The position numbers were made by a program, and so were the translations under genes. Of a stretch of DNA of 64,000 nucleotides, positions 1 to 64,000 are shown piece by piece. Source of the DNA: an uncultured Flavobacteriales bacterium (GTDB lineage Bacteria > Bacteroidota > Bacteroidia > Flavobacteriales_D > Crocinitomicaceae). The first letter of the stretch is position 1; every line of letters begins with the position of its first letter. The stretch spans positions 1-64,000 of the forward strand of contig CAJAII010000020.1 in the NCBI GenBank assembly GCA_903939755.1, read 5' to 3'. The notes beneath the pieces are model-generated. The model did no database searches, was not told where the DNA came from, and worked only from the letters and a program-made list of their open reading frames with translations.

Positions 1-114
1 AGCATCCAAATTTGGTGGGGATTAAAAATACTTCGAACATACTCATAAATGCTACGAATTATAAATCGTCGAAGTAAAGCGCATTGCTAGTTTGGCTCCT
101 TTTTTTATTACTTT
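1..114. repeat. 114-bp direct repeat, copy 1 (window edge)
   Basis: The first 114 bases recur at 333-446 with a single difference (A at 107, G at 439). The unit starts with the palindrome CCAAATTTGG (6-15). It also contains an 8-bp inverted pair, TACTTCGA at 29-36 and TCGAAGTA at 69-76. The copy begins at base 1, so it may continue to the left of the window. No open reading frame of note crosses it. It looks like a dispersed intergenic element of unknown function. Confidence 0.85.
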
Positions 115-278
115 TTTTTGAGCTAAAAAAAAGTAAATAGAAATGCTTTAATTAGTATGAAGCCCCCCTCCCGGGATCACGCGTCCATTCAGACGCGTAA
201 TCCGAGCTTGCTTTTGTAAGTAAAGTAGATTTTTTTATAGGTATTAACTTTCAAGCATCAACCTTGCAAAAGCAGGTT
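108..278. other. Cluster of three stem-loops between the repeat copies
   Basis: Three hairpins lie between the two 114-bp repeats. The first is a perfect 12-bp stem (108-119 with 125-136, loop GAGCT) made mostly of A/T runs. The second pairs ACGCGTC at 179-185 with GACGCGT at 192-198 around a 6-base loop, extended after one mismatch by GGAT/ATCC (174-177, 200-203). The third pairs 260-267 with 272-278 around AAAA with one bulge. The stretch 1-631 holds no gene that I can support. The density of stems suggests a structured transcript or a non-autonomous palindromic element, and I cannot tell which. Confidence 0.6.
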
Positions 279-332
279 TTGAAGACTCATTGAATTTGGT
301 ATATGCTAAGATTAGCTATAAGCTCAATCGCC

Positions 333-446
333 AGCATCCAAATTTGGTGGGGATTAAAAATACTTCGAACATACTCATAAATGCTACGAATTATAAATCG
401 TCGAAGTAAAGCGCATTGCTAGTTTGGCTCCTTTTTTTGTTACTTT
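333..446. repeat. 114-bp direct repeat, copy 2
   Basis: This is the second copy of the left-edge repeat, offset by exactly 332 bases and with one mismatch. After base 446 it diverges from copy 1: copy 1 goes on into a long T-tract hairpin, while copy 2 goes on into AAATAAAGGAG and then unique sequence up to the glycosyltransferase gene. The internal palindrome and the 8-bp inverted pair (361-368, 401-408) are conserved. Confidence 0.85.
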
Positions 447-631
447 AAATAAAGGAGAATTTCTTACTGAAAGTTGATTGAATAAAATTTCTTATGCCCA
501 TTTACGCTGCTTTATCGAAAGACTGAGTAAATTTGAAATGTGAACCCACTTTTTTTGAAAAGGCAAAAGAGAATTTTTATTTTATTTCTAAATCTAGTGT
601 GGTTAAAACATTTTAAAAATAGCAACTTATT

Positions 632-1741
632 TTGATACATAAAAGCCATTCAATTCATCTTGCTTATTTGTGCAGTTCTGTGAGCTGGGGTGGATTAGAG
701 ATGAACCAACTTAAGAATGCGTTATGGATGCAAGAACGTGGGAAAAATGTATTGATGATTTGTAAGAAAAATTCTCCTGTTGCCCAATCTTGTTTATCTG
801 TTGGTATTACTATCGCTTATATTGAAGACCACCGGAAGTACTATGATTTTAAAGCGGGAAAAAAACTTGCAAAAATTCTAAACCAATTCAATATTACTCA
901 CTTGATTATTCGAGATACTCGAGACTTAAGTGTCAGTGTAATTGCCAAACGAAAAGCGGATCACTACGTGCATTTATCCTATTTCATGGAAATGCAACTA
1001 GGTGTTTCCAAGAAGAATCTATTTCATACCATTCGATTTAAAGGGTTGGATGCTTGGTGTTGCCCACTCATTGGCTTGGTTAATCAAGTGAAAACGTTGA
1101 CAAGAATTGATCAAAGAAAAATTCATCATATTCCCTCAGCACTTGATTTATCTCGGTTTTCGAATAATGTGTCAAAAGAAAAAGCAAGAGAGATACTCAA
1201 TCTTCCTCAAAATCAGATTATTGTTGGTTTAAGTGGTCGATTTGATCCTTTTAAAGGCCATCTTTTACTACTCGATGCCATTCATTTGTTGGATAACAAG
1301 CATATTAATGTTTGTTTTTTGGGAGAGCCAACAAAAGGTTCAGGACAAGAGTATATCGAACAAATATATCAATCGATTGAAAAATACAAGTTAACTGAAC
1401 GGGTTTTTATTCGACCTTTTCGCCAAGATATTGAGGTTTTTTATGCTGCCATTGATCTTTTTATCATGGCTTCCAAAGCAGAAACATTTGGAATGGTCAC
1501 CATTGAGGCAATGGCCTCCGGCGTTCCTGTCATTGCCAGTAACGGCGGTGGAAGTCCTGAAATCCTTGGAGAAGGAAAATTTGGACGCTTATTTGAACCA
1601 TTAAATGCCCAAAGTCTATCGGAACAACTTAAAGCGTTTTTTGTGCAAGAAAGAATTGACAAATCAATTCTACTTGATGCAGTAGCTATTTATGATCACC
1701 ACAAGGTTTGCGAAAAAGTAGAAGTTGTTCTTGGATTGTAA
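632..1741 (+). CDS. Glycosyltransferase family 4 protein
   Basis: Probable cytoplasmic glycosyltransferase of the GT4/GT-B type, which moves a sugar from a nucleotide-sugar donor to a glycan or lipid acceptor. The N-terminal acceptor-side domain has the SWGGLE motif (about residues 18-23) typical of GT4 enzymes. The C-terminal donor-binding domain begins near GLSGRFDPFKGH (about 198-209) and carries the EX7E pair as Glu284 and Glu292 within KAETFGMVTIEAMASG. Length (369 aa) is normal. The proposed start is TTG at 632; no upstream ATG fits, and the first internal ATG would cut into the SWGGLE region. It converges on an FkbM methyltransferase gene 3 bp away, which suggests a glycan-modification context. 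Donor and acceptor cannot be told from sequence. Confidence 0.85.
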   Translation: MIHKSHSIHLAYLCSSVSWGGLEMNQLKNALWMQERGKNVLMICKKNSPVAQSCLSVGITIAYIEDHRKYYDFKAGKKLAKILNQFNITHLIIRDTRDLSVSVIAKRKADHYVHLSYFMEMQLGVSKKNLFHTIRFKGLDAWCCPLIGLVNQVKTLTRIDQRKIHHIPSALDLSRFSNNVSKEKAREILNLPQNQIIVGLSGRFDPFKGHLLLLDAIHLLDNKHINVCFLGEPTKGSGQEYIEQIYQSIEKYKLTERVFIRPFRQDIEVFYAAIDLFIMASKAETFGMVTIEAMASGVPVIASNGGGSPEILGEGKFGRLFEPLNAQSLSEQLKAFFVQERIDKSILLDAVAIYDHHKVCEKVEVVLGL

Positions 1742-1744
1742 TTA

Positions 1745-2578
1745 TTACATCCGATCCTTGTGGATCGCTAACATTTCAAAATGTTTTTTATCGTTCATTT
1801 GATCTTTAGAAATCTCAACTTTCAATCCACCTTCTTCAAAATTCTCTAGATAATAAAGTGTATAACCATAAGCAGCGGTAATATTGAATAGCTCATCTCT
1901 TTCTTCAGGTGTAAGTTTTTTATAACACTCTATCATTAGATTAGGCTTGTACGTTTCCAATATTTTTGGGATTGTTTTCAATATTTCTTTATCATAGCCT
2001 TCCGCATCGATCTTGATTAAATCTAATTTATCTAATCGGTCACCATAATTTTTATAAAGAAAATCTTGTAAATTCTTTCCTTGAACTTCTAGTTCATAAT
2101 TATGATTATGTTTTTGGTTTTGAATTTCAGAAAGAAATCCACCATTACAAAATGATGCGTCAGAATAATTGAAAATAAAACTTCCTTCATCTTTCGTGGC
2201 TGCAAAACAGAAAGCATCAATGGACGTAATTTCTTTATTCAAGCTGGCATTTTTTTCAAGAATTTTAAAAACATATTTGTTCGGCTCTAGACCAATAACC
2301 AATCCCTCTTTTCCGACTGCTAAGGCCATGGGCACAGTTGTATCGCCAGTATGTGTGCCTATGTCTACAATTATTCCACCTTTTTGTGCAAGTTCTCGAT
2401 AAAAGTCGACATGAGAATTGGTTAAAATAACAGGTTTTTCTGATGGATGTAACCATTGTGCAAATTCAACTTTCCCTATTCCGTCAATCTCAAATGTTTT
2501 TACTTCACTACCGTATTCCAATACTCCTTGACGGGCTTGCTTATATTTGGCTAGCTGTTTTTTTAAAAAGTGTAACAT
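1745..2578 (-). CDS. FkbM family SAM-dependent methyltransferase
   Basis: Predicted S-adenosylmethionine-dependent methyltransferase of the FkbM family, enzymes that often methylate hydroxyls of sugars or polyketides. The SAM-binding motif I reads VDIGTHTGDTT (about residues 70-80). It is followed by an acidic GLEPNK motif, and the FkbM signature IKIDAEGYDKEIL lies at about 187-199. It has 277 aa and no signal peptide, so it is cytoplasmic. It is convergent with the GT4 gene. The pairing with a glycosyltransferase favours a role in surface-glycan O-methylation, but this is inference; the acceptor is unknown. Confidence 0.85.
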   Translation of the reverse strand: MLHFLKKQLAKYKQARQGVLEYGSEVKTFEIDGIGKVEFAQWLHPSEKPVILTNSHVDFYRELAQKGGIIVDIGTHTGDTTVPMALAVGKEGLVIGLEPNKYVFKILEKNASLNKEITSIDAFCFAATKDEGSFIFNYSDASFCNGGFLSEIQNQKHNHNYELEVQGKNLQDFLYKNYGDRLDKLDLIKIDAEGYDKEILKTIPKILETYKPNLMIECYKKLTPEERDELFNITAAYGYTLYYLENFEEGGLKVEISKDQMNDKKHFEMLAIHKDRM

Positions 2579-2811
2579 AGATTCAATTTTCTTTTTGTAA
2601 AAATTAGGCTTTCAAAAATGATCAAAAAAACTAACGTGTATACCGCTTTCTCTTCTTGAATTAATCTTGATTTACTGAATTTATTCGTGATAAAAACACC
2701 TTCAAATTTAATAATTTATTACTGCTCTTTGCTAAAAATGGCTCTTTTATTTTGCGAGGAGTAAACCTGTATCCCGTGTAAAGCTAAATCCCGAAAGCTT
2801 CGAATTGACTA

Positions 2812-4041
2812 TTAGGAGGCTTGTTTCTGAACCAACTTATAAACGCGATACGTAAGGAAGATATTAATTAGGATCGCTGCAATAACAACATACCCCAATA
2901 GATCAAATCTTTCTAGTGGGCTATTTTCATCTTTTTGCAGTACGATTGATCCCCCTACTAAGGCAGCAATTCCTCCCGCCATTTGTTGAAGTGAAGAATT
3001 AATACTCATAAATGCACCCCTGTCTTTTAATGCAGGAACTGCAGTAGTTAATGCTTGTGAAGGGATCATTCGAGCCATTATTCCCGCCATCATTACCATA
3101 TTTACAATGACTAAAACTGCAAACGAGGCTTGTCCAAGATGTGTGTAAACTACTACGGATATAATCATCAGTATAGATGACCCTACAAAAATGGAATATT
3201 TATTAAACTTGTCACTTAATTTACCAATGATAGGCATTACTGTGAAGGTAGATATTCCTATGATCATGAACATGAGGGGCAAGTCTTTTTGGCTAATACC
3301 GACATTATTCACTGAAAAAGAGCTTCCCCATGGCATCATTAAGTAACCACCCAACGACATAAAAGCAGTCGCTAAAAATCCAATTCTATAATCTCTATTT
3401 GAAATGGTTTTCCACATGTGTTTAATTGGATTGTCCCTTTGTAATTCAAGGTGACTTACTACCGGTTTAAGTACGAAGAACCCAATGATAAAAATGATGG
3501 TGGCCAGGCCAACAATTAAATAAAATGGAGCTTGCCAATTCCACGTTGTCGCCAAAAATAAAGAAATGGGAATCCCTAAAATTTGACTCATTCCAAAGCC
3601 CATTTGCAAGAATCCCATAACGCGTCCGCGTTGATTTATCTCAAAAATATCGGCAACGATTGCTAAGGAAATAGAACTAATTACCCCTCCAAAAATCCCT
3701 GTTACTATTCGTGCACTTACTAATAACCAATAACTAGTTGCAAGACCGCAAAGTAAGGTTCCTAGAATGAATCCGGCATAGAAGATCAGCAGTAATTTTT
3801 TTCGGTCGAATTTATCGGCAATACTTGCTGTAAAAAATCCAGATATTCCAGCAGAAAAAGCATAGCACGATACCACCAGTCCGAATTGATTGGGTGTTAT
3901 TTTCATGTTTTTCATAATTAAATCACCAAGTGGCGACATCACCATGAAATCTAACACGACACTAAATTGAGTTAGCGCAAGAATAACAATCGCTATGATT
4001 TGGTATTGGCTAAATTTCTGAGGAATGGATTTTTGTTTCAT
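2812..4041 (-). CDS. MFS transporter, drug-efflux-like
   Basis: Twelve-helix inner-membrane transporter of the major facilitator superfamily. Helix 1 contains FSVVLDFMVMSPLGDLIM. The loop between helices 2 and 3 has a recognisable motif A (ADKFDRKK), and helix 5 has GMSQILGIPISLFLATTWNWQAPF, typical of 12-TM efflux or sugar-efflux permeases. ATG at 4041 (MKQKSIPQ) is preferred over an in-frame TTG four codons upstream. The 409-aa length is normal. It is divergent from the ABC-exporter operon. The substrate cannot be assigned; drug or metabolite efflux is likeliest. The 233-bp gap to the FkbM gene holds no gene that I can see. Confidence 0.85.
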   Translation of the reverse strand: MKQKSIPQKFSQYQIIAIVILALTQFSVVLDFMVMSPLGDLIMKNMKITPNQFGLVVSCYAFSAGISGFFTASIADKFDRKKLLLIFYAGFILGTLLCGLATSYWLLVSARIVTGIFGGVISSISLAIVADIFEINQRGRVMGFLQMGFGMSQILGIPISLFLATTWNWQAPFYLIVGLATIIFIIGFFVLKPVVSHLELQRDNPIKHMWKTISNRDYRIGFLATAFMSLGGYLMMPWGSSFSVNNVGISQKDLPLMFMIIGISTFTVMPIIGKLSDKFNKYSIFVGSSILMIISVVVYTHLGQASFAVLVIVNMVMMAGIMARMIPSQALTTAVPALKDRGAFMSINSSLQQMAGGIAALVGGSIVLQKDENSPLERFDLLGYVVIAAILINIFLTYRVYKLVQKQAS

Positions 4042-4173
4042 ATAAGTTCGCAAAGATATTTCTTTAATCCTTTCAAAAATTAATAATCGGACACTAATGG
4101 CAAGATTTAATAATCAGTAATTTTAAGGGGGGAATATTTGTGTTTTTTGAACTTATGAATCTTTAATTTGTTG

Positions 4174-4181
4174 TAATTTTG
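4174..4181 (+). promoter_or_regulatory. -7 box for the ABC-exporter operon
   Basis: TAATTTTG matches the Bacteroidota -7 consensus TAnnTTTG exactly and ends 17 nt before the ATG at 4199. No well-spaced TTTG -33 element is seen: the nearest is at 4146-4149, 24 nt upstream. Confidence 0.45.
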
Positions 4182-4198
4182 ACACTTAATCCAATATT

Positions 4199-5110
4199 AT
4201 GGATGGACCAATAATTGAAGTAAAAAATCTTTCTAAAAAATTCGGCACATTTGAAGCGGTAAAAGATGTTTCGTTTACTGTGAATAAAGGGGATGTATTT
4301 GGTTTCTTAGGTCCCAATGGAGCTGGAAAAAGCACCACCATCCGTTGTATGTTGTCATTAATAGCTCCTAATAGTGGCACTATTGCGATTTTTGGAAAAA
4401 ACTTAGCCAATCATCGATCACAAATCCTCAATAACATAGGTTGCATTATTGAAAAGCCTGATTTTTACAGGTACCTTTCCGCGGAGAAAAATCTAGAGAT
4501 ATTTGCAAGAATTTCAGGGAGAGATAGCTCCAAAAAAGAGATTCAAGAAATGTTAGAATTTGTTGGACTTGACGGAAGAGGAAAAGATAAAGTAAAAGGC
4601 TTCTCCCATGGAATGAAGCAACGTCTAGGCATCGCTCAAACCTTGTTACATAAGCCCGATTTAATTATTTTGGACGAACCTACCACTGGATTAGATCCAC
4701 AAGGAATCATTGAAGTACGGAATTTAATTTTGCGTTTAAAAACCGAGCAACAAAAAACGGTTCTTCTATCTTCTCATCAACTTTCTGAGATAGAAATCAT
4801 TGCCAATAGAATGGTAATCATAAACAAAGGCAAATCTATGATTGAAGGGTCGGTGGATGCCTTGGTGAACGAGCAAGATTTACTACTTCAAATAAATGTA
4901 AGTGATTACCAAAATGCCATGCAGGCAATCGAATTAGAATTTCCTGCACTTCAAGTGAAGCATTTGCATGGATCAATGATAGAAATGGCCGTAGAAAAGG
5001 AAATGGTAGCTAAGATGAATTATTTCTTAGTAAATAAGGGATTCAGTATTCATTCCTTAGAGCCTAAAAGAAAGCTTGAAGATTTTTTCATGAAAATTAT
5101 ACAAGAGTAA
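4199..5110 (+). CDS. ABC transporter ATP-binding protein
   Basis: Cytoplasmic ATPase subunit of an ABC-2 type exporter. It has Walker A GPNGAGKST (38-46), a Q-loop region, and a signature sequence FSHGMKQRLG (from residue 135) in place of LSGGQ, as is common in this subfamily. It also has Walker B LIILDEPTTGLD with Asp159/Glu160 and an H-loop SSHQ. At 303 aa it has the roughly 80-residue C-terminal extension typical of the NatA/CcmA-like group. Its TAA stop shares one base with the permease ATG (TAATG), so the two are translationally coupled. It is first gene of a three-gene operon. The substrate is unknown. Confidence 0.92.
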   Translation: MDGPIIEVKNLSKKFGTFEAVKDVSFTVNKGDVFGFLGPNGAGKSTTIRCMLSLIAPNSGTIAIFGKNLANHRSQILNNIGCIIEKPDFYRYLSAEKNLEIFARISGRDSSKKEIQEMLEFVGLDGRGKDKVKGFSHGMKQRLGIAQTLLHKPDLIILDEPTTGLDPQGIIEVRNLILRLKTEQQKTVLLSSHQLSEIEIIANRMVIINKGKSMIEGSVDALVNEQDLLLQINVSDYQNAMQAIELEFPALQVKHLHGSMIEMAVEKEMVAKMNYFLVNKGFSIHSLEPKRKLEDFFMKIIQE

Positions 5111-5952
5111 TGTTACTAAGAAATACGTACAACGAATTTATTAAAATTATAGCAAAACCGAGGAGTTATATCGGTTTAGGGGTGCTCACGGCACTAATTT
5201 TTGTGATTTTATTTGCTATGAAAGCGGATGGTACTTCTTTTGTTTCTTTTGTTACAGCCTCTTTTGAACAAACACTATCGTTTAATGGAAATATTTTGAA
5301 TGGAAATTTAATTGCCTTTATCATTCTTCAAATGCTAATCGTTCATATTCCACTTCTTGTTGCCTTGGTTACCGGTGATTTAATTTCTGGTGAGGCAGCG
5401 ATGGGAACCATCCGAATGTTAGCTACTAAACCAATTTCGCGTACCAATATCGTATTGTCTAAATTTATAGCTGGAGCTGTTTATACGCTAATCCTTACAC
5501 TATGGTTAGCATTTCTAGCACTTGTAGTAGTAAAATGGATGTTTGGAACAGGCGACTTAATTGTGTTAAACAGTAGCGGTTTAATAATTCTACAAGAACA
5601 GGATATTATGTGGCGTTACTTATGTAGTTTCTTTGTTGCGTATTTGGCACTATTAACAGTTTCGTCGCTCTCTATTTGTTTGTCTGCCTTCGCTGAAAAT
5701 TCAATTGGCCCAATCGTTTCTACTATGGGAATTATCATTCTATTCACCATTATTGGCTCAATGGATGTAACTGTTTTTGATTCCATCAAGAAATTTTTAT
5801 TTACTACGCACATGGCTTCTTGGAGAAGCTTTTTTGAGGATCCTGTCAAAATGAAAAATATTTGGGAGTCAATAGTCATTCTTGTTGTTCATAATATCCT
5901 TTTGGTAGCTATCGCGATAATAAAATTCAATAAAAAAGACATCACCTCATGA
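5110..5952 (+). CDS. ABC-2 type transporter permease
   Basis: Inner-membrane permease that pairs with the ATPase encoded directly upstream. I count about six hydrophobic segments, the first near residues 19-37 (YIGLGVLTALIFVILFAM). The loop motif GDLISGEAAMGTIRMLATKPISR after helix 2 is diagnostic of ABC-2 permeases, which have SGE..GTL..LL..P.SR. Length is 280 aa. Its end overlaps the next gene by 4 nt (ATGA). The order ATPase-permease-periplasmic protein suggests that the transported molecule, or an assembled envelope component, is handled by the third gene product. Confidence 0.88.
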   Translation: MLLRNTYNEFIKIIAKPRSYIGLGVLTALIFVILFAMKADGTSFVSFVTASFEQTLSFNGNILNGNLIAFIILQMLIVHIPLLVALVTGDLISGEAAMGTIRMLATKPISRTNIVLSKFIAGAVYTLILTLWLAFLALVVVKWMFGTGDLIVLNSSGLIILQEQDIMWRYLCSFFVAYLALLTVSSLSICLSAFAENSIGPIVSTMGIIILFTIIGSMDVTVFDSIKKFLFTTHMASWRSFFEDPVKMKNIWESIVILVVHNILLVAIAIIKFNKKDITS

Positions 5953-6632
5953 GATATTTATTTTTTTCGCTTGTTGTATTTTATTCTTTATCAGCCAACT
6001 CTCAAACCGCTGATCAGATCATCGCCCAATTAGTAGGTAAAATTAATTTGGTAAAGGATTATTCTGTTAAGGCAAATATAAAGGCAGATATCCCAATGAT
6101 TAAAGTGCTACCAGTTAATGCTACCATCTATTTTAAGCAAAAAGATAAGTTTAAGGTCGTTTCAAAAGGGATTGCCATCTTACCTAAACAAGGATTTACG
6201 GATGTCTCCAGTTTTCTATCTAATAAAAACACCTATGTTGCGGTAGATGGCGGGTTAAAAGCGTTGAATGGGGTACAAACTCATGTTGTTACTGTAATAC
6301 CAACCGTAGATAATAGCGACATTGTATTGGCAAAATTATGGATTGATACAAAAAATAAGGTGATTTTAAAAACGGATTTAACCACACGTGGAAGTGGAAG
6401 TGTTACGATGAATTATGTTTATGGCACTCAATTGGCTTTTGGTTTGCCAGATCAAATTACGTTTACGGTAGATATTAAGAAGTTTAAAATGCCGAAAAGC
6501 ATTTCTTCGGATATTAATAACTCAGAGAAAGCTAAGAAGAGCAAAAGTAAAATAGGTACCATTACCATTAAATTAAGTGGCTATCTTGTCAATAAAGGAA
6601 TTAGCGATGAATTTTTTAAGAAAAAAAATTAG
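5949..6632 (+). CDS. LolA-like outer-membrane lipoprotein-sorting/carrier-type protein
   Basis: Secreted protein with a short N-terminal signal (MRYLFFSLVVFYSLSANSQ). It is followed by a LolA/LolB-like beta-rich fold: an initial helix TADQIIAQLVGKINLVKDYSVKANI, then alternating strands with the pattern FKQKDKFKVVSKG, KLWIDTKNKVILKTDL and GSVTMNYVYG that is typical of DUF4292/LolA-like carriers. The lysine-rich C-terminal quarter (about 178-205) includes KAKKSKSKIG. It is the last gene of the ABC operon (4-nt overlap). The fold assignment is from pattern and context; a general lipoprotein-carrier role is not shown. It could be a sensor or lipid-binding partner of the exporter. Confidence 0.6.
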   Translation: MRYLFFSLVVFYSLSANSQTADQIIAQLVGKINLVKDYSVKANIKADIPMIKVLPVNATIYFKQKDKFKVVSKGIAILPKQGFTDVSSFLSNKNTYVAVDGGLKALNGVQTHVVTVIPTVDNSDIVLAKLWIDTKNKVILKTDLTTRGSGSVTMNYVYGTQLAFGLPDQITFTVDIKKFKMPKSISSDINNSEKAKKSKSKIGTITIKLSGYLVNKGISDEFFKKKN

Positions 6633-6651
6633 CAAGTTAAGTAGTTAGGAA

Positions 6652-7659
6652 CTACATAATATTTACCTCTCTTTCTAGTTCTACCTTGAATTTGCTTTTG
6701 ATGTCCTCAATAATAGCTGTTGAAAGCGCTAAAATTTCTTCCCCAGTTCCTCCGCCATAATTCACAAGCACCAATGCTTGGTTTTTATGCACGCCAATGT
6801 TCCCAATTGTCTTTCCTTTCCATCCTGCTTTTTCGATGAGCCATCCAGCAGCTAGTTTTTTTGTGCCATTGGTACTTGGGTAATTTGGAATATCAGGGTA
6901 AATTTCTTGTAATTTTTTGACAAGTTCTTCTGAAACAATTGGATTCTTAAAAAAAGACCCTGCATTTCCTATCACTGCAGGGTTGGGTAATTTTGATTGG
7001 CGAATTGAAATAACTGCCTTGCTAATATCTTCAATATTTGGATCGCTAACCCCCATTTTTTTTAATTCATCTTCAATCGCTCCATAAGTTGTATTTTTTA
7101 TCGCTTTTTTTGAAAGTTTAAAAGCAACATTGCAAATGATGTATTTCCCTTTTAATGCTTGCTTAAAGACACTTTCCCTGTAAGCAAATTTACATTGTTC
7201 GGCATTAAAAATTTCCAGTTCGCCTGTTGCTATATTTAAGGCAGAGAGATACGCAAAGACATCTTTTATTTCCACTCCGTATGCACCAATGTTTTGCATT
7301 GGGCTTGCCCCAACACTTCCGGGAATTAAACTAAGATTTTCTATTCCTGCCCAGCCAAAGTTTATGCAGTGCAGCACAAATTCATGCCATACTTCACCAG
7401 CTCCGGACTCTACAATCACATAATCTTCGTGGTCTTCTATAATTTTTATTCCCTTTATTTCATTTTTTAGGACCAAGCCTGAAATGTTTTTTGTTAGTAG
7501 GATATTGCTACCACCCCCAAGAATAAATAAAGGTTTTTCTCGGTGTTCTTTCAGGATTTCACTCAATCCTACAATCGAATTGAAGCGAATGAAATTTTCA
7601 GCTTTTAGATCAAATCCAAAGGTGTTGAAGGCTTTTAAGGAGAAGTTTTGTTCAATCAT
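6652..7659 (-). CDS. murB: UDP-N-acetylenolpyruvoylglucosamine reductase
   Basis: Cytoplasmic FAD enzyme that reduces UDP-GlcNAc-enolpyruvate to UDP-MurNAc with NADPH, the second step of peptidoglycan precursor synthesis. The FAD-binding loop LGGGSNILLT is at about 47-56 and GSVGASPMQNIGAYG at 114-128. The catalytic set is present: Arg161 in YRESVFK, the proton-donor Ser235 in NAGSFFKNP, and Glu331 in LEREVN. The presence of the segment between these and the 335-aa length match the type I (E. coli-like) enzyme. It is last in a minus-strand run behind the hydrolase-like gene (27-nt gap) and converges with the ABC operon. Confidence 0.95.
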   Translation of the reverse strand: MIEQNFSLKAFNTFGFDLKAENFIRFNSIVGLSEILKEHREKPLFILGGGSNILLTKNISGLVLKNEIKGIKIIEDHEDYVIVESGAGEVWHEFVLHCINFGWAGIENLSLIPGSVGASPMQNIGAYGVEIKDVFAYLSALNIATGELEIFNAEQCKFAYRESVFKQALKGKYIICNVAFKLSKKAIKNTTYGAIEDELKKMGVSDPNIEDISKAVISIRQSKLPNPAVIGNAGSFFKNPIVSEELVKKLQEIYPDIPNYPSTNGTKKLAAGWLIEKAGWKGKTIGNIGVHKNQALVLVNYGGGTGEEILALSTAIIEDIKSKFKVELEREVNIM

Positions 7660-7686
7660 TTTTCAAAACTACTATAAAAGTAGTAT

Positions 7687-8538
7687 TCATTTGGAAAAAT
7701 AGCCAAAATCATTTGGTTTAATTTCATGAAACCAAGACCAATAGCTAAGGTGATGGCTTCTGATAAAGCCTTTTTTTGAATTTTCCGGAAGAAATACCCT
7801 TCCGCCATGATTGGGCATCATGACTTCTAAGCCTTTTACTTGTTCTTGCGGTGCGAGACCATCTTGAAGATAGATGGCATCACTATTGGCTTGTCCAGTG
7901 TCATCACTTCCGTATTGCCATACTTCTTGAAACATAGTCCAATCAGCCGCATAATACCCTCCGCTTTCTGGTGCCAAAATAAGAATTTTTCCAAATACAA
8001 CTTTATCCTTTATAGCATTTATAAATCCTACGCTGTAAGCATAACCGAAGCTATGGCAAACAATATCCACAGTGTCTTTCATGTTGATACATTTTTGCTT
8101 ATTGCAGGAAGAAATGAGAAAGTTTTTTCCCGCCTCTGCTCCATTGGTCATACGAATAAAGAAACCTTCCGCATTTACTTTTGGATTAATTACCCAACTG
8201 CTCTTATGTCTTATCCAGCAAAATCTTGATAATAAATAAGAAGAGCCCATGTGAAAAAAGTTTTTGTACATAGATGTTTTTATGCTATGATGGCCATCTA
8301 AATAAATGGCTTGACTGGTATTGAAACGCTCGATGATGCTGTCGTTTATATCAAGCCAATAGCCTGAGACATCTTTTTTTGTGATGATGTTGCTGGGAGT
8401 TTCCTTGTCGTGTTTTGGCCCACGATGCCCATTAATAAATAATAAATATCTTCTTGCCACTGTATCATTGCTAATTACTTGTGCCGAAGTATTTAGTCCG
8501 CTAAATAATAAAAGAAATAAGAGTAGGTTATTTGCCAT
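7687..8538 (-). CDS. Secreted alpha/beta-hydrolase-like protein, function unknown
   Basis: I do not recognise a named family. The start at 8538 gives a clean signal peptide (MANNLLLFLLLFSGLNTSAQ); a longer frame upstream lies inside the preceding gene and is discarded. In the mature part, YLLFINGHRG resembles an early strand and loop, and VDIVCHSFGYAYSVGF resembles a lipase nucleophile elbow. The first glycine of GxSxG is replaced by Cys (C-H-S-F-G). ILILAPESGGYYAADW follows like the next strand, and the late histidines (NHGG, RSHHLSYW) could complete a triad. It overlaps the upstream DUF2459-like gene by 11 nt, which implies co-translation. An esterase/lipase role is inference only. Confidence 0.6.
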   Translation of the reverse strand: MANNLLLFLLLFSGLNTSAQVISNDTVARRYLLFINGHRGPKHDKETPSNIITKKDVSGYWLDINDSIIERFNTSQAIYLDGHHSIKTSMYKNFFHMGSSYLLSRFCWIRHKSSWVINPKVNAEGFFIRMTNGAEAGKNFLISSCNKQKCINMKDTVDIVCHSFGYAYSVGFINAIKDKVVFGKILILAPESGGYYAADWTMFQEVWQYGSDDTGQANSDAIYLQDGLAPQEQVKGLEVMMPNHGGRVFLPENSKKGFIRSHHLSYWSWFHEIKPNDFGYFSK

Positions 8539-9259
8539 ATTGATACAATATTCCTTGTGGTAATGAGGTCCATATACATGCTTTTTGGCCGCTTGCTTTA
8601 AGTCCATTGTTAATCCATGTATTGCACGATAATATGATGCTATAGCTCTCATTTGCATCGTAATAGGCATCGTTATCTTTAAGAACTTTGTCGCTATTTG
8701 GACTTAATCTTATTGTCTGCTTGTCTTTATTGAATTTTAAACTTTTTCTTATATAATTGATCAAGCGTTTGTATTGATTTTCGGTTAGTAAAAGTTTCAC
8801 TGTCGGACGATCGGTTAATATCGAGGCATGATAGGTGGCGTGAATTGCCGATGTTCCTAATCCAAAGCCAGCGCAAAACGCTGTTTTAAAGGTTAAGTCA
8901 GCCCATTCAGGGGTGTTTAAGTAAAAGTCTTTATCTCCCCATCCAATGGCGATTAGGTTAAGCGAAGTGTCGTTTTCTTTCGTGTTTTCTCTTGGAAAAT
9001 ATTCGCGCCAATCCACGAGTTTATTTTTAACTGGAACTACAAAATCTGTATGTACACCTGAGTTCATAAAGTAAACAACAATTTTAGCATCCGATTTTTT
9101 CTCGCCTTCAACTGTAATTCTAGATAATATAAAGTAGGCTAGAAGGTATAAAATAAGTAAGGAAAAGAAAACTATAAAAAACCACATTATTGATTTTAGG
9201 ACAATCCTAATAATTCTATTTCCCGTTGATCGCGTTTTCTTGATTTTCGTCTTCTTCAT
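8528..9259 (-). CDS. DUF2459/TIGR02117-like membrane-anchored protein
   Basis: A 243-aa protein with a single N-terminal membrane segment (about residues 16-45, IMWFFIVFFSLLILYLLAYFIL) and an exported domain. Recognisable family blocks, in order, are YFMNSGVHTDFVVPV, IAIGWGDKDFYLNTPEWADL, HATYHASILTDR and a C-terminal SCNTWINNGLKASGQKACIW. These match the uncharacterised DUF2459 family, in which His, Asp and Cys-Asn-Thr-Trp residues are conserved. No biochemical role is established. ATG at 9259 is chosen over an in-frame TTG ten codons upstream. It is first gene of the run into the hydrolase-like gene and murB, and divergent from the S41 peptidase. Confidence 0.75.
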   Translation of the reverse strand: MKKTKIKKTRSTGNRIIRIVLKSIMWFFIVFFSLLILYLLAYFILSRITVEGEKKSDAKIVVYFMNSGVHTDFVVPVKNKLVDWREYFPRENTKENDTSLNLIAIGWGDKDFYLNTPEWADLTFKTAFCAGFGLGTSAIHATYHASILTDRPTVKLLLTENQYKRLINYIRKSLKFNKDKQTIRLSPNSDKVLKDNDAYYDANESYSIILSCNTWINNGLKASGQKACIWTSLPQGILYQYGK

Positions 9260-9286
9260 CTCACTTAAATTTTGACTATTATAAAA

Positions 9287-9294
9287 CAAATTTA
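9287..9294 (-). promoter_or_regulatory. -7 box for the DUF2459-hydrolase-murB run
   Basis: Read on the minus strand, TAAATTTG is a perfect TAnnTTTG and ends 27 nt before the ATG at 9259. No TTTG is seen at the ideal 19-21 nt spacing, so only the -7 element is supported. Confidence 0.4.
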
Positions 9295-9312
9295 ATCTTT
9301 CTTATAAATAAA

Positions 9313-9343
9313 TTAGTTATTCGAACTTCTGTTACTATTTTTG
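9313..9343 (+). promoter_or_regulatory. Promoter for the S41 peptidase-fabF operon
   Basis: TATTTTTG at 9336-9343 matches TAnnTTTG. A one-mismatch -33 element, TTAG, lies at 9313-9316 with a 19-nt spacer, the usual Bacteroidota spacing. The box ends 30 nt upstream of the ATG at 9374. Confidence 0.5.
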
Positions 9344-9373
9344 TTCCTTTCGTTCCAATTTGAAAAACTTACT

Positions 9374-10966
9374 ATGAAAAATACGCTTCTTCTACTGTTT
9401 ATCTCTGCGCCATTTTTACTTTTTTGTCAAGTCGACTTAAACAAAATTAGCACTTCTAATAAATTTGCGGAAGTATTAAATCATATTGAACAAATATATG
9501 TTGACCCTGTTGATGCTAAAAAACTTACAGAGTCTGCAATAGTTGCCATGCTTGAAGAATTAGACCCCCATTCCACCTACATTCCAGCTGAAGATGCGGA
9601 TGATGCACAATCTCAAATTAATGGAAGTTTTGTAGGAATCGGTATCCGATTTCAGATTGTAAAAGACACTTTAATGGTGATTGCTACAAGTCCTGGGGGG
9701 CCTTCAGAAAAATTAGGCGTATTGGCAGGGGATCAAATTTTGATCGTTGATGGAAAAAATATTGCAGGTGTTGGTCTAAAAAATAATGATGTGCGCACAA
9801 AACTGATGGGGGAATTAGGATCAAAGGTTACCATTCAGATCATGCGTCAAAATATGAAAAGCCTATTGAAATTTACCATTGTACGCGATAAAATTCCTAT
9901 TTATTCTGTTGACGCTAGTTACATGATTACACCTGAAATAGGATATATAAAGTTGAATAGTTTTTCCAGAACAACTGTTGAAGAAGTTCAAAATAGTTTA
10001 AAAGATCTAAAATCTAAAGGGATGAAGCAATTAATCTTTGACCTTCAAGGAAATGGAGGCGGATTATTGGATGCAGCACATCATCTAGTAGATGAATTTC
10101 TATCTGGTGATAAATTAATCGTTTATTCGGAAGGTAGGTCGCAACCTCGAAGTAACCTTAGAGCTGGTAAAAAGGGATTGTGGGAAGACGGTGGATTAAT
10201 TGTACTTACAGATGAATATTCTGCTTCTGCAAGTGAGATTTTTTCGGGTGCTATTCAAGATTGGGATCGAGGACTAGTTGTAGGAAGAAGGACATTTGGA
10301 AAGGGCTTAGTGCAACGACCTATACCATTATCAGACGGAAGCGAAATTAGGTTAACAATAGCGCGCTATTATACGCCCACTGGCCGATTTATTCAAAAGC
10401 CGTATGAGGATAAAGAAAATTATAAAAAAGACTTAACTCAACGTTATTTAAACGGGGAATTTCAAAATGCAGATTCCATTAAATTTCCCGATTCTTTAAA
10501 GTTTATTACACTAAAAACTAAACGTACGGTTTATGGTGGAGGTGGAATAATGCCAGATATTTTTGTTGGACTAGACACCTCTGATATTACAGATTATTTT
10601 GGTGATCTCGTTCGGGGAGGCCATATTAATAATTATGTTATTTCCTATATTAAAAACAACAGGGAATTGTTGAAGTCGACTTATCCAAATTTTGAAGTCT
10701 TTAATAAAAATTTCAGCTGTGATGATGCTTTCATGACTGATTTCTTTTCTTATGTTAAAAGGGAAGCGCCAGATTTGGTTTTCAATGAAAGCGAATATTT
10801 AATCAGTAAAAAAATCATTCAAATGAGAATACGCGCTAATCTTGCTCAAGATTTATGGAGCACTAGCGAATCCTATCAGATTTACAATGATTTCAATGAG
10901 GCTCTTCAGAAAGCTGTGGTTATTTATAAAGACAAATCGTATTACAAGTTTAAATTAGATAAGTGA
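9374..10966 (+). CDS. S41 family C-terminal processing peptidase (CtpA-like)
   Basis: Exported serine protease of the C-terminal processing/tail-specific family, acting in the periplasm. The start at 9374 gives the signal MKNTLLLLFISAPFLLFCQ. An N-terminal helical region with EELDPHSTYIPAED precedes a PDZ domain (about residues 75-160; GIGIRFQI ... GGPSEKLGVLAGDQILIVDGKNI). The protease core holds GYIKLNSFS, DLQGNGGGLLDAA and the nucleophile block DEYSASASEIFSGAIQDWDRG, with the general-base lysine in TFGKGLVQ. The roughly 130-residue tail after the core is longer than in CtpA. It overlaps fabF by 4 nt (GTGA), a coupling with no obvious functional logic. Confidence 0.9.
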   Translation: MKNTLLLLFISAPFLLFCQVDLNKISTSNKFAEVLNHIEQIYVDPVDAKKLTESAIVAMLEELDPHSTYIPAEDADDAQSQINGSFVGIGIRFQIVKDTLMVIATSPGGPSEKLGVLAGDQILIVDGKNIAGVGLKNNDVRTKLMGELGSKVTIQIMRQNMKSLLKFTIVRDKIPIYSVDASYMITPEIGYIKLNSFSRTTVEEVQNSLKDLKSKGMKQLIFDLQGNGGGLLDAAHHLVDEFLSGDKLIVYSEGRSQPRSNLRAGKKGLWEDGGLIVLTDEYSASASEIFSGAIQDWDRGLVVGRRTFGKGLVQRPIPLSDGSEIRLTIARYYTPTGRFIQKPYEDKENYKKDLTQRYLNGEFQNADSIKFPDSLKFITLKTKRTVYGGGGIMPDIFVGLDTSDITDYFGDLVRGGHINNYVISYIKNNRELLKSTYPNFEVFNKNFSCDDAFMTDFFSYVKREAPDLVFNESEYLISKKIIQMRIRANLAQDLWSTSESYQIYNDFNEALQKAVVIYKDKSYYKFKLDK

Positions 10967-12201
10967 AAAGACGGGTTGTAATTACAGGAATCGGAGCACT
11001 TACACCAATAGGTAACGATGTTCCAACTTTTTGGTCTTCAATTATCCAAGGAAAAAGTGGTGCCGCGCCCATCACTAAATTTGATACTTCAAAATTTAGG
11101 GTGCATTTTGCTTGTGAATTAAAAGGGTATAATTCGAGTGATTTTTTTGATTCCAAAGAAAATAGGAAGTATGATCTCTTCTCCCAATATGCTTTAGTAG
11201 CAGTAGATGAAGCAGTAAAAAATGCGGGAATAGATTTTGACCAATTAAATAAGGACAGAATTGGCGTTATATGGGGCTCTGGAAACGGAGGGATTCAAAC
11301 GTTTCAAGATGAAATGATGGAATTTTGCAGTGGTGACGGTACTCCGAGATTCCCTCCTTATTTCATTCCAAGAATCTTAGTCGATATTGCCTCTGGAATT
11401 ATTTCCATTAAATATGGTTTACGTGGGGTTAATTTTTGCCCTGTATCTGCATGCGCAACATCTAATACGGCCATTATCGAAGCATTTAATTACATTTCAT
11501 GGGGTAAAGCGGAAATGATTATTACCGGTGGATCAGAAGCGGCTATTACGCAAGCGTCTATTGGTGGATTTTCTTCTGCACGCGCTTTGTCACTTAGAAA
11601 CGACGAACCCGAAACCGCTTCTAGGCCCTTTGATATTTCCCGTGATGGATTTGTGATGGGGGAAGGAGCAGGTGCTCTCATTGTGGAAGAATATGAGCAT
11701 GCTGTCAAAAGGGGTGCGACTATATTATGCGAAATTGTTGGTGGCGGTATGGCAGCGGATGCCTATCATCTTACTGGAACACACCCAGAAGGATTGGGTG
11801 CCATTTTAGGCATGAATGAAGCGATAAAAGAGGCGGGGATAGAACCAAAAGATATTGATTATATTAACATGCATGCTACGTCAACTTCCCAAGGCGATAC
11901 ATCAGAATTATTAGCTGCAAAAACAGTTTTTGGTGAACGAAAAAGTTTGTTCGTATCAGCAACAAAATCTATGACTGGGCATTTGCTTGGCGCTGCAGGA
12001 GCAATCGAAGCAATTATTTGCGTTAAAGCGCTTCAAGAGGGTATTGTCCCACCAACCATTAATACAAAAGATATTGAACCAGCATTCAAAGATTTATTTC
12101 AATTCCCTTTGAATAATGCTGTAAATCATCCTCTAAAGTATGCGATGAGTAATACTTTTGGTTTTGGTGGTCACATTGCATCGGTCATCTTTAAAAAGTA
12201 G
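10963..12201 (+). CDS. fabF: Beta-ketoacyl-[acyl-carrier-protein] synthase II
   Basis: Thiolase-fold condensing enzyme that adds malonyl-ACP units to acyl-ACP in fatty acid elongation. The KAS catalytic triad is intact: Cys164 in VSACATS, His304 in NMHATSTSQGD, and His340 in SMTGHLLGAAGA. The C-terminal loop NTFGFGGHIAS is also typical. At 412 aa it has the usual length. It starts with GTG at 10963 inside the stop codon of the S41 peptidase, so its translation probably depends on it. No acyl carrier protein gene adjoins it, so this may be a second copy rather than the main acpP-linked fabF; that cannot be settled here. Confidence 0.92.
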   Translation: MKRRVVITGIGALTPIGNDVPTFWSSIIQGKSGAAPITKFDTSKFRVHFACELKGYNSSDFFDSKENRKYDLFSQYALVAVDEAVKNAGIDFDQLNKDRIGVIWGSGNGGIQTFQDEMMEFCSGDGTPRFPPYFIPRILVDIASGIISIKYGLRGVNFCPVSACATSNTAIIEAFNYISWGKAEMIITGGSEAAITQASIGGFSSARALSLRNDEPETASRPFDISRDGFVMGEGAGALIVEEYEHAVKRGATILCEIVGGGMAADAYHLTGTHPEGLGAILGMNEAIKEAGIEPKDIDYINMHATSTSQGDTSELLAAKTVFGERKSLFVSATKSMTGHLLGAAGAIEAIICVKALQEGIVPPTINTKDIEPAFKDLFQFPLNNAVNHPLKYAMSNTFGFGGHIASVIFKK

Positions 12202-12238
12202 TAGTAAGTAACTTTTATTTATTTTTAAGTAATTATAT

Positions 12239-12544
12239 ATGAGAAAACTAGTTTTAAGGGCTGCATGTATTTTATTTTTATTGGTTTCTTGCAGCGAAAG
12301 CTCCAAAGGAAATTGGAACGAAGAAGATAAGACAAAAGCGCGAAAAGACATGATGGAAGGCATGAATTCAGGTGATGCATCAAATGTATTTTCGATGAAA
12401 GCAAAAAATAAATTATGTGATTGTGCAGTAGAAAAGTTGGAGGGGCATTATGAAAATTTTGAACAAGCGAATAACGATAAAGTAGGATTGTCTACTGTAA
12501 TTTCGCCTTGTATGGAATTGCTTTTCGAGGATATGGTTAAATAA
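12239..12544 (+). CDS. Small lipoprotein, unknown function
   Basis: A 101-aa protein with a lipoprotein signal (MRKLVLRAACILFLLVSCSES, lipobox LVSC). The mature part is charged and helical, with a Cys-rich centre LCDCAVEKL and another Cys near the C-terminus (SPCMELLF). The three mature cysteines could form a disulfide or bind a metal. I do not recognise the family. It follows fabF by 37 nt and may be co-transcribed with it. Confidence 0.7.
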   Translation: MRKLVLRAACILFLLVSCSESSKGNWNEEDKTKARKDMMEGMNSGDASNVFSMKAKNKLCDCAVEKLEGHYENFEQANNDKVGLSTVISPCMELLFEDMVK

Positions 12545-12634
12545 CCTTTTTCGCTATACTTAGTTTAGTTAACGTTTTCGGGGAATTTGTTGATCCTAAG
12601 AGATAATCACCAATTGATAAAACATCCAATTTCT

Positions 12635-13096
12635 TTATTGCGAAATAATTTGCGGCATATAGAGCATCTCAACGTGAGGAATATCATCTTCTAGGTAATC
12701 TTTACCAGTGGAAAAAAACAAATGCGCATTATAAAATTTCTCTAAGTGCTTTTGGGCTGATATTCTGATTGGGACTGGTCCAAATTCCGCAAGAATAAAT
12801 TTCATGCATTCCTTCATGAGTAAATGACCTTCTCCATTTCCTCTGATACTTATGTCAGTTACCACTCTTCCAATTGAAACTTCCTTATAACTTATGCCGG
12901 AGGGCAATATTCGTGCTGTGGCAATTACATTACCCAAACCATTTCGACAAATAACATGGTATGAAATCTTATCTTTTCCGTCTAATTCAAGGTAGCTACA
13001 ATTTTGTTCTACAACAAAAGTTTTTATCCGTAACTCTATTAAATCATGGAACTCAACAAGACTTAATTCATTAAAGTACTTTATTTGAAAATTCAA
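12635..13096 (-). CDS. GNAT family N-acetyltransferase, ElaA type
   Basis: A 153-aa acetyltransferase of the ElaA branch of GNAT, a predicted cytoplasmic enzyme that uses acetyl-CoA on an unknown substrate. ElaA hallmarks are visible: LIELRIKTFVVEQNCSYLELDGKD at about 20-43, then ATARILPSG, IGRVVTD and the acetyl-CoA pyrophosphate loop RGNGEGHLLMKE (about 108-119). The start is TTG at 13096, since no ATG occurs before the conserved region. It converges with the small lipoprotein gene. Confidence 0.85.
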   Translation of the reverse strand: MNFQIKYFNELSLVEFHDLIELRIKTFVVEQNCSYLELDGKDKISYHVICRNGLGNVIATARILPSGISYKEVSIGRVVTDISIRGNGEGHLLMKECMKFILAEFGPVPIRISAQKHLEKFYNAHLFFSTGKDYLEDDIPHVEMLYMPQIISQ

Positions 13097-13113
13097 GTTG
13101 ATTATTTTATAAT

Positions 13114-13156
13114 CAAAATTAGGAATTTTTTAGTTTTTATCAGCTAAAAATAGCTG
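13114..13156 (-). promoter_or_regulatory. Promoter-like region of the ElaA-type gene with a palindrome
   Basis: On the minus strand TAATTTTG (13114-13121) is a perfect -7 box, 17 nt from the TTG start. The -33 position would fall at about 13141-13144, which is one arm of a perfect inverted repeat, CAGCTA-N4-TAGCTG (13141-13156). The palindrome could be an operator or an RNA hairpin. Confidence 0.35.
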
Positions 13157-13307
13157 TTATGCAATGTCTTTGATGTAATAATAATTTGGAAGGGATTTTT
13201 TCTTGGCTTTTAATAGTTTTAATCTAACAAATCGATGCTGAAAAAATCTATTCACTTTCTACTTCTATATGCTAATTCGAATTAATTTTACATCTCATTA
13301 ATTATAT

Positions 13308-14357
13308 ATGGATTCTCCAATACTTATTGTCGTCTTTGTTGCTGTAATAGTTTTGATTCTCTCCTTTGATTTGGGCTTATTATCAAAGGTTAAAAAACAA
13401 GAAATGGCTACAAAAAAGTCCATTTTATGGACTTGTATATGGGTTGGATTAGCCATGTTATTTAGTTTATTTGTTTGGTACGAAAAAGGTTTTGAGAAAT
13501 TCGCTCAGTTCCAATCCGCTTATTGGATTGAGGAAGCGTTATCAGTAGATAATCTTTTTGTCTTTTTGTTGATATTTTCATTTTTTAAGATGGATGGATA
13601 CCGTCAGCAAAAAGTGTTATTGTGGGGAATAATAGGCGCTGTTGTCTTACGAGGAATATTTATTTTTTCGGGAATAGGTCTTATCAATTTAACCTATTTG
13701 CCAGAACTTCACATTGGCAAATTCCATTTCACATTAAGTCCATCATCCAATGAAGAGATTGATTATGCTACGAACACGTATCATAAAATAAATGTTTTAA
13801 TGACTTTGTTTGGGATTTTCCTTATTTATGCTGGGTTCAAATCTGGCTTTTCTAAGGATGAAAATGAAAATGTCAATTACAATAATTCCCTTGGTGTAAG
13901 ATTGTTTCGAAAGATAATTCCCATACGAACGAAATTTGATGGCGATCGTTTTTTTACACGTAAAATGTATAAAGGGAAGTCAAAATTGTTTGGTACTAAA
14001 CTTTTATTAGTTCTAATCATTATAGAATCTTCTGATTTGCTTTTTGCCGTCGATTCTATCCCTGCTATTTTTTCTATAGCACCTAATGATCCATTTATTC
14101 TCTACACCTCTAATATTTTTGCTATACTTGGTTTGAGATCCTTGTTTTTTCTATTGTCTAATTCAATGGAAATGTTCTCTAAACTTAAATATGGTCTTGC
14201 GATTATTCTAAGTTTTATAGGATTAAAAATGTTAGTTGCTCCCGTGTATCATATAGAAACACTCGTGTCGCTATTAATTGTGGTTTCTTTATTAATGGGA
14301 TCTATTGTATTATCGATCCTGACCAGAAATAAACAATCAACGGAAAAATTAGAATAA
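13308..14357 (+). CDS. TerC family integral membrane protein
   Basis: Polytopic inner-membrane protein of the TerC/Alx family, whose members export manganese or protect exoenzymes during metalation. I count about nine hydrophobic segments over 349 aa. The family motif WIEEALSVDNLFVFLLIFSFF is at about 75-95, with the acidic Glu/Asp residues thought to bind metal. The repeat motif ESSDLLFAVDSIPAIFSI is in the second half, and ILGLRSLFFLLS near the end. It overlaps the edd gene tail to tail by 9 nt. No tellurite-resistance genes adjoin it, so tellurite resistance should not be assumed. Confidence 0.88.
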   Translation: MDSPILIVVFVAVIVLILSFDLGLLSKVKKQEMATKKSILWTCIWVGLAMLFSLFVWYEKGFEKFAQFQSAYWIEEALSVDNLFVFLLIFSFFKMDGYRQQKVLLWGIIGAVVLRGIFIFSGIGLINLTYLPELHIGKFHFTLSPSSNEEIDYATNTYHKINVLMTLFGIFLIYAGFKSGFSKDENENVNYNNSLGVRLFRKIIPIRTKFDGDRFFTRKMYKGKSKLFGTKLLLVLIIIESSDLLFAVDSIPAIFSIAPNDPFILYTSNIFAILGLRSLFFLLSNSMEMFSKLKYGLAIILSFIGLKMLVAPVYHIETLVSLLIVVSLLMGSIVLSILTRNKQSTEKLE

Positions 14358-16148
14358 TACGCTTGCTCCTTCTTCACTGGAAGAGACATTCTTTCTGAAA
14401 TTGGCGAATAATTCACGTCCGTAACCTATTGTACCACTATTGTCTTTAATCGTAGCAATTCGATTTTCAATTTCCTCTAAATTTTCGCATGATAATTCTC
14501 CTTTATTGGCATCAATGTGAAGTAGGTCACCGGTTCTAATTTTTGCGATTAATCCTCCGTCCATTGCTTCGGGCCAAAGGTGAATGGCCGCAGGTACTTT
14601 TCCTGATGCACCCGACATTCTTCCATCTGTAACCAATGCTACTTTGTAACCACGCTTTTGAAGGATAGTCAATGTGGGTGTTAATTGATGTAATTCAGGC
14701 ATGCCATTTTGTTTAGGTCCTTGAAAAGGCAATACAGCAATGAAATCTTTGTCTAATTCACCCCGTTTGAAGGCATCAATTAATTCTTGTTGTTCCAGAA
14801 ATACGATCGCTGGTGCATCAATTATTCGATGATCTTCATCCACCGCAGCTGTTTTGATTACAGAACGGCCGAGATTTCCTTGTAAAATTTTAATACCGCC
14901 ATCTTTAGAGAAGGGATCGGATGCTGAGCGAATGATTGAATTGTTCAAACTTTCTAATGGCCCATCTACCCATATCAATTGGTGCTGATCAATTTTTGGT
15001 TCTTGTGTATATTTTTTAAGTCCTTTGCCAATTATTGTTTGAACATTTTCATTCAATAGGCCATTTTCTAGTAGCGTACTAATTACGAATGACATGCCAC
15101 CAGCAGCATGGAAGTGATTGACATCGGCAGCCCCATTTGGATACATCTTTGTTATTAAAGGCACGACATCTGAAAGTTCGGACATATCATCCCAATTGAT
15201 GATAATTCCGGCGGCTCGTGCAATCGCTATTAAATGTATGGTATGGTTGGTTGAACCTCCGGTTGCAAGAAGTCCAATAATGCCATTTACAATTGATTCT
15301 TCTGTAATGATATTCATTAAGGATCTTTCTAATCCTAGTTGGGAGTTTTTAGCCGCTATTTTCACTGCTTCTTCGGTAAGGAGTGAACGCAATTCAGTAT
15401 TTGGGTTCACAAAACTTGAACCAGGAAGTTGTAAGCCCATTATTTCCATGAGCATTTGGTTGGAATTAGCCGTTCCATAAAAAGTACAGGTGCCGGGTGA
15501 ATGATAGGAATCGGATTCCCCTTTTAATAATTCCTCCCTGCCTATTTTTCCCTCTGCAAATGCTTGACGAATTAGTGATTTTTCGTCATTTGATATTCCA
15601 CTAGGCATCGGGCCTCCAGGAACAAAAATTGTAGGTAGTTGGCCAAATCGTAAGGATCCAATTAATAAACCAGGAACAATCTTATCACATATTCCTAAGC
15701 AAAGTACCGCATCAAATAAATTGTGAGATAAACCTACTGCGGTTGCCATTGCCACTACGTCTCGGCTAAAAAGAGATAGTTCCATTCCCGGTTGACCTTG
15801 CGTTACACCGTCGCACATAGCAGGAACAGCGCCAGCAACTTGAGCAACTGCATTATGCTTAATTGCGCAATCACGAATTTGCTGCGGGTAGTGTTCAAAG
15901 GGCTTGTGTGCAGAAAGCATGTCATTATACGCCGTGATGATTCCAATATTTGGCGTTGTCTCGCCTCGGAGTTCATTTTTTTCGTGTGAGCCGCATCCAG
16001 CGAAAGCATGCGCTAAATTTCCACAACTCATTCCCTGACGAGAAACCCCATCTTGATGGGATTTTGCCATATCTGAGAGGTATTTTTCTCTCGAAAGTCT
16101 ACTCCTTTCTATTATTCTTTCGGTGACCTTCGTAATAATTTCGTTCAT
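14349..16148 (-). CDS. edd: Phosphogluconate dehydratase
   Basis: Cytoplasmic [4Fe-4S] enzyme that converts 6-phosphogluconate to KDPG, the committed step of the Entner-Doudoroff pathway. It is 599 aa, the normal length. Features of Edd rather than IlvD are the start region SRQGMSCGNLAHAFAGCG, CDGVTQGQPGMELS, the cluster motif CLGICDKIVPG, PGTCTFYGTANSNQ and a late VTDGRMSGASGKVPAAIH block. It is the third gene of zwf-pgl-edd, 4 nt after pgl. KDPG aldolase (eda), needed to finish the pathway, is not in this window. Confidence 0.93.
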   Translation of the reverse strand: MNEIITKVTERIIERSRLSREKYLSDMAKSHQDGVSRQGMSCGNLAHAFAGCGSHEKNELRGETTPNIGIITAYNDMLSAHKPFEHYPQQIRDCAIKHNAVAQVAGAVPAMCDGVTQGQPGMELSLFSRDVVAMATAVGLSHNLFDAVLCLGICDKIVPGLLIGSLRFGQLPTIFVPGGPMPSGISNDEKSLIRQAFAEGKIGREELLKGESDSYHSPGTCTFYGTANSNQMLMEIMGLQLPGSSFVNPNTELRSLLTEEAVKIAAKNSQLGLERSLMNIITEESIVNGIIGLLATGGSTNHTIHLIAIARAAGIIINWDDMSELSDVVPLITKMYPNGAADVNHFHAAGGMSFVISTLLENGLLNENVQTIIGKGLKKYTQEPKIDQHQLIWVDGPLESLNNSIIRSASDPFSKDGGIKILQGNLGRSVIKTAAVDEDHRIIDAPAIVFLEQQELIDAFKRGELDKDFIAVLPFQGPKQNGMPELHQLTPTLTILQKRGYKVALVTDGRMSGASGKVPAAIHLWPEAMDGGLIAKIRTGDLLHIDANKGELSCENLEEIENRIATIKDNSGTIGYGRELFANFRKNVSSSEEGASVLF

Positions 16149-16152
16149 TTTT

Positions 16153-16812
16153 TTAGGCGTTTTCTGTGAAATACACTTCTGTTAACTGACTTTCGAAATG
16201 ACTTATGGGTGTTCCCTCTTGCATGGCAAGCTTAAATTTATCTAATTTTTTCACGCCAGTAAAATATAAAAACAGATGTGAAGAACTAATTAACATAGAA
16301 CGATTACACGTAATTCTATTTATAGGGTGATTGGGTGAATTGGTGTAACAAATTCCTGCATTCTCGTCTTTGATGGCTTGTTCACTCATCGGGTCATTTG
16401 GAAATATGGAGGCGGTATGACCATCATCGCCCATTCCTAATAATACGATGTCAGCACCAATAAATGGCGTATAGCTTAAGGTAACCGCTTCCAAATTTTT
16501 AGTTAAATCAAATTGGTTGATCACCATACTTGAAAAATTGCTTGTTTTGAGTTTTTGGAAAACATTCTTAATTAAGGCCTCATTTGAAAATCCACTGCTT
16601 TGGTCTACAAATCGTTCATCAACTAGTCCAATGTGAATATTTTCCCAATCTAAATCACAATTCGCGATAGATTTGTATAATGGGAGCGGTGTGCTTCCAC
16701 CAGAAAGTAGGAGGTAGGCCTTGCCATTTTCTTGTATGGCTTTTTCAACGATAAGCTTGATGTCTTCCGTTAAGGTTTTTATTAATTCTAAATTCGTATC
16801 AAATGTTTGCAT
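16153..16812 (-). CDS. pgl: 6-phosphogluconolactonase
   Basis: DevB/Pgl-type enzyme that hydrolyses 6-phosphogluconolactone made by Zwf. The chosen start, ATG at 16812 (MQTFDTNLE), shares its A with the zwf stop (TAATG), so it is translationally coupled. Longer in-frame starts would read back through zwf. Motifs are LLSGGSTPLPLYKSI (sugar-phosphate isomerase-like loop), GLVDERFV and LGMGDDGHTASIFP, all diagnostic of this family. Its 219 aa is slightly short but complete. It acts between the zwf and edd products. Confidence 0.92.
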   Translation of the reverse strand: MQTFDTNLELIKTLTEDIKLIVEKAIQENGKAYLLLSGGSTPLPLYKSIANCDLDWENIHIGLVDERFVDQSSGFSNEALIKNVFQKLKTSNFSSMVINQFDLTKNLEAVTLSYTPFIGADIVLLGMGDDGHTASIFPNDPMSEQAIKDENAGICYTNSPNHPINRITCNRSMLISSSHLFLYFTGVKKLDKFKLAMQEGTPISHFESQLTEVYFTENA

Positions 16813-18290
16813 TATTCTCTCCATGTTTTCGTAATCCATGTTGCTCCCTGATCTAAAATGCTGTCTCCAGGTCCCCAAGTTCCAGCTTCGTAAAGTATGT
16901 TCTGCATGTTGACTGCTTTCCAATTGGAGGTAATTGACTCAATCCATGTCCATGCTGCTTCTAATTCATCTTGCCGCATAAAAAGTGTTTGGTTTCCTCG
17001 GATAACATCTACAATTAAACGTTCATAGGCATCGGCAAATCGTTCCTTAAATGAATCGAGATAATCAAGTTTTAAGGCAACTGGTTTGTAACGGTAGCCC
17101 CCAGGACCTGGAACTTTTGTCATTTGAACTAGCTCTATGCGCTCTTCAGGTTGTAAGCGAATGATTAATTTGTTATTGTTTAATTTTTCTTTTGAAGGAA
17201 ATATGTTGTGACTTACTTCTTTAAAGTTAATAACGATTTCTGAGTAACGCTTTTTTAATCGTTTGCCAGTTCTGAGATAAAATGGTACTCCTTTCCATCT
17301 CCAATTGTCAACGTATGCTTTTATCGCTACAAATGTTTCTGTTTTAGAATTGTATTTCTCGATATCCTCTAAGTAGGAACTAACTTCTTCTCCCTGAATG
17401 CTTCCCCGCGAATATTGCCCTTTGACTGTATGTGTTAAAACAGATTCTTTCGTTAGCGGACGTAAGGCACGCAAAATTTTTAATTTTTCATTCCGAACTT
17501 CGTCTGCTTGAAGAATATAGGGCGGTTCCATTGCTACTAAACAAAGTAATTGAACCAAATGATTTTGAACCATATCCAGTAAAGCGCCACTATTGTCATA
17601 ATAATCAGCACGTTTTTCTACTCCTAGTTTTTCAGATACGGTGATTTGTATGTTATCGATATGTTGATAATCCCAAGCTCGCTCGAAAAGGTTATTGGCA
17701 AAACGAAGAACCATTAAATTTTGCACCGTTTCTTTACCTAAATAATGATCGATACGATATACCTGATCTTCATGGAACGCATTCATTATTTCCTCATTGA
17801 TAGCATTTGATGATGCTAAACTAAATCCTAAGGGTTTTTCTAAAACAACTTTGCTGTTTTTGTAAATTAAATTACATGCTTTCAAGGTTTGTGCTATTTC
17901 TCCAAAAGCGGAGGATGGAGTAGAGAAATAAAATATATTTTGATGGTTTTTGAATTGATCAAGGTGATTTTTTAAGTCTTGATAGGCCTCTACTGTTGCT
18001 TCGCTCGTTGAAATTAAGCTTATGTTTTTTACAAATTTATTAATTTCATCCTCTGTTGTGTCTTCTTCAGCTGTAGCTAAAAGATGCTTGGTTAGGTCTT
18101 GATAAAACGTTGATTCAGTTTGCGATTTCCGGGTAATTGCTACAATATTGTAGCTTGTTAAAAATTGACCATCTAATTCTCGATGCAGCAGAGCAGGATA
18201 AATTTTCCGAATGGCCAAGTCACCCTCTCCGCCAAAAACAATAATGTTGAAAGGTTCGAATTCTTCTGTGTGTTTTATTTTTTTTGACAT
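16812..18290 (-). CDS. zwf: Glucose-6-phosphate 1-dehydrogenase
   Basis: Oxidises glucose 6-phosphate to 6-phosphogluconolactone with NAD(P)+, supplying NADPH and feeding the Entner-Doudoroff or pentose phosphate route. The nucleotide loop reads FGGEGDLAIRK (19-29), a variant of the usual GASGDL. EKPLG is at 151-155 and the substrate/catalytic motif RIDHYLGKE is at 179-187. At 492 aa it is full length. It is first gene of zwf-pgl-edd behind a consensus promoter. The GGEGDLA variant is seen, as far as I recall, more in proteobacterial enzymes, so transfer of the cluster is possible but unproven. Confidence 0.95.
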   Translation of the reverse strand: MSKKIKHTEEFEPFNIIVFGGEGDLAIRKIYPALLHRELDGQFLTSYNIVAITRKSQTESTFYQDLTKHLLATAEEDTTEDEINKFVKNISLISTSEATVEAYQDLKNHLDQFKNHQNIFYFSTPSSAFGEIAQTLKACNLIYKNSKVVLEKPLGFSLASSNAINEEIMNAFHEDQVYRIDHYLGKETVQNLMVLRFANNLFERAWDYQHIDNIQITVSEKLGVEKRADYYDNSGALLDMVQNHLVQLLCLVAMEPPYILQADEVRNEKLKILRALRPLTKESVLTHTVKGQYSRGSIQGEEVSSYLEDIEKYNSKTETFVAIKAYVDNWRWKGVPFYLRTGKRLKKRYSEIVINFKEVSHNIFPSKEKLNNNKLIIRLQPEERIELVQMTKVPGPGGYRYKPVALKLDYLDSFKERFADAYERLIVDVIRGNQTLFMRQDELEAAWTWIESITSNWKAVNMQNILYEAGTWGPGDSILDQGATWITKTWRE

Positions 18291-18319
18291 ATTGATTGTC
18301 TTGTTTTTTATGTATTTGT

Positions 18320-18350
18320 CAAAAGTACAATAAGTGTATCTTAATTCAAA
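18320..18350 (-). promoter_or_regulatory. Consensus Bacteroidota promoter of zwf-pgl-edd
   Basis: On the minus strand, TTTG (18347-18350) is followed after exactly 19 nt by TACTTTTG (18320-18327). This is a full match to the TTTG-N19-TAnnTTTG consensus of Bacteroidota sigma-ABfr promoters. The box ends 29 nt before the zwf ATG. This is the best promoter seen in the window. Confidence 0.75.
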
Positions 18351-18401
18351 GGTAAGAATAATTATTAGCCAACTATTTATTGTTAATTTCGTACGTTACT
18401 T

Positions 18402-21029
18402 ATGATTCAAATTTTACGCACTGGATTATTTATTGTTGTTAGTTTAAGTTGGTTCTTTGCCCCAACTAACGTTCATGCTCAGAATATCTCTGGAGTTGTG
18501 AATGCGTATATCAATGTCACGAATGTGGGCATTAATTCTGTTACGGTATCAAATGCTTCCAATTATTCCGTTGGTGATGAGGTACTTTTGATTCAAATGA
18601 AAGGGGCAACCATAACAACGGGGAATGTACCAACTTTTGGGACGGTTACTGCTTTAAATAATGCAGGTAATTTCGAATTCGCGACGATTCTAACGAAGGT
18701 GGCGAACACCTTAACCTTTACTTCTAATTTATGTAAATCCTATACTGTAAATGGTTTAGTCCAATTGGTGAAGGTGGCTGTTTATAATAATGTGACTATT
18801 TCTGGAACTGTTACAAGTCAAGTATGGAATGGAACAACAGGTGGTATTGTGGCCATTAAGGCATTAGGAAGTATTACGTTTAACGCAGATATAAATGTTT
18901 CTGGTGCTGGTTTTGTTGGTGGTGCCAATACTACTGGATTTTTCTCCTGTAGTGATCCAAACTGGGCAAATTCTTCCAATTCTTCTGGCAAAAAAGGAGA
19001 AGGGATCGCTACTGCTCCTGTTGGTCAAGAAGGAAACAGAGCGCCGCTTGCTAATGGTGGCGGAGGTTCAAATTCAGGAAACCCTGGTGCTGGTGGTGGT
19101 GGGAATGGTGGCGCTGGGGGAAGAGGTGGAAATGAATGGTACGGAAGTTGTCCATTAAATAGCTCTTTTGGAGTAGGGGGATATAGTTTAAACTATAGTA
19201 ATTATAAAGCATTTTTAGGCGGAGCAGGTGGTGGCGGATATCGAGATAATGGCTTACCTGCAACGGCAGGTAGTAATGGGGGAGGAATGGTTTTTTTAAT
19301 CGCACCACTTATCAATGGGAATAATAATTTAATAACTGCCAATGGGGCGAATGTGATTGGGAATTCAGATTCTGAAGGAGCAGGAGGGGGCGGCGCTGGT
19401 GGTTGTGTTTATTTAATATCAAATTCAGTTACTTCTCCTCTTACTATCAATGTAAAAGGGGGAAATGGTGGTAATATTTTTAGTACATTATGGGCATCCG
19501 CTTGTCATGGTCCTGGTGGCGGTGGCGGTGGTGGAACTATCGTTTTTTCCTCTCCTTCTGTTCCTCTAAACGTTACGAATCAACTTGTTGGTGGAAATTC
19601 TGGAATGGTATTGCATAATGGTCCTCCATGTGCAGGAACAAGTCATGGAGCAATCGCGGGTATTCCTGGTCAACTTTTGTATAATTTTGTTCTTCCTGTT
19701 CCAGGTCCCACGCCTAATCTTGGGGCAGATACAGCTATTTGTGCTGGTCAAGTAATTTCTTTAGCCTTAGACACTTTATTTACTAGTTATTTGTGGAATA
19801 CTGGGGCCACTACTTCTACTATTCAAGTAAATAATCCAGGGATATATTTTGTCGATGTTCCAAGTGGATGCGGATTTATTAGGGATTCAATTGTTGTTTC
19901 GCTGAACAACGTGTCACTTAATTTAGGTCCTGATTTATCAATATGTCAAGGTGATTCGATTCTTCTCCAACTGAATGGAAATTATGCCTCTCAATTATGG
20001 TCCATTGGATCCATTTTGCCAACTGTTATGGTTTCAACAGCCGGTCAATATTCTGCAAGTGTCTTTGACCAAAATGGCTGTTCAGCTACTGATACTATTG
20101 GGCTTAGTATACTGCCAGTTTTTAATACATTTATTACTGATTCATTTTGCATTGGAACGACGTTTAATTTTAACGGGACAATTCTAAGTGGAGCAGGAAC
20201 GTATTTAGATGCTCTGCAAACACAAAATGGCTGCGATTCTATTATCCATTTAACGTTGTCAACACTTTCGCTCCCTATTGTTACGGTAAATAATGTGTCA
20301 ATTTGTGAAGGAGAATCAGCCACATTGATTCCTCTTGGGGCCCTTAACTACATTTGGACACCAGCTAATACACAAAATTTAGATGGTAGTATTTTAGTAA
20401 CGCCATCAAGTACAACTCTTTATCAAGTGGTAGGAATTAATCAAAATGCTTGTGTTTCGCTTCCTCAAAATGCCACTGTAACTGTTTATCCAAATCCATT
20501 AGCCGATTTTTATTTTAATCCACAAGTTATTTCAATGGGGGATCCAACTGGCCACATAGTTAATTCTTCGTTAGGTGCTATTTCATATTCTTGGTCAATT
20601 GGTGGACTTAGTTTTATTGAAAATCAACCTGAATTTGATTATACTTTTCCTTTTTCTGAGGGCTCTCAAATTGTTTCATTGGTGGCTGAATCTGTATTTG
20701 GATGTCTCGATTCGATTAGTAATTCCATACAAATAACCAATGATTTTGCTGTATATGTCCCCAATACATTTACCCCAGATGGTGATGAACACAATCATGT
20801 TTTTCAACCTATTTTTTCTGGTGAGGTAGATCCTGCAAGCTATGGATTTTGGATTTATGATCGTTGGGGAGAATTAATCTTTGAAAGTCATGATATTCAT
20901 GCGTACTGGGATGGGAATTATGGCGACTGCAAAGCGCAAGTGGGTGTGTATTCCTTTATATTATCCTACAGCGCGAGTGCTAGCCCTGACTTAAAAACAT
21001 TTACGGGGAGTGTCTCTTTATTAAAGTAG
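18402..21029 (+). CDS. Glycine-rich secreted protein with T9SS type B (CHU_C) sorting domain
   Basis: A large surface or secreted protein, 875 aa. Residues 1-27 form a signal peptide ending in NVHAQ. An N-terminal beta-rich domain follows (about 28-190). A glycine-rich region covers about 200-375, with runs such as GGGGSNSG and GPGGGGGGG. Then come Ig-like modules with the repeated pattern LGxDxxICxGxxISL...YLWNTGATTSTIQVxxPGxYxVDV. The last ~95 residues (VPNTFTPDGDEHNHVF ... IYDRWGELIFES) are a gliding-motility-type C-terminal domain, the T9SS type B sorting signal. It is expected to cross the outer membrane through a T9SS encoded elsewhere. The glycine-rich segment suggests an adhesive or structural role. 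Confidence 0.85.
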   Translation: MIQILRTGLFIVVSLSWFFAPTNVHAQNISGVVNAYINVTNVGINSVTVSNASNYSVGDEVLLIQMKGATITTGNVPTFGTVTALNNAGNFEFATILTKVANTLTFTSNLCKSYTVNGLVQLVKVAVYNNVTISGTVTSQVWNGTTGGIVAIKALGSITFNADINVSGAGFVGGANTTGFFSCSDPNWANSSNSSGKKGEGIATAPVGQEGNRAPLANGGGGSNSGNPGAGGGGNGGAGGRGGNEWYGSCPLNSSFGVGGYSLNYSNYKAFLGGAGGGGYRDNGLPATAGSNGGGMVFLIAPLINGNNNLITANGANVIGNSDSEGAGGGGAGGCVYLISNSVTSPLTINVKGGNGGNIFSTLWASACHGPGGGGGGGTIVFSSPSVPLNVTNQLVGGNSGMVLHNGPPCAGTSHGAIAGIPGQLLYNFVLPVPGPTPNLGADTAICAGQVISLALDTLFTSYLWNTGATTSTIQVNNPGIYFVDVPSGCGFIRDSIVVSLNNVSLNLGPDLSICQGDSILLQLNGNYASQLWSIGSILPTVMVSTAGQYSASVFDQNGCSATDTIGLSILPVFNTFITDSFCIGTTFNFNGTILSGAGTYLDALQTQNGCDSIIHLTLSTLSLPIVTVNNVSICEGESATLIPLGALNYIWTPANTQNLDGSILVTPSSTTLYQVVGINQNACVSLPQNATVTVYPNPLADFYFNPQVISMGDPTGHIVNSSLGAISYSWSIGGLSFIENQPEFDYTFPFSEGSQIVSLVAESVFGCLDSISNSIQITNDFAVYVPNTFTPDGDEHNHVFQPIFSGEVDPASYGFWIYDRWGELIFESHDIHAYWDGNYGDCKAQVGVYSFILSYSASASPDLKTFTGSVSLLK

Positions 21030-21103
21030 AATGTAGTTGCTTTTCATGCTATTATCTCTAATATTAAGTAGGATTGCTTATTTTTACACTCTATTTCTCC
21101 AAC

Positions 21104-23563
21104 ATGAAATTAATACGACTTTCTTTTTTCCTTATAATTTTTCTTTCAGGAGTTTCATATTCCCAAAATTCATCGCAAGGTGAAGGGATGATAATGGGGA
21201 GGATTGTTAATTCGATCAATGATAAACCCATGGAATATGTCACAGTGCGATTATTCTTGGAAAAAGATTCTAGCTTGATAGCTGGTATTTATTCGGATTC
21301 AGAAGGTAAATTTTTATTTGATAAATTAGTTTTAGGAACTTATTATTTAAAATTTTCTTTCGCTGGTTTTTTAGCAGAGCGTAGTGAATCACTTACCATT
21401 ACTTCAAATCTTAAGGTGCTGAATTTGGGGACTATTTCTATGGAACTTGATAAGACCTTGCAAATTGGACAAGTTGATGTGGTAGGACAAGCAAGTATAT
21501 TAAATGCAGGTATTGATAAAAAAGTGTACAATGTTGCGGAAGATATGTCCGTGAAAGGAGGAACTGCCAACGATGTCCTAAAAAATATTCCGTCAGTGGA
21601 TTTGGATCAAGATGGCCGCATTATGCTTCGTGGCGATGGAGCCGTTACGGTTTTAATTGATGGGCGACCTAGTTCCTTGTCTGGTGGTAATGGAAAAACG
21701 CTGTTGGATGCCCTTCCTGCTGGATCGATCGAAAGAATTGAAATAGTAACAAATCCCTCCGCTAAATATGATCCTGATGGAACTTCTGGAATCATTAACA
21801 TAGTTCTTAAGAAAAATAAATTAAAAGGATTTAATGGTTTGTTGAACGCAAATTTAGGTTCTGGTAATTTAAAAGGTGGAAATGTGGCTGATGGTGGATT
21901 CTCGCTTAGTTATCGAAATTCATTTTTTAATATTTATGGTTCTTACAATGGTCGCTACCTGGATGGCTATCGAAACAACACGTCTTACATCCGTCAAACT
22001 TTTATCAATGACTCCATTTCTATATTAGATCAAAATCGTACAGGTACTGATTTAAATGCCGGAAACACTGCTAGATTTGGCGTTGATTTTACGCTCAAAA
22101 ACAGAAAGTCAATCTCTTTCTCTTCTACTGGAAGCAACGGAAGGAGAGATAGAACCGGGGATTTGTGGAATGGCGTAAAAGATTCGAATGAGGCGCTACT
22201 TTCATTAGGAAGAAGAGAATCTTATGATCCTTCACAACAACATAATTATGACTTCAATGCTAACTTTAAGCAAGATTTTAAGGAAAGCCGTGGAAGTTTT
22301 ATATTAGATGCCAATCAATCGATTGGTATGGAAGCGATTCAAGGCTATTATTTGCAACGTTATTATGGTATAGATTCGGTTTTGAATGGTTCATTACCTT
22401 TGAATCAACGACTATTTAACCAAGAGAAAAATAATATCACTTCCATTCAAGCTGACTTTACTTACTTATGGCCAGCTAAATTAATGCGCTCTGAATTTGG
22501 TGCAAAAACTATTATTCGCGAGCAAGAAGTGAATACTTATTCTGAAACCTACGATTACTCAACTCTTTCTTATTTTGAAGATACGTTGGCTAATTTTCTA
22601 TACCGATACAATGAGAAGATTTTTAGCGCTTATGCTATTTTTGGCCAACAATTAAAAAAGTTTAAGTATCAAGGTGGGGTGCGAATAGAAAAAGCATATC
22701 AAATTCCTAATTTAGTGTCGGATTCAATTAAAATTGTCAATGATTACTTTAATTTCTTTCCATCCGCTCATCTTAAATATGCCTTAACTCCAAAATCTGA
22801 AATTGGATTAAGTTACAGTCGTAGAATTACACGTGCTTCTTCTGGGGATTTAAATCCGTTTACTGCTTATTCTGATCCCTTTAATTTACGACGTGGCAAT
22901 CCATATTTACAGCCTGAATTCATCAATTCGTATGATTTAGCTTATTCGTCGGAAGGTACTAAACTGAATTTCTCTGCCGCCATCTTTTATAGACATACGG
23001 TAAATGCCATTTCTCGGATTAAAGTGTTTTATGATGATAACTCTTCTGCGGTTACATTTGCTAATATTGGCCAGTCTCATAGTTATGGAACTGAATTGAT
23101 TGCCTCTTATAAACCGACAAAATGGTGGCGAAATACCCTTTCAACTAATATTAATTACATTCAATATCAGACCTTAGATGCCAATTGGAATCGTAACGGT
23201 TTTAATTGGAATGTTAAGTACATTGGCTCGGTTGATTTTTGGAAAAAAACCGCTACCATTCAATTAAATGTTAATTATATTGCGCCTAGAATTACGGTAC
23301 AGGGAATCGCACAACGTAAAGGTTCGGTAGAATTGTCTTTTGATAAAAAGTTTAATGATGGCAAATGGACTGTTGGAACGCGTGTGTCAGATATTTTTAA
23401 TCGTCAAGGTTTTTATATGGAAGTCAACCAACTTAATATTTATCAAGTCACCGAATTTAAATGGTTAACTAGGCGTGTTTATTTGACGGTTGCGTATAAG
23501 TTTGGAAAGTTGGAAATGGGTAATAAAGGTAAAACACCTGGTTCAGAAGGTGGTGATCTATAA
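21104..23563 (+). CDS. TonB-dependent receptor, outer membrane beta-barrel family
   Basis: Outer-membrane receptor of about 819 aa from the ATG at 21104 (signal MKLIRLSFFLIIFLSGVSYSQ). Then comes a carboxypeptidase-regulatory-like domain (about 24-115; GRIVNSINDKPMEYVTVRLF...). A plug follows (about 120-235) with IDKKVYNVAEDMSVKGGTANDVLKNIPSVDL and an IDGRPSS motif and AGSIERIEIVTNPSAKYDPDGTSGIINIVLKK. The long barrel ends near residue 800 in aromatic strands (RRVYLTVAYKF). It belongs to the barrel family that lacks a SusD partner. The substrate is unknown; no SusD or siderophore genes adjoin it. The SUI1-type gene begins 2 nt after its stop. Confidence 0.88.
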   Translation: MKLIRLSFFLIIFLSGVSYSQNSSQGEGMIMGRIVNSINDKPMEYVTVRLFLEKDSSLIAGIYSDSEGKFLFDKLVLGTYYLKFSFAGFLAERSESLTITSNLKVLNLGTISMELDKTLQIGQVDVVGQASILNAGIDKKVYNVAEDMSVKGGTANDVLKNIPSVDLDQDGRIMLRGDGAVTVLIDGRPSSLSGGNGKTLLDALPAGSIERIEIVTNPSAKYDPDGTSGIINIVLKKNKLKGFNGLLNANLGSGNLKGGNVADGGFSLSYRNSFFNIYGSYNGRYLDGYRNNTSYIRQTFINDSISILDQNRTGTDLNAGNTARFGVDFTLKNRKSISFSSTGSNGRRDRTGDLWNGVKDSNEALLSLGRRESYDPSQQHNYDFNANFKQDFKESRGSFILDANQSIGMEAIQGYYLQRYYGIDSVLNGSLPLNQRLFNQEKNNITSIQADFTYLWPAKLMRSEFGAKTIIREQEVNTYSETYDYSTLSYFEDTLANFLYRYNEKIFSAYAIFGQQLKKFKYQGGVRIEKAYQIPNLVSDSIKIVNDYFNFFPSAHLKYALTPKSEIGLSYSRRITRASSGDLNPFTAYSDPFNLRRGNPYLQPEFINSYDLAYSSEGTKLNFSAAIFYRHTVNAISRIKVFYDDNSSAVTFANIGQSHSYGTELIASYKPTKWWRNTLSTNINYIQYQTLDANWNRNGFNWNVKYIGSVDFWKKTATIQLNVNYIAPRITVQGIAQRKGSVELSFDKKFNDGKWTVGTRVSDIFNRQGFYMEVNQLNIYQVTEFKWLTRRVYLTVAYKFGKLEMGNKGKTPGSEGGDL

Positions 23564-23565
23564 TT

Positions 23566-23928
23566 ATGAAAAATTTCTTTTATGTCAAAAAAAATAAAAG
23601 TCTGATAAACGTTGTTTATTCAACGAATCCAAATTTTGAATACCAATCCAGTAATAATGAAGAGCAAGAAACCTTGGAGGTTGGTTCGCAAGCGCTTTAT
23701 GTTTCGATAGACAGAAAACAACGTGCAGGAAAAGAAGTGACGCTAATTGAAGGGTTTATCGGCTCAACAGATGACCTGAAAGAATTAGGAAAAGCGCTTA
23801 AATCTAAATGTGGTGTGGGCGGTACTGTGAAAGATGGGGAGATATTAATTCAAGGAAATTTTAAGGATAAAATTTTTGATTACCTAATGAAGGAAGGATA
23901 TTCCAAAACAAAGAAAAAGGGGGGGTAA
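23566..23928 (+). CDS. SUI1/YciH-type translation initiation factor
   Basis: A 120-aa cytoplasmic protein with the eIF1/SUI1 fold: DRKQRAGKEVTLIEGF, then STDDLKELGKALKSKCGVGGTVKDGEILIQGNFKDKIFDYLMKEGY. The KxxCGxGGTVK motif is the family signature. Bacterial YciH homologues influence start-site choice or stress translation; the exact role is unsettled. A variable basic tail (KTKKKGG) ends the protein. It starts 2 nt after the TonB receptor, so it is probably co-transcribed with it, an odd pairing. Confidence 0.9.
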   Translation: MKNFFYVKKNKSLINVVYSTNPNFEYQSSNNEEQETLEVGSQALYVSIDRKQRAGKEVTLIEGFIGSTDDLKELGKALKSKCGVGGTVKDGEILIQGNFKDKIFDYLMKEGYSKTKKKGG

Positions 23929-24117
23929 CAAACTTCTTTATCAAATTGTTTCTTCGCTAATTGGTGGACTTCTTCCAATGCAATACTTGCGTTTTCTTAT
24001 ATTATTCAATAACTAGCTTTCTAATTCAAACGATTATCTATCAGTTATTTGTTGGAAGAATTTTGCACCTTAATTCTTTTTGCTTATTTTTAAAAACAAA
24101 TTAAGAAATCTAAGACT

Positions 24118-27100
24118 ATGAAAAAATCGGTACTTTTTATCACGCTATTGTTTTTCGCTCAACATTTTTTCGCTCAAACATATGATGCGGGCTTTTTAGA
24201 CGGAAGAATAATGTTTCAATTAAAAGGGGACATTTATCCAAACCAAAGTAAAGTGGGTCAAGTCGATCCAAATGATTATTCATTAGTAGAAGAACTAAGC
24301 CAATACCCGGAATTAGCAACCTTGCTGGAAGGGGTAGAGATAAGTAAAATTGAAAGACCAAGTTATTATACTTATCGTCCCTCATTAATGAATATTTACC
24401 GTATTTATTTTACGGATTTTGAGAAAGTAGAAGAATTGATCCGTAGATTAAATACCCTTTCAAACATCGTCTTTGCTGAAAAAGAACCACTTTACAAATC
24501 CGATTATGTCCCTAACGATACCTATCATACAGGAACAGATAAATGGTATCACACACTTGTTGGTTCTGAAGCAGCCTGGAATATTAGTTTAGGCCGTAAC
24601 CAAGTTAAGGTGGCTATTGTAGATAATGCAGTGTATTCAGTTCATAATGATTTAACGGTTTTTAAACAATATGATGTAGCTGATAATGATTTTAATGCAG
24701 CGCCTCCCTTAACTTATGCGCAAGATAATGGATGGTCGCATGGAACGCATTGTGCTGGTTTAGCGACAGCTGATATCAATAATGCAACTGGTATTGCATC
24801 GCTTGGAGCAAATGTTGAATTGATTGGTGTTAAAACAACACCAAATAGTGCAACGAATTCAGGGGGTGTTTGGTATGGATATGCTGGCGTACAATGGGCT
24901 TGCCAAAATGGAGCTCATGTTGTTAGTATGTCTTTCGGTGGCCCAACTAATTCTGGCGCAATGCAAACGTTGATAAATGCTTATCCAGAGATTGTATTTA
25001 TGGCTGCTGCTGGTAATGATGGAAACACGACTGTTCAGTATCCTGCTGGATATGCAAATGTGATTGGTGTTGGTTCAGTTGATTTTAATGACAGTCGTTC
25101 AAGTTTCTCTAATTATAATGGAGCTACTGCATTTGTTGACATCGCTTCGCCAGGTGGATTTTCATATGGTGGGCTACAAAGTACTGTTTATTCAACAACG
25201 GGAAATACGTATGCTAAAATGAGTGGCACTTCTATGGCTACGCCTTTTGCGGCTGGCTTAGTTGGATTAATGTTAAGTGTGAATCCTAGTTTATCCCCGG
25301 CTCAAGTATTAAGTTGTTTGCTTTCTACGGGAACAGTAATTAATCAGAATATAGGTCCACGGATTAATGCACTAGCGGCCCTTCAGTGTGCTACTACCGG
25401 TTTAATAGCAGGAAATCCAATTCCTAACTTTTTTGGAATTTCAACTACAATTATTGAAGGAGATTCGGTTCAATTTTATGATAATTCGGCAAATGGTGGA
25501 AATGCTATTACTTCTTGGCAATGGAGTTTTCCTGGTGGAACTCCTGCTACTTTCAATGGACAAAATCCACCAATGATAACCTATTCGGTGGCTGGAGTTT
25601 ATAATGTTTCTTTAACGGTAACTAATTCTCAAACGAATGCCACCAAAACAAAGAACAGCTACATTACAGTAAATATTGCTCCTTATGGAAATTGGATTGT
25701 CCAAAACTCTGCCTTTTCGCAAGCGTCTCGAGGGATTAATCATATATCTATCGTGGATCAAAATGTAATTTGGGCAACTGCTTTTGATGGTAGTGGGGCC
25801 GCAGCAAATGTGCAGCAATTTACTAAAACAATAAATGGTGGTACAACATGGACGCCTGGAAGTATTAATCTCGGAAATGCTGGTTTAGGTGTTTCAATGA
25901 TTCATGCACTTAATTCAACCACTGCCTGGTTGGCGGCCTATCCAAATGCTGCTGGTCAAGTTGGTGGGATATGGAAAACTACCAATGGGGGAACCACTTG
26001 GACTCGTCAAAATACCGCTACCTTTAACAATGCCGCTTCATTTACGAATGTCGTTTATTTTTGGAATGCGAATGAAGGGGTGTGTCAAGGTGATCCAATA
26101 AATGGAGAATTCGAAATTTATCGTACTATAAACGGTGGTACAACATGGACTTTGGTCCCAGGTGCGAATATCCCAAATCCGAATGCTGCAAATGAATATG
26201 GCTATGTTCGACAGATTGAAGTAGTGGGAGATAACGTTTGGTTTAGTACAAGTAAAGGTCGAATTTATCACTCAGCTAATCGAGGTGCCAATTGGGTGGT
26301 CTATTCCACACCTGTGTTGGATTTTGGTGGCGGAGTTACAACAAATATGAGTGCTAATTTCTCGTTTAGTTCGCCAACCGATGGTATTATTGTTAATGTA
26401 AATGCCAACGTTTATAAAACAACCAATTCAGGTGCCACTTGGACAACTGTTACTCCGGTCGGGACTGTTTTTACAACAGGATTGTGTGCTGTTCAAGGTA
26501 CGAATACAATATTTTCAACAGGTTCTGCTGTTGGTGGATCTGGTTCATCTTATAGCCTAGATGCTGGAATTAATTGGACAACCATCGATACGGATCAACA
26601 TTTATATGTAGATTTTATTAATCCGTCCATTGGCTGGTCTGGTTGGTTTAATACAAATGCTACTCAGAATGGGATGTGGAAATGGAATAATTTATCCAGT
26701 CCTCTTAATGTTGCCTTTAATGGTAGTCCTTCAAATGTATGTGTAGGTGATACAATCGCATTTACTGATATGACTACGGGTGGAACTATCACAAGTTGGA
26801 ATTGGAGTTTTCCTGGAGGTTCACCATCGGTGTCTACACTAGCTAATCCTTTCGTTACTTATGCTGCGCCAGGAACTTATTCGGTTTCGCTTACGGTGTC
26901 TGATGGCACTTATTTAAGTTCTTTTCAGGATAGTACGTATGTGGAAGTATTTGTCCTTCCGTCTGCGCCATCTGTTATCACCGGAAATTTAAATCCATGT
27001 CCTTTAGCGGTAGAAAACTATTCGGTGATCAATGTGCCTAATGTATTTTATTCTTGGACACTTGCTCCAGGGTGGCTTGGTACCAGTAGTTCAAATACAA

Positions 27101-27675
27101 TAAATGTGACTTTAGATAATACGTCTGGTCCGCTTTCAGTTACGGCGGATAATGTTTGCGGAAACAGTGCTCCATCTACTATAAATATTGCTATTGCCCC
27201 TTCTCCTGTAGCAGCTTTTAGTTTTAATTCAGTTGGTGGCAATACTACATTTACCAATACATCCTTAAATGCAACAGGGTATTTTTGGTCTTATGGTGAC
27301 GGTGGCACATCTACACTTCAAAACCCTACTCATTTGTATACTTCTTCGGGTAGTTTTAATGTCGAACTTATCGTTACAAATGCTTGTGGTGATGCGGATA
27401 CATTAGTTCAAGTTGTCGGAATAGCAGCTCTTAATGATCAAAATGTGAGTACTGCTTATTCGATTTATCCTAACCCAACGAAAAATACCATCCTCGTTGC
27501 TGGATTGCCACTTAGCTTAAAGGGAGAAAAAATTACCTTGTTTGATATTGCAGGTAGAAAAGTAATTGAGAAAGTTATCACGCAAGAAAATGAATTCATT
27601 GATTTGACTTCATTTAAATCAGGTATTTATCTACTGAATATACTTGGAGAATCTACTAGAATCATCAAGGAGTAA
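24118..27675 (+). CDS. Subtilisin-like (S8) serine protease with PKD and BNR-like repeats, T9SS type A
   Basis: Secreted multidomain protease of 1185 aa. Signal peptide 1-20. A propeptide-like region follows (about 21-135). The S8 catalytic domain (about 150-425) has Asp169 in VAIVDNAVYS, His208 in HGTHCAGLA and Ser372 in GTSMATPFAAG. A PKD domain lies near 440-520. About 350 residues with BNR-like motifs follow (NGGTTWT twice, NGGTTWTRQ, NSGATWTTV), which suggests a beta-propeller. Further PKD domains come next, and a C-terminal type A sorting domain (YPNPTKNTILVAG ... GIYLLNI). It is probably surface-bound or released through T9SS. It stands alone in a 190-bp upstream and 354-bp downstream gap. 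Confidence 0.9.
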   Translation: MKKSVLFITLLFFAQHFFAQTYDAGFLDGRIMFQLKGDIYPNQSKVGQVDPNDYSLVEELSQYPELATLLEGVEISKIERPSYYTYRPSLMNIYRIYFTDFEKVEELIRRLNTLSNIVFAEKEPLYKSDYVPNDTYHTGTDKWYHTLVGSEAAWNISLGRNQVKVAIVDNAVYSVHNDLTVFKQYDVADNDFNAAPPLTYAQDNGWSHGTHCAGLATADINNATGIASLGANVELIGVKTTPNSATNSGGVWYGYAGVQWACQNGAHVVSMSFGGPTNSGAMQTLINAYPEIVFMAAAGNDGNTTVQYPAGYANVIGVGSVDFNDSRSSFSNYNGATAFVDIASPGGFSYGGLQSTVYSTTGNTYAKMSGTSMATPFAAGLVGLMLSVNPSLSPAQVLSCLLSTGTVINQNIGPRINALAALQCATTGLIAGNPIPNFFGISTTIIEGDSVQFYDNSANGGNAITSWQWSFPGGTPATFNGQNPPMITYSVAGVYNVSLTVTNSQTNATKTKNSYITVNIAPYGNWIVQNSAFSQASRGINHISIVDQNVIWATAFDGSGAAANVQQFTKTINGGTTWTPGSINLGNAGLGVSMIHALNSTTAWLAAYPNAAGQVGGIWKTTNGGTTWTRQNTATFNNAASFTNVVYFWNANEGVCQGDPINGEFEIYRTINGGTTWTLVPGANIPNPNAANEYGYVRQIEVVGDNVWFSTSKGRIYHSANRGANWVVYSTPVLDFGGGVTTNMSANFSFSSPTDGIIVNVNANVYKTTNSGATWTTVTPVGTVFTTGLCAVQGTNTIFSTGSAVGGSGSSYSLDAGINWTTIDTDQHLYVDFINPSIGWSGWFNTNATQNGMWKWNNLSSPLNVAFNGSPSNVCVGDTIAFTDMTTGGTITSWNWSFPGGSPSVSTLANPFVTYAAPGTYSVSLTVSDGTYLSSFQDSTYVEVFVLPSAPSVITGNLNPCPLAVENYSVINVPNVFYSWTLAPGWLGTSSSNTINVTLDNTSGPLSVTADNVCGNSAPSTINIAIAPSPVAAFSFNSVGGNTTFTNTSLNATGYFWSYGDGGTSTLQNPTHLYTSSGSFNVELIVTNACGDADTLVQVVGIAALNDQNVSTAYSIYPNPTKNTILVAGLPLSLKGEKITLFDIAGRKVIEKVITQENEFIDLTSFKSGIYLLNILGESTRIIKE

Positions 27676-28029
27676 AAGATTCCTGAGTGTGTATGTTAGG
27701 ATAAAAGTTTACTGCCTGGTGCTCTTTAAATAAATTGTTTCATCGAAATGGGAATGCAGAGCTGGAGACAGGCATCTGATGTATGCATTTTTTTTTATTA
27801 ATATAGGTAATGCAAAGTTTGCTGATCCAATTTTACTAAAGTTCTATCATCGACCATACAGGGAATAAATTGAAGTATTATTACAGTGCTCAATATTACT
27901 GATGCAATAAATGCAATCAGTGTTTTATCCTATCATGATAATTGGTCAAACTTGGGTTTTTATTTATTATTTATCATGCGATTCAATGCATAGAACAGTT
28001 GGCAGCTATGCGCTGTCCTTTTTTCTATT
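27676..28029. other. 354-bp gap without a recognisable gene
   Basis: The gap lies between the protease gene and a convergent lipoprotein gene. No open reading frame with coding character is seen. A T9 run at 27788-27796 follows a weak GCAT...ATGC stem, a possible early terminator for the protease mRNA. A much stronger terminator sits at the far end, at 28001-28024. Confidence 0.5.
28001..28024 (+). terminator. Rho-independent terminator
   Basis: GGCAGC (28001-28006) pairs with GCTGTCC (28012-28018, one bulged T) around TATGC and is followed by six T residues (28019-28024). It reads on the plus strand, 326 nt after the protease stop. Confidence 0.55.
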
Positions 28030-28575
28030 TTAAAATTTATAATCTAAAGCTTTCCATTCGCTTGGAAAAATGGCGAATAATTTAGAACGTATTTTATCAA
28101 TCAAGATTACCTTAGGAGCAGATTCATTGTTCCATTTTTCGTAATTTTTAATTTCATAATTTATTTCTCTCCCATTAAGTAATATTCTCACTGCATCATA
28201 AGTAAAATGACTCATTTCAGCTTTTGGCAAAGATAGTTTCAACGTATCAATTGCCTCTATGTTATCCGATATGTATTTAATTGGTGGACTAAAGCCTGTA
28301 ATATGATTAAATCTAGCATATATTGTGAATTTGGTTAAATTCCACTTGTTTTCAGATTGCCAATAAATGTAGTAGGGTTTTTCAAGCCCTCGAATACAGC
28401 CCGAGCAGCCGTCATAATATCCAATGATTGTATCCTTTCCAGATGTCCTCAGACTGTCAATAAATCCATTGCCTTCTGCTCTTGAATCAAAATGTTCTAC
28501 AGAAGAAGTGTAATATTTACTCACGGAACATCCTGTCAACACTATTGCGATAAGTATTTGTAATATTCTTCTCAT
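28030..28575 (-). CDS. Lipoprotein, unknown function
   Basis: A 181-aa protein with a lipoprotein signal (MRRILQILIAIVLTGCSVS, lipobox LTGC). The mature part has a DGCSGCIRG motif near residue 57, a CxxC that might form a disulfide. Beyond that there are alternating aromatic and charged strands without a family I recognise. It is the distal one of three minus-strand lipoprotein genes, each separated by non-trivial gaps (203 and 121 nt), so they need not form one operon. Confidence 0.65.
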   Translation of the reverse strand: MRRILQILIAIVLTGCSVSKYYTSSVEHFDSRAEGNGFIDSLRTSGKDTIIGYYDGCSGCIRGLEKPYYIYWQSENKWNLTKFTIYARFNHITGFSPPIKYISDNIEAIDTLKLSLPKAEMSHFTYDAVRILLNGREINYEIKNYEKWNNESAPKVILIDKIRSKLFAIFPSEWKALDYKF

Positions 28576-28778
28576 ATTTCATGCCTTATTTAGCTCGAAT
28601 TTTTCGTTATTCTAGAAGTTGAAATTTTCTAGTGTTCGTTTGCATATAACACATTAATAAAAAGATAATGAGAATGTTTATTCAACTATTTTAATAGCTT
28701 TAAATCATCTTTTTCAATGTCTTTACAAAACATGATGTATTTAGCTTTTCAAGCTTTATTACGCCAATAAAAACAATA

Positions 28779-29441
28779 TTAAAACTTGGAAGTTTTTAAT
28801 TTGGTAATCAATTCAATAGTTTCACACATGTTAGAGTAGGCAAAAACAAATTCGTTAATGCCTTTTTCAGCGTTAAAATGAATTCCACTCATTCCGTCGC
28901 CTTGTTGTTCATCATACGACCAGGATCCTTTATTGAAATAAATTGATGTACTCACTCCGTCAATCTCACGGTCTTTTTGCTTGGGATCGACAGGGAATTT
29001 GCCTGTCATATTATCGTTCCATATTGATTTTTCATCTGTATACCATTTTTTTGAAAAATCTCCATTGTGTTTTAATGTGGCCACCCATACACCCTTTTTG
29101 TTTTTTTCAACTTTGGTAACCGTAACGTTAATTGTTTTTTTAGTAATCTTTGGATCCGATGCCTTTTCAACCATTTCACCTGTTTCCTGATCGAAGTAAC
29201 AATTAACTGTTTCGATGCGTTCCTGTACATAGGTTAATTCATTCCCGACTAAAAAGAAGGGTTTACAAAATCCAGGAATTCCGGCCAATGTATCCACTTC
29301 TTCTTTAACTTTCGTCTGTTGGTTGGTACTGTCTTTTGACCCTAGGTTATCGGTTGTCGGTTTTTTTTCATCATTATTACCGCCACATGAAGTTCCAATT
29401 AATAAAAGTGCTGAAAAAAGGAATGGATGTATTTTTTTCAT
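28779..29441 (-). CDS. Lipoprotein, unknown function
   Basis: A 220-aa protein; the start at 29441 (MKKIHPFLFSALLLIGTSCGG) gives a lipobox GTSC, and the upstream in-frame extension is discarded. A low-complexity linker of Asn, Lys, Asp and Thr follows the lipid anchor. The body is beta-rich (YVQERIETVNCYFDQETGEMVEK, TINVTVTKVEKNKKGVWVATLKHNGD). No family recognised. It is expected in the outer or inner membrane facing the periplasm. Confidence 0.65.
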   Translation of the reverse strand: MKKIHPFLFSALLLIGTSCGGNNDEKKPTTDNLGSKDSTNQQTKVKEEVDTLAGIPGFCKPFFLVGNELTYVQERIETVNCYFDQETGEMVEKASDPKITKKTINVTVTKVEKNKKGVWVATLKHNGDFSKKWYTDEKSIWNDNMTGKFPVDPKQKDREIDGVSTSIYFNKGSWSYDEQQGDGMSGIHFNAEKGINEFVFAYSNMCETIELITKLKTSKF

Positions 29442-29562
29442 ATTGATTTGTTTGATTTTGGATAAAGATAATACAAGCCTTTCGGAATGAAAACCTTTTG
29501 TTTTTATTTTTATCAAAAAGCTATTATGATTCAGTCAAAATCCTTTCCTATCTAATTGATTG

Positions 29563-29946
29563 TCAAAGCACTCTCGTATATTTCGCTTTGCATGCTTCGA
29601 AACAAGGGTAAATAAGAATTAATGTGTCGTTGCTTACTTCATACTTGATTATTAAATTTTGACACGTAGCAGAAATTATCGTAGAATCGATTGCTGAATA
29701 AGTTCCGGATGTACTTGTATTCGATTCAATAGACATATCGCAGATTATTCCATTGGAACTAACATTTCCATTGGTGTGGAAGACTAAATTTTTATCGCTA
29801 CTTACTGCAGTAAAGACACCACTTCCATTTCCTGGATCCATCAACACTTCTTTTAATTCCCAAGTACCAGTCAAGGAGTCTCTTTTATTTTTCTTACAAG
29901 AGGTAAATAAACTTAGAATTACTAAAATTGCGAATGATGTTTTCAT
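29563..29946 (-). CDS. Lipocalin-like lipoprotein
   Basis: A 127-aa lipoprotein (MKTSFAILVILSLFTSCKKN, lipobox FTSC). The mature protein starts with the pattern LTGTWELKEVLMDPGNGSG, followed by NLVFHTNGNVSSN and a C-terminal ISATCQNLIIKYEVSNDTLILIYPC. This is typical of the small lipocalin-like domain proteins abundant in Bacteroidota. Ligand unknown. Mature cysteines may form disulfides. Confidence 0.65.
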   Translation of the reverse strand: MKTSFAILVILSLFTSCKKNKRDSLTGTWELKEVLMDPGNGSGVFTAVSSDKNLVFHTNGNVSSNGIICDMSIESNTSTSGTYSAIDSTIISATCQNLIIKYEVSNDTLILIYPCFEACKAKYTRVL

Positions 29947-29982
29947 GGGATTTAATCAGTTAATGTTTTAGCTAAAATAAAC

Positions 29983-30015
29983 AAAAAAAAAGAGCAACTA
30001 ATGTCACTCTTTTTT
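29983..30015 (-). terminator. Rho-independent terminator of the DUF11-like adhesin gene
   Basis: On the minus strand, AAAAAAGAG pairs with CTCTTTTTT (30007-30015 with 29986-29994, 12-nt loop) and the T-run continues to 29983. It lies 18 nt after the stop at 30033. Confidence 0.55.
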
Positions 30016-30032
30016 GCTTGGAGAGGTTGTTA

Positions 30033-32234
30033 TTATTGCTTAATAAATGAAAGCGTTTCATTCGAATTTTCGGAAACGATCTGAACTAAATAGTGACCGT
30101 TTGTTAATGATTCAATTGCTATTTTTGCAAAACCATTGTTTCCTTGACCGCTAACTAATTCCCGTCCTGACATATCCAAAATCTTGTAGGCGAAGTTGGT
30201 AACATTTCCTGTAATAGAAATGTTATCAGCACTTGGATTTGGGTATAGCTTGAATTGGTTCATGCTTGACTCATCAATTCCCCATAACATGGTATTTATG
30301 TTATAGGTAGTGTTGGTTATGATAGGGGCATTCCAATCAAAATAAATATAGGCCGTATTTTCAATGGTACTTCCAGCTATATTTCCAAAGTTTTCTTCGA
30401 TTCGGTAAACCAAATGCCCGTGACTTTCAGGTTCGTTACTCGTTGAATCTGCTAACCAGATATTAGGGTATTCAAATTTTAGGACACCGTTCCCCATATA
30501 TACCACTTGCATGTTATGAGAAGACTCTATTAAAGTGAAAGTACCCATATTCAAATTGGCATCCAAGGTATCTAGGATGTAGATATTCTGTGCAGGAGCT
30601 GTTCCTGTATTTTGAAATTGAATCGTGTAGGTTAAGGCATCAGTTAAACTAGCGTCGATTTGTTCCGAAGGAATGGCTAATGATTCGTAGATAGCAGGTC
30701 GTCCAACCACTTTGTCATTTGGATCATAGCTATTGCCAACTAGTTGTAAAAGTGATCCATTGTTATTTAAATTAGAACAATCAACTATATTTCCAGCAGG
30801 AGTAATTGTGGACGTAAAGAAATGTTGCGTGCCATTTGCTATACCTGCAGGAACATTAAACGTTATTAAATCCGTAGAAGAGAAAGAAGCCGAAGCAGAA
30901 TTTAAATTCCAGGTAATTGTATTGCCAGTAATTACGTATCCTGGATTAGCGATTGAGCCAGTATTTACAGTGACTCCAGCTGGATAAGTTAATGTTAATG
31001 TATAGGGACCAACTGGTCCAGGACCGTAAGATCCCCAATTTAAATGAAAATAGGCAGTCGTGTTTTGATAGTATCCGATCCAAGGAGTTACAGTACTCCA
31101 TAAATCAGCACATAAATTGGCGCCACCTCCGCAATTTACTGCGAAAAACCCAGGGTTTGGTGTCGGAACATTCATACCCACAAGGGTAATGATATTATTT
31201 GGCATTGTATAGCCGTTATACGTTAACCATTGTTGATTAATTACTCCAATTACATAATTTGTGTTTGAAATTGGTCCGCAATAGATAAAGTATCCGTTGG
31301 TATCAGTGTAAACAGTTACATTTAACGGTCCACCAATTGCATTTTGTGAATAGAGTAACACAGGTGCCCCAGAAATAGGAGCTTCGTTTGGATCCATGGT
31401 GCCATTTCCATTTGCATCACAGAATACTAAGCCTGCGTAGCAATTGGTATTTCCAGGGTTGTTTCCGCAATTAAGAGGGAAATTGCTGACTGCAGGAGGC
31501 ATTCCTAGGTTGCACCCTACATTGATTATTGTTTGAAGGTTTTGGTTGCCTGTATAACCATTTGACGTCATCCAATTCGAATTTACAGATACAATTGAAG
31601 GTTGCCCAGCTGTACCTGAGTAAGAAATTGTGTAAAAACCTGTGTTGTTTGAATAACCGGTGTAAGTAATCCCGTTAGATACTACGTTTACTGGTGCATT
31701 TATTATTGGAATGTCACCAGCATTATATTGGCCATTTCCATCGGTATCACAAAATACTTGTCCACCCATACACATATAATTATTTCCCTGACATCCAATT
31801 GTATAATTGATGGTGTCAATTGCAAATGTTTGGTTGGCAGGATTATAAACTGTTATTGAAATTGGAAATGTTCCCGAGGAAAGATAAGTATGACTTATTG
31901 GCGGATTGAAATTAATTAGGGTTCCTGAAGTTGATGTTCCAGCACCATGAGTGGTTGTTGCGCCATCCCCCCAATTAATTGAAACTTGAAACTGAAATGC
32001 AGTAAAGTTATTTCCTATAATTACGTTTTGAATATCTGCTGGGACGGTTCCTGCAAAAGAGGCAGTTGTTTGAGCAGAAAAGCTCATTGTGATGGTTGAA
32101 TCACAACTTAATGTGGTACTTGTGTTTGTTTGCGTTATACCTGTTATGGCATAGCCTACAACTTGTGCCTGATAAAACGAGGTGGATAGTAAACAAAAAG
32201 CGCCGATTAGGTTAAAAAGTAGATTTTTTTTCAT
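30033..32234 (-). CDS. Secreted repeat protein with SdrD-B-like and DUF7619/DUF11-like domains, T9SS type A
   Basis: A 733-aa exported protein. The signal ends near LSTSFYQAQ. A PKD-like or Ig-like N-terminal domain follows. Two SdrD-B/Cna-like modules are marked by GGQVFCDTDGNGQYNAGD and AGLVFCDANGNGTMDPNE, each with an acidic DxNGNG loop that probably binds calcium. A later module (about 505-640) has SYDPNDKVVGRP, TYTIQFQNTGTAPAQNIYILDTLDANL and YFDWNAPIITN, typical of the conserved repeat region next to T9SS signals. The C-terminus (FKLYPNPSADNISITG ... GHYLVQIVSE) is a type A sorting domain. Probably an adhesin or surface-layer component. Confidence 0.85.
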   Translation of the reverse strand: MKKNLLFNLIGAFCLLSTSFYQAQVVGYAITGITQTNTSTTLSCDSTITMSFSAQTTASFAGTVPADIQNVIIGNNFTAFQFQVSINWGDGATTTHGAGTSTSGTLINFNPPISHTYLSSGTFPISITVYNPANQTFAIDTINYTIGCQGNNYMCMGGQVFCDTDGNGQYNAGDIPIINAPVNVVSNGITYTGYSNNTGFYTISYSGTAGQPSIVSVNSNWMTSNGYTGNQNLQTIINVGCNLGMPPAVSNFPLNCGNNPGNTNCYAGLVFCDANGNGTMDPNEAPISGAPVLLYSQNAIGGPLNVTVYTDTNGYFIYCGPISNTNYVIGVINQQWLTYNGYTMPNNIITLVGMNVPTPNPGFFAVNCGGGANLCADLWSTVTPWIGYYQNTTAYFHLNWGSYGPGPVGPYTLTLTYPAGVTVNTGSIANPGYVITGNTITWNLNSASASFSSTDLITFNVPAGIANGTQHFFTSTITPAGNIVDCSNLNNNGSLLQLVGNSYDPNDKVVGRPAIYESLAIPSEQIDASLTDALTYTIQFQNTGTAPAQNIYILDTLDANLNMGTFTLIESSHNMQVVYMGNGVLKFEYPNIWLADSTSNEPESHGHLVYRIEENFGNIAGSTIENTAYIYFDWNAPIITNTTYNINTMLWGIDESSMNQFKLYPNPSADNISITGNVTNFAYKILDMSGRELVSGQGNNGFAKIAIESLTNGHYLVQIVSENSNETLSFIKQ

Positions 32235-32353
32235 GATTTTATTTTAAATTATGAACTTCAGACGTAAAATAAAGACTTAAGTTGCTTCATTTTAGCATTA
32301 GCTAGTTAATATGTAAAGATACATAATAGTTACTACTTATTGTATTTCTTGAC

Positions 32354-32361
32354 TATCTTTG
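32354..32361 (+). promoter_or_regulatory. -7 box for the DUF58 gene
   Basis: TATCTTTG matches TAnnTTTG and ends 25 nt before the ATG at 32387. No TTTG at the proper distance. Confidence 0.4.
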
Positions 32362-32386
32362 AAAATTCATAAATTCGATAGTAATA

Positions 32387-33310
32387 ATGATAGATAAATC
32401 GATTGATAAAGCCCTTTTAGCTGATTTTGGCAATTTAGAATTGTTAGCAAAACAAGTGGTGGAGGGTTTTATTACAGGGCTTCATAAAAGCCCCTTTCAT
32501 GGCTTTTCTGTAGAATTTGCTGAGCATCGCATTTATAATCCGGGTGAATCTACTCGGCACATCGATTGGAAGCTTTATGGAAGGACGGATAAGTTGTTTA
32601 CAAAAAAATATGAAGAAGAAACCAACCTACGTTGCCAACTTCTTATTGATTGTTCCAGTTCCATGTTCTTTCCGAAGGATGCTAAATTGACAAAACTGAT
32701 CTTTTCAGTATATGCAGCAGCTAGCTTGATTGAATTGCTCAGAAAGCAGAGAGATGCAGTAGGTCTTACCATTTTTTCGGACAAAATACATGTTAATTCT
32801 CCTGCAAAATCAAGTACTGCCCACCATCGTTTTTTGTATTCCGAAATGGAGAAGTGGTATATGAATTATGATGAAAAGGAAAAAAGAAGCACTGATACTA
32901 TACAAACTTTACATGATATTGCCGAACTCAGTCATAAACGAAGTTTGATTATTCTTTTTACGGACTTGTTGGGTGATTCAGATCGAATAGAGGAAATGTT
33001 TCAAGCATTGAATCATTTAAAGCATAACAAACATGAGGTGGTTGTTTTTCATGTTACGGATTCAAAAATGGAGTTGGATTTTGAATTAGATAATAGGCCA
33101 TATCAACTAGTAGACATGGAAACAGGTGAAAAAATGAGAGTCCAACCTGCTGAAATAAAAGAAAAATATGTCCAGGGAATTCGGAAATACATGAATGAAA
33201 TTAAACTGAGATGCACCGATTGTAGAATTGATTTTGTGGAGGCAGATATAAATGAGGGATATAACCCAGTTTTAGTAAATTATATACTGAAAAGAGAAAA
33301 GATGTTTTAA
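32387..33310 (+). CDS. DUF58 domain-containing protein
   Basis: A 307-aa cytoplasmic protein of the DUF58 family, with the signature YNPGESTRHIDWKLYGRTD (50-68) and a vWA-like core with a MIDAS-type motif DCSSSM (88-93). Homologues usually sit beside a MoxR AAA+ ATPase and Bat/aerotolerance genes and are thought to be part of a chaperone or assembly system. Here neither a moxR nor a bat gene adjoins it in the window; the neighbours are a divergent T9SS protein and a polyprenyl synthase 40 nt downstream. Confidence 0.88.
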   Translation: MIDKSIDKALLADFGNLELLAKQVVEGFITGLHKSPFHGFSVEFAEHRIYNPGESTRHIDWKLYGRTDKLFTKKYEEETNLRCQLLIDCSSSMFFPKDAKLTKLIFSVYAAASLIELLRKQRDAVGLTIFSDKIHVNSPAKSSTAHHRFLYSEMEKWYMNYDEKEKRSTDTIQTLHDIAELSHKRSLIILFTDLLGDSDRIEEMFQALNHLKHNKHEVVVFHVTDSKMELDFELDNRPYQLVDMETGEKMRVQPAEIKEKYVQGIRKYMNEIKLRCTDCRIDFVEADINEGYNPVLVNYILKREKMF

Positions 33311-33338
33311 AGAGTTTACTATGCTCAATTCTAAATAC

Positions 33339-33346
33339 TATTTTTG
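33339..33346 (+). promoter_or_regulatory. -7 box directly before the polyprenyl synthase start
   Basis: TATTTTTG ends only 4 nt before the ATG at 33351. If used, the transcript would begin at or next to the start codon (leaderless). A TTTA at 33315-33318 may be a weak -33 element. Confidence 0.45.
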
Positions 33347-33350
33347 TTAA

Positions 33351-34322
33351 ATGCTAGCTGTAGACCAAATAATGGCGCCAATTTTCAATGAAATGATTCA
33401 ATTCGATGAACATTTTAAGGAAACAATGCGGTCTAAAGTGCCATTGCTTGATAAAGTGACGCAATATATTGTGAAACGGAAAGGAAAGCAAATGCGCCCC
33501 ATGTTTGTTTTTCTTACAGCAAAAATGTTAGGGAAGATAGGTGAAAAGACATACGATGCGGCATCTTTAGTTGAGTTACTTCACACTGCTACTCTAGTTC
33601 ACGATGATGTGGTCGATGATGCCAATGAGAGAAGAGGATATTTTTCTGTGAATGCCTTATGGAAAAATAAAATTGCCGTTTTGGTGGGGGATTACATGCT
33701 ATCTAGAATATTATTATTATCGCTAGAAAAAGAAAATACCGAATTGTTAAAAATTGTCGCAAGATCTGTTCGAGAAATGTCGGAAGGTGAATTGCTTCAA
33801 ATCGAAAAAACGAGGCGCTTAGATATTACGGAAGATATTTATTTTGAAATAATAAAGAAAAAAACAGCGTCGCTAATTGCTACATGTTGTGAAGCAGGTG
33901 CGATTAGTGTTGGGGAAAATACTTGGGCTGAAACAATGTTCTCTTTCGGTGAACTAGTTGGAATTGCATTTCAAATCAAAGATGATATTTTTGATTATGG
34001 TTCACCGGATAAAATTGGTAAGCCAACCGGAATTGATATCAGAGAGCAAAAAATGACACTTCCTTTTATTTATGCTATCAATAATGTTTCAAAGGCTGAC
34101 AAAAAAATATTAAAGGATATAGTAAAATATAAAAATGATCGAACAGAGGAGATTGATCGTGCGATTGAAATAGTTATTCGATCGGGTGGAATTAAATATG
34201 CGTACGATAAAATGTTTTATTATGGAAATAAAGCACTGGACTTATTAACTGAAATTCCCGATTCTGAAGCAAAAAGATCGCTGATAGGATTGGTGAATTA
34301 TACAATGAATAGAGAAAAATGA
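33351..34322 (+). CDS. Polyprenyl (trans-type) diphosphate synthase
   Basis: Cytoplasmic prenyltransferase that condenses isopentenyl diphosphate with allylic diphosphates to make a long-chain polyprenyl diphosphate, likely for menaquinone side chains. It is 323 aa with the first aspartate-rich motif DDVVD (85-89) followed by ERRG, and the second motif KDDIFDYG (from about 210). KGKQMRP (45-50) binds diphosphate. The lack of bulky residues in front of the first motif would favour a long product, but chain length cannot be read with certainty. Overlaps the following lipoprotein gene by 4 nt (ATGA). Confidence 0.9.
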   Translation: MLAVDQIMAPIFNEMIQFDEHFKETMRSKVPLLDKVTQYIVKRKGKQMRPMFVFLTAKMLGKIGEKTYDAASLVELLHTATLVHDDVVDDANERRGYFSVNALWKNKIAVLVGDYMLSRILLLSLEKENTELLKIVARSVREMSEGELLQIEKTRRLDITEDIYFEIIKKKTASLIATCCEAGAISVGENTWAETMFSFGELVGIAFQIKDDIFDYGSPDKIGKPTGIDIREQKMTLPFIYAINNVSKADKKILKDIVKYKNDRTEEIDRAIEIVIRSGGIKYAYDKMFYYGNKALDLLTEIPDSEAKRSLIGLVNYTMNREK

Positions 34323-34729
34323 AAAAGATATTTGTATACTTCTTGATGATCATATTGGTATTTTCTTGCCAAAGTAATAAGGAAGACCTAAACACGGCAA
34401 CGGATAAAAAAGAAAATTTAGTCGAGATTAAGGATGGTATCTATACAGAATGGTATCCTGGCAAGAAACACAAAAAATTTCAAGGGGCACAAGATGAAAA
34501 ATACCAGCGTGATGGCAAATGGGTTTTCTTTTCTGAAGGTGGAAATGAACTCTCCATTACTTTTTATTCGCATGGATTAAAAGATGGCTTTACAATTGTT
34601 AAATTTCCAAGTGGAAGAATGCATTATCGGGGTGAATATCGCAATGATACAGTTGTCGGTTTGTGGACAACCTACGATGAAAATGGAAAAGTGACAAATG
34701 AGAAGGATTATGGCTACAAAGGGAAATGA
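34319..34729 (+). CDS. MORN-like repeat lipoprotein
   Basis: A 136-aa lipoprotein (MKKIFVYFLMIILVFSCQSN, lipobox FSC). The mature part has MORN-like repeats: DGKWVFFSEGGNELSITFYSHGLKDGF and MHYRGEYRNDTVVGLWTTYDENGKV. These resemble the toxin-antitoxin YwqK/MORN-variant family common in Bacteroidota. It overlaps its upstream and downstream genes by 4 nt each, so it is translated in line with polyprenyl synthase and DnaG. Function unknown. Confidence 0.75.
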   Translation: MKKIFVYFLMIILVFSCQSNKEDLNTATDKKENLVEIKDGIYTEWYPGKKHKKFQGAQDEKYQRDGKWVFFSEGGNELSITFYSHGLKDGFTIVKFPSGRMHYRGEYRNDTVVGLWTTYDENGKVTNEKDYGYKGK

Positions 34730-36675
34730 GTAAAATTTCATCATTCGTAATTGAGGAAATCATGCAAACATCTCGTATTGAAGAGGTGATTGGTGAATTT
34801 GTGCAGTTAAAACGCGCAGGTTCTAATTTGAAAGGATTAAGTCCTTTTACGGATGAAAAAACGGCTTCATTTGTGGTCTCACCTGCCAAGCAGATATTTA
34901 AATGTTTTTCTACCGGAAAAGGGGGTACAGTGGTTTCATTTCTTATGGAAAAAGAACATTATTCTTATCCTGAGGCATTGAGATGGCTAGCCGAAAAATA
35001 TGGCATTGAAATTCCAAATGATGTTGCTCCAACTGCTGAGGAATTAGCGCAAAATACAGAGCGAGATAGCCTATTTATTATCAATGAATTTGCACGTGAA
35101 TATTTTGCAAAAAATTTACTTGATTCGGAAGAAGGTCAGGCAATTGGCTTGTCCTATTTTGAAGAACGTGGATTTAGAAGGGATATCATTGAGAAATTTC
35201 AGCTGGGTTATTGTTTTAATAAAGCAGATGATTTTACTAAAACTGCTTTAGGAAAGGGGTACAAATTAGAATACTTAGAAACGGTAGGCCTTACAAAATC
35301 GAAAGAGGAAAAGTCGTTTGATTTCTTTCGAGGGCGGGTGGTTTTTCCAATTCAAAGCATATCAGGCAGGGTATTAGGTTTCGGAGCCCGTACCCTACAA
35401 AATGATAAGAAAATTGCCAAGTACTTTAATTCTCCTGATAGCATCGTTTACAATAAAAGTCAGATTTTATATGGACTTTTCTTTGCAAAGGGCGATATTA
35501 CAAAGTATGATGAATGTTTGTTGTGTGAAGGTTATACTGATGTGATTAGTATGCACCAAGCTGGTATTCAAAACGTTGTTTCATCATCTGGTACTTCTCT
35601 CACCAAAGAACAAATTAAATTAATTAGTCGGTACACTAAAAATATCACCATACTTTTTGACGGGGATGCGGCAGGTATTAAAGCTTCATTTCGAGGCATC
35701 GATTTAATTTTAGAAGAGGGAATGAATGTGAAGGTGGTACTTTTTCCTGATGGCGAAGATCCAGATTCATATGCGAAGCGACATAGCACAGAAGAAACGG
35801 CACTTTTTTTAGCAGAAAACAAGAAGGACTTTATCACCTTTAAGGCATCCATATTAATGGCTGAAGGGCACAATGATCCATTGCATAAAGCCAATATGAT
35901 TAAAGAAATCATTCATTCTGTATCTTTAATACCGGATCATATAACTAGAAGTATTTACGCTAAAGAAATTGCGGTGCATTTCGATATTGCTGATGATATG
36001 GTTAGTAATGAGTTAATACGCTTGCGGAAAAATATTCTTTCCAAAACGATGAACGAGCCCATTTTTCGTGATTTGGAAGTGCAAAACCAGACTGTTCCAA
36101 AGCAAATTCTTCAAGAAAAGAAATCGGCATTAATTTATGAATTAGAATTGATTCGTATCATGTTGCAATTTGGCACCCGCGAAATGGAAACTATTGTAGG
36201 AGAGGAAACGGAAGCTCGAAAATTAACTGTAGTCGAGATGATATGCCATGAATTGACCAATGATGAGTTGAGCTTTCAGGATCCCTTTTGCCATGAAATT
36301 CACAACTTATTTGTGCAAGGTATGAATGAGGGAATTATTTATTCGGTCTCCTATTTTCAGAATTTGGAGGATCAAAAGCTGGTGAATTTTATTAGTAATT
36401 TAGAGTCCCTAGAATCGGAATTAAGTCCTAATTGGATCCTGAAATTTAATATTTCCACTAAGACGGAAGAAAAAGATTTGCTTCAAACTGTTTCCAATTT
36501 ATTATGTAATTTTAAATACAACAAAGTGAATGAGCATATTTTGTTGCTTCAAGGCAAATTAAAGGATCCAGAATTATCCAATGAAAACATGATGGATATT
36601 TTAGCAGAGCAAATGGCATACGAACAGGTTAAAAAAGTACTAACGGGTCAGTTAGGCCGAATTATTCTAAAATGA
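34726..36675 (+). CDS. dnaG: DNA primase
   Basis: Makes RNA primers at the replication fork and works with DnaB. The protein is 649 aa. The N-terminal CHC2-type zinc domain is degenerate: the canonical Cys-x2-His...Cys-x2-Cys positions read Ser39, Thr42, Cys60 and Thr63 (GLSPFTDEKTASF, FKCFSTGKGG), so only one ligand remains. The catalytic Toprim domain is intact, with EGYTD (268-272) and DGDAAG (312-317), and the RNA-polymerase-like basic region SGRVLGFGARTL precedes it. The C-terminal ~200 residues should be the helicase-interacting domain. It starts inside the lipoprotein stop codon (ATGA). Confidence 0.93.
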   Translation: MSKISSFVIEEIMQTSRIEEVIGEFVQLKRAGSNLKGLSPFTDEKTASFVVSPAKQIFKCFSTGKGGTVVSFLMEKEHYSYPEALRWLAEKYGIEIPNDVAPTAEELAQNTERDSLFIINEFAREYFAKNLLDSEEGQAIGLSYFEERGFRRDIIEKFQLGYCFNKADDFTKTALGKGYKLEYLETVGLTKSKEEKSFDFFRGRVVFPIQSISGRVLGFGARTLQNDKKIAKYFNSPDSIVYNKSQILYGLFFAKGDITKYDECLLCEGYTDVISMHQAGIQNVVSSSGTSLTKEQIKLISRYTKNITILFDGDAAGIKASFRGIDLILEEGMNVKVVLFPDGEDPDSYAKRHSTEETALFLAENKKDFITFKASILMAEGHNDPLHKANMIKEIIHSVSLIPDHITRSIYAKEIAVHFDIADDMVSNELIRLRKNILSKTMNEPIFRDLEVQNQTVPKQILQEKKSALIYELELIRIMLQFGTREMETIVGEETEARKLTVVEMICHELTNDELSFQDPFCHEIHNLFVQGMNEGIIYSVSYFQNLEDQKLVNFISNLESLESELSPNWILKFNISTKTEEKDLLQTVSNLLCNFKYNKVNEHILLLQGKLKDPELSNENMMDILAEQMAYEQVKKVLTGQLGRIILK

Positions 36676-36676
36676 T

Positions 36677-37789
36677 ATGTTGAGTAGAACAATTTTTCAA
36701 TTAGGACCTTTTAATATATGTTTCTGGAACATCGTTTTTTTGACAATTATCTTTCTTGTCGCATTTGTAATGCGAAGAATTGTCCATAGATTTTTAAAAA
36801 ATTATTTTAGAAATGCTAATATCAGCCTTGAAGGAAGACGCCTTACTTGGTTAAAACTATTGAGTCAGAGCGTTTATCTATTTGCCGTTTATTTTGCCGT
36901 ATATAGTTTTCGTTTTAATAATGAATCTATCACTTTTACTGATTTTATTAATTATAAGTTAATAGATCTTAAGTCGTTTAATCTTACTTTCTATCATATT
37001 TTAGTGATAATTATTGTTTTCATTGGCACAAAAATGATTGTCAATGTAACAAAGCTATATTTGAGTAGAAAGTTAAAGGCTAATATAAATGTAGAGGATG
37101 GAACGGAATATATTTACATTAAAATAGCTAAATATTTTATCTATTTAAGTTCTTTTTTAATTACCTGTCAAATATTAGCAATCGATTTAACTTTGATCTT
37201 AACGGGTTCAGTAGGTTTATTGGTTGGTCTCGGTCTCGGACTGCAGGATGTTTTTAAAGATTTAATTGCTGGGGTGGTACTTTTAGTAGAGGGAAATATT
37301 AGGATTGGAGATATTATTGAGGTTACCGGAACTTCCAATCAAGCTTCTATTGTCGCTAAAATACTTAAGATTAACGCCCGTACTACTCAAATTGAAACAC
37401 GTGAGGGTAATGTACTTATTATTCCAAATACTAGGCTAACCCAACAACAGGTTGAAAATTGGTCGCATGGTTCAGAATTATCGCGCTTTTCGATTGAGGT
37501 GGTAGTTGAGTATGGTTCTGATACAGAACTGGTATCTAAATTGTTGATAGATGCTGCTTTGGCGCATCCAAAAGTGAAAAAAGATCAGCCAATTTTTGTC
37601 CGTATGGCAGATTTTTCGGACAATGGTTTAGCCTTGGAATTAATTTTTTGGGCCGATCAAAGTTGGGATATTAATAATTATAAATCGGATCTAAGGTTTG
37701 AAATTGACCGCTTATTCCGCCAAAACAATATTACTATCCCGTATCCTAAAAGATCTATTGAAGTCAATAATCAAAAATCAACTAATTAA
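36677..37789 (+). CDS. MscS family mechanosensitive channel
   Basis: Inner-membrane tension-gated channel, 370 aa, with about four predicted N-terminal helices and the pore helix TM3 [29 protein letters not shown] (about 183-211) with its Gly-rich packing face. The MscS beta domain follows: [11 protein letters not shown], then [25 protein letters not shown]. The cytoplasmic alpha/beta domain ends near residue 355. It starts 1 nt after dnaG and overlaps pdxJ tail to tail by 12 nt. Confidence 0.92.
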
Positions 37790-38494
37790 GCATTTTTTAT
37801 AGAGCTGTATTGTGTTTTCAATTCCTAGGTATAAGGAGTCGCAAATTAAAGCATGTCCAATGGAAACTTCAGCTAAAAGTGGAATTTTTGTTTTGAAGTA
37901 GGCGAGATTTTGTAAACTTAAATCATGACCTGCATTAATTTCTAATCCTATTGATGATGCATACTCGGCTGCTTCAACATATCGCTTTATGGCTTTCTCT
38001 GCACTTGAATCATATTGTTCCGCATAAGGTCCTGTATACAATTCAATACGATCTATCCCCAATGAACCTGCTAATGCTATGTTTTCAAGATCTGTTTCAA
38101 TAAAAAGGGACACACGTATTCCTAATTTTTTCAGTTGACCAGTAATTTCTTTTAGGAAAGTAAAGTTTTCTTTCACATTCCATCCTGCACTTGATGTAAG
38201 CACTCCAGGTGGGTCTGGAACTAAGGTGGCTTGTTTGGGTTGACATTCAGCTACTAATGCCATAAATACAGGGTCGGGGTATCCCTCAATATTCAATTCC
38301 GTGGTGAGTACTTTGCTAAGTGTCCGCGTATCATTTCGGGTAATATGGCGTTCGTCAGGTCGTGGATGAACCGTAATACCATCGGCACCAAAACGTTCAC
38401 AATCAAGTGCAAATTGTACCACATTGGGCATGTTGCCACCTCGAGCATTTCTTAAGGTCGCTACCTTGTTAACATTAACGCTTAACTTTGTCAT
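37778..38494 (-). CDS. pdxJ: Pyridoxine 5'-phosphate synthase
   Basis: TIM-barrel enzyme that condenses 1-deoxy-xylulose 5-phosphate with 3-amino-2-oxopropyl phosphate to pyridoxine 5'-phosphate in the DXP-dependent vitamin B6 pathway. The 238-aa length is standard. Motifs: [17 protein letters not shown] (phosphate-site start), [15 protein letters not shown], and the late barrel block [12 protein letters not shown] with the conserved GHD, followed by EVSIGHALI. It is monocistronic as far as can be seen. Confidence 0.95.
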
Positions 38495-38512
38495 GTAGTA
38501 AATTTACCGCTC

Positions 38513-38520
38513 CAAAATTA
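38513..38520 (-). promoter_or_regulatory. -7 box for pdxJ
   Basis: Minus strand TAATTTTG, a perfect TAnnTTTG, ends 18 nt before the pdxJ ATG. No clear -33 element. Confidence 0.45.
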
Positions 38521-38557
38521 CAAACTCTCAAAGGATTTTACTACTTTGGCCGTCCTT

Positions 38558-39220
38558 ATGCGAGCATTTGAACTTATTACGGATGAAATTCCACCCCTAA
38601 TTCACACTGATTCAGGCGAAAAAGCCATTAATTGGATGGACGAATTCAAAGTGTCGCAATTGGCGGTGTTAAAAAATGGTGTGTTTGTCGGTGTTGTCTC
38701 TGAATCAGCTATCTTAGACCGTTTGGTTTTATCGGATTCTTTAGATGTTTTGTTTGATCATTTACCGAGGCCTTACGTAAACGAAAATGCGCACATATAC
38801 GATGTGCTTGCTATGATGTCTGAACATAAACTGAGCATTATTCCTGTTTTAGATGATAAAGAAAATTACCTTGGTTGTACCAGTATTTTTCATTTGATGA
38901 CTACGCTTGCGAATATTGGAAGCATTAAAGAACCGGGTAGTATTTTAGTGCTTGAGCTAAATGCTATTGATTATTCGATGGCGCAAATTGCTCAAATTGT
39001 TGAAAGCAATAATGCCAAAATTTTAAGCTCTTATATTCTTTCCGATGTTACTTCATCATTATTAGAAGTGACGCTGAAAATCAATGAAATAAATTTAACA
39101 AGAATCATCCTTACTTTTGAGCGTTATGATTATAAAATAAAAGCGTCATATCAAGCTGGTGTTGACGATGAGGATGTTCGATGGAAATACGATGCATTAA
39201 TGAATTTTATGAAATTTTGA
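38558..39220 (+). CDS. CBS domain pair protein
   Basis: A 220-aa cytoplasmic protein with two CBS motifs (about residues 10-125: HTDSGEKAINWMDEFKVSQLAVLKNGVFVGVV and PRPYVNENAHIYDVLAMMSEHKLSIIPVLDDKENYLG). An ACT-like C-terminal half follows (LVLELNAIDYSMAQIAQIVESNNAKILSSYI), which suggests ligand-controlled regulation. ATG at 38558 is preferred over an in-frame TTG four codons earlier. It lies 2 nt before the NAD kinase gene, so the two are co-transcribed. The ligand may be an adenine nucleotide, but that is inferred from the CBS family. Confidence 0.82.
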   Translation: MRAFELITDEIPPLIHTDSGEKAINWMDEFKVSQLAVLKNGVFVGVVSESAILDRLVLSDSLDVLFDHLPRPYVNENAHIYDVLAMMSEHKLSIIPVLDDKENYLGCTSIFHLMTTLANIGSIKEPGSILVLELNAIDYSMAQIAQIVESNNAKILSSYILSDVTSSLLEVTLKINEINLTRIILTFERYDYKIKASYQAGVDDEDVRWKYDALMNFMKF

Positions 39221-39222
39221 GC

Positions 39223-40101
39223 ATGAAAGTCGCCATCTTTGGTAAAAAAATAAATAAAAATATTTCAGAATACTTTCTCAAAGTATTATCTGTTGTCGAT
39301 AATTTAGGTTGGACGGCTGTTTTAGAAGCGGATTTAAATGCCACCTTAATTGCGAAGTGTGGTATTCGTGAATCCTACGAAACATTTAATTCATCGAGTG
39401 ATATACGTTCAGGTATCGATTTGTTCATTAGCCTTGGTGGGGACGGTACATTTTTAAAGTCGGTACAGTTCATTCGTGATTCTGGGGTTCCGATTTTAGG
39501 AATCAACACAGGTAGGTTAGGTTTCTTGTCAAATATTTCCAAAGAAGATATAGAAGCTAGTTTGGTGAATATTGATTTAAAAAAATATGATTTCCAACTG
39601 CGATCTTTGTTGCGGGTGCATACGGCTGATAATATCTTTGGAACGGACAATTTTGCCTTAAATGAGCTTACCCTTCAAAAGCGCGATACCTCTTCAATGA
39701 TAACGGTTCACGCAAGTTTAGATGATAAGTATTTGAATAGTTATTGGGCAGATGGATTAATCGTTTCAACGCCAACAGGTTCTACCGCCTATAACCTTAG
39801 TTGTGGTGGACCAATTATTACGCCTGGTTGTCAAGTTCATATATTAACACCAATTGCGGCACACAATTTGAATGTGCGGCCGGTTGTTGTACCGGATCAT
39901 TTGCCAATTAAGTTAAGTATTGAAGGTAGAGACCGAAGTTATTTGATCAGTTTGGATGGAAATTCAAAAAGTGTGAAGCTAGGGGAAGAAATCATCGTTG
40001 AAAAGGCGGAATTTATGATAAATGTAATTAAATTTGAACACAATAATTTTTTGGATACTATTCGAAACAAGATGTTTTGGGGGGTTGACAAAAGAAATTA
40101 A
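39223..40101 (+). CDS. nadK: NAD kinase
   Basis: Phosphorylates NAD+ to NADP+ using ATP or polyphosphate. Family motifs: GGDGTFLKSV (about 67-76), GINTGRLGFLS (about 91-101), NELTLQKRDTSSM, and the glycine-rich TPTGSTAYNLSCGGPI that closes the active site. From ATG at 39223 (MKVAIFGKK) the protein is 292 aa, the normal length. An upstream ATG at 39181 would overlap the CBS gene by 40 nt and is not chosen. It forms an operon with the CBS protein gene and is followed at 11 nt by an FKBP gene. Confidence 0.94.
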   Translation: MKVAIFGKKINKNISEYFLKVLSVVDNLGWTAVLEADLNATLIAKCGIRESYETFNSSSDIRSGIDLFISLGGDGTFLKSVQFIRDSGVPILGINTGRLGFLSNISKEDIEASLVNIDLKKYDFQLRSLLRVHTADNIFGTDNFALNELTLQKRDTSSMITVHASLDDKYLNSYWADGLIVSTPTGSTAYNLSCGGPIITPGCQVHILTPIAAHNLNVRPVVVPDHLPIKLSIEGRDRSYLISLDGNSKSVKLGEEIIVEKAEFMINVIKFEHNNFLDTIRNKMFWGVDKRN

Positions 40102-40112
40102 AACAATCTATT

Positions 40113-40832
40113 ATGAAAAAAACATGTATTATTATTAGTTTAATGAGCTTTTCAGGAATGATGTATGCTCAAAAAAAACCAACAACTGTTGAAAAGACTC
40201 CCGTAATTAAGAATAGAATTGATTCGGTTTCTTACCTTGTAGGAACAAGTATCGCTGGAAATCTTATGACAGAAATGAGCGAAGGAAATATCGATTTAAT
40301 TCTTCAAGGAATTAAAGATGGCTGGGAGAAAAAGACTCTTGCTATTGCAGATCAAAGTAATATGTGTGTTAATAATTATTTTCAAGAAAAAAACGCAGCA
40401 AAACAAGCAATCGAAGATAAGATGAATGAAAAATATAAAATTCTCGGAGAGAATTTCTTGAAAGATAATGTGCGTAACCTTGGTGTTGTTGTTACTGAAT
40501 CTGGTTTACAGTATAAAATTCTTGGTGAAACAGATGGCCCGAAGCCAAGCGCTACGTCTAAAGTGAAGGTTCATTATCACGGAACAACTATAGAAGGAAA
40601 AGTTTTTGATAGTTCTGTTGATCGAGGTGAGCCTATCGAGTTTCCTTTAAATCAAGTAATTCCTGGATGGACAGAAGGTCTACAACTGATGTCAGTTGGT
40701 TCAAAGTTTAAGTTTTTTATCCCACAGAACTTAGCTTACGGAGCACAATCGCCATCGCCAGATATAGCTCCATATTCAACGCTTATTTTTGAAGTTGAAT
40801 TATTAAGTTTCGAAGACGCTCCAAAAAATTAA
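40113..40832 (+). CDS. FKBP-type peptidyl-prolyl isomerase, exported
   Basis: A 239-aa periplasmic folding helper. Signal peptide [20 protein letters not shown]. An N-terminal helical dimerisation segment (about 30-125), as in FkpA/Mip, leads to a C-terminal FKBP domain (about 126-238): [40 protein letters not shown] and [12 protein letters not shown]...[12 protein letters not shown]. The key aromatic and acidic residues of the FKBP pocket (Tyr, Phe, Asp, Trp, Tyr) are present. Two nucleotides after its stop lies the dual cyclophilin-FKBP gene, so both folding enzymes come from one transcript. Confidence 0.92.
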
Positions 40833-40834
40833 TA

Positions 40835-41971
40835 ATGAAAAATACAATCTTCTTCTGTATCCTTTTTGTTTCAGCTCAATTTGCGTCAGCGCAAAAGTTG
40901 GAAAAAGGAATGTATGCGCAATTCAATACCTCTAAAGGGGTGATTATTTGCGCGCTAGAGTTTGAAAAAACACCCATGACCGTTGCTAATTTTGTTGGCT
41001 TAGCGGAAGGGAAGTTTGAGCACGCGGATAAAAAATTTGATAAGCCATTTTATAATGGATTAAAATTTCATCGTGTTATCAAAGATTTCATGATACAAGG
41101 TGGAGATCCACTTGGAACAGGAAGTGGCGATCCAGGCTATAAGTTTTACGACGAAATAGTGGTTGAATTAAAACACGATGGCCCAGGCATTTTATCCATG
41201 GCGAATTCTGGTCCCAATACAAATGGAAGTCAGTTCTTTATCACCCATAAGGAAACTCCTTGGTTAAACGGAAAACACACTGTTTTTGGTCATGTTGTTC
41301 AAGGTCAAAATGTGGTTGATTTAATTGCGCAAAACGACACGATTATTAGTCTTCAAATTCTTCGAATTGGAAAAGCGGCCAAGAAATTTAATGCAAATAA
41401 GGTGTTTGGGGTAAAATTTGCTGCGGCGAAAGCAGCTGATGAAGCCTTGAATGCTGAAAAAAAACGCTTGGATGCACTTGCCGCCATTGAGTATGAGAAG
41501 ATTGAAGCTATGGGAAAAGACGGCTATACAAAGTATATGTATGAACAAGTTTTACTTAAATACCCAAATGCCAAATTAAGTGCATCGGGGTTAGTGTATG
41601 ATATCGAAAATTATGGGGAAGGAGACAAGCCTGTTCTTGGTTCAAAAATGGGACTTCACTATAAAGGAACTATTCGAGCGGACGGTAAAAAGTTTGATTC
41701 TTCCTATGATCGAAATTCCCCATTGGAATTCAATTACTTAGTTCAAAAAATGATTCCAGGGTTCGAAGAAGGAATTGGTATGTTAGGAAAAGGAGGGAAG
41801 GCAACTTTAATTATTCCTTATTTTCAAGCCTATGGTAAAGACGGTCGGCCTGGAGCGATTCCTCCGTATTCAGATTTGGTATTTGAAATAGAAATATTGC
41901 AAGTCGATCCTGCGAATTCTTTGCCTGATCCAGACCATATTCACACAGAAGGCGACGGTCATAAGCATTAA
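40835..41971 (+). CDS. Cyclophilin-FKBP fusion (dual-family peptidyl-prolyl isomerase)
   Basis: A 378-aa exported protein. The signal [20 protein letters not shown] is followed by a cyclophilin domain (about 25-180). It carries [15 protein letters not shown] with the catalytic Arg, [25 protein letters not shown], and a linker of about 75 residues. A complete FKBP domain is at about 255-362 ([49 protein letters not shown].....[13 protein letters not shown]). The tail [14 protein letters not shown] is His-rich and could bind metal. Fusions of the two unrelated isomerase families have been described in some protists and flavobacteria. It is probably periplasmic, in an operon with the FKBP gene. 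Confidence 0.92.
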
Positions 41972-41985
41972 ATACAGCTTTATTC

Positions 41986-42636
41986 TTAATTGGTATAGGC
42001 GTACATAATAATATTCGCGCCCATTTGCAAGGCCTGAAGATGTTTTTCAGCCGAGTCGTTGTGAACCTGTGGATCTTCCCAACCATCACTTAAATCTGTT
42101 TCGAAAGTATACAAACAAAGTAAACGACCATCTTTGATTAAACCAAATGCTTGCGGACGTTTCCCATCGTGCTCATGAATTTTTGGAAGCCCATTAAAGG
42201 TGTACTTTTGCTTGAAAATGGGATGGTTAAAAGGTAATTCTACTAAATCTAATTCTGGAAATACTTTTTTCAATTCTACACGAATGAATTCATCCATTCC
42301 ATAATTATCGTCGATGTGTAAAAAGCCTCCCGCTAATAAATATTGCCTTAAATTAGTTGCTTCTCCTCTTGAAAAAACTACATTTCCATGCCCTGTCATA
42401 TGAATAAATGGATATAGAAAAATGTCTTTACTTCCCACTTCTACATAAGGTGTTTCTTTACTTATAGAAGTACCTAAATTTTGATTACAAAATGTAATTA
42501 AATTAGGAAGGGCAGTTGGATTCGCATAATAATCGCCACCTCCATTGTATTTTAATACCGCCAATTGATATGTCCCTTGACTAAATGCTATGGAGCTTAT
42601 GAGTAACATGAAGCCAATGAATAGTATTTTTCGCAT
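41986..42636 (-). CDS. DUF4159 domain-containing exported protein
   Basis: A 216-aa protein with a signal peptide (MRKILFIGFMLLISSIAFS). The mature part is one DUF4159 domain: LKYNGGGDYYANPTALPNLITFCNQN, YPFIHMTGHGNVVFSRGEATNLRQYLLAGGFLHIDDNYGMDE, then ELPFNHPIFKQKYTFNGLPKIHEHDGK and a GLIKDGRLLCLYTFETDLSDGWED end. DUF4159 resembles a glutamine-amidotransferase-like fold and often stands near MoxR/DUF58 systems, which here is 9 kb away. Its function is not known. Convergent with the immunophilin gene. Confidence 0.87.
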   Translation of the reverse strand: MRKILFIGFMLLISSIAFSQGTYQLAVLKYNGGGDYYANPTALPNLITFCNQNLGTSISKETPYVEVGSKDIFLYPFIHMTGHGNVVFSRGEATNLRQYLLAGGFLHIDDNYGMDEFIRVELKKVFPELDLVELPFNHPIFKQKYTFNGLPKIHEHDGKRPQAFGLIKDGRLLCLYTFETDLSDGWEDPQVHNDSAEKHLQALQMGANIIMYAYTN

Positions 42637-42640
42637 ACTA

Positions 42641-42648
42641 CAAAAGTA
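42641..42648 (-). promoter_or_regulatory. -7 box directly before the DUF4159 start
   Basis: Minus strand TACTTTTG ends 4 nt before the ATG (42634-42636), placing the expected transcription start at the start codon. Confidence 0.5.
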
Positions 42649-42820
42649 ATTTATTTTACTTAATTACCTTCTTTTGAAATGTTCTGCACTAGGGTAGTTA
42701 ATTATTTCAGCCATGAACTATAATTCAGAATATTAGGCGACAAGGGTAAATAACTGATTTTTTAAAAAAAATGTAAGCTTGCATAAGAGAATGATTGTAT
42801 TGAACTAAGAGTTGGGTAAC

Positions 42821-42877
42821 GTGCCTCTCGACTCCGCTCGATGCCCTTTAAGTGAATCGAGCGGAGTCGAGAGACAC
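42821..42877. repeat. Near-perfect 22-bp palindromic repeat
   Basis: Bases 42821-42842 are the reverse complement of 42856-42877 with one mismatch, around a 13-nt loop. The core CTCTCGACTCCGCTCGAT recurs in variant form at 47.9-48.1, 50.9-51.0 and 51.9-52.1 kb. The rest of the 452-bp gap (42637-43088) between the DUF4159 and zinc-ribbon genes holds no supported gene; frames through the hairpin translate repeat sequence. Confidence 0.85.
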
Positions 42878-43020
42878 TTATATAGAAATCACCGGAACGC
42901 ACCGACGTATAGGTTTGTCTTAGGATTGGAGCGAATGAACACATGCTTTCCTACCCGGCGGACGCTAATAGTCACTAAATACCTCTCATTTCGAATGAAT
43001 TCTTGGTTTTACCATTGAAA

Positions 43021-43028
43021 TATTTTTG
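43021..43028 (+). promoter_or_regulatory. -7 box for the zinc-ribbon gene
   Basis: TATTTTTG matches TAnnTTTG, 60 nt before the ATG at 43089. A one-mismatch box, TACTTTCG, lies closer to the start. Confidence 0.3.
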
Positions 43029-43088
43029 AAATACATTCTCTCCATACAATTTTTTACTACTTTCGATTTTCAATTTAACTTAGAAACG

Positions 43089-43280
43089 ATGAATACCTAC
43101 GAATGTAATAAATGCGGAATGTCAGTTAAAGCAAGTTGCGGAAAGTGCGATTTGCCTTTACAAAATGACCATTTGACCTTGGATAATGGTACGGTTGTTC
43201 AGATTTCTAAATGTCCTTCATGTGAAGGAAAAATAAAATCTCCTTTGTGCTGTGGACAAGATATGAGTTGCAACATTTAA
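43089..43280 (+). CDS. Small double zinc-ribbon protein
   Basis: A 63-aa protein with four Cys pairs: CNKCG, CGKC, CPSC and CC near the end (GLCCGQ-like: SPLCCGQDMSC). The spacing CxxC-x9-CxxC-x23-CxxC...CC predicts one or two structural zinc ribbons. ATG at 43089 (MNTYECNKCG) is preferred to a longer frame. Comparable small proteins are common in Bacteroidota and often unannotated. Function unknown; nucleic-acid or protein binding is likely by fold. Confidence 0.75.
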   Translation: MNTYECNKCGMSVKASCGKCDLPLQNDHLTLDNGTVVQISKCPSCEGKIKSPLCCGQDMSCNI

Positions 43281-43460
43281 GAACGCAAGTCAGTTAATAT
43301 TTTGTTTTATCCATTTGATAACTTGATTTCCTTATCGGTAATCTCTTCACTCGATTAGTTTTTGTATTTAGTTGAGTCCATCGGAATCAATTAATTAACA
43401 ATATTTTTCAATTTGTTCAAAACACTTTGCCTTACTTATCTTTTCGATTGGATTTTGAGT

Positions 43461-43468
43461 TAAATTTG
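43461..43468 (+). promoter_or_regulatory. -7 box for carB
   Basis: TAAATTTG, a perfect TAnnTTTG, ends 53 nt before the carB ATG. No well-spaced -33 element. Confidence 0.4.
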
Positions 43469-43521
43469 TGCTCAGTTTACTGCGAGCCTTTTCGCGTAAA
43501 GAATTGTAAATTGAAAACCCT

Positions 43522-46338
43522 ATGCCAAGAGATATTTCTATTAAATCCGTGCTTATTATTGGAAGCGGACCGATTGTTATTGGACAAGCATGTGAATTTG
43601 ATTATGCAGGTTCTCAAGCCGCCAGATCCCTGCGTGATGAAGGTATTGAAGTAACATTGATTAACTCAAATCCGGCTACCATTATGACGGATAAGGTGGT
43701 CGCTGATAATATTTATTTGCTACCGTTGGAGTCTGATAGTATCATTTCAATTCTTCAGAAACATAAAATTGATGCTGTTTTACCTACTATGGGTGGCCAA
43801 ACGGCACTTAATCTTTGCATCCAATGCGATGAGATGGGGATTTGGGAGGAATACGGTGTAGAAATTATTGGTGTGGATATCAATGCCATTGAAATTACTG
43901 AAAACAGGGAGGCTTTTAGAAATTTAATGCTTTCCATTGGTGTGCCAATGGCTCCACAGAAAACCGCTAAATCTTTTTTGGAAGGGAAAGAAATTGCGCA
44001 AGAATTTGGCTTCCCTTTATGTATTCGCCCTTCCTATACCCTGGGAGGTTCCGGGGCTTCTATTTTATACAGTTCAAAGGAATTTGACAATCAATTAGAG
44101 CGAGGTTTGCAATTGTCTCCGATCCATGAAGTGATGATTGATAAGGCGCTCTTGGGATGGAAAGAATTTGAATTGGAATTATTGCGTGATAAAAATGACA
44201 ATGTCGTTATCATTTGCTCGATTGAAAATTTTGATCCGATGGGTATTCATACGGGTGATTCCATTACAGTTGCTCCAGCCATGACATTATCTGATACTAC
44301 TTATCAGAAAATGAGGGATATGGCTATTCTTATGATGCGCTCTATTGGAAATTTTGCTGGCGGTTGTAATGTTCAATTTGCTGTTTCTCCCGATAATGCA
44401 GAAGATATCATTGCCATTGAAATTAATCCGCGCGTTTCTAGGTCTTCGGCTTTAGCTTCTAAAGCAACTGGGTATCCAATTGCTAAAATTGCGGCAAAAT
44501 TAGCTATTGGTTATCATTTGGATGAATTAAAGAACCAAATTACAAAGACAACTTCTGCCTTGTTTGAACCAACATTAGATTATGTGATTGTTAAAATTCC
44601 CCGATGGAATTTCAACAAATTTCCTGGTACCAATCGCGAGTTAGGATTGCAAATGAAATCCGTGGGTGAAGTAATGGCTATTGGGCGATCTTTTCAAGAA
44701 GCGTTGCAAAAAGCCTGTCAATCTCTTGAGATTAATAGAAATGGACTCGGTGCTGATGGAAAGGAATTGACCAATCAAAATGAAATTTTGCACAGTTTAG
44801 AGCATGCCTCATGGAATCGTTTGTTTCATATTTATGATGCCATTAAGTTGGGTATTCCTTTCAAAACGATCGTTGAAAAAACTAAGATTGATATCTGGTT
44901 TTTAAAGCAAATTGAAGAATTAATCAAGTTTGAAAAACAAATTGAAAAGTTAAATGTAGCTACTCTGCCTCAAGAATTACTTTTTGAAGGAAAACAAAAA
45001 GGATATTGTGATCGACAAATCGCTCATTTGTTAAAGTGTCTTGAATCTGAAGTATATAAGAAAAGAACAGAAATGGGCATCAAAAGGGTATATAAGTTAG
45101 TTGATACCTGTGCCGCTGAGTTTGAAGCACAAACTCCTTACTATTATTCTACTTTTGAATACGAGAATGAAAGTGTAGTGAGTGATAAAAAGAAAGTAAT
45201 TGTTCTTGGTTCTGGTCCAAATAGAATAGGGCAGGGCATCGAATTCGATTATTCCTGCGTTCATGGTGTTCTCGCTGCGAAAGAATGTGGCTATGAAACA
45301 ATCATGATTAATTGCAATCCTGAAACAGTTTCTACGGATTTTGATACCGCAGATAAATTGTATTTTGAACCTGTTTTTTGGGAACATATTTATGATATTA
45401 TTCAGCATGAAAAGCCAGAAGGTGTGATTGTCCAATTGGGTGGTCAGACAGCCTTGAAATTGGCTGAAAAGTTGAGCCGTTACGGTATAAAAATACTAGG
45501 AACGAGTTTCGAAGCGCTAGATTTAGCAGAAGATAGAGGTCGTTTTTCAAAGGTATTGGAGGAAAATAATATTCCTTTTCCTAAATATGGTATTGTCGAA
45601 AATGCAGAACAAGCTTTGGTGCTGGCCGATGAACTAGGATTTCCTTTATTGGTTCGTCCAAGTTATGTTTTGGGTGGGCAAAAAATGAAAATTGTTATCA
45701 ATAAAGAAGAATTAGAGCATCATGTTGTGGATATTATCAATGAAATGGGGAACAATCAAATTTTGTTGGATCATTTTCTAGTAGGTGCAGGAGAAGCAGA
45801 AGCGGATGCTATTTGTGATGGGGAAAATGTGTACATCATAGGAATAATGCAGCACATTGAACCTGCAGGTATACATTCCGGAGATTCGTATGCAGTACTA
45901 CCTCCTTATAATTTAGGCGATTTTGTGATGACACAAATTGAAGACATTACAAAACGTATTGCCATTGCGCTCAAAACCGTTGGATTAATTAATATTCAGT
46001 TTGCCATAAAGGATGATAAAGTATACGTGATTGAAGCGAATCCTCGTGCATCACGTACTGTTCCCTTCATTGCCAAGGCCTATGATGAACCCTATGTAAA
46101 TTATGCTACCAAAGTCATGTTAGGGGAGAAGAAGGTAACAGATTTCGACTTTAAGCCTCGAAAAGAAGGGTATGCCATTAAAATCCCTGTGTTTTCTTAC
46201 GAGAAGTTTCCGGATGTTAAAAAGGAACTCGGACCTGAAATGAAATCTACCGGCGAAGCCATACGCTTTATAAAAAATCTTAAAGATCCATTTTTTACCA
46301 AAATCTATTCGGAGCGAAATATGCATTTGTCAAAGTAA
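43522..46338 (+). CDS. carB: Carbamoyl-phosphate synthase large chain, without the C-terminal regulatory domain
   Basis: Makes carbamoyl phosphate from bicarbonate, ammonia and two ATP for arginine and pyrimidine synthesis. Two ATP-grasp halves are clear: the first begins GSGPIVIGQACEFDYAGSQA and carries INPRVSRSSALASKATGYPIAK; the second begins GSGPNRIGQGIEFDYSC and carries EANPRASRTVPFIAKAYDEPY. The protein ends at 938 aa, shortly after the second grasp domain (GEAIRFIKN). The usual enzyme has ~1070-1080 aa, and the missing ~135 residues are the MGS-like domain that binds UMP and ornithine. Bacteroidota enzymes of about 940-950 aa are known to me, so this looks like a lineage feature, not a truncation. 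No carA is in the window. Confidence 0.95.
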   Translation: MPRDISIKSVLIIGSGPIVIGQACEFDYAGSQAARSLRDEGIEVTLINSNPATIMTDKVVADNIYLLPLESDSIISILQKHKIDAVLPTMGGQTALNLCIQCDEMGIWEEYGVEIIGVDINAIEITENREAFRNLMLSIGVPMAPQKTAKSFLEGKEIAQEFGFPLCIRPSYTLGGSGASILYSSKEFDNQLERGLQLSPIHEVMIDKALLGWKEFELELLRDKNDNVVIICSIENFDPMGIHTGDSITVAPAMTLSDTTYQKMRDMAILMMRSIGNFAGGCNVQFAVSPDNAEDIIAIEINPRVSRSSALASKATGYPIAKIAAKLAIGYHLDELKNQITKTTSALFEPTLDYVIVKIPRWNFNKFPGTNRELGLQMKSVGEVMAIGRSFQEALQKACQSLEINRNGLGADGKELTNQNEILHSLEHASWNRLFHIYDAIKLGIPFKTIVEKTKIDIWFLKQIEELIKFEKQIEKLNVATLPQELLFEGKQKGYCDRQIAHLLKCLESEVYKKRTEMGIKRVYKLVDTCAAEFEAQTPYYYSTFEYENESVVSDKKKVIVLGSGPNRIGQGIEFDYSCVHGVLAAKECGYETIMINCNPETVSTDFDTADKLYFEPVFWEHIYDIIQHEKPEGVIVQLGGQTALKLAEKLSRYGIKILGTSFEALDLAEDRGRFSKVLEENNIPFPKYGIVENAEQALVLADELGFPLLVRPSYVLGGQKMKIVINKEELEHHVVDIINEMGNNQILLDHFLVGAGEAEADAICDGENVYIIGIMQHIEPAGIHSGDSYAVLPPYNLGDFVMTQIEDITKRIAIALKTVGLINIQFAIKDDKVYVIEANPRASRTVPFIAKAYDEPYVNYATKVMLGEKKVTDFDFKPRKEGYAIKIPVFSYEKFPDVKKELGPEMKSTGEAIRFIKNLKDPFFTKIYSERNMHLSK

Positions 46339-46374
46339 ATCAATAAATTAACCGATTAAAGTTATTGATTGGCT

Positions 46375-47913
46375 ATGGGAATCATCCAAAAAGATGCGTT
46401 GCGGACTACAGTGATTTCCTATCTAGGTTTAGTATTAGGATACCTCAATAAAGCTTTTCTATTTTTAATTTTTTTAAATGCTGAAGAAGTTGGATTAGTA
46501 AATTTGATCGTAACCGTTGGATTATTATTTGCACAATTAGCTAATCTAGGAACTGTCTATGCTACCTGGAGATTCTTTCCCTTTTTCAGAAATGATAGTC
46601 GGAAAAATTATGGCTTTTTATTGCTTAATTCCTTGGTGGTTTGTTTCGGAATAGTTCTTTTCACCCTAATTTTCTTCGCCTTTCAGTCAAAAATAGCGAC
46701 TTATTTTTCCTTAAAATCCCCGCTCTTTGTTGCCTATTATTTTTGGGTCATTCCATTGGGGATTGGAACCGTTTTCTTTATGCTTTTTGAAAATCACATG
46801 CGTGGATTACATAAAAATATCCTGCCAGTTTTTCTTCAAGATATCGTCCTTCGATTGGTGGTAACTTTATTGCTGTTATTATTTGGACTGGGGTGTTTTA
46901 ATTTCAATCAATTTTTTGTCCTCTACCTAAGTGCTTATTTTATTCCAGCAATTTTCTTGTGTTTTTACTTGGTCAAAATTGGTGAATTACATTTCTCGCT
47001 AAAATCGATAACTGTTCCGAAACGCTTTAGGAAAATCTTATTGTCATTCAGTTCGTATAGTTACTTAAATACCCTTGCTGCTTTGTTCGTTATTTCAATG
47101 GATGCCATGATGATCGCTTCTATGCTTGGGCTAAAACAAACGGGAGTGTATACAACAATGGTTTACATTACCTCTGCGATTCAAGTTCCATATCGTTCTA
47201 TGATTCGAGTGAGCTCCCCGATAATAGCACGCTTTTGGAAAGAAAAAAATATGGTGGGCATGCAGTCGCTGTATGAAAAATCAAGTGCCGTGGGTTTGTT
47301 GATCGGTCTACTTTCTTTTCTTATAGTGTGGACCCCAAGACAGGAGCTGTTTTCATTTTTACGCGCCGAATATAGTTCGGGGATTTATGTATTGCTTTTC
47401 TTGATGGTTGGTAGAATGGTCGATATGTATTGTGGACTGAATGGTACCATCTTCGCAACTTCCCGTAAGTACAAATTTGATTTGGTATTTACACTGTTTT
47501 TGTGCGTGGGTATTTTCTTGCTCAATATATATCTCATTCCAATCTATGGAATAAATGGCGCTGCTTTTTCTACTGGATTTATTTATGTTTTCTATAATTT
47601 TGCGCGTTCATTTTATATTTATAAGGTTTATGGACTTCATCCTTTTCAATGGAGCCAATTTAAGTTGATCGGATTATTTGTTCTGAACCTTCTGGCTTTG
47701 GAATTAGTATCTAGCTATTTTCTTAAAGGCCATCACTTTTCACCTTTTGAAAATGGTTTAATCATATTGCTGAAGTGGATGGTGATATTTGTAGCCTTCG
47801 TTTTACCGGTTGTTTTACTTAAACTAGAAAATGAAAGCGCCTCTTTCTTTCAGAAATCAGTTCTTTTTGTAAAGAATAATTACCGCAATAAACTTAGAAA
47901 TAAAGTGGATTGA
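46375..47913 (+). CDS. Oligosaccharide flippase family protein (Wzx-like)
   Basis: Inner-membrane protein of 512 aa with about 12-14 hydrophobic segments, in the MVF/MATE-like polysaccharide flippase superfamily. The N-terminal GIIQKDALRTTVISYLGLVLGYLNKAFLFLIF and the internal ISMDAMMIASMLGLKQTGVYTTMVYI are characteristic of Wzx-type proteins. Presumed to flip lipid-linked sugars. The ATG at 46375 is preferred over a TTG two codons earlier. The stop codon lies inside the first copy of the 66-bp repeat (47905 onward), so the last codons were contributed by the repeat. Confidence 0.85.
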   Translation: MGIIQKDALRTTVISYLGLVLGYLNKAFLFLIFLNAEEVGLVNLIVTVGLLFAQLANLGTVYATWRFFPFFRNDSRKNYGFLLLNSLVVCFGIVLFTLIFFAFQSKIATYFSLKSPLFVAYYFWVIPLGIGTVFFMLFENHMRGLHKNILPVFLQDIVLRLVVTLLLLLFGLGCFNFNQFFVLYLSAYFIPAIFLCFYLVKIGELHFSLKSITVPKRFRKILLSFSSYSYLNTLAALFVISMDAMMIASMLGLKQTGVYTTMVYITSAIQVPYRSMIRVSSPIIARFWKEKNMVGMQSLYEKSSAVGLLIGLLSFLIVWTPRQELFSFLRAEYSSGIYVLLFLMVGRMVDMYCGLNGTIFATSRKYKFDLVFTLFLCVGIFLLNIYLIPIYGINGAAFSTGFIYVFYNFARSFYIYKVYGLHPFQWSQFKLIGLFVLNLLALELVSSYFLKGHHFSPFENGLIILLKWMVIFVAFVLPVVLLKLENESASFFQKSVLFVKNNYRNKLRNKVD

Positions 47914-48071
47914 GCGTAGTCGAAAGACACTATGCAGATCCTCTCGACTTCGCTCGATTATCTGTTGAGGGTGGATTGAGCGAAGTCGAAAGATACTATG
48001 CAGGTCCTCTCGACTTCGCTCGATTATCTGTTGAAAGTGGATTGAGCTAATCGAGCGTAGTCGAGATGAGC
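47905..48071. repeat. Tandem 66-bp palindromic repeats
   Basis: Two full 66-bp units (47905-47970, 47971-48036) differ at five positions; a partial third starts at 48037. Each unit contains inverted arms GAGCGNAGTCGA and TCGACTTCGCTC. The first unit begins 9 nt before the flippase stop. The units are of the same family as those at 42.8, 50.9 and 51.9 kb. The 201-bp gap holds no gene until the GIY-YIG gene at 48115. Confidence 0.9.
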
Positions 48072-48114
48072 ATGTGCAGATTCACGATTCAATTATTTTT
48101 TCGTATATTTAGTT

Positions 48115-48429
48115 ATGTCAGATCCAACTATGTATATATTAAAATGTTCCAATGATTTATATTATACAGGAAGCACGAAGAATTTAAAGAGAAGGTTAAA
48201 ACAACACCAAAATGGACATGGAGCTAATTTTACTAAAAAATATTTACCAATAGAATTGGTTTATTTTGAGTCTTTTTCTAGAATAGATTGGGCTTTTTAT
48301 CGTGAAAAGCAAGTTCAAAGATGGAGTCGTAATAAAAAAGAAGCACTTATAAATAGTGAGGTTAATCAATTGAAATTTTTTTCTGAATGTCAAAATGAAA
48401 CTCATTTTAGAAACTACAAGAAAGAATAA
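48115..48429 (+). CDS. GIY-YIG nuclease-superfamily protein
   Basis: A 104-aa single-domain protein. The GIY-YIG motif is variant, Tyr7-Ile8-Leu9 and Tyr17-Thr18-Gly19 (MYILKCSNDLYYTGSTKNLKRRLKQH), with the conserved Arg27 and a conserved Glu64 in YREKQVQRW, consistent with an active nuclease. The C-terminus ends with ECQNETHF, typical of the solitary GIY-YIG proteins widespread in Bacteroidota. It sits 43 nt after a cluster of palindromic tandem repeats. No homing intron, restriction or repair partner is adjacent. Confidence 0.88.
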   Translation: MSDPTMYILKCSNDLYYTGSTKNLKRRLKQHQNGHGANFTKKYLPIELVYFESFSRIDWAFYREKQVQRWSRNKKEALINSEVNQLKFFSECQNETHFRNYKKE

Positions 48430-48450
48430 ACGCATCGAAGATTTATTTTT

Positions 48451-48458
48451 TATCTTTG
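48451..48458 (+). promoter_or_regulatory. -7 box directly before the outer-membrane protein start
   Basis: TATCTTTG ends 5 nt before the ATG at 48464, so the transcript would be nearly leaderless. Confidence 0.45.
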
Positions 48459-48463
48459 TTTTG

Positions 48464-49132
48464 ATGAAAAAGTACATTTTAATATTTCTTTTAGCGATTT
48501 TTTTTAATGTGACCTCTTTCTTATCGCAAGGAATGGAGTCAGATGATTCTTTTACCATTGAGTTAGGTTTGCCTAATTCATTTGTTAATAAAGCATTTAA
48601 GTCAATCATGCAAGGCTTGGTTACGGTTTCTCCTTATTATCAATATAAGTTGAAAAATAATTTATCTTTTGGAGCAGGTTTGCATTACACGTATTTTGCG
48701 GTCAATGAATTTAGGGTTCCTTCCAAGGTTTATGGTGGAATGCATACGATTACCGGGTTTGTTAAATTAGGCCACGAGAAATTTTGGACCGATAAGATAG
48801 GAACTGATTTTGGTGTAAAACTTGGTTATGGACAAACAATAATCGCTACGGATGCTTTGAAAGAAAATGGCATATTTTATAATCGTTTGAATGCACCATA
48901 TGTGGAGCCGGTTGCTGCCTTGGTGTTAGTATCTGATGTGGCATCTTCCTTTCGATTTACCGTTGGTTATGCTTTTTACGGATTTAGTTACCGTCCTTGG
49001 TTAATTGGAGTTGATTCGTATTTAGGATATGATGCAGCAGAATTAAACAAATTATCATCCTTTTTAACAGTAGGTTTTGGCTACACCCATTATTTTAATG
49101 GAAAGAAAAGTGCCAGCGGTGACTGGGAGTAA
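48464..49132 (+). CDS. Outer-membrane beta-barrel-like protein
   Basis: A 222-aa exported protein (signal MKKYILIFLLAIFFNVTSFLSQ). The mature sequence has alternating amphipathic strands with aromatic girdles (SPYYQYKLKNNLSFGAGLHYTYFAV, GVKLGYGQTIIA, FRFTVGYAFYGFSYRPW, FLTVGFGYTHYF), a pattern of an eight-stranded small barrel. No name can be assigned. ATG at 48464 gives the clean signal; upstream in-frame codons overlap the GIY-YIG gene and are not used. Stops exactly at the end of the convergent carboxyltransferase gene. Confidence 0.75.
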   Translation: MKKYILIFLLAIFFNVTSFLSQGMESDDSFTIELGLPNSFVNKAFKSIMQGLVTVSPYYQYKLKNNLSFGAGLHYTYFAVNEFRVPSKVYGGMHTITGFVKLGHEKFWTDKIGTDFGVKLGYGQTIIATDALKENGIFYNRLNAPYVEPVAALVLVSDVASSFRFTVGYAFYGFSYRPWLIGVDSYLGYDAAELNKLSSFLTVGFGYTHYFNGKKSASGDWE

Positions 49133-50776
49133 TTAAGTTTGAATGGCGCCAACATTAAAACGCTTTTCGCTTTTCGATTGATCTGCCATTTCGATTCCCA
49201 TTGAAATAACCTTCCTCGTTTCCTTCGGATCGATTATCGCATCTACCCAAATTCTACTGGCAGCATAATAAGGAGAAGTTTGCTCGTCATACCTACTTTT
49301 AATGGTGTTGTATAGTTCTTTTTCCCGCTCTGGTGTTATGGTTTCTCCTTTTGATTTCAAGGTCGCAATTTCAATTTGAAGTAAGGTTTTTGCAGCAGCT
49401 GCTCCACTCATCACCGCAATTTCAGCCGTTGGCCACGCAACAATTAAACGTGGATCATAAGCCTTTCCGCACATCGCGTAGTTGCCTGCTCCGTAAGAAT
49501 TTCCCATTATGATAGTGAATTTTGGAACCACGCTATTCGCCACCGCATTTACTAATTTTGCCCCATCTTTTATGATGCCTCCTTGTTCGCTTTTTGATCC
49601 GACCATGAAACCAGTAACATCTTGCATAAAGACCAATGGAATCTGTTTTTGATTACAAATCATAATAAAACGTGCTGCTTTATCGGCTGAATCAGAATAA
49701 ATAACGCCTCCAAATTGCATTTCTCCTTTGGAGTTTTTCACGATTTCTCTATTGTTAGCTACAATTCCAACACTCCACCCATCGATTCTAGCGTAGGCAC
49801 AAATAATGGTTTGACCATAATTCGCTTTGTATTCCGTTAATTTTGACTCGTCAACCAATGTTTTTAGTAAGGCTCTTGTTTCATAAGGCTTATTTCTTTC
49901 TGCAGGAAAAATTCCGTAAAGTTTATCCATAGCTACTTTGGGCGCTTCGCTTTTTATGCGATCAAAACCTGCCGTTTCACATTTCCCTATTCTCGATAGT
50001 AAATCTCGAATAGTAGAAAGACATTCTTGATCATTTTCCACTTTATAATCACAAATTCCTGAAATTTCAGTTTGTGATGTGGCGCCACCAAGCTCCTCAT
50101 TTTCGATTTGTTCGCCAATGGCCGCTTTCACTAGGTAAGAACCAGCAAGGAAGATAGTACCTGTTTTATTAACGATTAATGATTCATCAGACATGATGGG
50201 TAAATAAGCTCCTCCCGCAACACAGCTTCCCATTACCGCAGCAATTTGAATGATTCCCTGCGCACTCATGATCGCATTGTTTCTAAACATTCTTCCGAAA
50301 TGCTCTTTGTCGGGGAAAATTTCATCTTGCATGGGTAGAAATACCCCAGCAGAATCAACTAAATAAATGATAGGAAGTTTATTTTCCATCGCAATTTCTT
50401 GCGCCCTGAGGTTCTTTTTTCCTGTAATAGGAAACCAAGCGCCAGCTTTTACGGTGGCATCATTGGCAACAACAATGCATTGTCGTTTTGCCACATATCC
50501 AATTACAATGACCACTCCACCTGCCGGACAGCCACCGTGTTCTCGGTACATGCCATACCCTGCAAAAGACCCAATTTCAATTCGCTCTGTTTCGACATCG
50601 AGTAATAAGTCAATTCTTTCTCTGGCACTTAATTTACCAGCGGCATGTAATTTTTCAATTTTCTTTTTGCCGCCGCCTTCGTATATTTTCTGTAATTCTT
50701 TTTCCAAAGCAGAAATTTTTAAGCGCATTGCATCTTCGTTGAAATTGAATTCGAGCTCTTTATCTGAAATTGCCAT
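49133..50776 (-). CDS. Acyl-CoA carboxylase carboxyltransferase subunit (methylcrotonyl-CoA carboxylase beta-like)
   Basis: A 547-aa carboxyltransferase beta-type subunit that moves a carboxyl group from biotin to an acyl-CoA. The crotonase-like N and C halves are visible: GGVVIVIGYVAKRQCIVVANDATVKAG, VDSAGVFLPMQDEIFPDKEHFGRMF (typical of methylcrotonyl-type enzymes), ELGGATSQTEISG, and IIMGNSYGAGNYAMCGKAYDPRLI with GYAMCG-type oxyanion loops. The biotin-carboxylase/BCCP subunit is not next to it. Substrate class is best guessed as methylcrotonyl-CoA or a related branched acyl-CoA, from leucine catabolism. Confidence 0.85.
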   Translation of the reverse strand: MAISDKELEFNFNEDAMRLKISALEKELQKIYEGGGKKKIEKLHAAGKLSARERIDLLLDVETERIEIGSFAGYGMYREHGGCPAGGVVIVIGYVAKRQCIVVANDATVKAGAWFPITGKKNLRAQEIAMENKLPIIYLVDSAGVFLPMQDEIFPDKEHFGRMFRNNAIMSAQGIIQIAAVMGSCVAGGAYLPIMSDESLIVNKTGTIFLAGSYLVKAAIGEQIENEELGGATSQTEISGICDYKVENDQECLSTIRDLLSRIGKCETAGFDRIKSEAPKVAMDKLYGIFPAERNKPYETRALLKTLVDESKLTEYKANYGQTIICAYARIDGWSVGIVANNREIVKNSKGEMQFGGVIYSDSADKAARFIMICNQKQIPLVFMQDVTGFMVGSKSEQGGIIKDGAKLVNAVANSVVPKFTIIMGNSYGAGNYAMCGKAYDPRLIVAWPTAEIAVMSGAAAAKTLLQIEIATLKSKGETITPEREKELYNTIKSRYDEQTSPYYAASRIWVDAIIDPKETRKVISMGIEMADQSKSEKRFNVGAIQT

Positions 50777-50795
50777 AACTGATTTTAATTGTGAT

Positions 50796-50803
50796 CAAAG
50801 ATA
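50796..50803 (-). promoter_or_regulatory. -7 box for the carboxyltransferase gene
   Basis: Minus strand TATCTTTG ends 19 nt before the ATG at 50776. No -33 element at the proper spacing. Confidence 0.45.
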
Positions 50804-50897
50804 CAAAGAGTCAAATAAAGTCTGCTTAGATGTGTTGAGATTATTTCAAAGATCTTTGATTGGTCGGTGGTTGGTCGCTAATTGGTTAATATTGACC

Positions 50898-51034
50898 GTG
50901 CCTCTCGACTCACTTCGGCAAGCTCAGTACTAGCCGTTCGATCCACTGTTAAGCTCATCGAGCGGAGTCGAGTTGAGCGTAGTTGAAAACCACTATACCC
51001 ACAGATCCTCTCGACTTCGCTCGATTATCTGTTG
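50898..51034. repeat. Palindromic repeat cluster, mixed modules
   Basis: The stretch contains CCTCTCGACTC, a 23-nt module (ACTTCGGCAAGCTCAGTAC followed by TAGC) that also occurs at about 51899-51921, GAGCGGAGTCGAG and then ATCCTCTCGACTTCGCTCG with ATTATCTGTTG, the same sequence as in the 47.9-kb units. It fills the 341-bp gap between the carboxyltransferase and FISUMP genes; no gene is supported there. Confidence 0.8.
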
Positions 51035-51117
51035 TAAGTGCATCAAGAAGAGCTGTTGAAACAATAAATTCCTTGTCAATAATTTATATGTATTTTTATA
51101 GTACACAAATTCGAAAT

Positions 51118-51861
51118 ATGAAAAACCCCCTAATCTTACTATTTCTTGTCATTTTTAGCGTAAGCAATAGTTTTGCACAAACCGTTACTATTGGCAGCCA
51201 AACTTGGACTACCAAAAATTTAGATGTAGCCACCTTTCGTAATGGTGATCTAATTCCCGAAGCTAAAACAGATGAGGAATGGAAAGCAGCAGGTGAAAAT
51301 AAACAGCCGGCATGGTGTTATTATGATAATAAAGCTGCCAACGGAACTAAATACGGCAAACTATACAATTGGTATGCGGTAAACGATCCGCGTGGTTTAG
51401 CTCCAATTGGTTATCATATCCCCACAGATGAAGAATGGACAGTACTTTCTACTTTTTTAGGTGGAGAGGATGTTGCAGGTAAAAAAATGAAAAGTAGTTC
51501 AGGGTGGAATTCTTACACAACAGGTGGATCAAAAACATGTCCTAATTGTGCTAATTGGAATGCGGAATATCGAAAAAAAGTACCGTGCCATACTTGTCAG
51601 GATACACGTTCTGTAGCAGCCCCAAAAGTTAGTCATGTTGGCAATGGCACGAATAGTAGCGGTTTTACGGGTCTTCCGGGCGGTTATCGCTACGGCTATG
51701 GAGATTTCTACTATGTTGGCAGTTTCGGCAATTGGTGGAGTGCTTCGGAGTCCAATGTTACGAGTGCTTGGTTTCGGGAATTGTACTACGTCTATTCCTA
51801 TCTTTACCGGTACGGTAAGGCCAAGAATAACGGTATTTCAGTTCGTTGCGTTAAGGATTAA
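51118..51861 (+). CDS. FISUMP-domain exported protein with a two-CxxC insert
   Basis: A 247-aa secreted protein (signal MKNPLILLFLVIFSVSNSFAQ). The mature part is one FISUMP (Fibrobacter succinogenes major paralogous) domain, with VTIGSQTWTTKNLDVATFRNGD, YGKLYNWYAVNDPRGLAPIGYHIPTDEEW and the closing GISVRCVKD. Compared with the paralogue at 57081-57737 it carries an extra ~40-residue segment with Cys141-x2-Cys144 and Cys157-x2-Cys160. The function of FISUMP domains is unknown; surface location is expected. Upstream in-frame codons lie in the repeat and are not used. Surrounded by repeat clusters on both sides. Confidence 0.82.
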   Translation: MKNPLILLFLVIFSVSNSFAQTVTIGSQTWTTKNLDVATFRNGDLIPEAKTDEEWKAAGENKQPAWCYYDNKAANGTKYGKLYNWYAVNDPRGLAPIGYHIPTDEEWTVLSTFLGGEDVAGKKMKSSSGWNSYTTGGSKTCPNCANWNAEYRKKVPCHTCQDTRSVAAPKVSHVGNGTNSSGFTGLPGGYRYGYGDFYYVGSFGNWWSASESNVTSAWFRELYYVYSYLYRYGKAKNNGISVRCVKD

Positions 51862-51881
51862 ATGTTGAGGGAGTCCGCTTC

Positions 51882-52078
51882 ATCGTGTCTCTCGGCTCAT
51901 TTCGGCAAGCTCAGTACTAGCCGCTCGATCCACTTCATCGTTTTTCTGAGCTTATCGTGTCTCTCGGCTCCGCTCGATCCACTTCATCGTTTTTCTGCGC
52001 TTATCGTGTCTCTCGGCTCCGCTCGATCCACTTTTGCTCATCGAGTCCGCCGGGGTGGATCGAGTTGAGCGAATTGAA
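51882..52078. repeat. Palindromic repeats with 49-bp period
   Basis: Three copies start at 51882, 51954 and 52003. The second spans 49 bp; the first is 72 bp because it holds a 23-nt insert after CGGCTC. The third is partial and runs into an oppositely oriented arm near 52040-52078 (GTGGATCGAGTTGAGC). Frames through this stretch are repeat translations, not genes. It fills most of the 305-bp gap before the symporter gene. Confidence 0.85.
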
Positions 52079-52166
52079 AGAAACTGTAGCGCTCCTCTAC
52101 AAGGCTGTTAAATTTCAAAACTACACTTCGTGTCTTTTACAAGACAAAAATGTTTAAATTTATCAC

Positions 52167-53537
52167 ATGAAAATTTTCCAATCTTTTACAACCGTTTTTT
52201 GGTACACCGTAATATTCATTCATATTGGTTTACTCTTTTTTATTGAGAGCAAGGTTCCTTTTTTGAACCCTCAGATTTTTCAATTGCTTCGTTTTATGCT
52301 GATGGCTTTGCTATTGGTGATTTCGTTCAAGCGGAAAAAATTAGCACTCTGGATTTTTTCTGCGATGATACTTGGGGTGGAAGTGGGAATGGATTTTCCA
52401 GCATTTGCGTTAGAAACGGAACGTTTTGGTAAGATTTTCCTTCGATTAATCAAAACATTAGTAGCCCCCTTAATTTTTGCGACCTTGGTGGTAGGTATTG
52501 CTGGTCATAGCAACCTGAAACAAGTAGGACGAATTGGATTAAAAAGTATTTTGTATTTTGAAATTGTTACCACGGTAGCCTTATTCATTGGCTTATTGGC
52601 TATTAATATTTCTCAAGCGGGAATAGGAGTGAAGGTGGAAGCACGTTCTGCCGACAAGGAAAAATCAACGGAGTTATTAGCTCAGAAAGCGGAACATAAG
52701 GATCATTTTGTAGAAATTTTCCCTGAGAATATCAGTAAAGCAATTGGTGAAAATCAAGTGCTTCAAGTGGTAATTTTTTCAATCATTTTTGCGATCGGAT
52801 TGGGCATGGTAAAACATGAGCAGCATAAAAAGACGATGTTAAATTTCGCTGAAAGCTTGTCGGAAGTCATGTTTAAATTTACGGATATCATCATGTTTCT
52901 CGCACCGCTTGCCGTATTTGGGGCGCTTGCATCAACCGTTGCAAAATCAGGGGTGGATATTCTTTATAACCTTATGAAGCTGGTTGGGACGTTATATGTG
53001 GCTCTAATTGTTTTTGTTACCTGCGTTTTATTACCCATTGCACTTATCGCAAAAATTCCAATTCGAAAGTTTATAAAGGCAGTTACAGAACCAGTAACCT
53101 TGGCTTTTGCTACGGCAAGTAGCGAGGCAGCATTACCAAAAGCATTAGAAAATATGGAAGCGTTTGGGGTCCCAAAGAAAATTGTTGCCTTTGTTATTCC
53201 AACTGGTTATAGTTTTAATTTGGATGGTACTACGCTCTATCTTTCGTTGTCTGCAGTTTTCGTTGCACAAATGTGCGGTGTTGATTTATCAATCGGACAA
53301 CAAATAAGTATTTGCATTGTACTAATGCTCACAAGTAAAGGTGTTGCCGGTGTTCGTGGTGCTTCCTTCGTTATTCTCGCAGGGACGGTTGCTACCATGG
53401 GATTAGATCCTGAAAAAGCAAGTGTTATCTTGGCAATTGATGCCTTAATGGATATGGGTAGAACTTCAGTGAATGTCTTAGGCAATTGTTTGGCTTCAGC
53501 AGTAATTGCAAGAAGCGAAGGCGAATTAACGGCCTGA
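52167..53537 (+). CDS. Dicarboxylate/amino acid:cation symporter (DAACS family)
   Basis: A 456-aa inner-membrane transporter that takes up glutamate, aspartate or C4-dicarboxylates with Na+ or H+. About eight helices and two hairpins are expected. Family signatures are TASSEAALPKALENMEAFGVPKKIVAFVIPTGYSFNLDGTTLYLSLSAVF (HP1 to TM7, with Ser-rich and NxDGT motifs) and the HP2 region TSKGVAGVRGASFVILAGT, ending in DMGRTSVNVLGNC with the substrate-binding Arg/Asn. A charged insert of about 30 residues (VEARSADKEKSTELLAQKAEHKD) lies between early helices. Confidence 0.9.
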   Translation: MKIFQSFTTVFWYTVIFIHIGLLFFIESKVPFLNPQIFQLLRFMLMALLLVISFKRKKLALWIFSAMILGVEVGMDFPAFALETERFGKIFLRLIKTLVAPLIFATLVVGIAGHSNLKQVGRIGLKSILYFEIVTTVALFIGLLAINISQAGIGVKVEARSADKEKSTELLAQKAEHKDHFVEIFPENISKAIGENQVLQVVIFSIIFAIGLGMVKHEQHKKTMLNFAESLSEVMFKFTDIIMFLAPLAVFGALASTVAKSGVDILYNLMKLVGTLYVALIVFVTCVLLPIALIAKIPIRKFIKAVTEPVTLAFATASSEAALPKALENMEAFGVPKKIVAFVIPTGYSFNLDGTTLYLSLSAVFVAQMCGVDLSIGQQISICIVLMLTSKGVAGVRGASFVILAGTVATMGLDPEKASVILAIDALMDMGRTSVNVLGNCLASAVIARSEGELTA

Positions 53538-53675
53538 TATTTTGATTTCTTGAGTATTTGTTTCTAATATATTGTTAGTTTATAAAAGAACACAATTCTT
53601 CTCTATTCAATAATTAGAGTCTAATTTTTTATTTAAGGAATGCGTATTCCTAATTATAGCAGACAACTAGTTTAT

Positions 53676-53730
53676 AACCCCAGAGGGGTTAACTATTTTT
53701 AACGCTGGATGTAATCCAGCGAAAAAATAG
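53676..53730. repeat. Double-hairpin repeat element
   Basis: AACCCC (53676-53681) pairs with GGGGTT (53685-53690) and CGCTGGAT (53703-53710) with ATCCAGCG (53714-53721). The second stem extends to CTATTTTT/AAAAATAG (53693-53730) across a small internal loop. This resembles intergenic palindromes known from Bacteroidota genomes. The 332-bp gap 53538-53869 holds this element and the HU terminator, nothing else I can support. Confidence 0.6.
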
Positions 53731-53822
53731 GAAATAGAGTTCCCTTTTTGGCATGTATTTTTATTTAAAATCATGACAAAAAGATTTTGTGGTAACAAAG
53801 CGAATATGCAATTTTTAGGCAT

Positions 53823-53853
53823 AAAAAAAGAGGCTAGTGACTAGCCCCTTTCT
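53823..53853 (-). terminator. Rho-independent terminator of the HU gene
   Basis: GGCTAG (53832-53837) pairs with CTAGCC (53841-53846) around TGA, with further A/T pairing. On the minus strand a seven-T run (53829-53823) follows. It lies 24-38 nt after the HU stop. Confidence 0.7.
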
Positions 53854-53869
53854 TTTAAGTAAAGGTTTC

Positions 53870-54142
53870 TTAGTTTACTTTTGTTGAAAGTTCAACACCA
53901 GCTTTGAAACGTACTGCATTTTTAGCTGCAATTTTGATTACATCACCAGTCTTTGGGTTACGACCATTTCTAGCTTCACGCTTAGAAATAGAAAAAGAAC
54001 CAAATCCTACTAAAGAAATACGGTCACCAGCTTTTAATGCGCCAGATGTTGCGTCTACAAATGCATCTAATGCTTTCTTAGCATCTGCTTTTGATAAACC
54101 TGAACCAGATGCCATAGCATCAACTAATTCTGCTTTGTTCAT
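53870..54142 (-). CDS. HU family DNA-binding protein
   Basis: A 90-aa nucleoid protein of the HU/IHF family. N-terminal MNKAELVDAMASGSGLSKADAKKALDAF helices are followed by the beta-arm GFGSFSISKREARNGRNPKTGD with the tip Arg-Asn-Pro, then the closing helix AVRFKAGVELSTKVN. It binds DNA as a dimer and bends it. Gene is monocistronic with its own terminator and probable promoter; a single copy lies here, with a possible second copy elsewhere. Confidence 0.95.
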   Translation of the reverse strand: MNKAELVDAMASGSGLSKADAKKALDAFVDATSGALKAGDRISLVGFGSFSISKREARNGRNPKTGDVIKIAAKNAVRFKAGVELSTKVN

Positions 54143-54180
54143 AATTTTTTTTTTAATTGGTTAATAATTTATTTACCCGA

Positions 54181-54188
54181 CAAATATA
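54181..54188 (-). promoter_or_regulatory. -7 box for the HU gene
   Basis: Minus strand TATATTTG is a perfect TAnnTTTG and ends 38 nt before the HU ATG. No clear -33 element. Confidence 0.4.
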
Positions 54189-54365
54189 TCTTAATATCCT
54201 TGTCGCTATTAGGTTTTTGAAATAAATAATGTCAAAATGTTGAAAAAACACCTATTTTGTTGATAAAGTCCTCTAAAATCGCCTATTTTAAAGGTCTTTA
54301 GATTGTTTTAAGCGTAGTTTTCGTGGAGAAAATGTAATTTTATAATCTTAATCAAAGGTAGTTTT

Positions 54366-55838
54366 ATGTCAAAAGCGATAATAATTGGTAGCGGTGTTGG
54401 TGGATTAGCGACGTCTATTCATCTTGCTAAGGCTGGTTTTGAGGTCATTGTTATTGAGAAAAATGACTTTGTCGGAGGAAAAGTGAACTCGAAATCAATA
54501 GGAAAATATCGATTTGATATGGGGCCATCCGTTTTCACTTCTCCTGAATTGGTGGATGAGTTAATTGCATTATCTCCTAAGTTAGTTTCGTTTGACTATG
54601 TAAAATTAGAGGAGTCTTGTCGTTATTTTTTTTCGGATGGGCAGCAAATTAATCTTCCTGCTCAAGTAGATGGCCTTGTTGATGCCTTATCAAAAGAATT
54701 CGCAGAAGATCATAAAACTCTTCGACGCGAATTAAAGAAGCGAGCTAAGAATTATCAAGCAGCTTATCCGGTTTTCATAACGGTTTCTTTACATCGATGG
54801 AAAGAATGGTTAAACAAGCATTTGATTGCAGCAATTATAAGAATTCCTAAGTTTGGTTTGTTACGTTCAATGGCCAGTGTCAATAGGCAAAAGTTTAAAC
54901 ATCCACATACTCAACAGATTTTTAATCGTTTCGCAACGTATAATGGCTCTAGTCCCTATAAATCTCCAGGAATGCTTAACATCATTTCTCATTTAGAATT
55001 AAATATTGGCCCTTTTATGCCTAAGGGAGGAATTGTTTCTGTTTCACAATCTCTTTATCAGGTGGCTATCAACTTAGGGGTTACTTTCCATTTGAATGAA
55101 ACAGCGATTAAAATTGAGCATGATCAGAAAAAAGTGGGCGCGGTGCAAACTACCAAAAGCAGGTACGATGCTGATATAATTGTAAGTAATATGGACGTGC
55201 ATTTTACCTATGAAAAATTACTCGATAATTTTAAGGCACCAAAAACTATTTTATTACAAGAGAAATCAAGCTCGGCAATTGTTTTTTACTGGGGAATAAA
55301 AAAGGAATTTCCAAGCTTAGGGATTCACAATATCTTTTTTGCTGAAAATTATGAGGAGGAATTCAAGGATATTTTTGATCGTAAAACACTATCTCAGGAT
55401 CCAACGATTTATGTTCATATCAGTTCAAAACAGGAGAAGACGGATGCCCCTGAAGCGTGTGAAAATTGGTTCGTGATGGTGAATAGTCCTATTGATGTAG
55501 GTCAAAATTGGGAGGAGGCGGTGTCTACTTTGCGAAAACATCTAATCAAAAGACTTTCATATACGTTGAAAGAAGATATTGAATCATTAATTGAGGTGGA
55601 AGATGTTATGCACCCTCAAATAATTGAATCTCGTTATTTCGGAAAACAGGGTTCGATTTATGGGAATTCATCAAATAGTGCTTCATCTGCCTTTTATCGC
55701 CATCCTAACTTTTCAAAATCATTGAAAGGGTTATATTTTTCTGGTGTAACCGTACATCCTGGTGGCGGCATTCCATTAGCGTTAAACAGTGCGAAGATTG
55801 TCGCTCGATTGGTAGCTGAGGACCTTAAGAATTCCTAG
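54366..55838 (+). CDS. Phytoene desaturase family (CrtI/CrtD-like) FAD oxidoreductase
   Basis: A 490-aa FAD-dependent desaturase-like protein. The N-terminal dinucleotide motif GSGVGGLATSIHLAKAGFEVIVIEK and GGKVNSKSIGKYRFDMGPSVFT are typical of carotenoid desaturases, and the C-terminal GLYFSGVTVHPGGGIPLALNSAKIVARL is the CrtI signature. Neither crtB nor other carotenoid genes lie in the window, so desaturation (CrtI) and hydroxycarotenoid dehydrogenation (CrtD-type) remain open. No membrane helix is required; such proteins associate with membranes. Confidence 0.85.
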   Translation: MSKAIIIGSGVGGLATSIHLAKAGFEVIVIEKNDFVGGKVNSKSIGKYRFDMGPSVFTSPELVDELIALSPKLVSFDYVKLEESCRYFFSDGQQINLPAQVDGLVDALSKEFAEDHKTLRRELKKRAKNYQAAYPVFITVSLHRWKEWLNKHLIAAIIRIPKFGLLRSMASVNRQKFKHPHTQQIFNRFATYNGSSPYKSPGMLNIISHLELNIGPFMPKGGIVSVSQSLYQVAINLGVTFHLNETAIKIEHDQKKVGAVQTTKSRYDADIIVSNMDVHFTYEKLLDNFKAPKTILLQEKSSSAIVFYWGIKKEFPSLGIHNIFFAENYEEEFKDIFDRKTLSQDPTIYVHISSKQEKTDAPEACENWFVMVNSPIDVGQNWEEAVSTLRKHLIKRLSYTLKEDIESLIEVEDVMHPQIIESRYFGKQGSIYGNSSNSASSAFYRHPNFSKSLKGLYFSGVTVHPGGGIPLALNSAKIVARLVAEDLKNS

Positions 55839-55841
55839 TAA

Positions 55842-56990
55842 TCACAAAAGAATGATTCGTTGATGTTTATGCATCGTGTTTCCTATGGTGAGGGTTGCAT
55901 AGTATATTCCTGCAACGGCTCCCATTGTTTCCCATGTGAATTTTCCGGTACACTTTGCTTCATAAATGAGCGTTCCATTTGCAGCGTGAATAAGAATGGT
56001 GCATTCATCCGTAGCGTTTCCTAGTGTGAAGTGTACATCACCATTACTTGGATTAGGGTAAATCGTTAAATTATTTATTCCGTCTAATTGTTCCACCTGG
56101 CCGCCAATCATGTCTGGAAAGATTTTCATGGCAACAGGACGATGGTCAGAAACCAATGTTTCATATGATGGCCATCCTATTGCAAACTCTTGCTCTAATT
56201 TCAATGTTTGCACAAATGACCCATTATTTTGTGTTTCATAAAATAATTCATTGGAAATGATAAAATGATCTAAATGAGACGGCCAAGTTGGATAAGACCA
56301 GTCTGCTGATGGACCAACTGCTATCGCATTATCGGCGAAAGAATAATTAGTAGGATCATTTAAAATGGGTTGAAAAACATTGGTTGTTGGGGCGTCCGTT
56401 ATTTCATCATTTAAATCTCCTAATATGATTGTTTTCACGGTAGGAAAATTTAAGTCTATATACTCTTTTAATAATATAACTGCCTCTAATCTTCTGTTTT
56501 CTTCATCGTTAGTATTTCCTAGGTCAATTATGCCATCGCCACAGCATTTTAAGTGATTCACAATTAGTATATGTCGCTCATTCATATAATTCATGTCCAT
56601 AACAATGGGTGCCCTTGGAAAATTATTCCAATATTGAGGAGCATTAAAAATCTCATAAATTGCATTTATTTGAATACTGGAAGTTTTATAGATAAAGCCT
56701 AAGCCAACGAGATAATTTAACTTGGCATAGCCTGTATAACCATTGATAGTTAGCATCATCGCTTTAAATGCATTGGTGTCATCTATTTCTTGTACGCCAA
56801 TGATATCCATATCTAAGGCCTCTACAATTTTGCGAACAGAATCCATGGTACTTTGCCCTGCTTTTGGGAAAGCTTCAATATTCCATGTCATAACATCAAG
56901 GGTACTATCAGATCCAAAGTGAAGATTTTCGAGGTTTTGGCTAAATGAACCAAGAGAAATTAATAGGAAAAGTAGCAATGTATATTTCAT
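55842..56990 (-). CDS. Endonuclease/exonuclease/phosphatase-domain secreted protein, T9SS type A
   Basis: A 382-aa exported protein. The start at 56990 gives the signal MKYTLLLFLLISLGSFSQ; a longer frame is discarded. EEP-fold motifs are visible: VMTWNIEAFP, IIGVQEIDD with the metal-binding Glu, ILIVNHLKCCGDG, IILGDLNDEITD with Asp-Leu-Asn, and LVSDHRPVAMKIF with the final Asp-His. This suggests a secreted phosphodiesterase or nuclease. The C-terminus (INNLTIYPNPSNGDVHFTLG ... GIYYATLTIG) is a T9SS type A signal. Substrate unknown; DNA, RNA or lipid head groups are possible. Confidence 0.85.
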   Translation of the reverse strand: MKYTLLLFLLISLGSFSQNLENLHFGSDSTLDVMTWNIEAFPKAGQSTMDSVRKIVEALDMDIIGVQEIDDTNAFKAMMLTINGYTGYAKLNYLVGLGFIYKTSSIQINAIYEIFNAPQYWNNFPRAPIVMDMNYMNERHILIVNHLKCCGDGIIDLGNTNDEENRRLEAVILLKEYIDLNFPTVKTIILGDLNDEITDAPTTNVFQPILNDPTNYSFADNAIAVGPSADWSYPTWPSHLDHFIISNELFYETQNNGSFVQTLKLEQEFAIGWPSYETLVSDHRPVAMKIFPDMIGGQVEQLDGINNLTIYPNPSNGDVHFTLGNATDECTILIHAANGTLIYEAKCTGKFTWETMGAVAGIYYATLTIGNTMHKHQRIILL

Positions 56991-57058
56991 TTCGAATATT
57001 TCGATAAAGTTAAGGAATAATGATGAGCCTATGTTTTTATCGCTATCTTTTTGTTTCT

Positions 57059-57066
57059 TACATTTG
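57059..57066 (+). promoter_or_regulatory. -7 box for the FISUMP lipoprotein gene
   Basis: TACATTTG matches TAnnTTTG and ends 14 nt before the ATG at 57081, in the 90-bp divergent gap. Confidence 0.45.
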
Positions 57067-57080
57067 CTAAAAAAAAATAA

Positions 57081-57737
57081 ATGAGGATTCAAATTTCACC
57101 TAGTTATCTACTTATTATCGCTTGCCTTTTTTGTTTAGTTGGATGCGTTGAAATAAATCCTTCCGATATTAAAATTGGCAATCAGTATTGGATGAGTAAG
57201 AATTTAAATAGTTCTACATTCAAAAATGGCGACCCAATTCCACAAGCGATAAGTACTGAAGCATGGAATTATGCTGCTAAAAAAAAGTTGCCGGTTTGGT
57301 GTTACTATGAAAATAATATCGAAAATGGAGAAAAGTTCGGCAAGCTCTATAATTGGTATGCGGTAAATGACCCAAGGGGATTAGGACCTAAAGGGTATCA
57401 TGTTCCGAGTGATCACGAATGGTCCATTCTATATAAGTTTTTGGGTTATAATGAAGAATCAGGTAACAAACTCAAAAGTCTAAGCGCTTGGAAAAATAAT
57501 GGCAACGGATCTAATAGTTCAAAGTTTGATGGCTTGCCGGGTGGTTATAGAGTGAATACCGGTGGTGCATTCGTTTATTTATTTTACAATTGTAATTTCT
57601 GGTCATCAACAAGTCATGATAAAACAAATGCTTGGGGACGTGGCCTTGTCGATTACAATGGCAATTTCACACGATTCTATGACCATAAATCTTTTGGTTT
57701 TTCTGTTCGTTGTATAAAAAATGCCGATTATTTTTGA
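57081..57737 (+). CDS. FISUMP-domain lipoprotein
   Basis: A 218-aa lipoprotein (MRIQISPSYLLIIACLFCLVGCVE, lipobox LVGC). The FISUMP domain follows: IKIGNQYWMSKNLNSSTFKNGDPIP, YGKLYN-like FGKLYNWYAVNDPRGLGPKGYHVPSDHEW and GFSVRCIKN. It is a paralogue of 51118-51861 but lacks its two-CxxC insert, and is lipid-anchored instead of secreted. Convergent with the next gene. Function unknown. Confidence 0.85.
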   Translation: MRIQISPSYLLIIACLFCLVGCVEINPSDIKIGNQYWMSKNLNSSTFKNGDPIPQAISTEAWNYAAKKKLPVWCYYENNIENGEKFGKLYNWYAVNDPRGLGPKGYHVPSDHEWSILYKFLGYNEESGNKLKSLSAWKNNGNGSNSSKFDGLPGGYRVNTGGAFVYLFYNCNFWSSTSHDKTNAWGRGLVDYNGNFTRFYDHKSFGFSVRCIKNADYF

Positions 57738-57752
57738 TTCTTACGACTAGCT

Positions 57753-59273
57753 CTAATGAACAATCATAAATTGACTGGTGCAATTTCCAATTGTTAGAAA
57801 ATAGCTCCCCGGATTTAACTCGCTTGTACTAATTCTATTGCTGAAAGGGACTGTTCCACTACTTATTTTATTGCCAATTAAATCGAATAGTTGATACGAT
57901 TGATTTTCAAATCCAATAATTTGAAGGTATTCATTGCACGGATTTGGAGATATGGATAGCGTCTGCTCTTCTATTCCTCCAAGAAATTCTACGCAGAAAG
58001 GCTCTTGGATCCATTCAAAAATAAGATCAAATCCGATAAAAGTAGGGCTTGAGGGGGCGTGGCTGCTTTCATCAATTAAAATATTACTTTGTATGATTGA
58101 GTTTTCAATAATCGGATTTTCTGCATTTGAATAACTACAAAAGTTAAATAAGCCTGAAATTGAATCGGCATGGCTAATTGAAAAATGTTTTTGTAAAATA
58201 GTCTGATTTTTAATTCCATACATTGGACCATTACTTAACATTGTTATGCCAGAGGTATCTTGCTCTATGTTTTGGATATTCCCCCAATGAAAAAAACTCT
58301 CATTGTTAGTTAAATTTCCATTTTCGTTTAGTGAATAGGCATTCGATCCGAATGCCCCACCTATCCAATACCAGTAATTGGCAGAATCAACTTTAAATAA
58401 GGGTTTTAAGGCGTCTTCTTCAAAATTAGACATGGGGGATGGTAGATTTAGTTGTTCGATCAGTGCGCCAGTACTATCGATTTGAACCAGATCAATTTGA
58501 TTACCTGCATTTCCTCTATTTGCTATTACGAACGAGTTTGCTAGCGAAATGAGCTGTATGAAATTAGGTTGATAAGGATCTTCGTATTTTTTCGACCATA
58601 GGATTGTTCCATTACTATCTAATTTTGCGACAATTCCTGCCGATATCCCTTGATCTTGAAAACTTCCACAAACTATTAAATTTTGATTATCAGCTGAAAG
58701 TAGGTCATTGAATTCAAACCCAGCAACTGGCATACTGAACAAATTACTCCACAAACTATTTCCTGAAGGATCTAGCATTTCTATGATGGATTGGTTTTGA
58801 TTGTCTGTCGAAGTCACAATCGCAATGTTGCCGTTCGACAGGACGAATATGTCTTTTATTTCTGAATCAACCGCTCCATAATTCGTGGTGTTTGTCCAAA
58901 GCATGTTACCGTTATGATCCACTAAGGTAACTAGGCTTTCCCAATAGGGTGGTGCACTAAGATCCATTAATTTTCTTCCGCCAATTAAAAAAGTAGTATC
59001 CGAATATTTTTCAATGATGCTCAACTGGTTAAAACTCGATAGTGCGGAAGCTTGAACATATTGAACTGATGTTAGATGACCTGCAGCGTCGTATTTTGAT
59101 AAAAAACCTTGGTTTTGTGTAGTTTTTCCGACCACAAATACTTCACCATTCACATGATGGTAAGAATCTTTCGCAAATAGTTCATTCAATACACTATAAT
59201 TGCGGAACACATAATCTTGTGCTGAGACACTTAATGATATAAAACAAAAGAAACCCAGAATGATTTTTCGCAT
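57753..59273 (-). CDS. Exported protein with delta-propeller-like repeats, T9SS type A
   Basis: A 506-aa secreted protein. Signal MRKIILGFFCFISLSVSAQ. The body has repeated strand patterns such as GNMLWTNTTNYGAVDSEIKDIFVLSNGNIAIVTSTDN and GTILWSKKYEDPYQPNFIQLISLANSFVIANRG, common in the delta-60 or PQQ-like beta-propellers of Bacteroidota. The C-terminus LSISPNPCNEYLQIIGF ... GSYFLTIGN is a type A T9SS sorting domain. No catalytic motif seen; a binding role is likely. It follows the M3 peptidase gene by 20 nt on the same strand. Confidence 0.8.
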   Translation of the reverse strand: MRKIILGFFCFISLSVSAQDYVFRNYSVLNELFAKDSYHHVNGEVFVVGKTTQNQGFLSKYDAAGHLTSVQYVQASALSSFNQLSIIEKYSDTTFLIGGRKLMDLSAPPYWESLVTLVDHNGNMLWTNTTNYGAVDSEIKDIFVLSNGNIAIVTSTDNQNQSIIEMLDPSGNSLWSNLFSMPVAGFEFNDLLSADNQNLIVCGSFQDQGISAGIVAKLDSNGTILWSKKYEDPYQPNFIQLISLANSFVIANRGNAGNQIDLVQIDSTGALIEQLNLPSPMSNFEEDALKPLFKVDSANYWYWIGGAFGSNAYSLNENGNLTNNESFFHWGNIQNIEQDTSGITMLSNGPMYGIKNQTILQKHFSISHADSISGLFNFCSYSNAENPIIENSIIQSNILIDESSHAPSSPTFIGFDLIFEWIQEPFCVEFLGGIEEQTLSISPNPCNEYLQIIGFENQSYQLFDLIGNKISSGTVPFSNRISTSELNPGSYFLTIGNCTSQFMIVH

Positions 59274-59293
59274 ATGATTGAATTAGTAATTGT

Positions 59294-61003
59294 CTATAAG
59301 TTGTTTAATTCTGATTTTATGAAATTAATGAGCGATGTTAGGTGATTGGAGGAAAAGTCAAATTTAATATTGGCCGTTTTATAAATTTCCGGTATTGACT
59401 TAGTATAGCCAAGGGATAAAGCCGCTTTGTAATCTTGAATTGTTTTAGGATAATTTTCTATGCTATTCTTCCAAATCCCCAAAGCACCTAATTGTGCTAT
59501 TCCGTATTCAATGTAATAAAAGGGAACTTCAAATAAATGTAGCTGGCGTTGCCATGATGTATTGATTTGATCTTCAAAACCTGACCAATCCGTAAGGCCC
59601 GTTCCATATTCTTTGGAAAGTGTTGCCCAGTAAGCGTGTCTTTCGGCGATACTGTGATTGACATTTTCATAAATCCAATGCTGAAAGGCATCTATTTGTG
59701 CTATCCAAGGAAGTACTTTTAACACGGATTCTAATTGGTCATTTTTTGCCCGCTTTAATTCTTCTTTATTTGGGTAAAACTCCTCCCAATAAGGCATTGT
59801 TAACAGCTCCATTGACATAGAAGCTAATTCTGCGACTTCTGAAGGTAAATTTTTGAATCCAGTTAATTCGAGGTCTCTACTTAGAAAGGAATGCACGGCG
59901 TGTCCGCCCTCATGAATCATGGTAACCAAATCTCTTTGTGCACCCACAGCATTCATAAATATAAAAGGAACTCCTATTTCATACAAGGGATAATTGTAGC
60001 CACCAGGCGCTTTTCCTGTTTTTGATTCTAAATCTAAATGTCCTAATTGTTCCATTGTATTCAAGCAATCCGCAAAGTATGGATCGATTTTCGCAAAAAT
60101 CCTCTTTGTTCCTTCAAGCATTTCCTGTCCTGTTTCGAAAGGCTTTAAGGGTTTATTTCCAGCAGGGTCAAAATCTAAATCCCAAGGTTTAAATTTTTCT
60201 TTGCCTATTTGCTTGAGTTTTTTTTGTTGTATTTCTTTAACTACAGGAACAATTAGCGTTTTTATGGCATGGTGAAAATCAAAACAATCCTCTTTTGTGT
60301 AATCAAATCGACCTAAGGATTCAAATTTATAATCACGAAAATTATCAAATCCTGCATTCGTTGCAAGTAGGTGTCTTTTTTGGATTAACTCAGTAAATAA
60401 TTCATCCAGTTTTTCGGTGTCCATTCTTCTTCGCTCCACCATTTTAGTAAAGGCTTCTTTACGAATGGCTTCATTTTGTTCTTTAAGATATTGAGCCGCT
60501 TTTTGCATCGTGATTTCATTGCCATCCATCTCTATCGTTTGTGCGGCTGAAATAACGCCATATTTTTGCGCTAGTTCATTTAATTCTGATTCCAGCGGTA
60601 TGTTTTCTTCTCTGAATAATTGTAATTGAACATCATACGATTTAAAATAAATCCGATAGGCTTCATCTTTAAGTAAGGCATCTTTGTAAGGACTATTGTT
60701 TTGAATTTTATTCAAAGCATCATCTAATGGAGATAATTTAGGTTGAATTTCTGTAATAAATAAATTGTAATCTTTCGAATACGCTTGATTGGTGGTGTCA
60801 ATGGTCATTTTTATGTACCTCCAAGCGGCATCTTCTTCCAGTACGGCATCCAACTCACTGCGATGTTTCAACCAAGTAATAAAATTCTCCAAGGAGGTTA
60901 TTTCTCTATTTATCAGGTCATCATAATATACGGAAACGGATTCAAATGAATCGATTTTTAAGTTATCTGCTAGAAAAATGCGAGGATTTTTAGTTACGTT
61001 CAT
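59294..61003 (-). CDS. M3 family oligoendopeptidase
   Basis: A 569-aa zinc metallopeptidase of the thimet oligopeptidase/PepF (M3) group that degrades short peptides in the cytoplasm. The zinc motif HEGGH is at residues 364-368 (MIHEGGHAVHSF), with the third ligand Glu in the downstream helix ELASMSMELL. FMNAVGAQRDLVTM leads into it. No signal peptide is seen. The gene is followed by the T9SS propeller-like gene; the preceding gene on this strand ends with a strong terminator, so this starts its own transcript. Confidence 0.9.
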   Translation of the reverse strand: MNVTKNPRIFLADNLKIDSFESVSVYYDDLINREITSLENFITWLKHRSELDAVLEEDAAWRYIKMTIDTTNQAYSKDYNLFITEIQPKLSPLDDALNKIQNNSPYKDALLKDEAYRIYFKSYDVQLQLFREENIPLESELNELAQKYGVISAAQTIEMDGNEITMQKAAQYLKEQNEAIRKEAFTKMVERRRMDTEKLDELFTELIQKRHLLATNAGFDNFRDYKFESLGRFDYTKEDCFDFHHAIKTLIVPVVKEIQQKKLKQIGKEKFKPWDLDFDPAGNKPLKPFETGQEMLEGTKRIFAKIDPYFADCLNTMEQLGHLDLESKTGKAPGGYNYPLYEIGVPFIFMNAVGAQRDLVTMIHEGGHAVHSFLSRDLELTGFKNLPSEVAELASMSMELLTMPYWEEFYPNKEELKRAKNDQLESVLKVLPWIAQIDAFQHWIYENVNHSIAERHAYWATLSKEYGTGLTDWSGFEDQINTSWQRQLHLFEVPFYYIEYGIAQLGALGIWKNSIENYPKTIQDYKAALSLGYTKSIPEIYKTANIKFDFSSNHLTSLINFIKSELNNL

Positions 61004-61051
61004 TTTTGTTATTAAGAGTATAAAAATAGATTTATTTATCGAAAAATGGCC

Positions 61052-61078
61052 AAAAAAAAAGCACCCGAAGGTGCTTTT
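61052..61078 (-). terminator. Strong Rho-independent terminator of the SprB-repeat gene
   Basis: On the minus strand AAAAGCACC-TTCG-GGTGCTTTT (61078-61057) is a perfect 9-bp stem with a UUCG tetraloop and continues into a T-tract to 61052. It lies 17 nt after the stop at 61095. Confidence 0.9.
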
Positions 61079-61094
61079 GATAAGGTTTGACTTT

Positions 61095-64000
61095 TTATTC
61101 CTTTATGAACTTTACCACACACGCTTTATTGTTATTATAAATACCTAAGAAGTAAGGTCCGGCAGCCAATTTTTTACTCATTTCAATGGTGTTTTTGGCA
61201 CTGCCATTTTGTGCACCAAGTTTGAATTCAGAAACAACTTGGCCTTGCATATTAAATAATTTACAGTTGACTACATCTCCAATTACTCCGTCAATTTGTA
61301 AGTCAAATGTTCCATTATTTGGATTGGGGTAAAGTAAATTAACTTGAAGACTTGCGTTGTTATTTTCCTCAATTCCTTGAATAGCATCGATAACTACCAC
61401 TGTAGTAGAAATACACCCATTGTTATCTTGAATGTAACAGGTATAGGTTCCTGAAAACAACATCGAGAATAATGATCCTGAATAGTAATTTGTCCCATTG
61501 ATACTATACGTATATGGTGCAAGACCTCCCGATCCAGTTAAGGTAATTGTTCCATTATTCCATGAAGCTGGGGTAGATACGCCTACTACTGATAGGGCAG
61601 ATGGTTCTACCACTGTCGTCGTGTAGGTCGATAGACATCCATTTACATCTTTAATGGTGACTGTGTATGTCCCAGGTGCTAAACCTGCAAATTGAGTATT
61701 TGCTGAAAAGTTGGTCCCATCGATACTATAGGTATACGGTGCCGTCCCACCAGATGCTAATGCCGTAACCATTCCATCATTCATTCCGAAACAAGAAACG
61801 GTGGTTGGTGATGCTGTTGCGACTAATGCTGATGGTTGGTTGATTGTAATTGTGGTGCTTCCAATACATCCTGCAGCATCTTTTGCATAAAAAACATAGG
61901 TGCCTGCAGCTAAGTTGGTAAACGTTCCTGATGCCACATAGGTAATCCCATTTTGTGAATAAGTATAAGCACTTTGTCCACCCGTAGCGACAAGCTGTAC
62001 GGATCCATTTTGTTGACCATTACAAAGTACATTACTGGTTTGACTTGGTGTTACAGTAATTTGAGTATTCGTGGATAATTGAATGGATCCTGTTCCTGCA
62101 CATCCTGTATTATCAGTTACCGAATAGGTAATTAATCCAGGTGCTAAACTTGAAAATACGCCACTTCCTTGATTAGCTCCACCATTTATTGCATAAACAT
62201 AAGGCGAAAAACCACCACTAACACTGATCGTAATTTGACCATTGTTCACAGTGCAGCTCGGTGCAGTATTTACGACCGAGGTAACTAACAACGTAGAAGC
62301 ACCTGCAGTAATTGTAGCAACTTTTGTGTCGTTGCAAGTGTTTTCATCGGGGGTAGAGGCATTCACTGAAATGGAAGTTGCAGTAATAGTATTGGGACCT
62401 GCAACTAAGCCTGAAACAGTTATAAAAATGGTATCCTTTGCGCCAACACTTGTTAATTGATTGGATGAATAATTAACATTGGTAACTGCACCTGCGCCAA
62501 CCTGCCAACTAAAACTTCCTGTTGTAATTGGATTCGTCCCTCTGTTTTCAATAACAACACCAACTTGAGCGGTAGAACCACAAATAGCAGCAACATTCAC
62601 AGGATAAACAGCAACAATCATTGCATCCGTTGCTTCAGGGTTCATTCGAATAGCTGATACACTTGATTTTGTTGCTGCACTATAATAAACGCCCGTGAAA
62701 TAAAATGTTTGACCATCAAAATCATCGATTGACATGTGGTGATAATCACCCCACCTTGTATTGCCTGTTTTGGATCCCGTTCCTGCGATAATGGTTGTTT
62801 CAGTCATGGTCATTTGTCCAAGTGGGTCACACGGCTTTCTACCAGTCATTTTTAAACTTGGAAAATCTCCAGCAGTATTGCTTGAGGTGGAATAAGCCAT
62901 GATAATATTACCATATTTATCAATGTTAATTGCTGGCATCCAACGGTTAGTAGTGGTTCCTGGTGCATAAGTGCCTTCTTGGTAAAGACTCCAAGATCCA
63001 ATGCTTCCAGTGGCTCTTCTTATTTCAATCCAACGCACCCCAGAACGATCAGCACCGTTAACATCTGTTGATAAACAAAGCACCATTGATTGGTGGGTAT
63101 CAAAAATTCGCATCGGCGCTTTAAACATAACAGTTTCCCTTAATGGATCCAAATCTACTGTAGTTCCTGGTTGTGGGATACACGTAAAGCTTGTTAATCC
63201 ACATAATTTAGAATCAATTTCAGCTATTGAGATATCTTGTGTTTTGGCGACAGTAGCTGTACTCGCTACCCAGTTAATGGTCATTTCCCACAATTCAATC
63301 CAATCATTCGTTGGGCTGTCGGGCGTTCCATTTGTATGTGATTCATCATCTCTATGACGAACAAATAATGGTTTCATATTAGCTGGCGCCGCAATATCAC
63401 CTTCTAAATCAACAGGGGTAATAGATTGAAAACCAAAGCCGTTTAATGAATATCCTATATCCACTCCAATAAATGGAGAAGCTGTCCCTGCTAATAAACT
63501 GCTAAGTTTCATGGCGTAAATGGTAGGTGGACCTCCTTCATTTGTAGAGACAAGAAAGGCATCTGATGTTGGGCAAAAACTCCACTTTGGATAATCTGGA
63601 AAACTTGGACAAGTAAATTGGTAGGTAAAATAGGCACCTTGTGGATTACTTGTTTGTGAAACATGCAGCAATAACTTATTTCCTGTAGATGAAAACTCCA
63701 TTAAAAACCATCTTTTTGCAGGTTTATAATATAATACAATTGGGTCACCTAAGCCTGAGGGGCCTCCTAAAGCTTGCATTGTTAAGGAACTTGAAATAAT
63801 AGCGCCAGTTGATTTATTGAATATTCGGTATACTGCTCCACCACCAGAGTTAGTAGATTGTATGGTCACCGTACTATCTGCATCTACAGTTGGATCCGGA
63901 GGCGACAAATTTTGACCAAGGCCGGTACCTTGCCATAGAACAGTGGCACTGGTTGTTTTTTGGAAATTTTCGTGTTGTTGCCACACCCAATCTATATTGT
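61095..64000 (-). CDS. Large secreted SprB-repeat protein, T9SS type A (5' end outside window)
   Basis: At least 967 residues are visible and the frame stays open to the right edge (…NIDWVWQQHENFQK), so the N-terminus and signal peptide are outside. The first ~500 residues form a beta-propeller-like domain (WFLMEFSSTGNKLLLHVSQTSNPQGAYF, KWSFCPTSDAFLVSTNEGG) with no obvious catalytic motif. A CARDB-like module follows (VGVVIENRGTNPITTGSFSWQVG). Then come several SprB repeats of the form TASPTTVSCFGMNDGMVTAL...GTAPYTYSIDGTNFS...GLAPGTYTVTIKDVNGC. The C-terminus (LLYPNPNNGTFDLQIDG ... GPYFLGIYNN) is a type A sorting domain. Surface adhesin or gliding-related role is inferred from SprB homology. 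Confidence 0.85.
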   Translation of the reverse strand, partial: NIDWVWQQHENFQKTTSATVLWQGTGLGQNLSPPDPTVDADSTVTIQSTNSGGGAVYRIFNKSTGAIISSSLTMQALGGPSGLGDPIVLYYKPAKRWFLMEFSSTGNKLLLHVSQTSNPQGAYFTYQFTCPSFPDYPKWSFCPTSDAFLVSTNEGGPPTIYAMKLSSLLAGTASPFIGVDIGYSLNGFGFQSITPVDLEGDIAAPANMKPLFVRHRDDESHTNGTPDSPTNDWIELWEMTINWVASTATVAKTQDISIAEIDSKLCGLTSFTCIPQPGTTVDLDPLRETVMFKAPMRIFDTHQSMVLCLSTDVNGADRSGVRWIEIRRATGSIGSWSLYQEGTYAPGTTTNRWMPAINIDKYGNIIMAYSTSSNTAGDFPSLKMTGRKPCDPLGQMTMTETTIIAGTGSKTGNTRWGDYHHMSIDDFDGQTFYFTGVYYSAATKSSVSAIRMNPEATDAMIVAVYPVNVAAICGSTAQVGVVIENRGTNPITTGSFSWQVGAGAVTNVNYSSNQLTSVGAKDTIFITVSGLVAGPNTITATSISVNASTPDENTCNDTKVATITAGASTLLVTSVVNTAPSCTVNNGQITISVSGGFSPYVYAINGGANQGSGVFSSLAPGLITYSVTDNTGCAGTGSIQLSTNTQITVTPSQTSNVLCNGQQNGSVQLVATGGQSAYTYSQNGITYVASGTFTNLAAGTYVFYAKDAAGCIGSTTITINQPSALVATASPTTVSCFGMNDGMVTALASGGTAPYTYSIDGTNFSANTQFAGLAPGTYTVTIKDVNGCLSTYTTTVVEPSALSVVGVSTPASWNNGTITLTGSGGLAPYTYSINGTNYYSGSLFSMLFSGTYTCYIQDNNGCISTTVVVIDAIQGIEENNNASLQVNLLYPNPNNGTFDLQIDGVIGDVVNCKLFNMQGQVVSEFKLGAQNGSAKNTIEMSKKLAAGPYFLGIYNNNKACVVKFIKE

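Follow-up and report, generated by a model that had tools for sequence, protein, structure and literature searches.

What kind of foldase carries a cyclophilin and an FKBP on one exported chain and ends in a His-rich tail, and what do its linker and its tail contribute? The question is raised by a gene of an uncultured member of the Crocinitomicaceae (host genome assembly 99.8% complete, 2.9 Mb), found in a stretch of 64,000 nucleotides that is called the window below. The gene and its surroundings are laid out as follows.

39181..40101, + strand: NAD kinase (PRK01911 equivalog above cut-off, match from residue 15)
40113..40832, + strand: partner FKBP (FKBP_N + FKBP_C), 239 aa (Pfam)
40835..41971, + strand: CFBP-type dual-family immunophilin, ORF with ATG start, 378 aa (Pfam domains, relatives)
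40835..40891, + strand: Sec-type signal peptide, about residues 1-19, with cleavage placed by eye between ASA and Q
40916..41338, + strand: cyclophilin domain, residues 28-168 (Pfam, alignment counts, fold match)
41393..41560, + strand: linker, residues 187-242, predicted as one continuous helix (AlphaFold2)
41627..41899, + strand: FKBP domain, residues 265-355 (Pfam, alignments to FKBP12 and FkpA, counts)
41909..41968, + strand: His-rich tail of low model confidence, read as disordered (composition counts, AlphaFold2)
41986..42636, - strand: DUF4159 gene, facing the CFBP gene from downstream (Pfam)

Beyond these genes, at 42821-42877, lies a palindrome with two 28-nt arms 1 nt apart that are 89% complementary. 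Its core, TCTCGACTCCGCTCGA, has 15 genome matches per strand, which often form inverted pairs; the reversed control has 0. The palindrome is a member of an interspersed palindromic repeat family.

The CFBP chain and its relatives

Pfam places Pro_isomerase on residues 28-168 (150.1 bits, cut-off 21.7) and FKBP_C on residues 265-355 (84.9 bits, cut-off 21.1). Inspection by eye and a simple hydrophobicity rule both point to a Sec signal peptide at the N-terminus, where residues 1-20 have a pLDDT of about 65 in the AlphaFold2 model. These findings bear out the initial annotation, which had seen both isomerase folds on one exported chain, and the His-rich tail that it had placed at the C-terminus is present in the 378-aa translation. 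The protein is almost certainly an exported CFBP, with a predicted periplasmic location.

CFBPs are defined by two isomerase-active modules that are inhibited by cyclosporin A and FK506. The window protein has in common with the CFBPs described by Adams, Barik and colleagues from Flavobacterium and spirochaetes the order cyclophilin-linker-FKBP, the signature peptides and the lack of TPR; it differs from them in its His-rich tail, its signal peptide and its predicted helical linker. The signature peptides, given in the accessible part of PMC5852385 as FHR, MAN, W and H for the cyclophilin and HY and FDSS for the FKBP, stand at residues 78-80, 122-124, 143, 148, 275-276 and 287-290. The Toxoplasma-type FCBP (FKBP-3TPR-cyclophilin) likewise carries both folds on one chain, but its domain order is reversed and its linker is made of TPRs. 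In the window protein the linker measures about 56 aa by domain bounds, within the CFBP range of 38-76 aa, and gives no TPR match in Pfam.

Compared with FkpA and other periplasmic FKBPs of the FKBP_N type, the protein lacks FKBP_N and has a cyclophilin in its place. When the FKBP half is used as the query of a PDB sequence search, two wheat entries come first and FkpA third. The Foldseek pairing of the model with FkpA spans 157 columns including gaps (rmsd 5.5); against PRK10902, which we take to be the FkpA model, the chain scores 105.7 of 215 bits, below the cut-off. Among the 50 VIA-align matches listed, all are cyclophilin matches that lie within model residues 22-189, and the stalk and the FKBP are barely touched. 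Identity with GldI, suggested by wording in the accessible text of PMC6316441, was rejected because the host genome encodes a separate GldI-like protein (L007, scoring 104 under a cut-off of 157.6).

A careful alignment, named beforehand in the initial annotation as the place where the dual-isomerase reading might fail, finds the checked site residues kept in both domains, apart from Phe for W59 and Met for V55 in the FKBP. For the cyclophilin, against what we take to be the site list and numbering of cyclophilin A (H54, R55, F60, M61, Q63, A101, N102, Q111, F113, W121, L122, H126), the 82-fusion alignment has 12/12 positions standard in the window protein, W121 included; the residues concerned are FHR 78-80, F85, M86, Q88, A123, N124, Q133, F135, W143, L144 and H148. 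The FKBP half, with site residues Y276, F287, D288, F299, M306, I307, F310, Y333 and F350, is standard in the same alignment at Y26, F36, D37, F46, I56, Y82 and F99 by what we presume to be the FKBP12 list and numbering. M306 stands at V55, where the 82 fusions have V in 49, L in 17, M in 15 and A in 1, and F310 stands at W59 (W in 49, F in 30). The register of this half was confirmed against FKBP12 chains, one of which, from the PDB, itself has F at W59. Both active sites are thus largely intact by alignment, and the heads look catalytically competent, which suggests isomerase activity in each.

The same two-domain architecture is met again in many genomes, with identity ranging from 94% to as low as 38% in the 82-fusion alignment, and is therefore no chance fusion. 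The initial annotation was right to name protists and flavobacteria as carriers of such fusions and went astray in calling them rare: this named type, published as CFBP, is common in the host family, where 207 of 217 sampled genomes have a match at E <= 1e-60, a threshold that also admits strong cyclophilin-only matches (as in families f2 and f5), so that some of the 207 may not be fusions. In the order as a whole, 217 of 399 sampled genomes have a match at that level. Fusion frames were found, among the matches listed, in Flavobacteriaceae, Chitinophagales, Spirochaetaceae, Desulfobulbaceae, Verrucomicrobiota and Fibrobacteres (the last cut at a contig end), a broader range than the taxon list for CFBP in the accessible part of PMC6316441.

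Several counts below come from a survey of 147 frames, one per genome, of which 146 belong to the host family and one (L033) to another. It covers 146 of the 207 matching family genomes and 67 of 71 in the host genus; genomes without a listed match place, including all of g17, g23, g24, g28, g30 and g32-g36, were left out, as were L133 (incomplete at a contig end) and the second fusion-like match of genome G012. L131 and L176, being one gene, were counted once. The wider comparison used the best 80 of 588 matches, from which L041, L042, L043 and L115 were assigned to the host family; the remaining loci could still include family members, and L102, L118, L119 and L120 hold no fusion frame. Of 84 fusion frames, alignment A2 contains 81 (L071, L088 and L108 left out) and alignment A3 contains 58, together with the window protein.

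A signal peptide is called by the simple rule in 145 of the 147 surveyed fusions, and the remaining two are truncated at a contig end or lack an ATG in the stretch. Outside the recognised host family the same rule finds one in 51/80 frames and none in 29/80 (best 80 of 588 matches), and many of these 29 begin directly at the cyclophilin. CFBPs hence seem, from their N-termini, to comprise a cytoplasmic and an exported kind, and the signal-less flavobacterial proteins are a possible cytoplasmic paralogue class. The ‘translational co-folding’ model, as given in the accessible text of PMC6316441, does not separate the two.

Other variants were met along the way. At L045, L047, L053, L057, L070 and other loci, the flavobacterial CFBP frame measures about 311-322 aa, begins at the cyclophilin and has no signal peptide. 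Three g18 genomes have a CYN-CYN-FKBP form, and L182 (2394-4451, + strand) holds a single 686-aa frame with CYN-FKBP-CYN-FKBP in tandem. L186, L187 and L188, all of the host genus, carry about 140 additional residues on the N-terminal side of the cyclophilin, identified by Pfam as DUF1573 in L186, the sole one scanned. At L034 a CYN is joined to a partner-type FKBP and ends in a His tail.

The linker

AlphaFold models the window protein from the 82-row alignment with a mean pLDDT of 93.7 and a pTM of 0.83, and draws the linker as one 56-residue helix (187-242) with 10-residue pLDDT means of 95-98. A distant, spirochaete member, the CFBP of a Treponema MAG, is given a 33-residue helix (211-243) with pLDDT of 91-98. 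AlphaFold can over-predict isolated helices, and the way it orients the domains towards each other is provisional. The linkers of the 84- and 136-fusion sets are poor in Pro (1.0 and 0.4%) and Gly (3.1 and 1.2%) and rich in Ala, Glu and Lys, with Ala at 15-18%.

These predictions bear on the plain CFBP of the literature, that is two chaperone modules joined by a flexible, disordered linker, with a metal-free tail that would act in solubility, as a spacer or as a passenger. Disorder has been predicted for 277 CFBP linkers (PMC5852385, accessible part), and fragments matching cleavage in the linker are reported in the accessible text of PMC6316441. The high-confidence continuous helices in two distant members speak against it, and the Ala/Glu/Lys-rich composition with little Pro or Gly fits a helix as well as disorder. 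Although the helix contradicts the printed model, it sets prediction against predictions. A stiff helical stalk is in our judgement the likely form of the linker, and the plain CFBP an unlikely account of the whole protein. A predicted helix where the literature has a disordered linker is new here.

Derivation of the stalk from the FKBP_N domain of the partner was considered and rejected. FKBP_N matches 2 of 22 members in Pfam, at best with E 0.098, and profile comparison of the stalk with the partner FKBP_N detects no homology, the match starting only at the FKBP domain. L186 scores 21.2 against FKBP_N, just below the cut-off of 22, and the stalk as such has weak Pfam matches at best.

The His-rich tail

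Of the 146 host-family fusions surveyed, 115 have three or more His beyond the FKBP domain, with a slight bias towards tail carriers since the search query included the tail. These 115 are distributed over the genera as follows.

Host genus: tail with at least three His in 67/67
g21: 21/21
g26: 17/17
g15: 4/5
g16: 3/3
g31: 3/3
g18, g19, g20, g22, g25, g27 and g29 together: 0/30

No such tail was seen in 80 frames from 72 loci not recognised as host family (best 80 of 588 matches), nor in 38 frames from 28 such loci in a phylum-wide search. The 115 tails are 8-29 residues long and comprise 106 distinct sequences, and the median chain has 5 His; His makes up 27.7% of their residues against 2.0% in the remainder of the same proteins, and 113 of them have a final HxH. 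The window protein and the five relatives nearest to it (81-94% identity) have an identical 11-residue tail segment despite synonymous codon changes. The tail is fast-changing and is kept in composition (His/Asp/Gly) rather than in sequence, and this conserved composition across host-family CFBPs is new here. The mean pLDDT values of 64 and 52 suggest that it is probably disordered. Simple repeat DNA was ruled out as its source because the His residues are encoded by CAT and CAC alike (324 and 288 codons). A genome-wide DNA pattern for proteins ending in HxH gave 281 matches against 225 for the reversed control and is uninformative.

As 31 of the 146 family fusions lack the tail, whose presence changes at least six times on the 146-row tree (L034 left out), it would be dispensable in some lineages. 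This absence fits the plain CFBP with its metal-free tail, which has to explain how a neutral tail could keep 28% His and a final HxH across 106 sequences, something it would hardly do. The composition argues that the tail probably binds a divalent metal, a reading that had been voiced in the initial annotation and now has more in its favour. A Pfam scan of seven window proteins found no metal gene among them, and the open-licence literature searched yielded no metal role for such CFBP tails. His-rich extensions have been in print, without a metal reading in the accessible part of PMC5852385, for the second CFBP of Aquimarina agarivorans and for a supposed CFBP of the nematode Ancylostoma. The Ancylostoma ending quoted there shares the 15 residues DDHHGHDHSDPNHKH with the host-family locus L213, so the nematode record is, to judge from that ending, probably bacterial contamination.

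The nearest parallel is SlyD, which in E. coli binds nickel through its His-rich tail domain (PMC11198818, accessible part). The host genome encodes a SlyD-like FKBP of its own:

L010:1216-1719, - strand: SlyD-like FKBP with His-rich tail, next to a spermidine synthase-like ORF (by eye)

It has 168 aa, ends in EHGHVHGEHGHQH and matches PRK10737, presumably the SlyD model, over its full length at 102.7, under the cut-off of 174. Such a protein was found in 15 of 25 host-genus genomes, always (15/15) ending in HGHxHG..GHxH, and among seven SlyD-like proteins from outside the genus three have a similar tail and four have none. An FKBP domain followed by a His-rich tail is what the window CFBP has in common with SlyD; it differs in its additional cyclophilin, in being exported and in lacking the IF chaperone insert, as FKBP_C is matched from 4 to 94 of 94 over 91 residues. 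Without this insert it is not a SlyD, and the two tails look analogous, not homologous. A tail borrowed from SlyD was rejected, since tails from the same genome (14 genomes) are alike by eye in composition and not in sequence. SlyD-style nickel delivery was also set aside as unlikely because neither NiFe hydrogenase nor urease was found in the host genome (controls matched in 5 and 4 of 14). At its C-terminal end the CFBP may work like SlyD.

Metal on the tail could be buffered, or could make the foldase responsive to it. The tail might thus be a mere store or scavenger, a zinc or copper buffer carried by a foldase whose folding activity is unaffected. Variable length and order with conserved composition fit a buffer, as does the position on a low-confidence, probably disordered end, and in L034 the tail also follows a different type of FKBP; set against this, a median of five His per chain makes for a small capacity. 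We regard this as unlikely. That metal regulates folding appears doubtful.

The partner FKBP and the function of the pair

Co-transcription with a plain FKBP, proposed in the initial annotation, fits the arrangement of the locus. The ATG of the CFBP gene lies only 2 bases past the stop of the partner gene, which itself begins 11 bases after the NAD kinase gene on the same strand, and in the host genus the partner is directly upstream in 64 of 66 loci with enough sequence. The NAD kinase is upstream in 33 of 36 and the DUF4159 gene present in 52 of 64 such loci. Outside the host genus the partner adjoins the CFBP in only 1 of 79 family loci, so that pairing by gene order is a trait of the genus.

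Six genomes of the related genus g29 encode a CFBP that runs on into a third domain, with frames of 500-511 aa:

L177 2497-4023, + strand: triple fusion cyclophilin-FKBP-FKBP, genus g29; likewise L131 and L178-L181

This third domain is 60-65% identical to the FKBP domain of the partner, against 35-39% to the CFBP's own, and a separate adjacent partner was found in 0 of 9 g29 loci. On a 67-row tree made with one in four of the CFBPs and one in four of the partner genes, the CFBPs' own FKBPs split off at support 100 and the third domains fall on the partner side, in a tree of few columns in which long branches meet. By the Rosetta-stone argument the fusion, which is also new here, suggests that the partner and the CFBP act together. 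The partner-type domain in g29, a sister genus, occupies the place that the tail has elsewhere; on the decidedly unlikely reading of a metal-responsive machine, taken up below, either of the two might serve to grip the same partner.

A further possibility is that the pair serves assembly by the BAM complex, with the partner as a BamJ-type subunit and the CFBP as a soluble arm that loads clients. The partner passes the NCBIfam BamJ model NF053689 (105.7 bits, cut-off 100), and a subunit of PPI fold, BamM, occurs in the F. johnsoniae BAM complex (PMC12611786, accessible part). The BamJ score of the partner is marginal and limited to profile positions 40-184, and two further models give this protein more bits without reaching their own cut-offs (164.7 of 198, 136.6 of 215). 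The partner has a signal peptide without a lipobox cysteine (by eye), and cyclophilin and FKBP are not mentioned in the accessible main text of PMC12611786. The triple-fusion protein of L041 also passes the model (139.5 over two stretches), which means that it may not be specific here. We consider a BAM role improbable.

The reading that we prefer, at a probability of roughly 60%, is an exported CFBP foldase with two isomerase heads, a stiff stalk, a partner FKBP and a disordered metal-binding tail. The cyclophilin and the FKBP would be the two prolyl isomerase heads of a periplasmic foldase, held apart by a helical stalk instead of a floppy linker. The protein would probably be made together with its FkpA-like partner, and both would act on exported and outer-membrane proteins as putative clients. 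In the periplasm the disordered tail would bind a divalent metal (Zn, Cu or Ni), as the SlyD tail does in the cytoplasm. A stronger version, in which Zn or Cu on the tail alters isomerase activity or partner docking and the stalk fixes the spacing of the heads, is decidedly unlikely.

The window CFBP belongs to a known family, and its tail and its predicted stalk are the new features. The role of this family in vivo is largely unknown, according to the accessible text of PMC6316441. The locus offers three handles on it: a tail suggestive of metal binding, the gene of the partner and a stalk at odds with the disorder described in print. Should the metal role be true, the protein would be a periplasmic parallel to SlyD built from other domains, and if the metal-responsive machine is true, its stalk of fixed spacing would oppose the flexible linker that has been published for the CFBP family as a whole.
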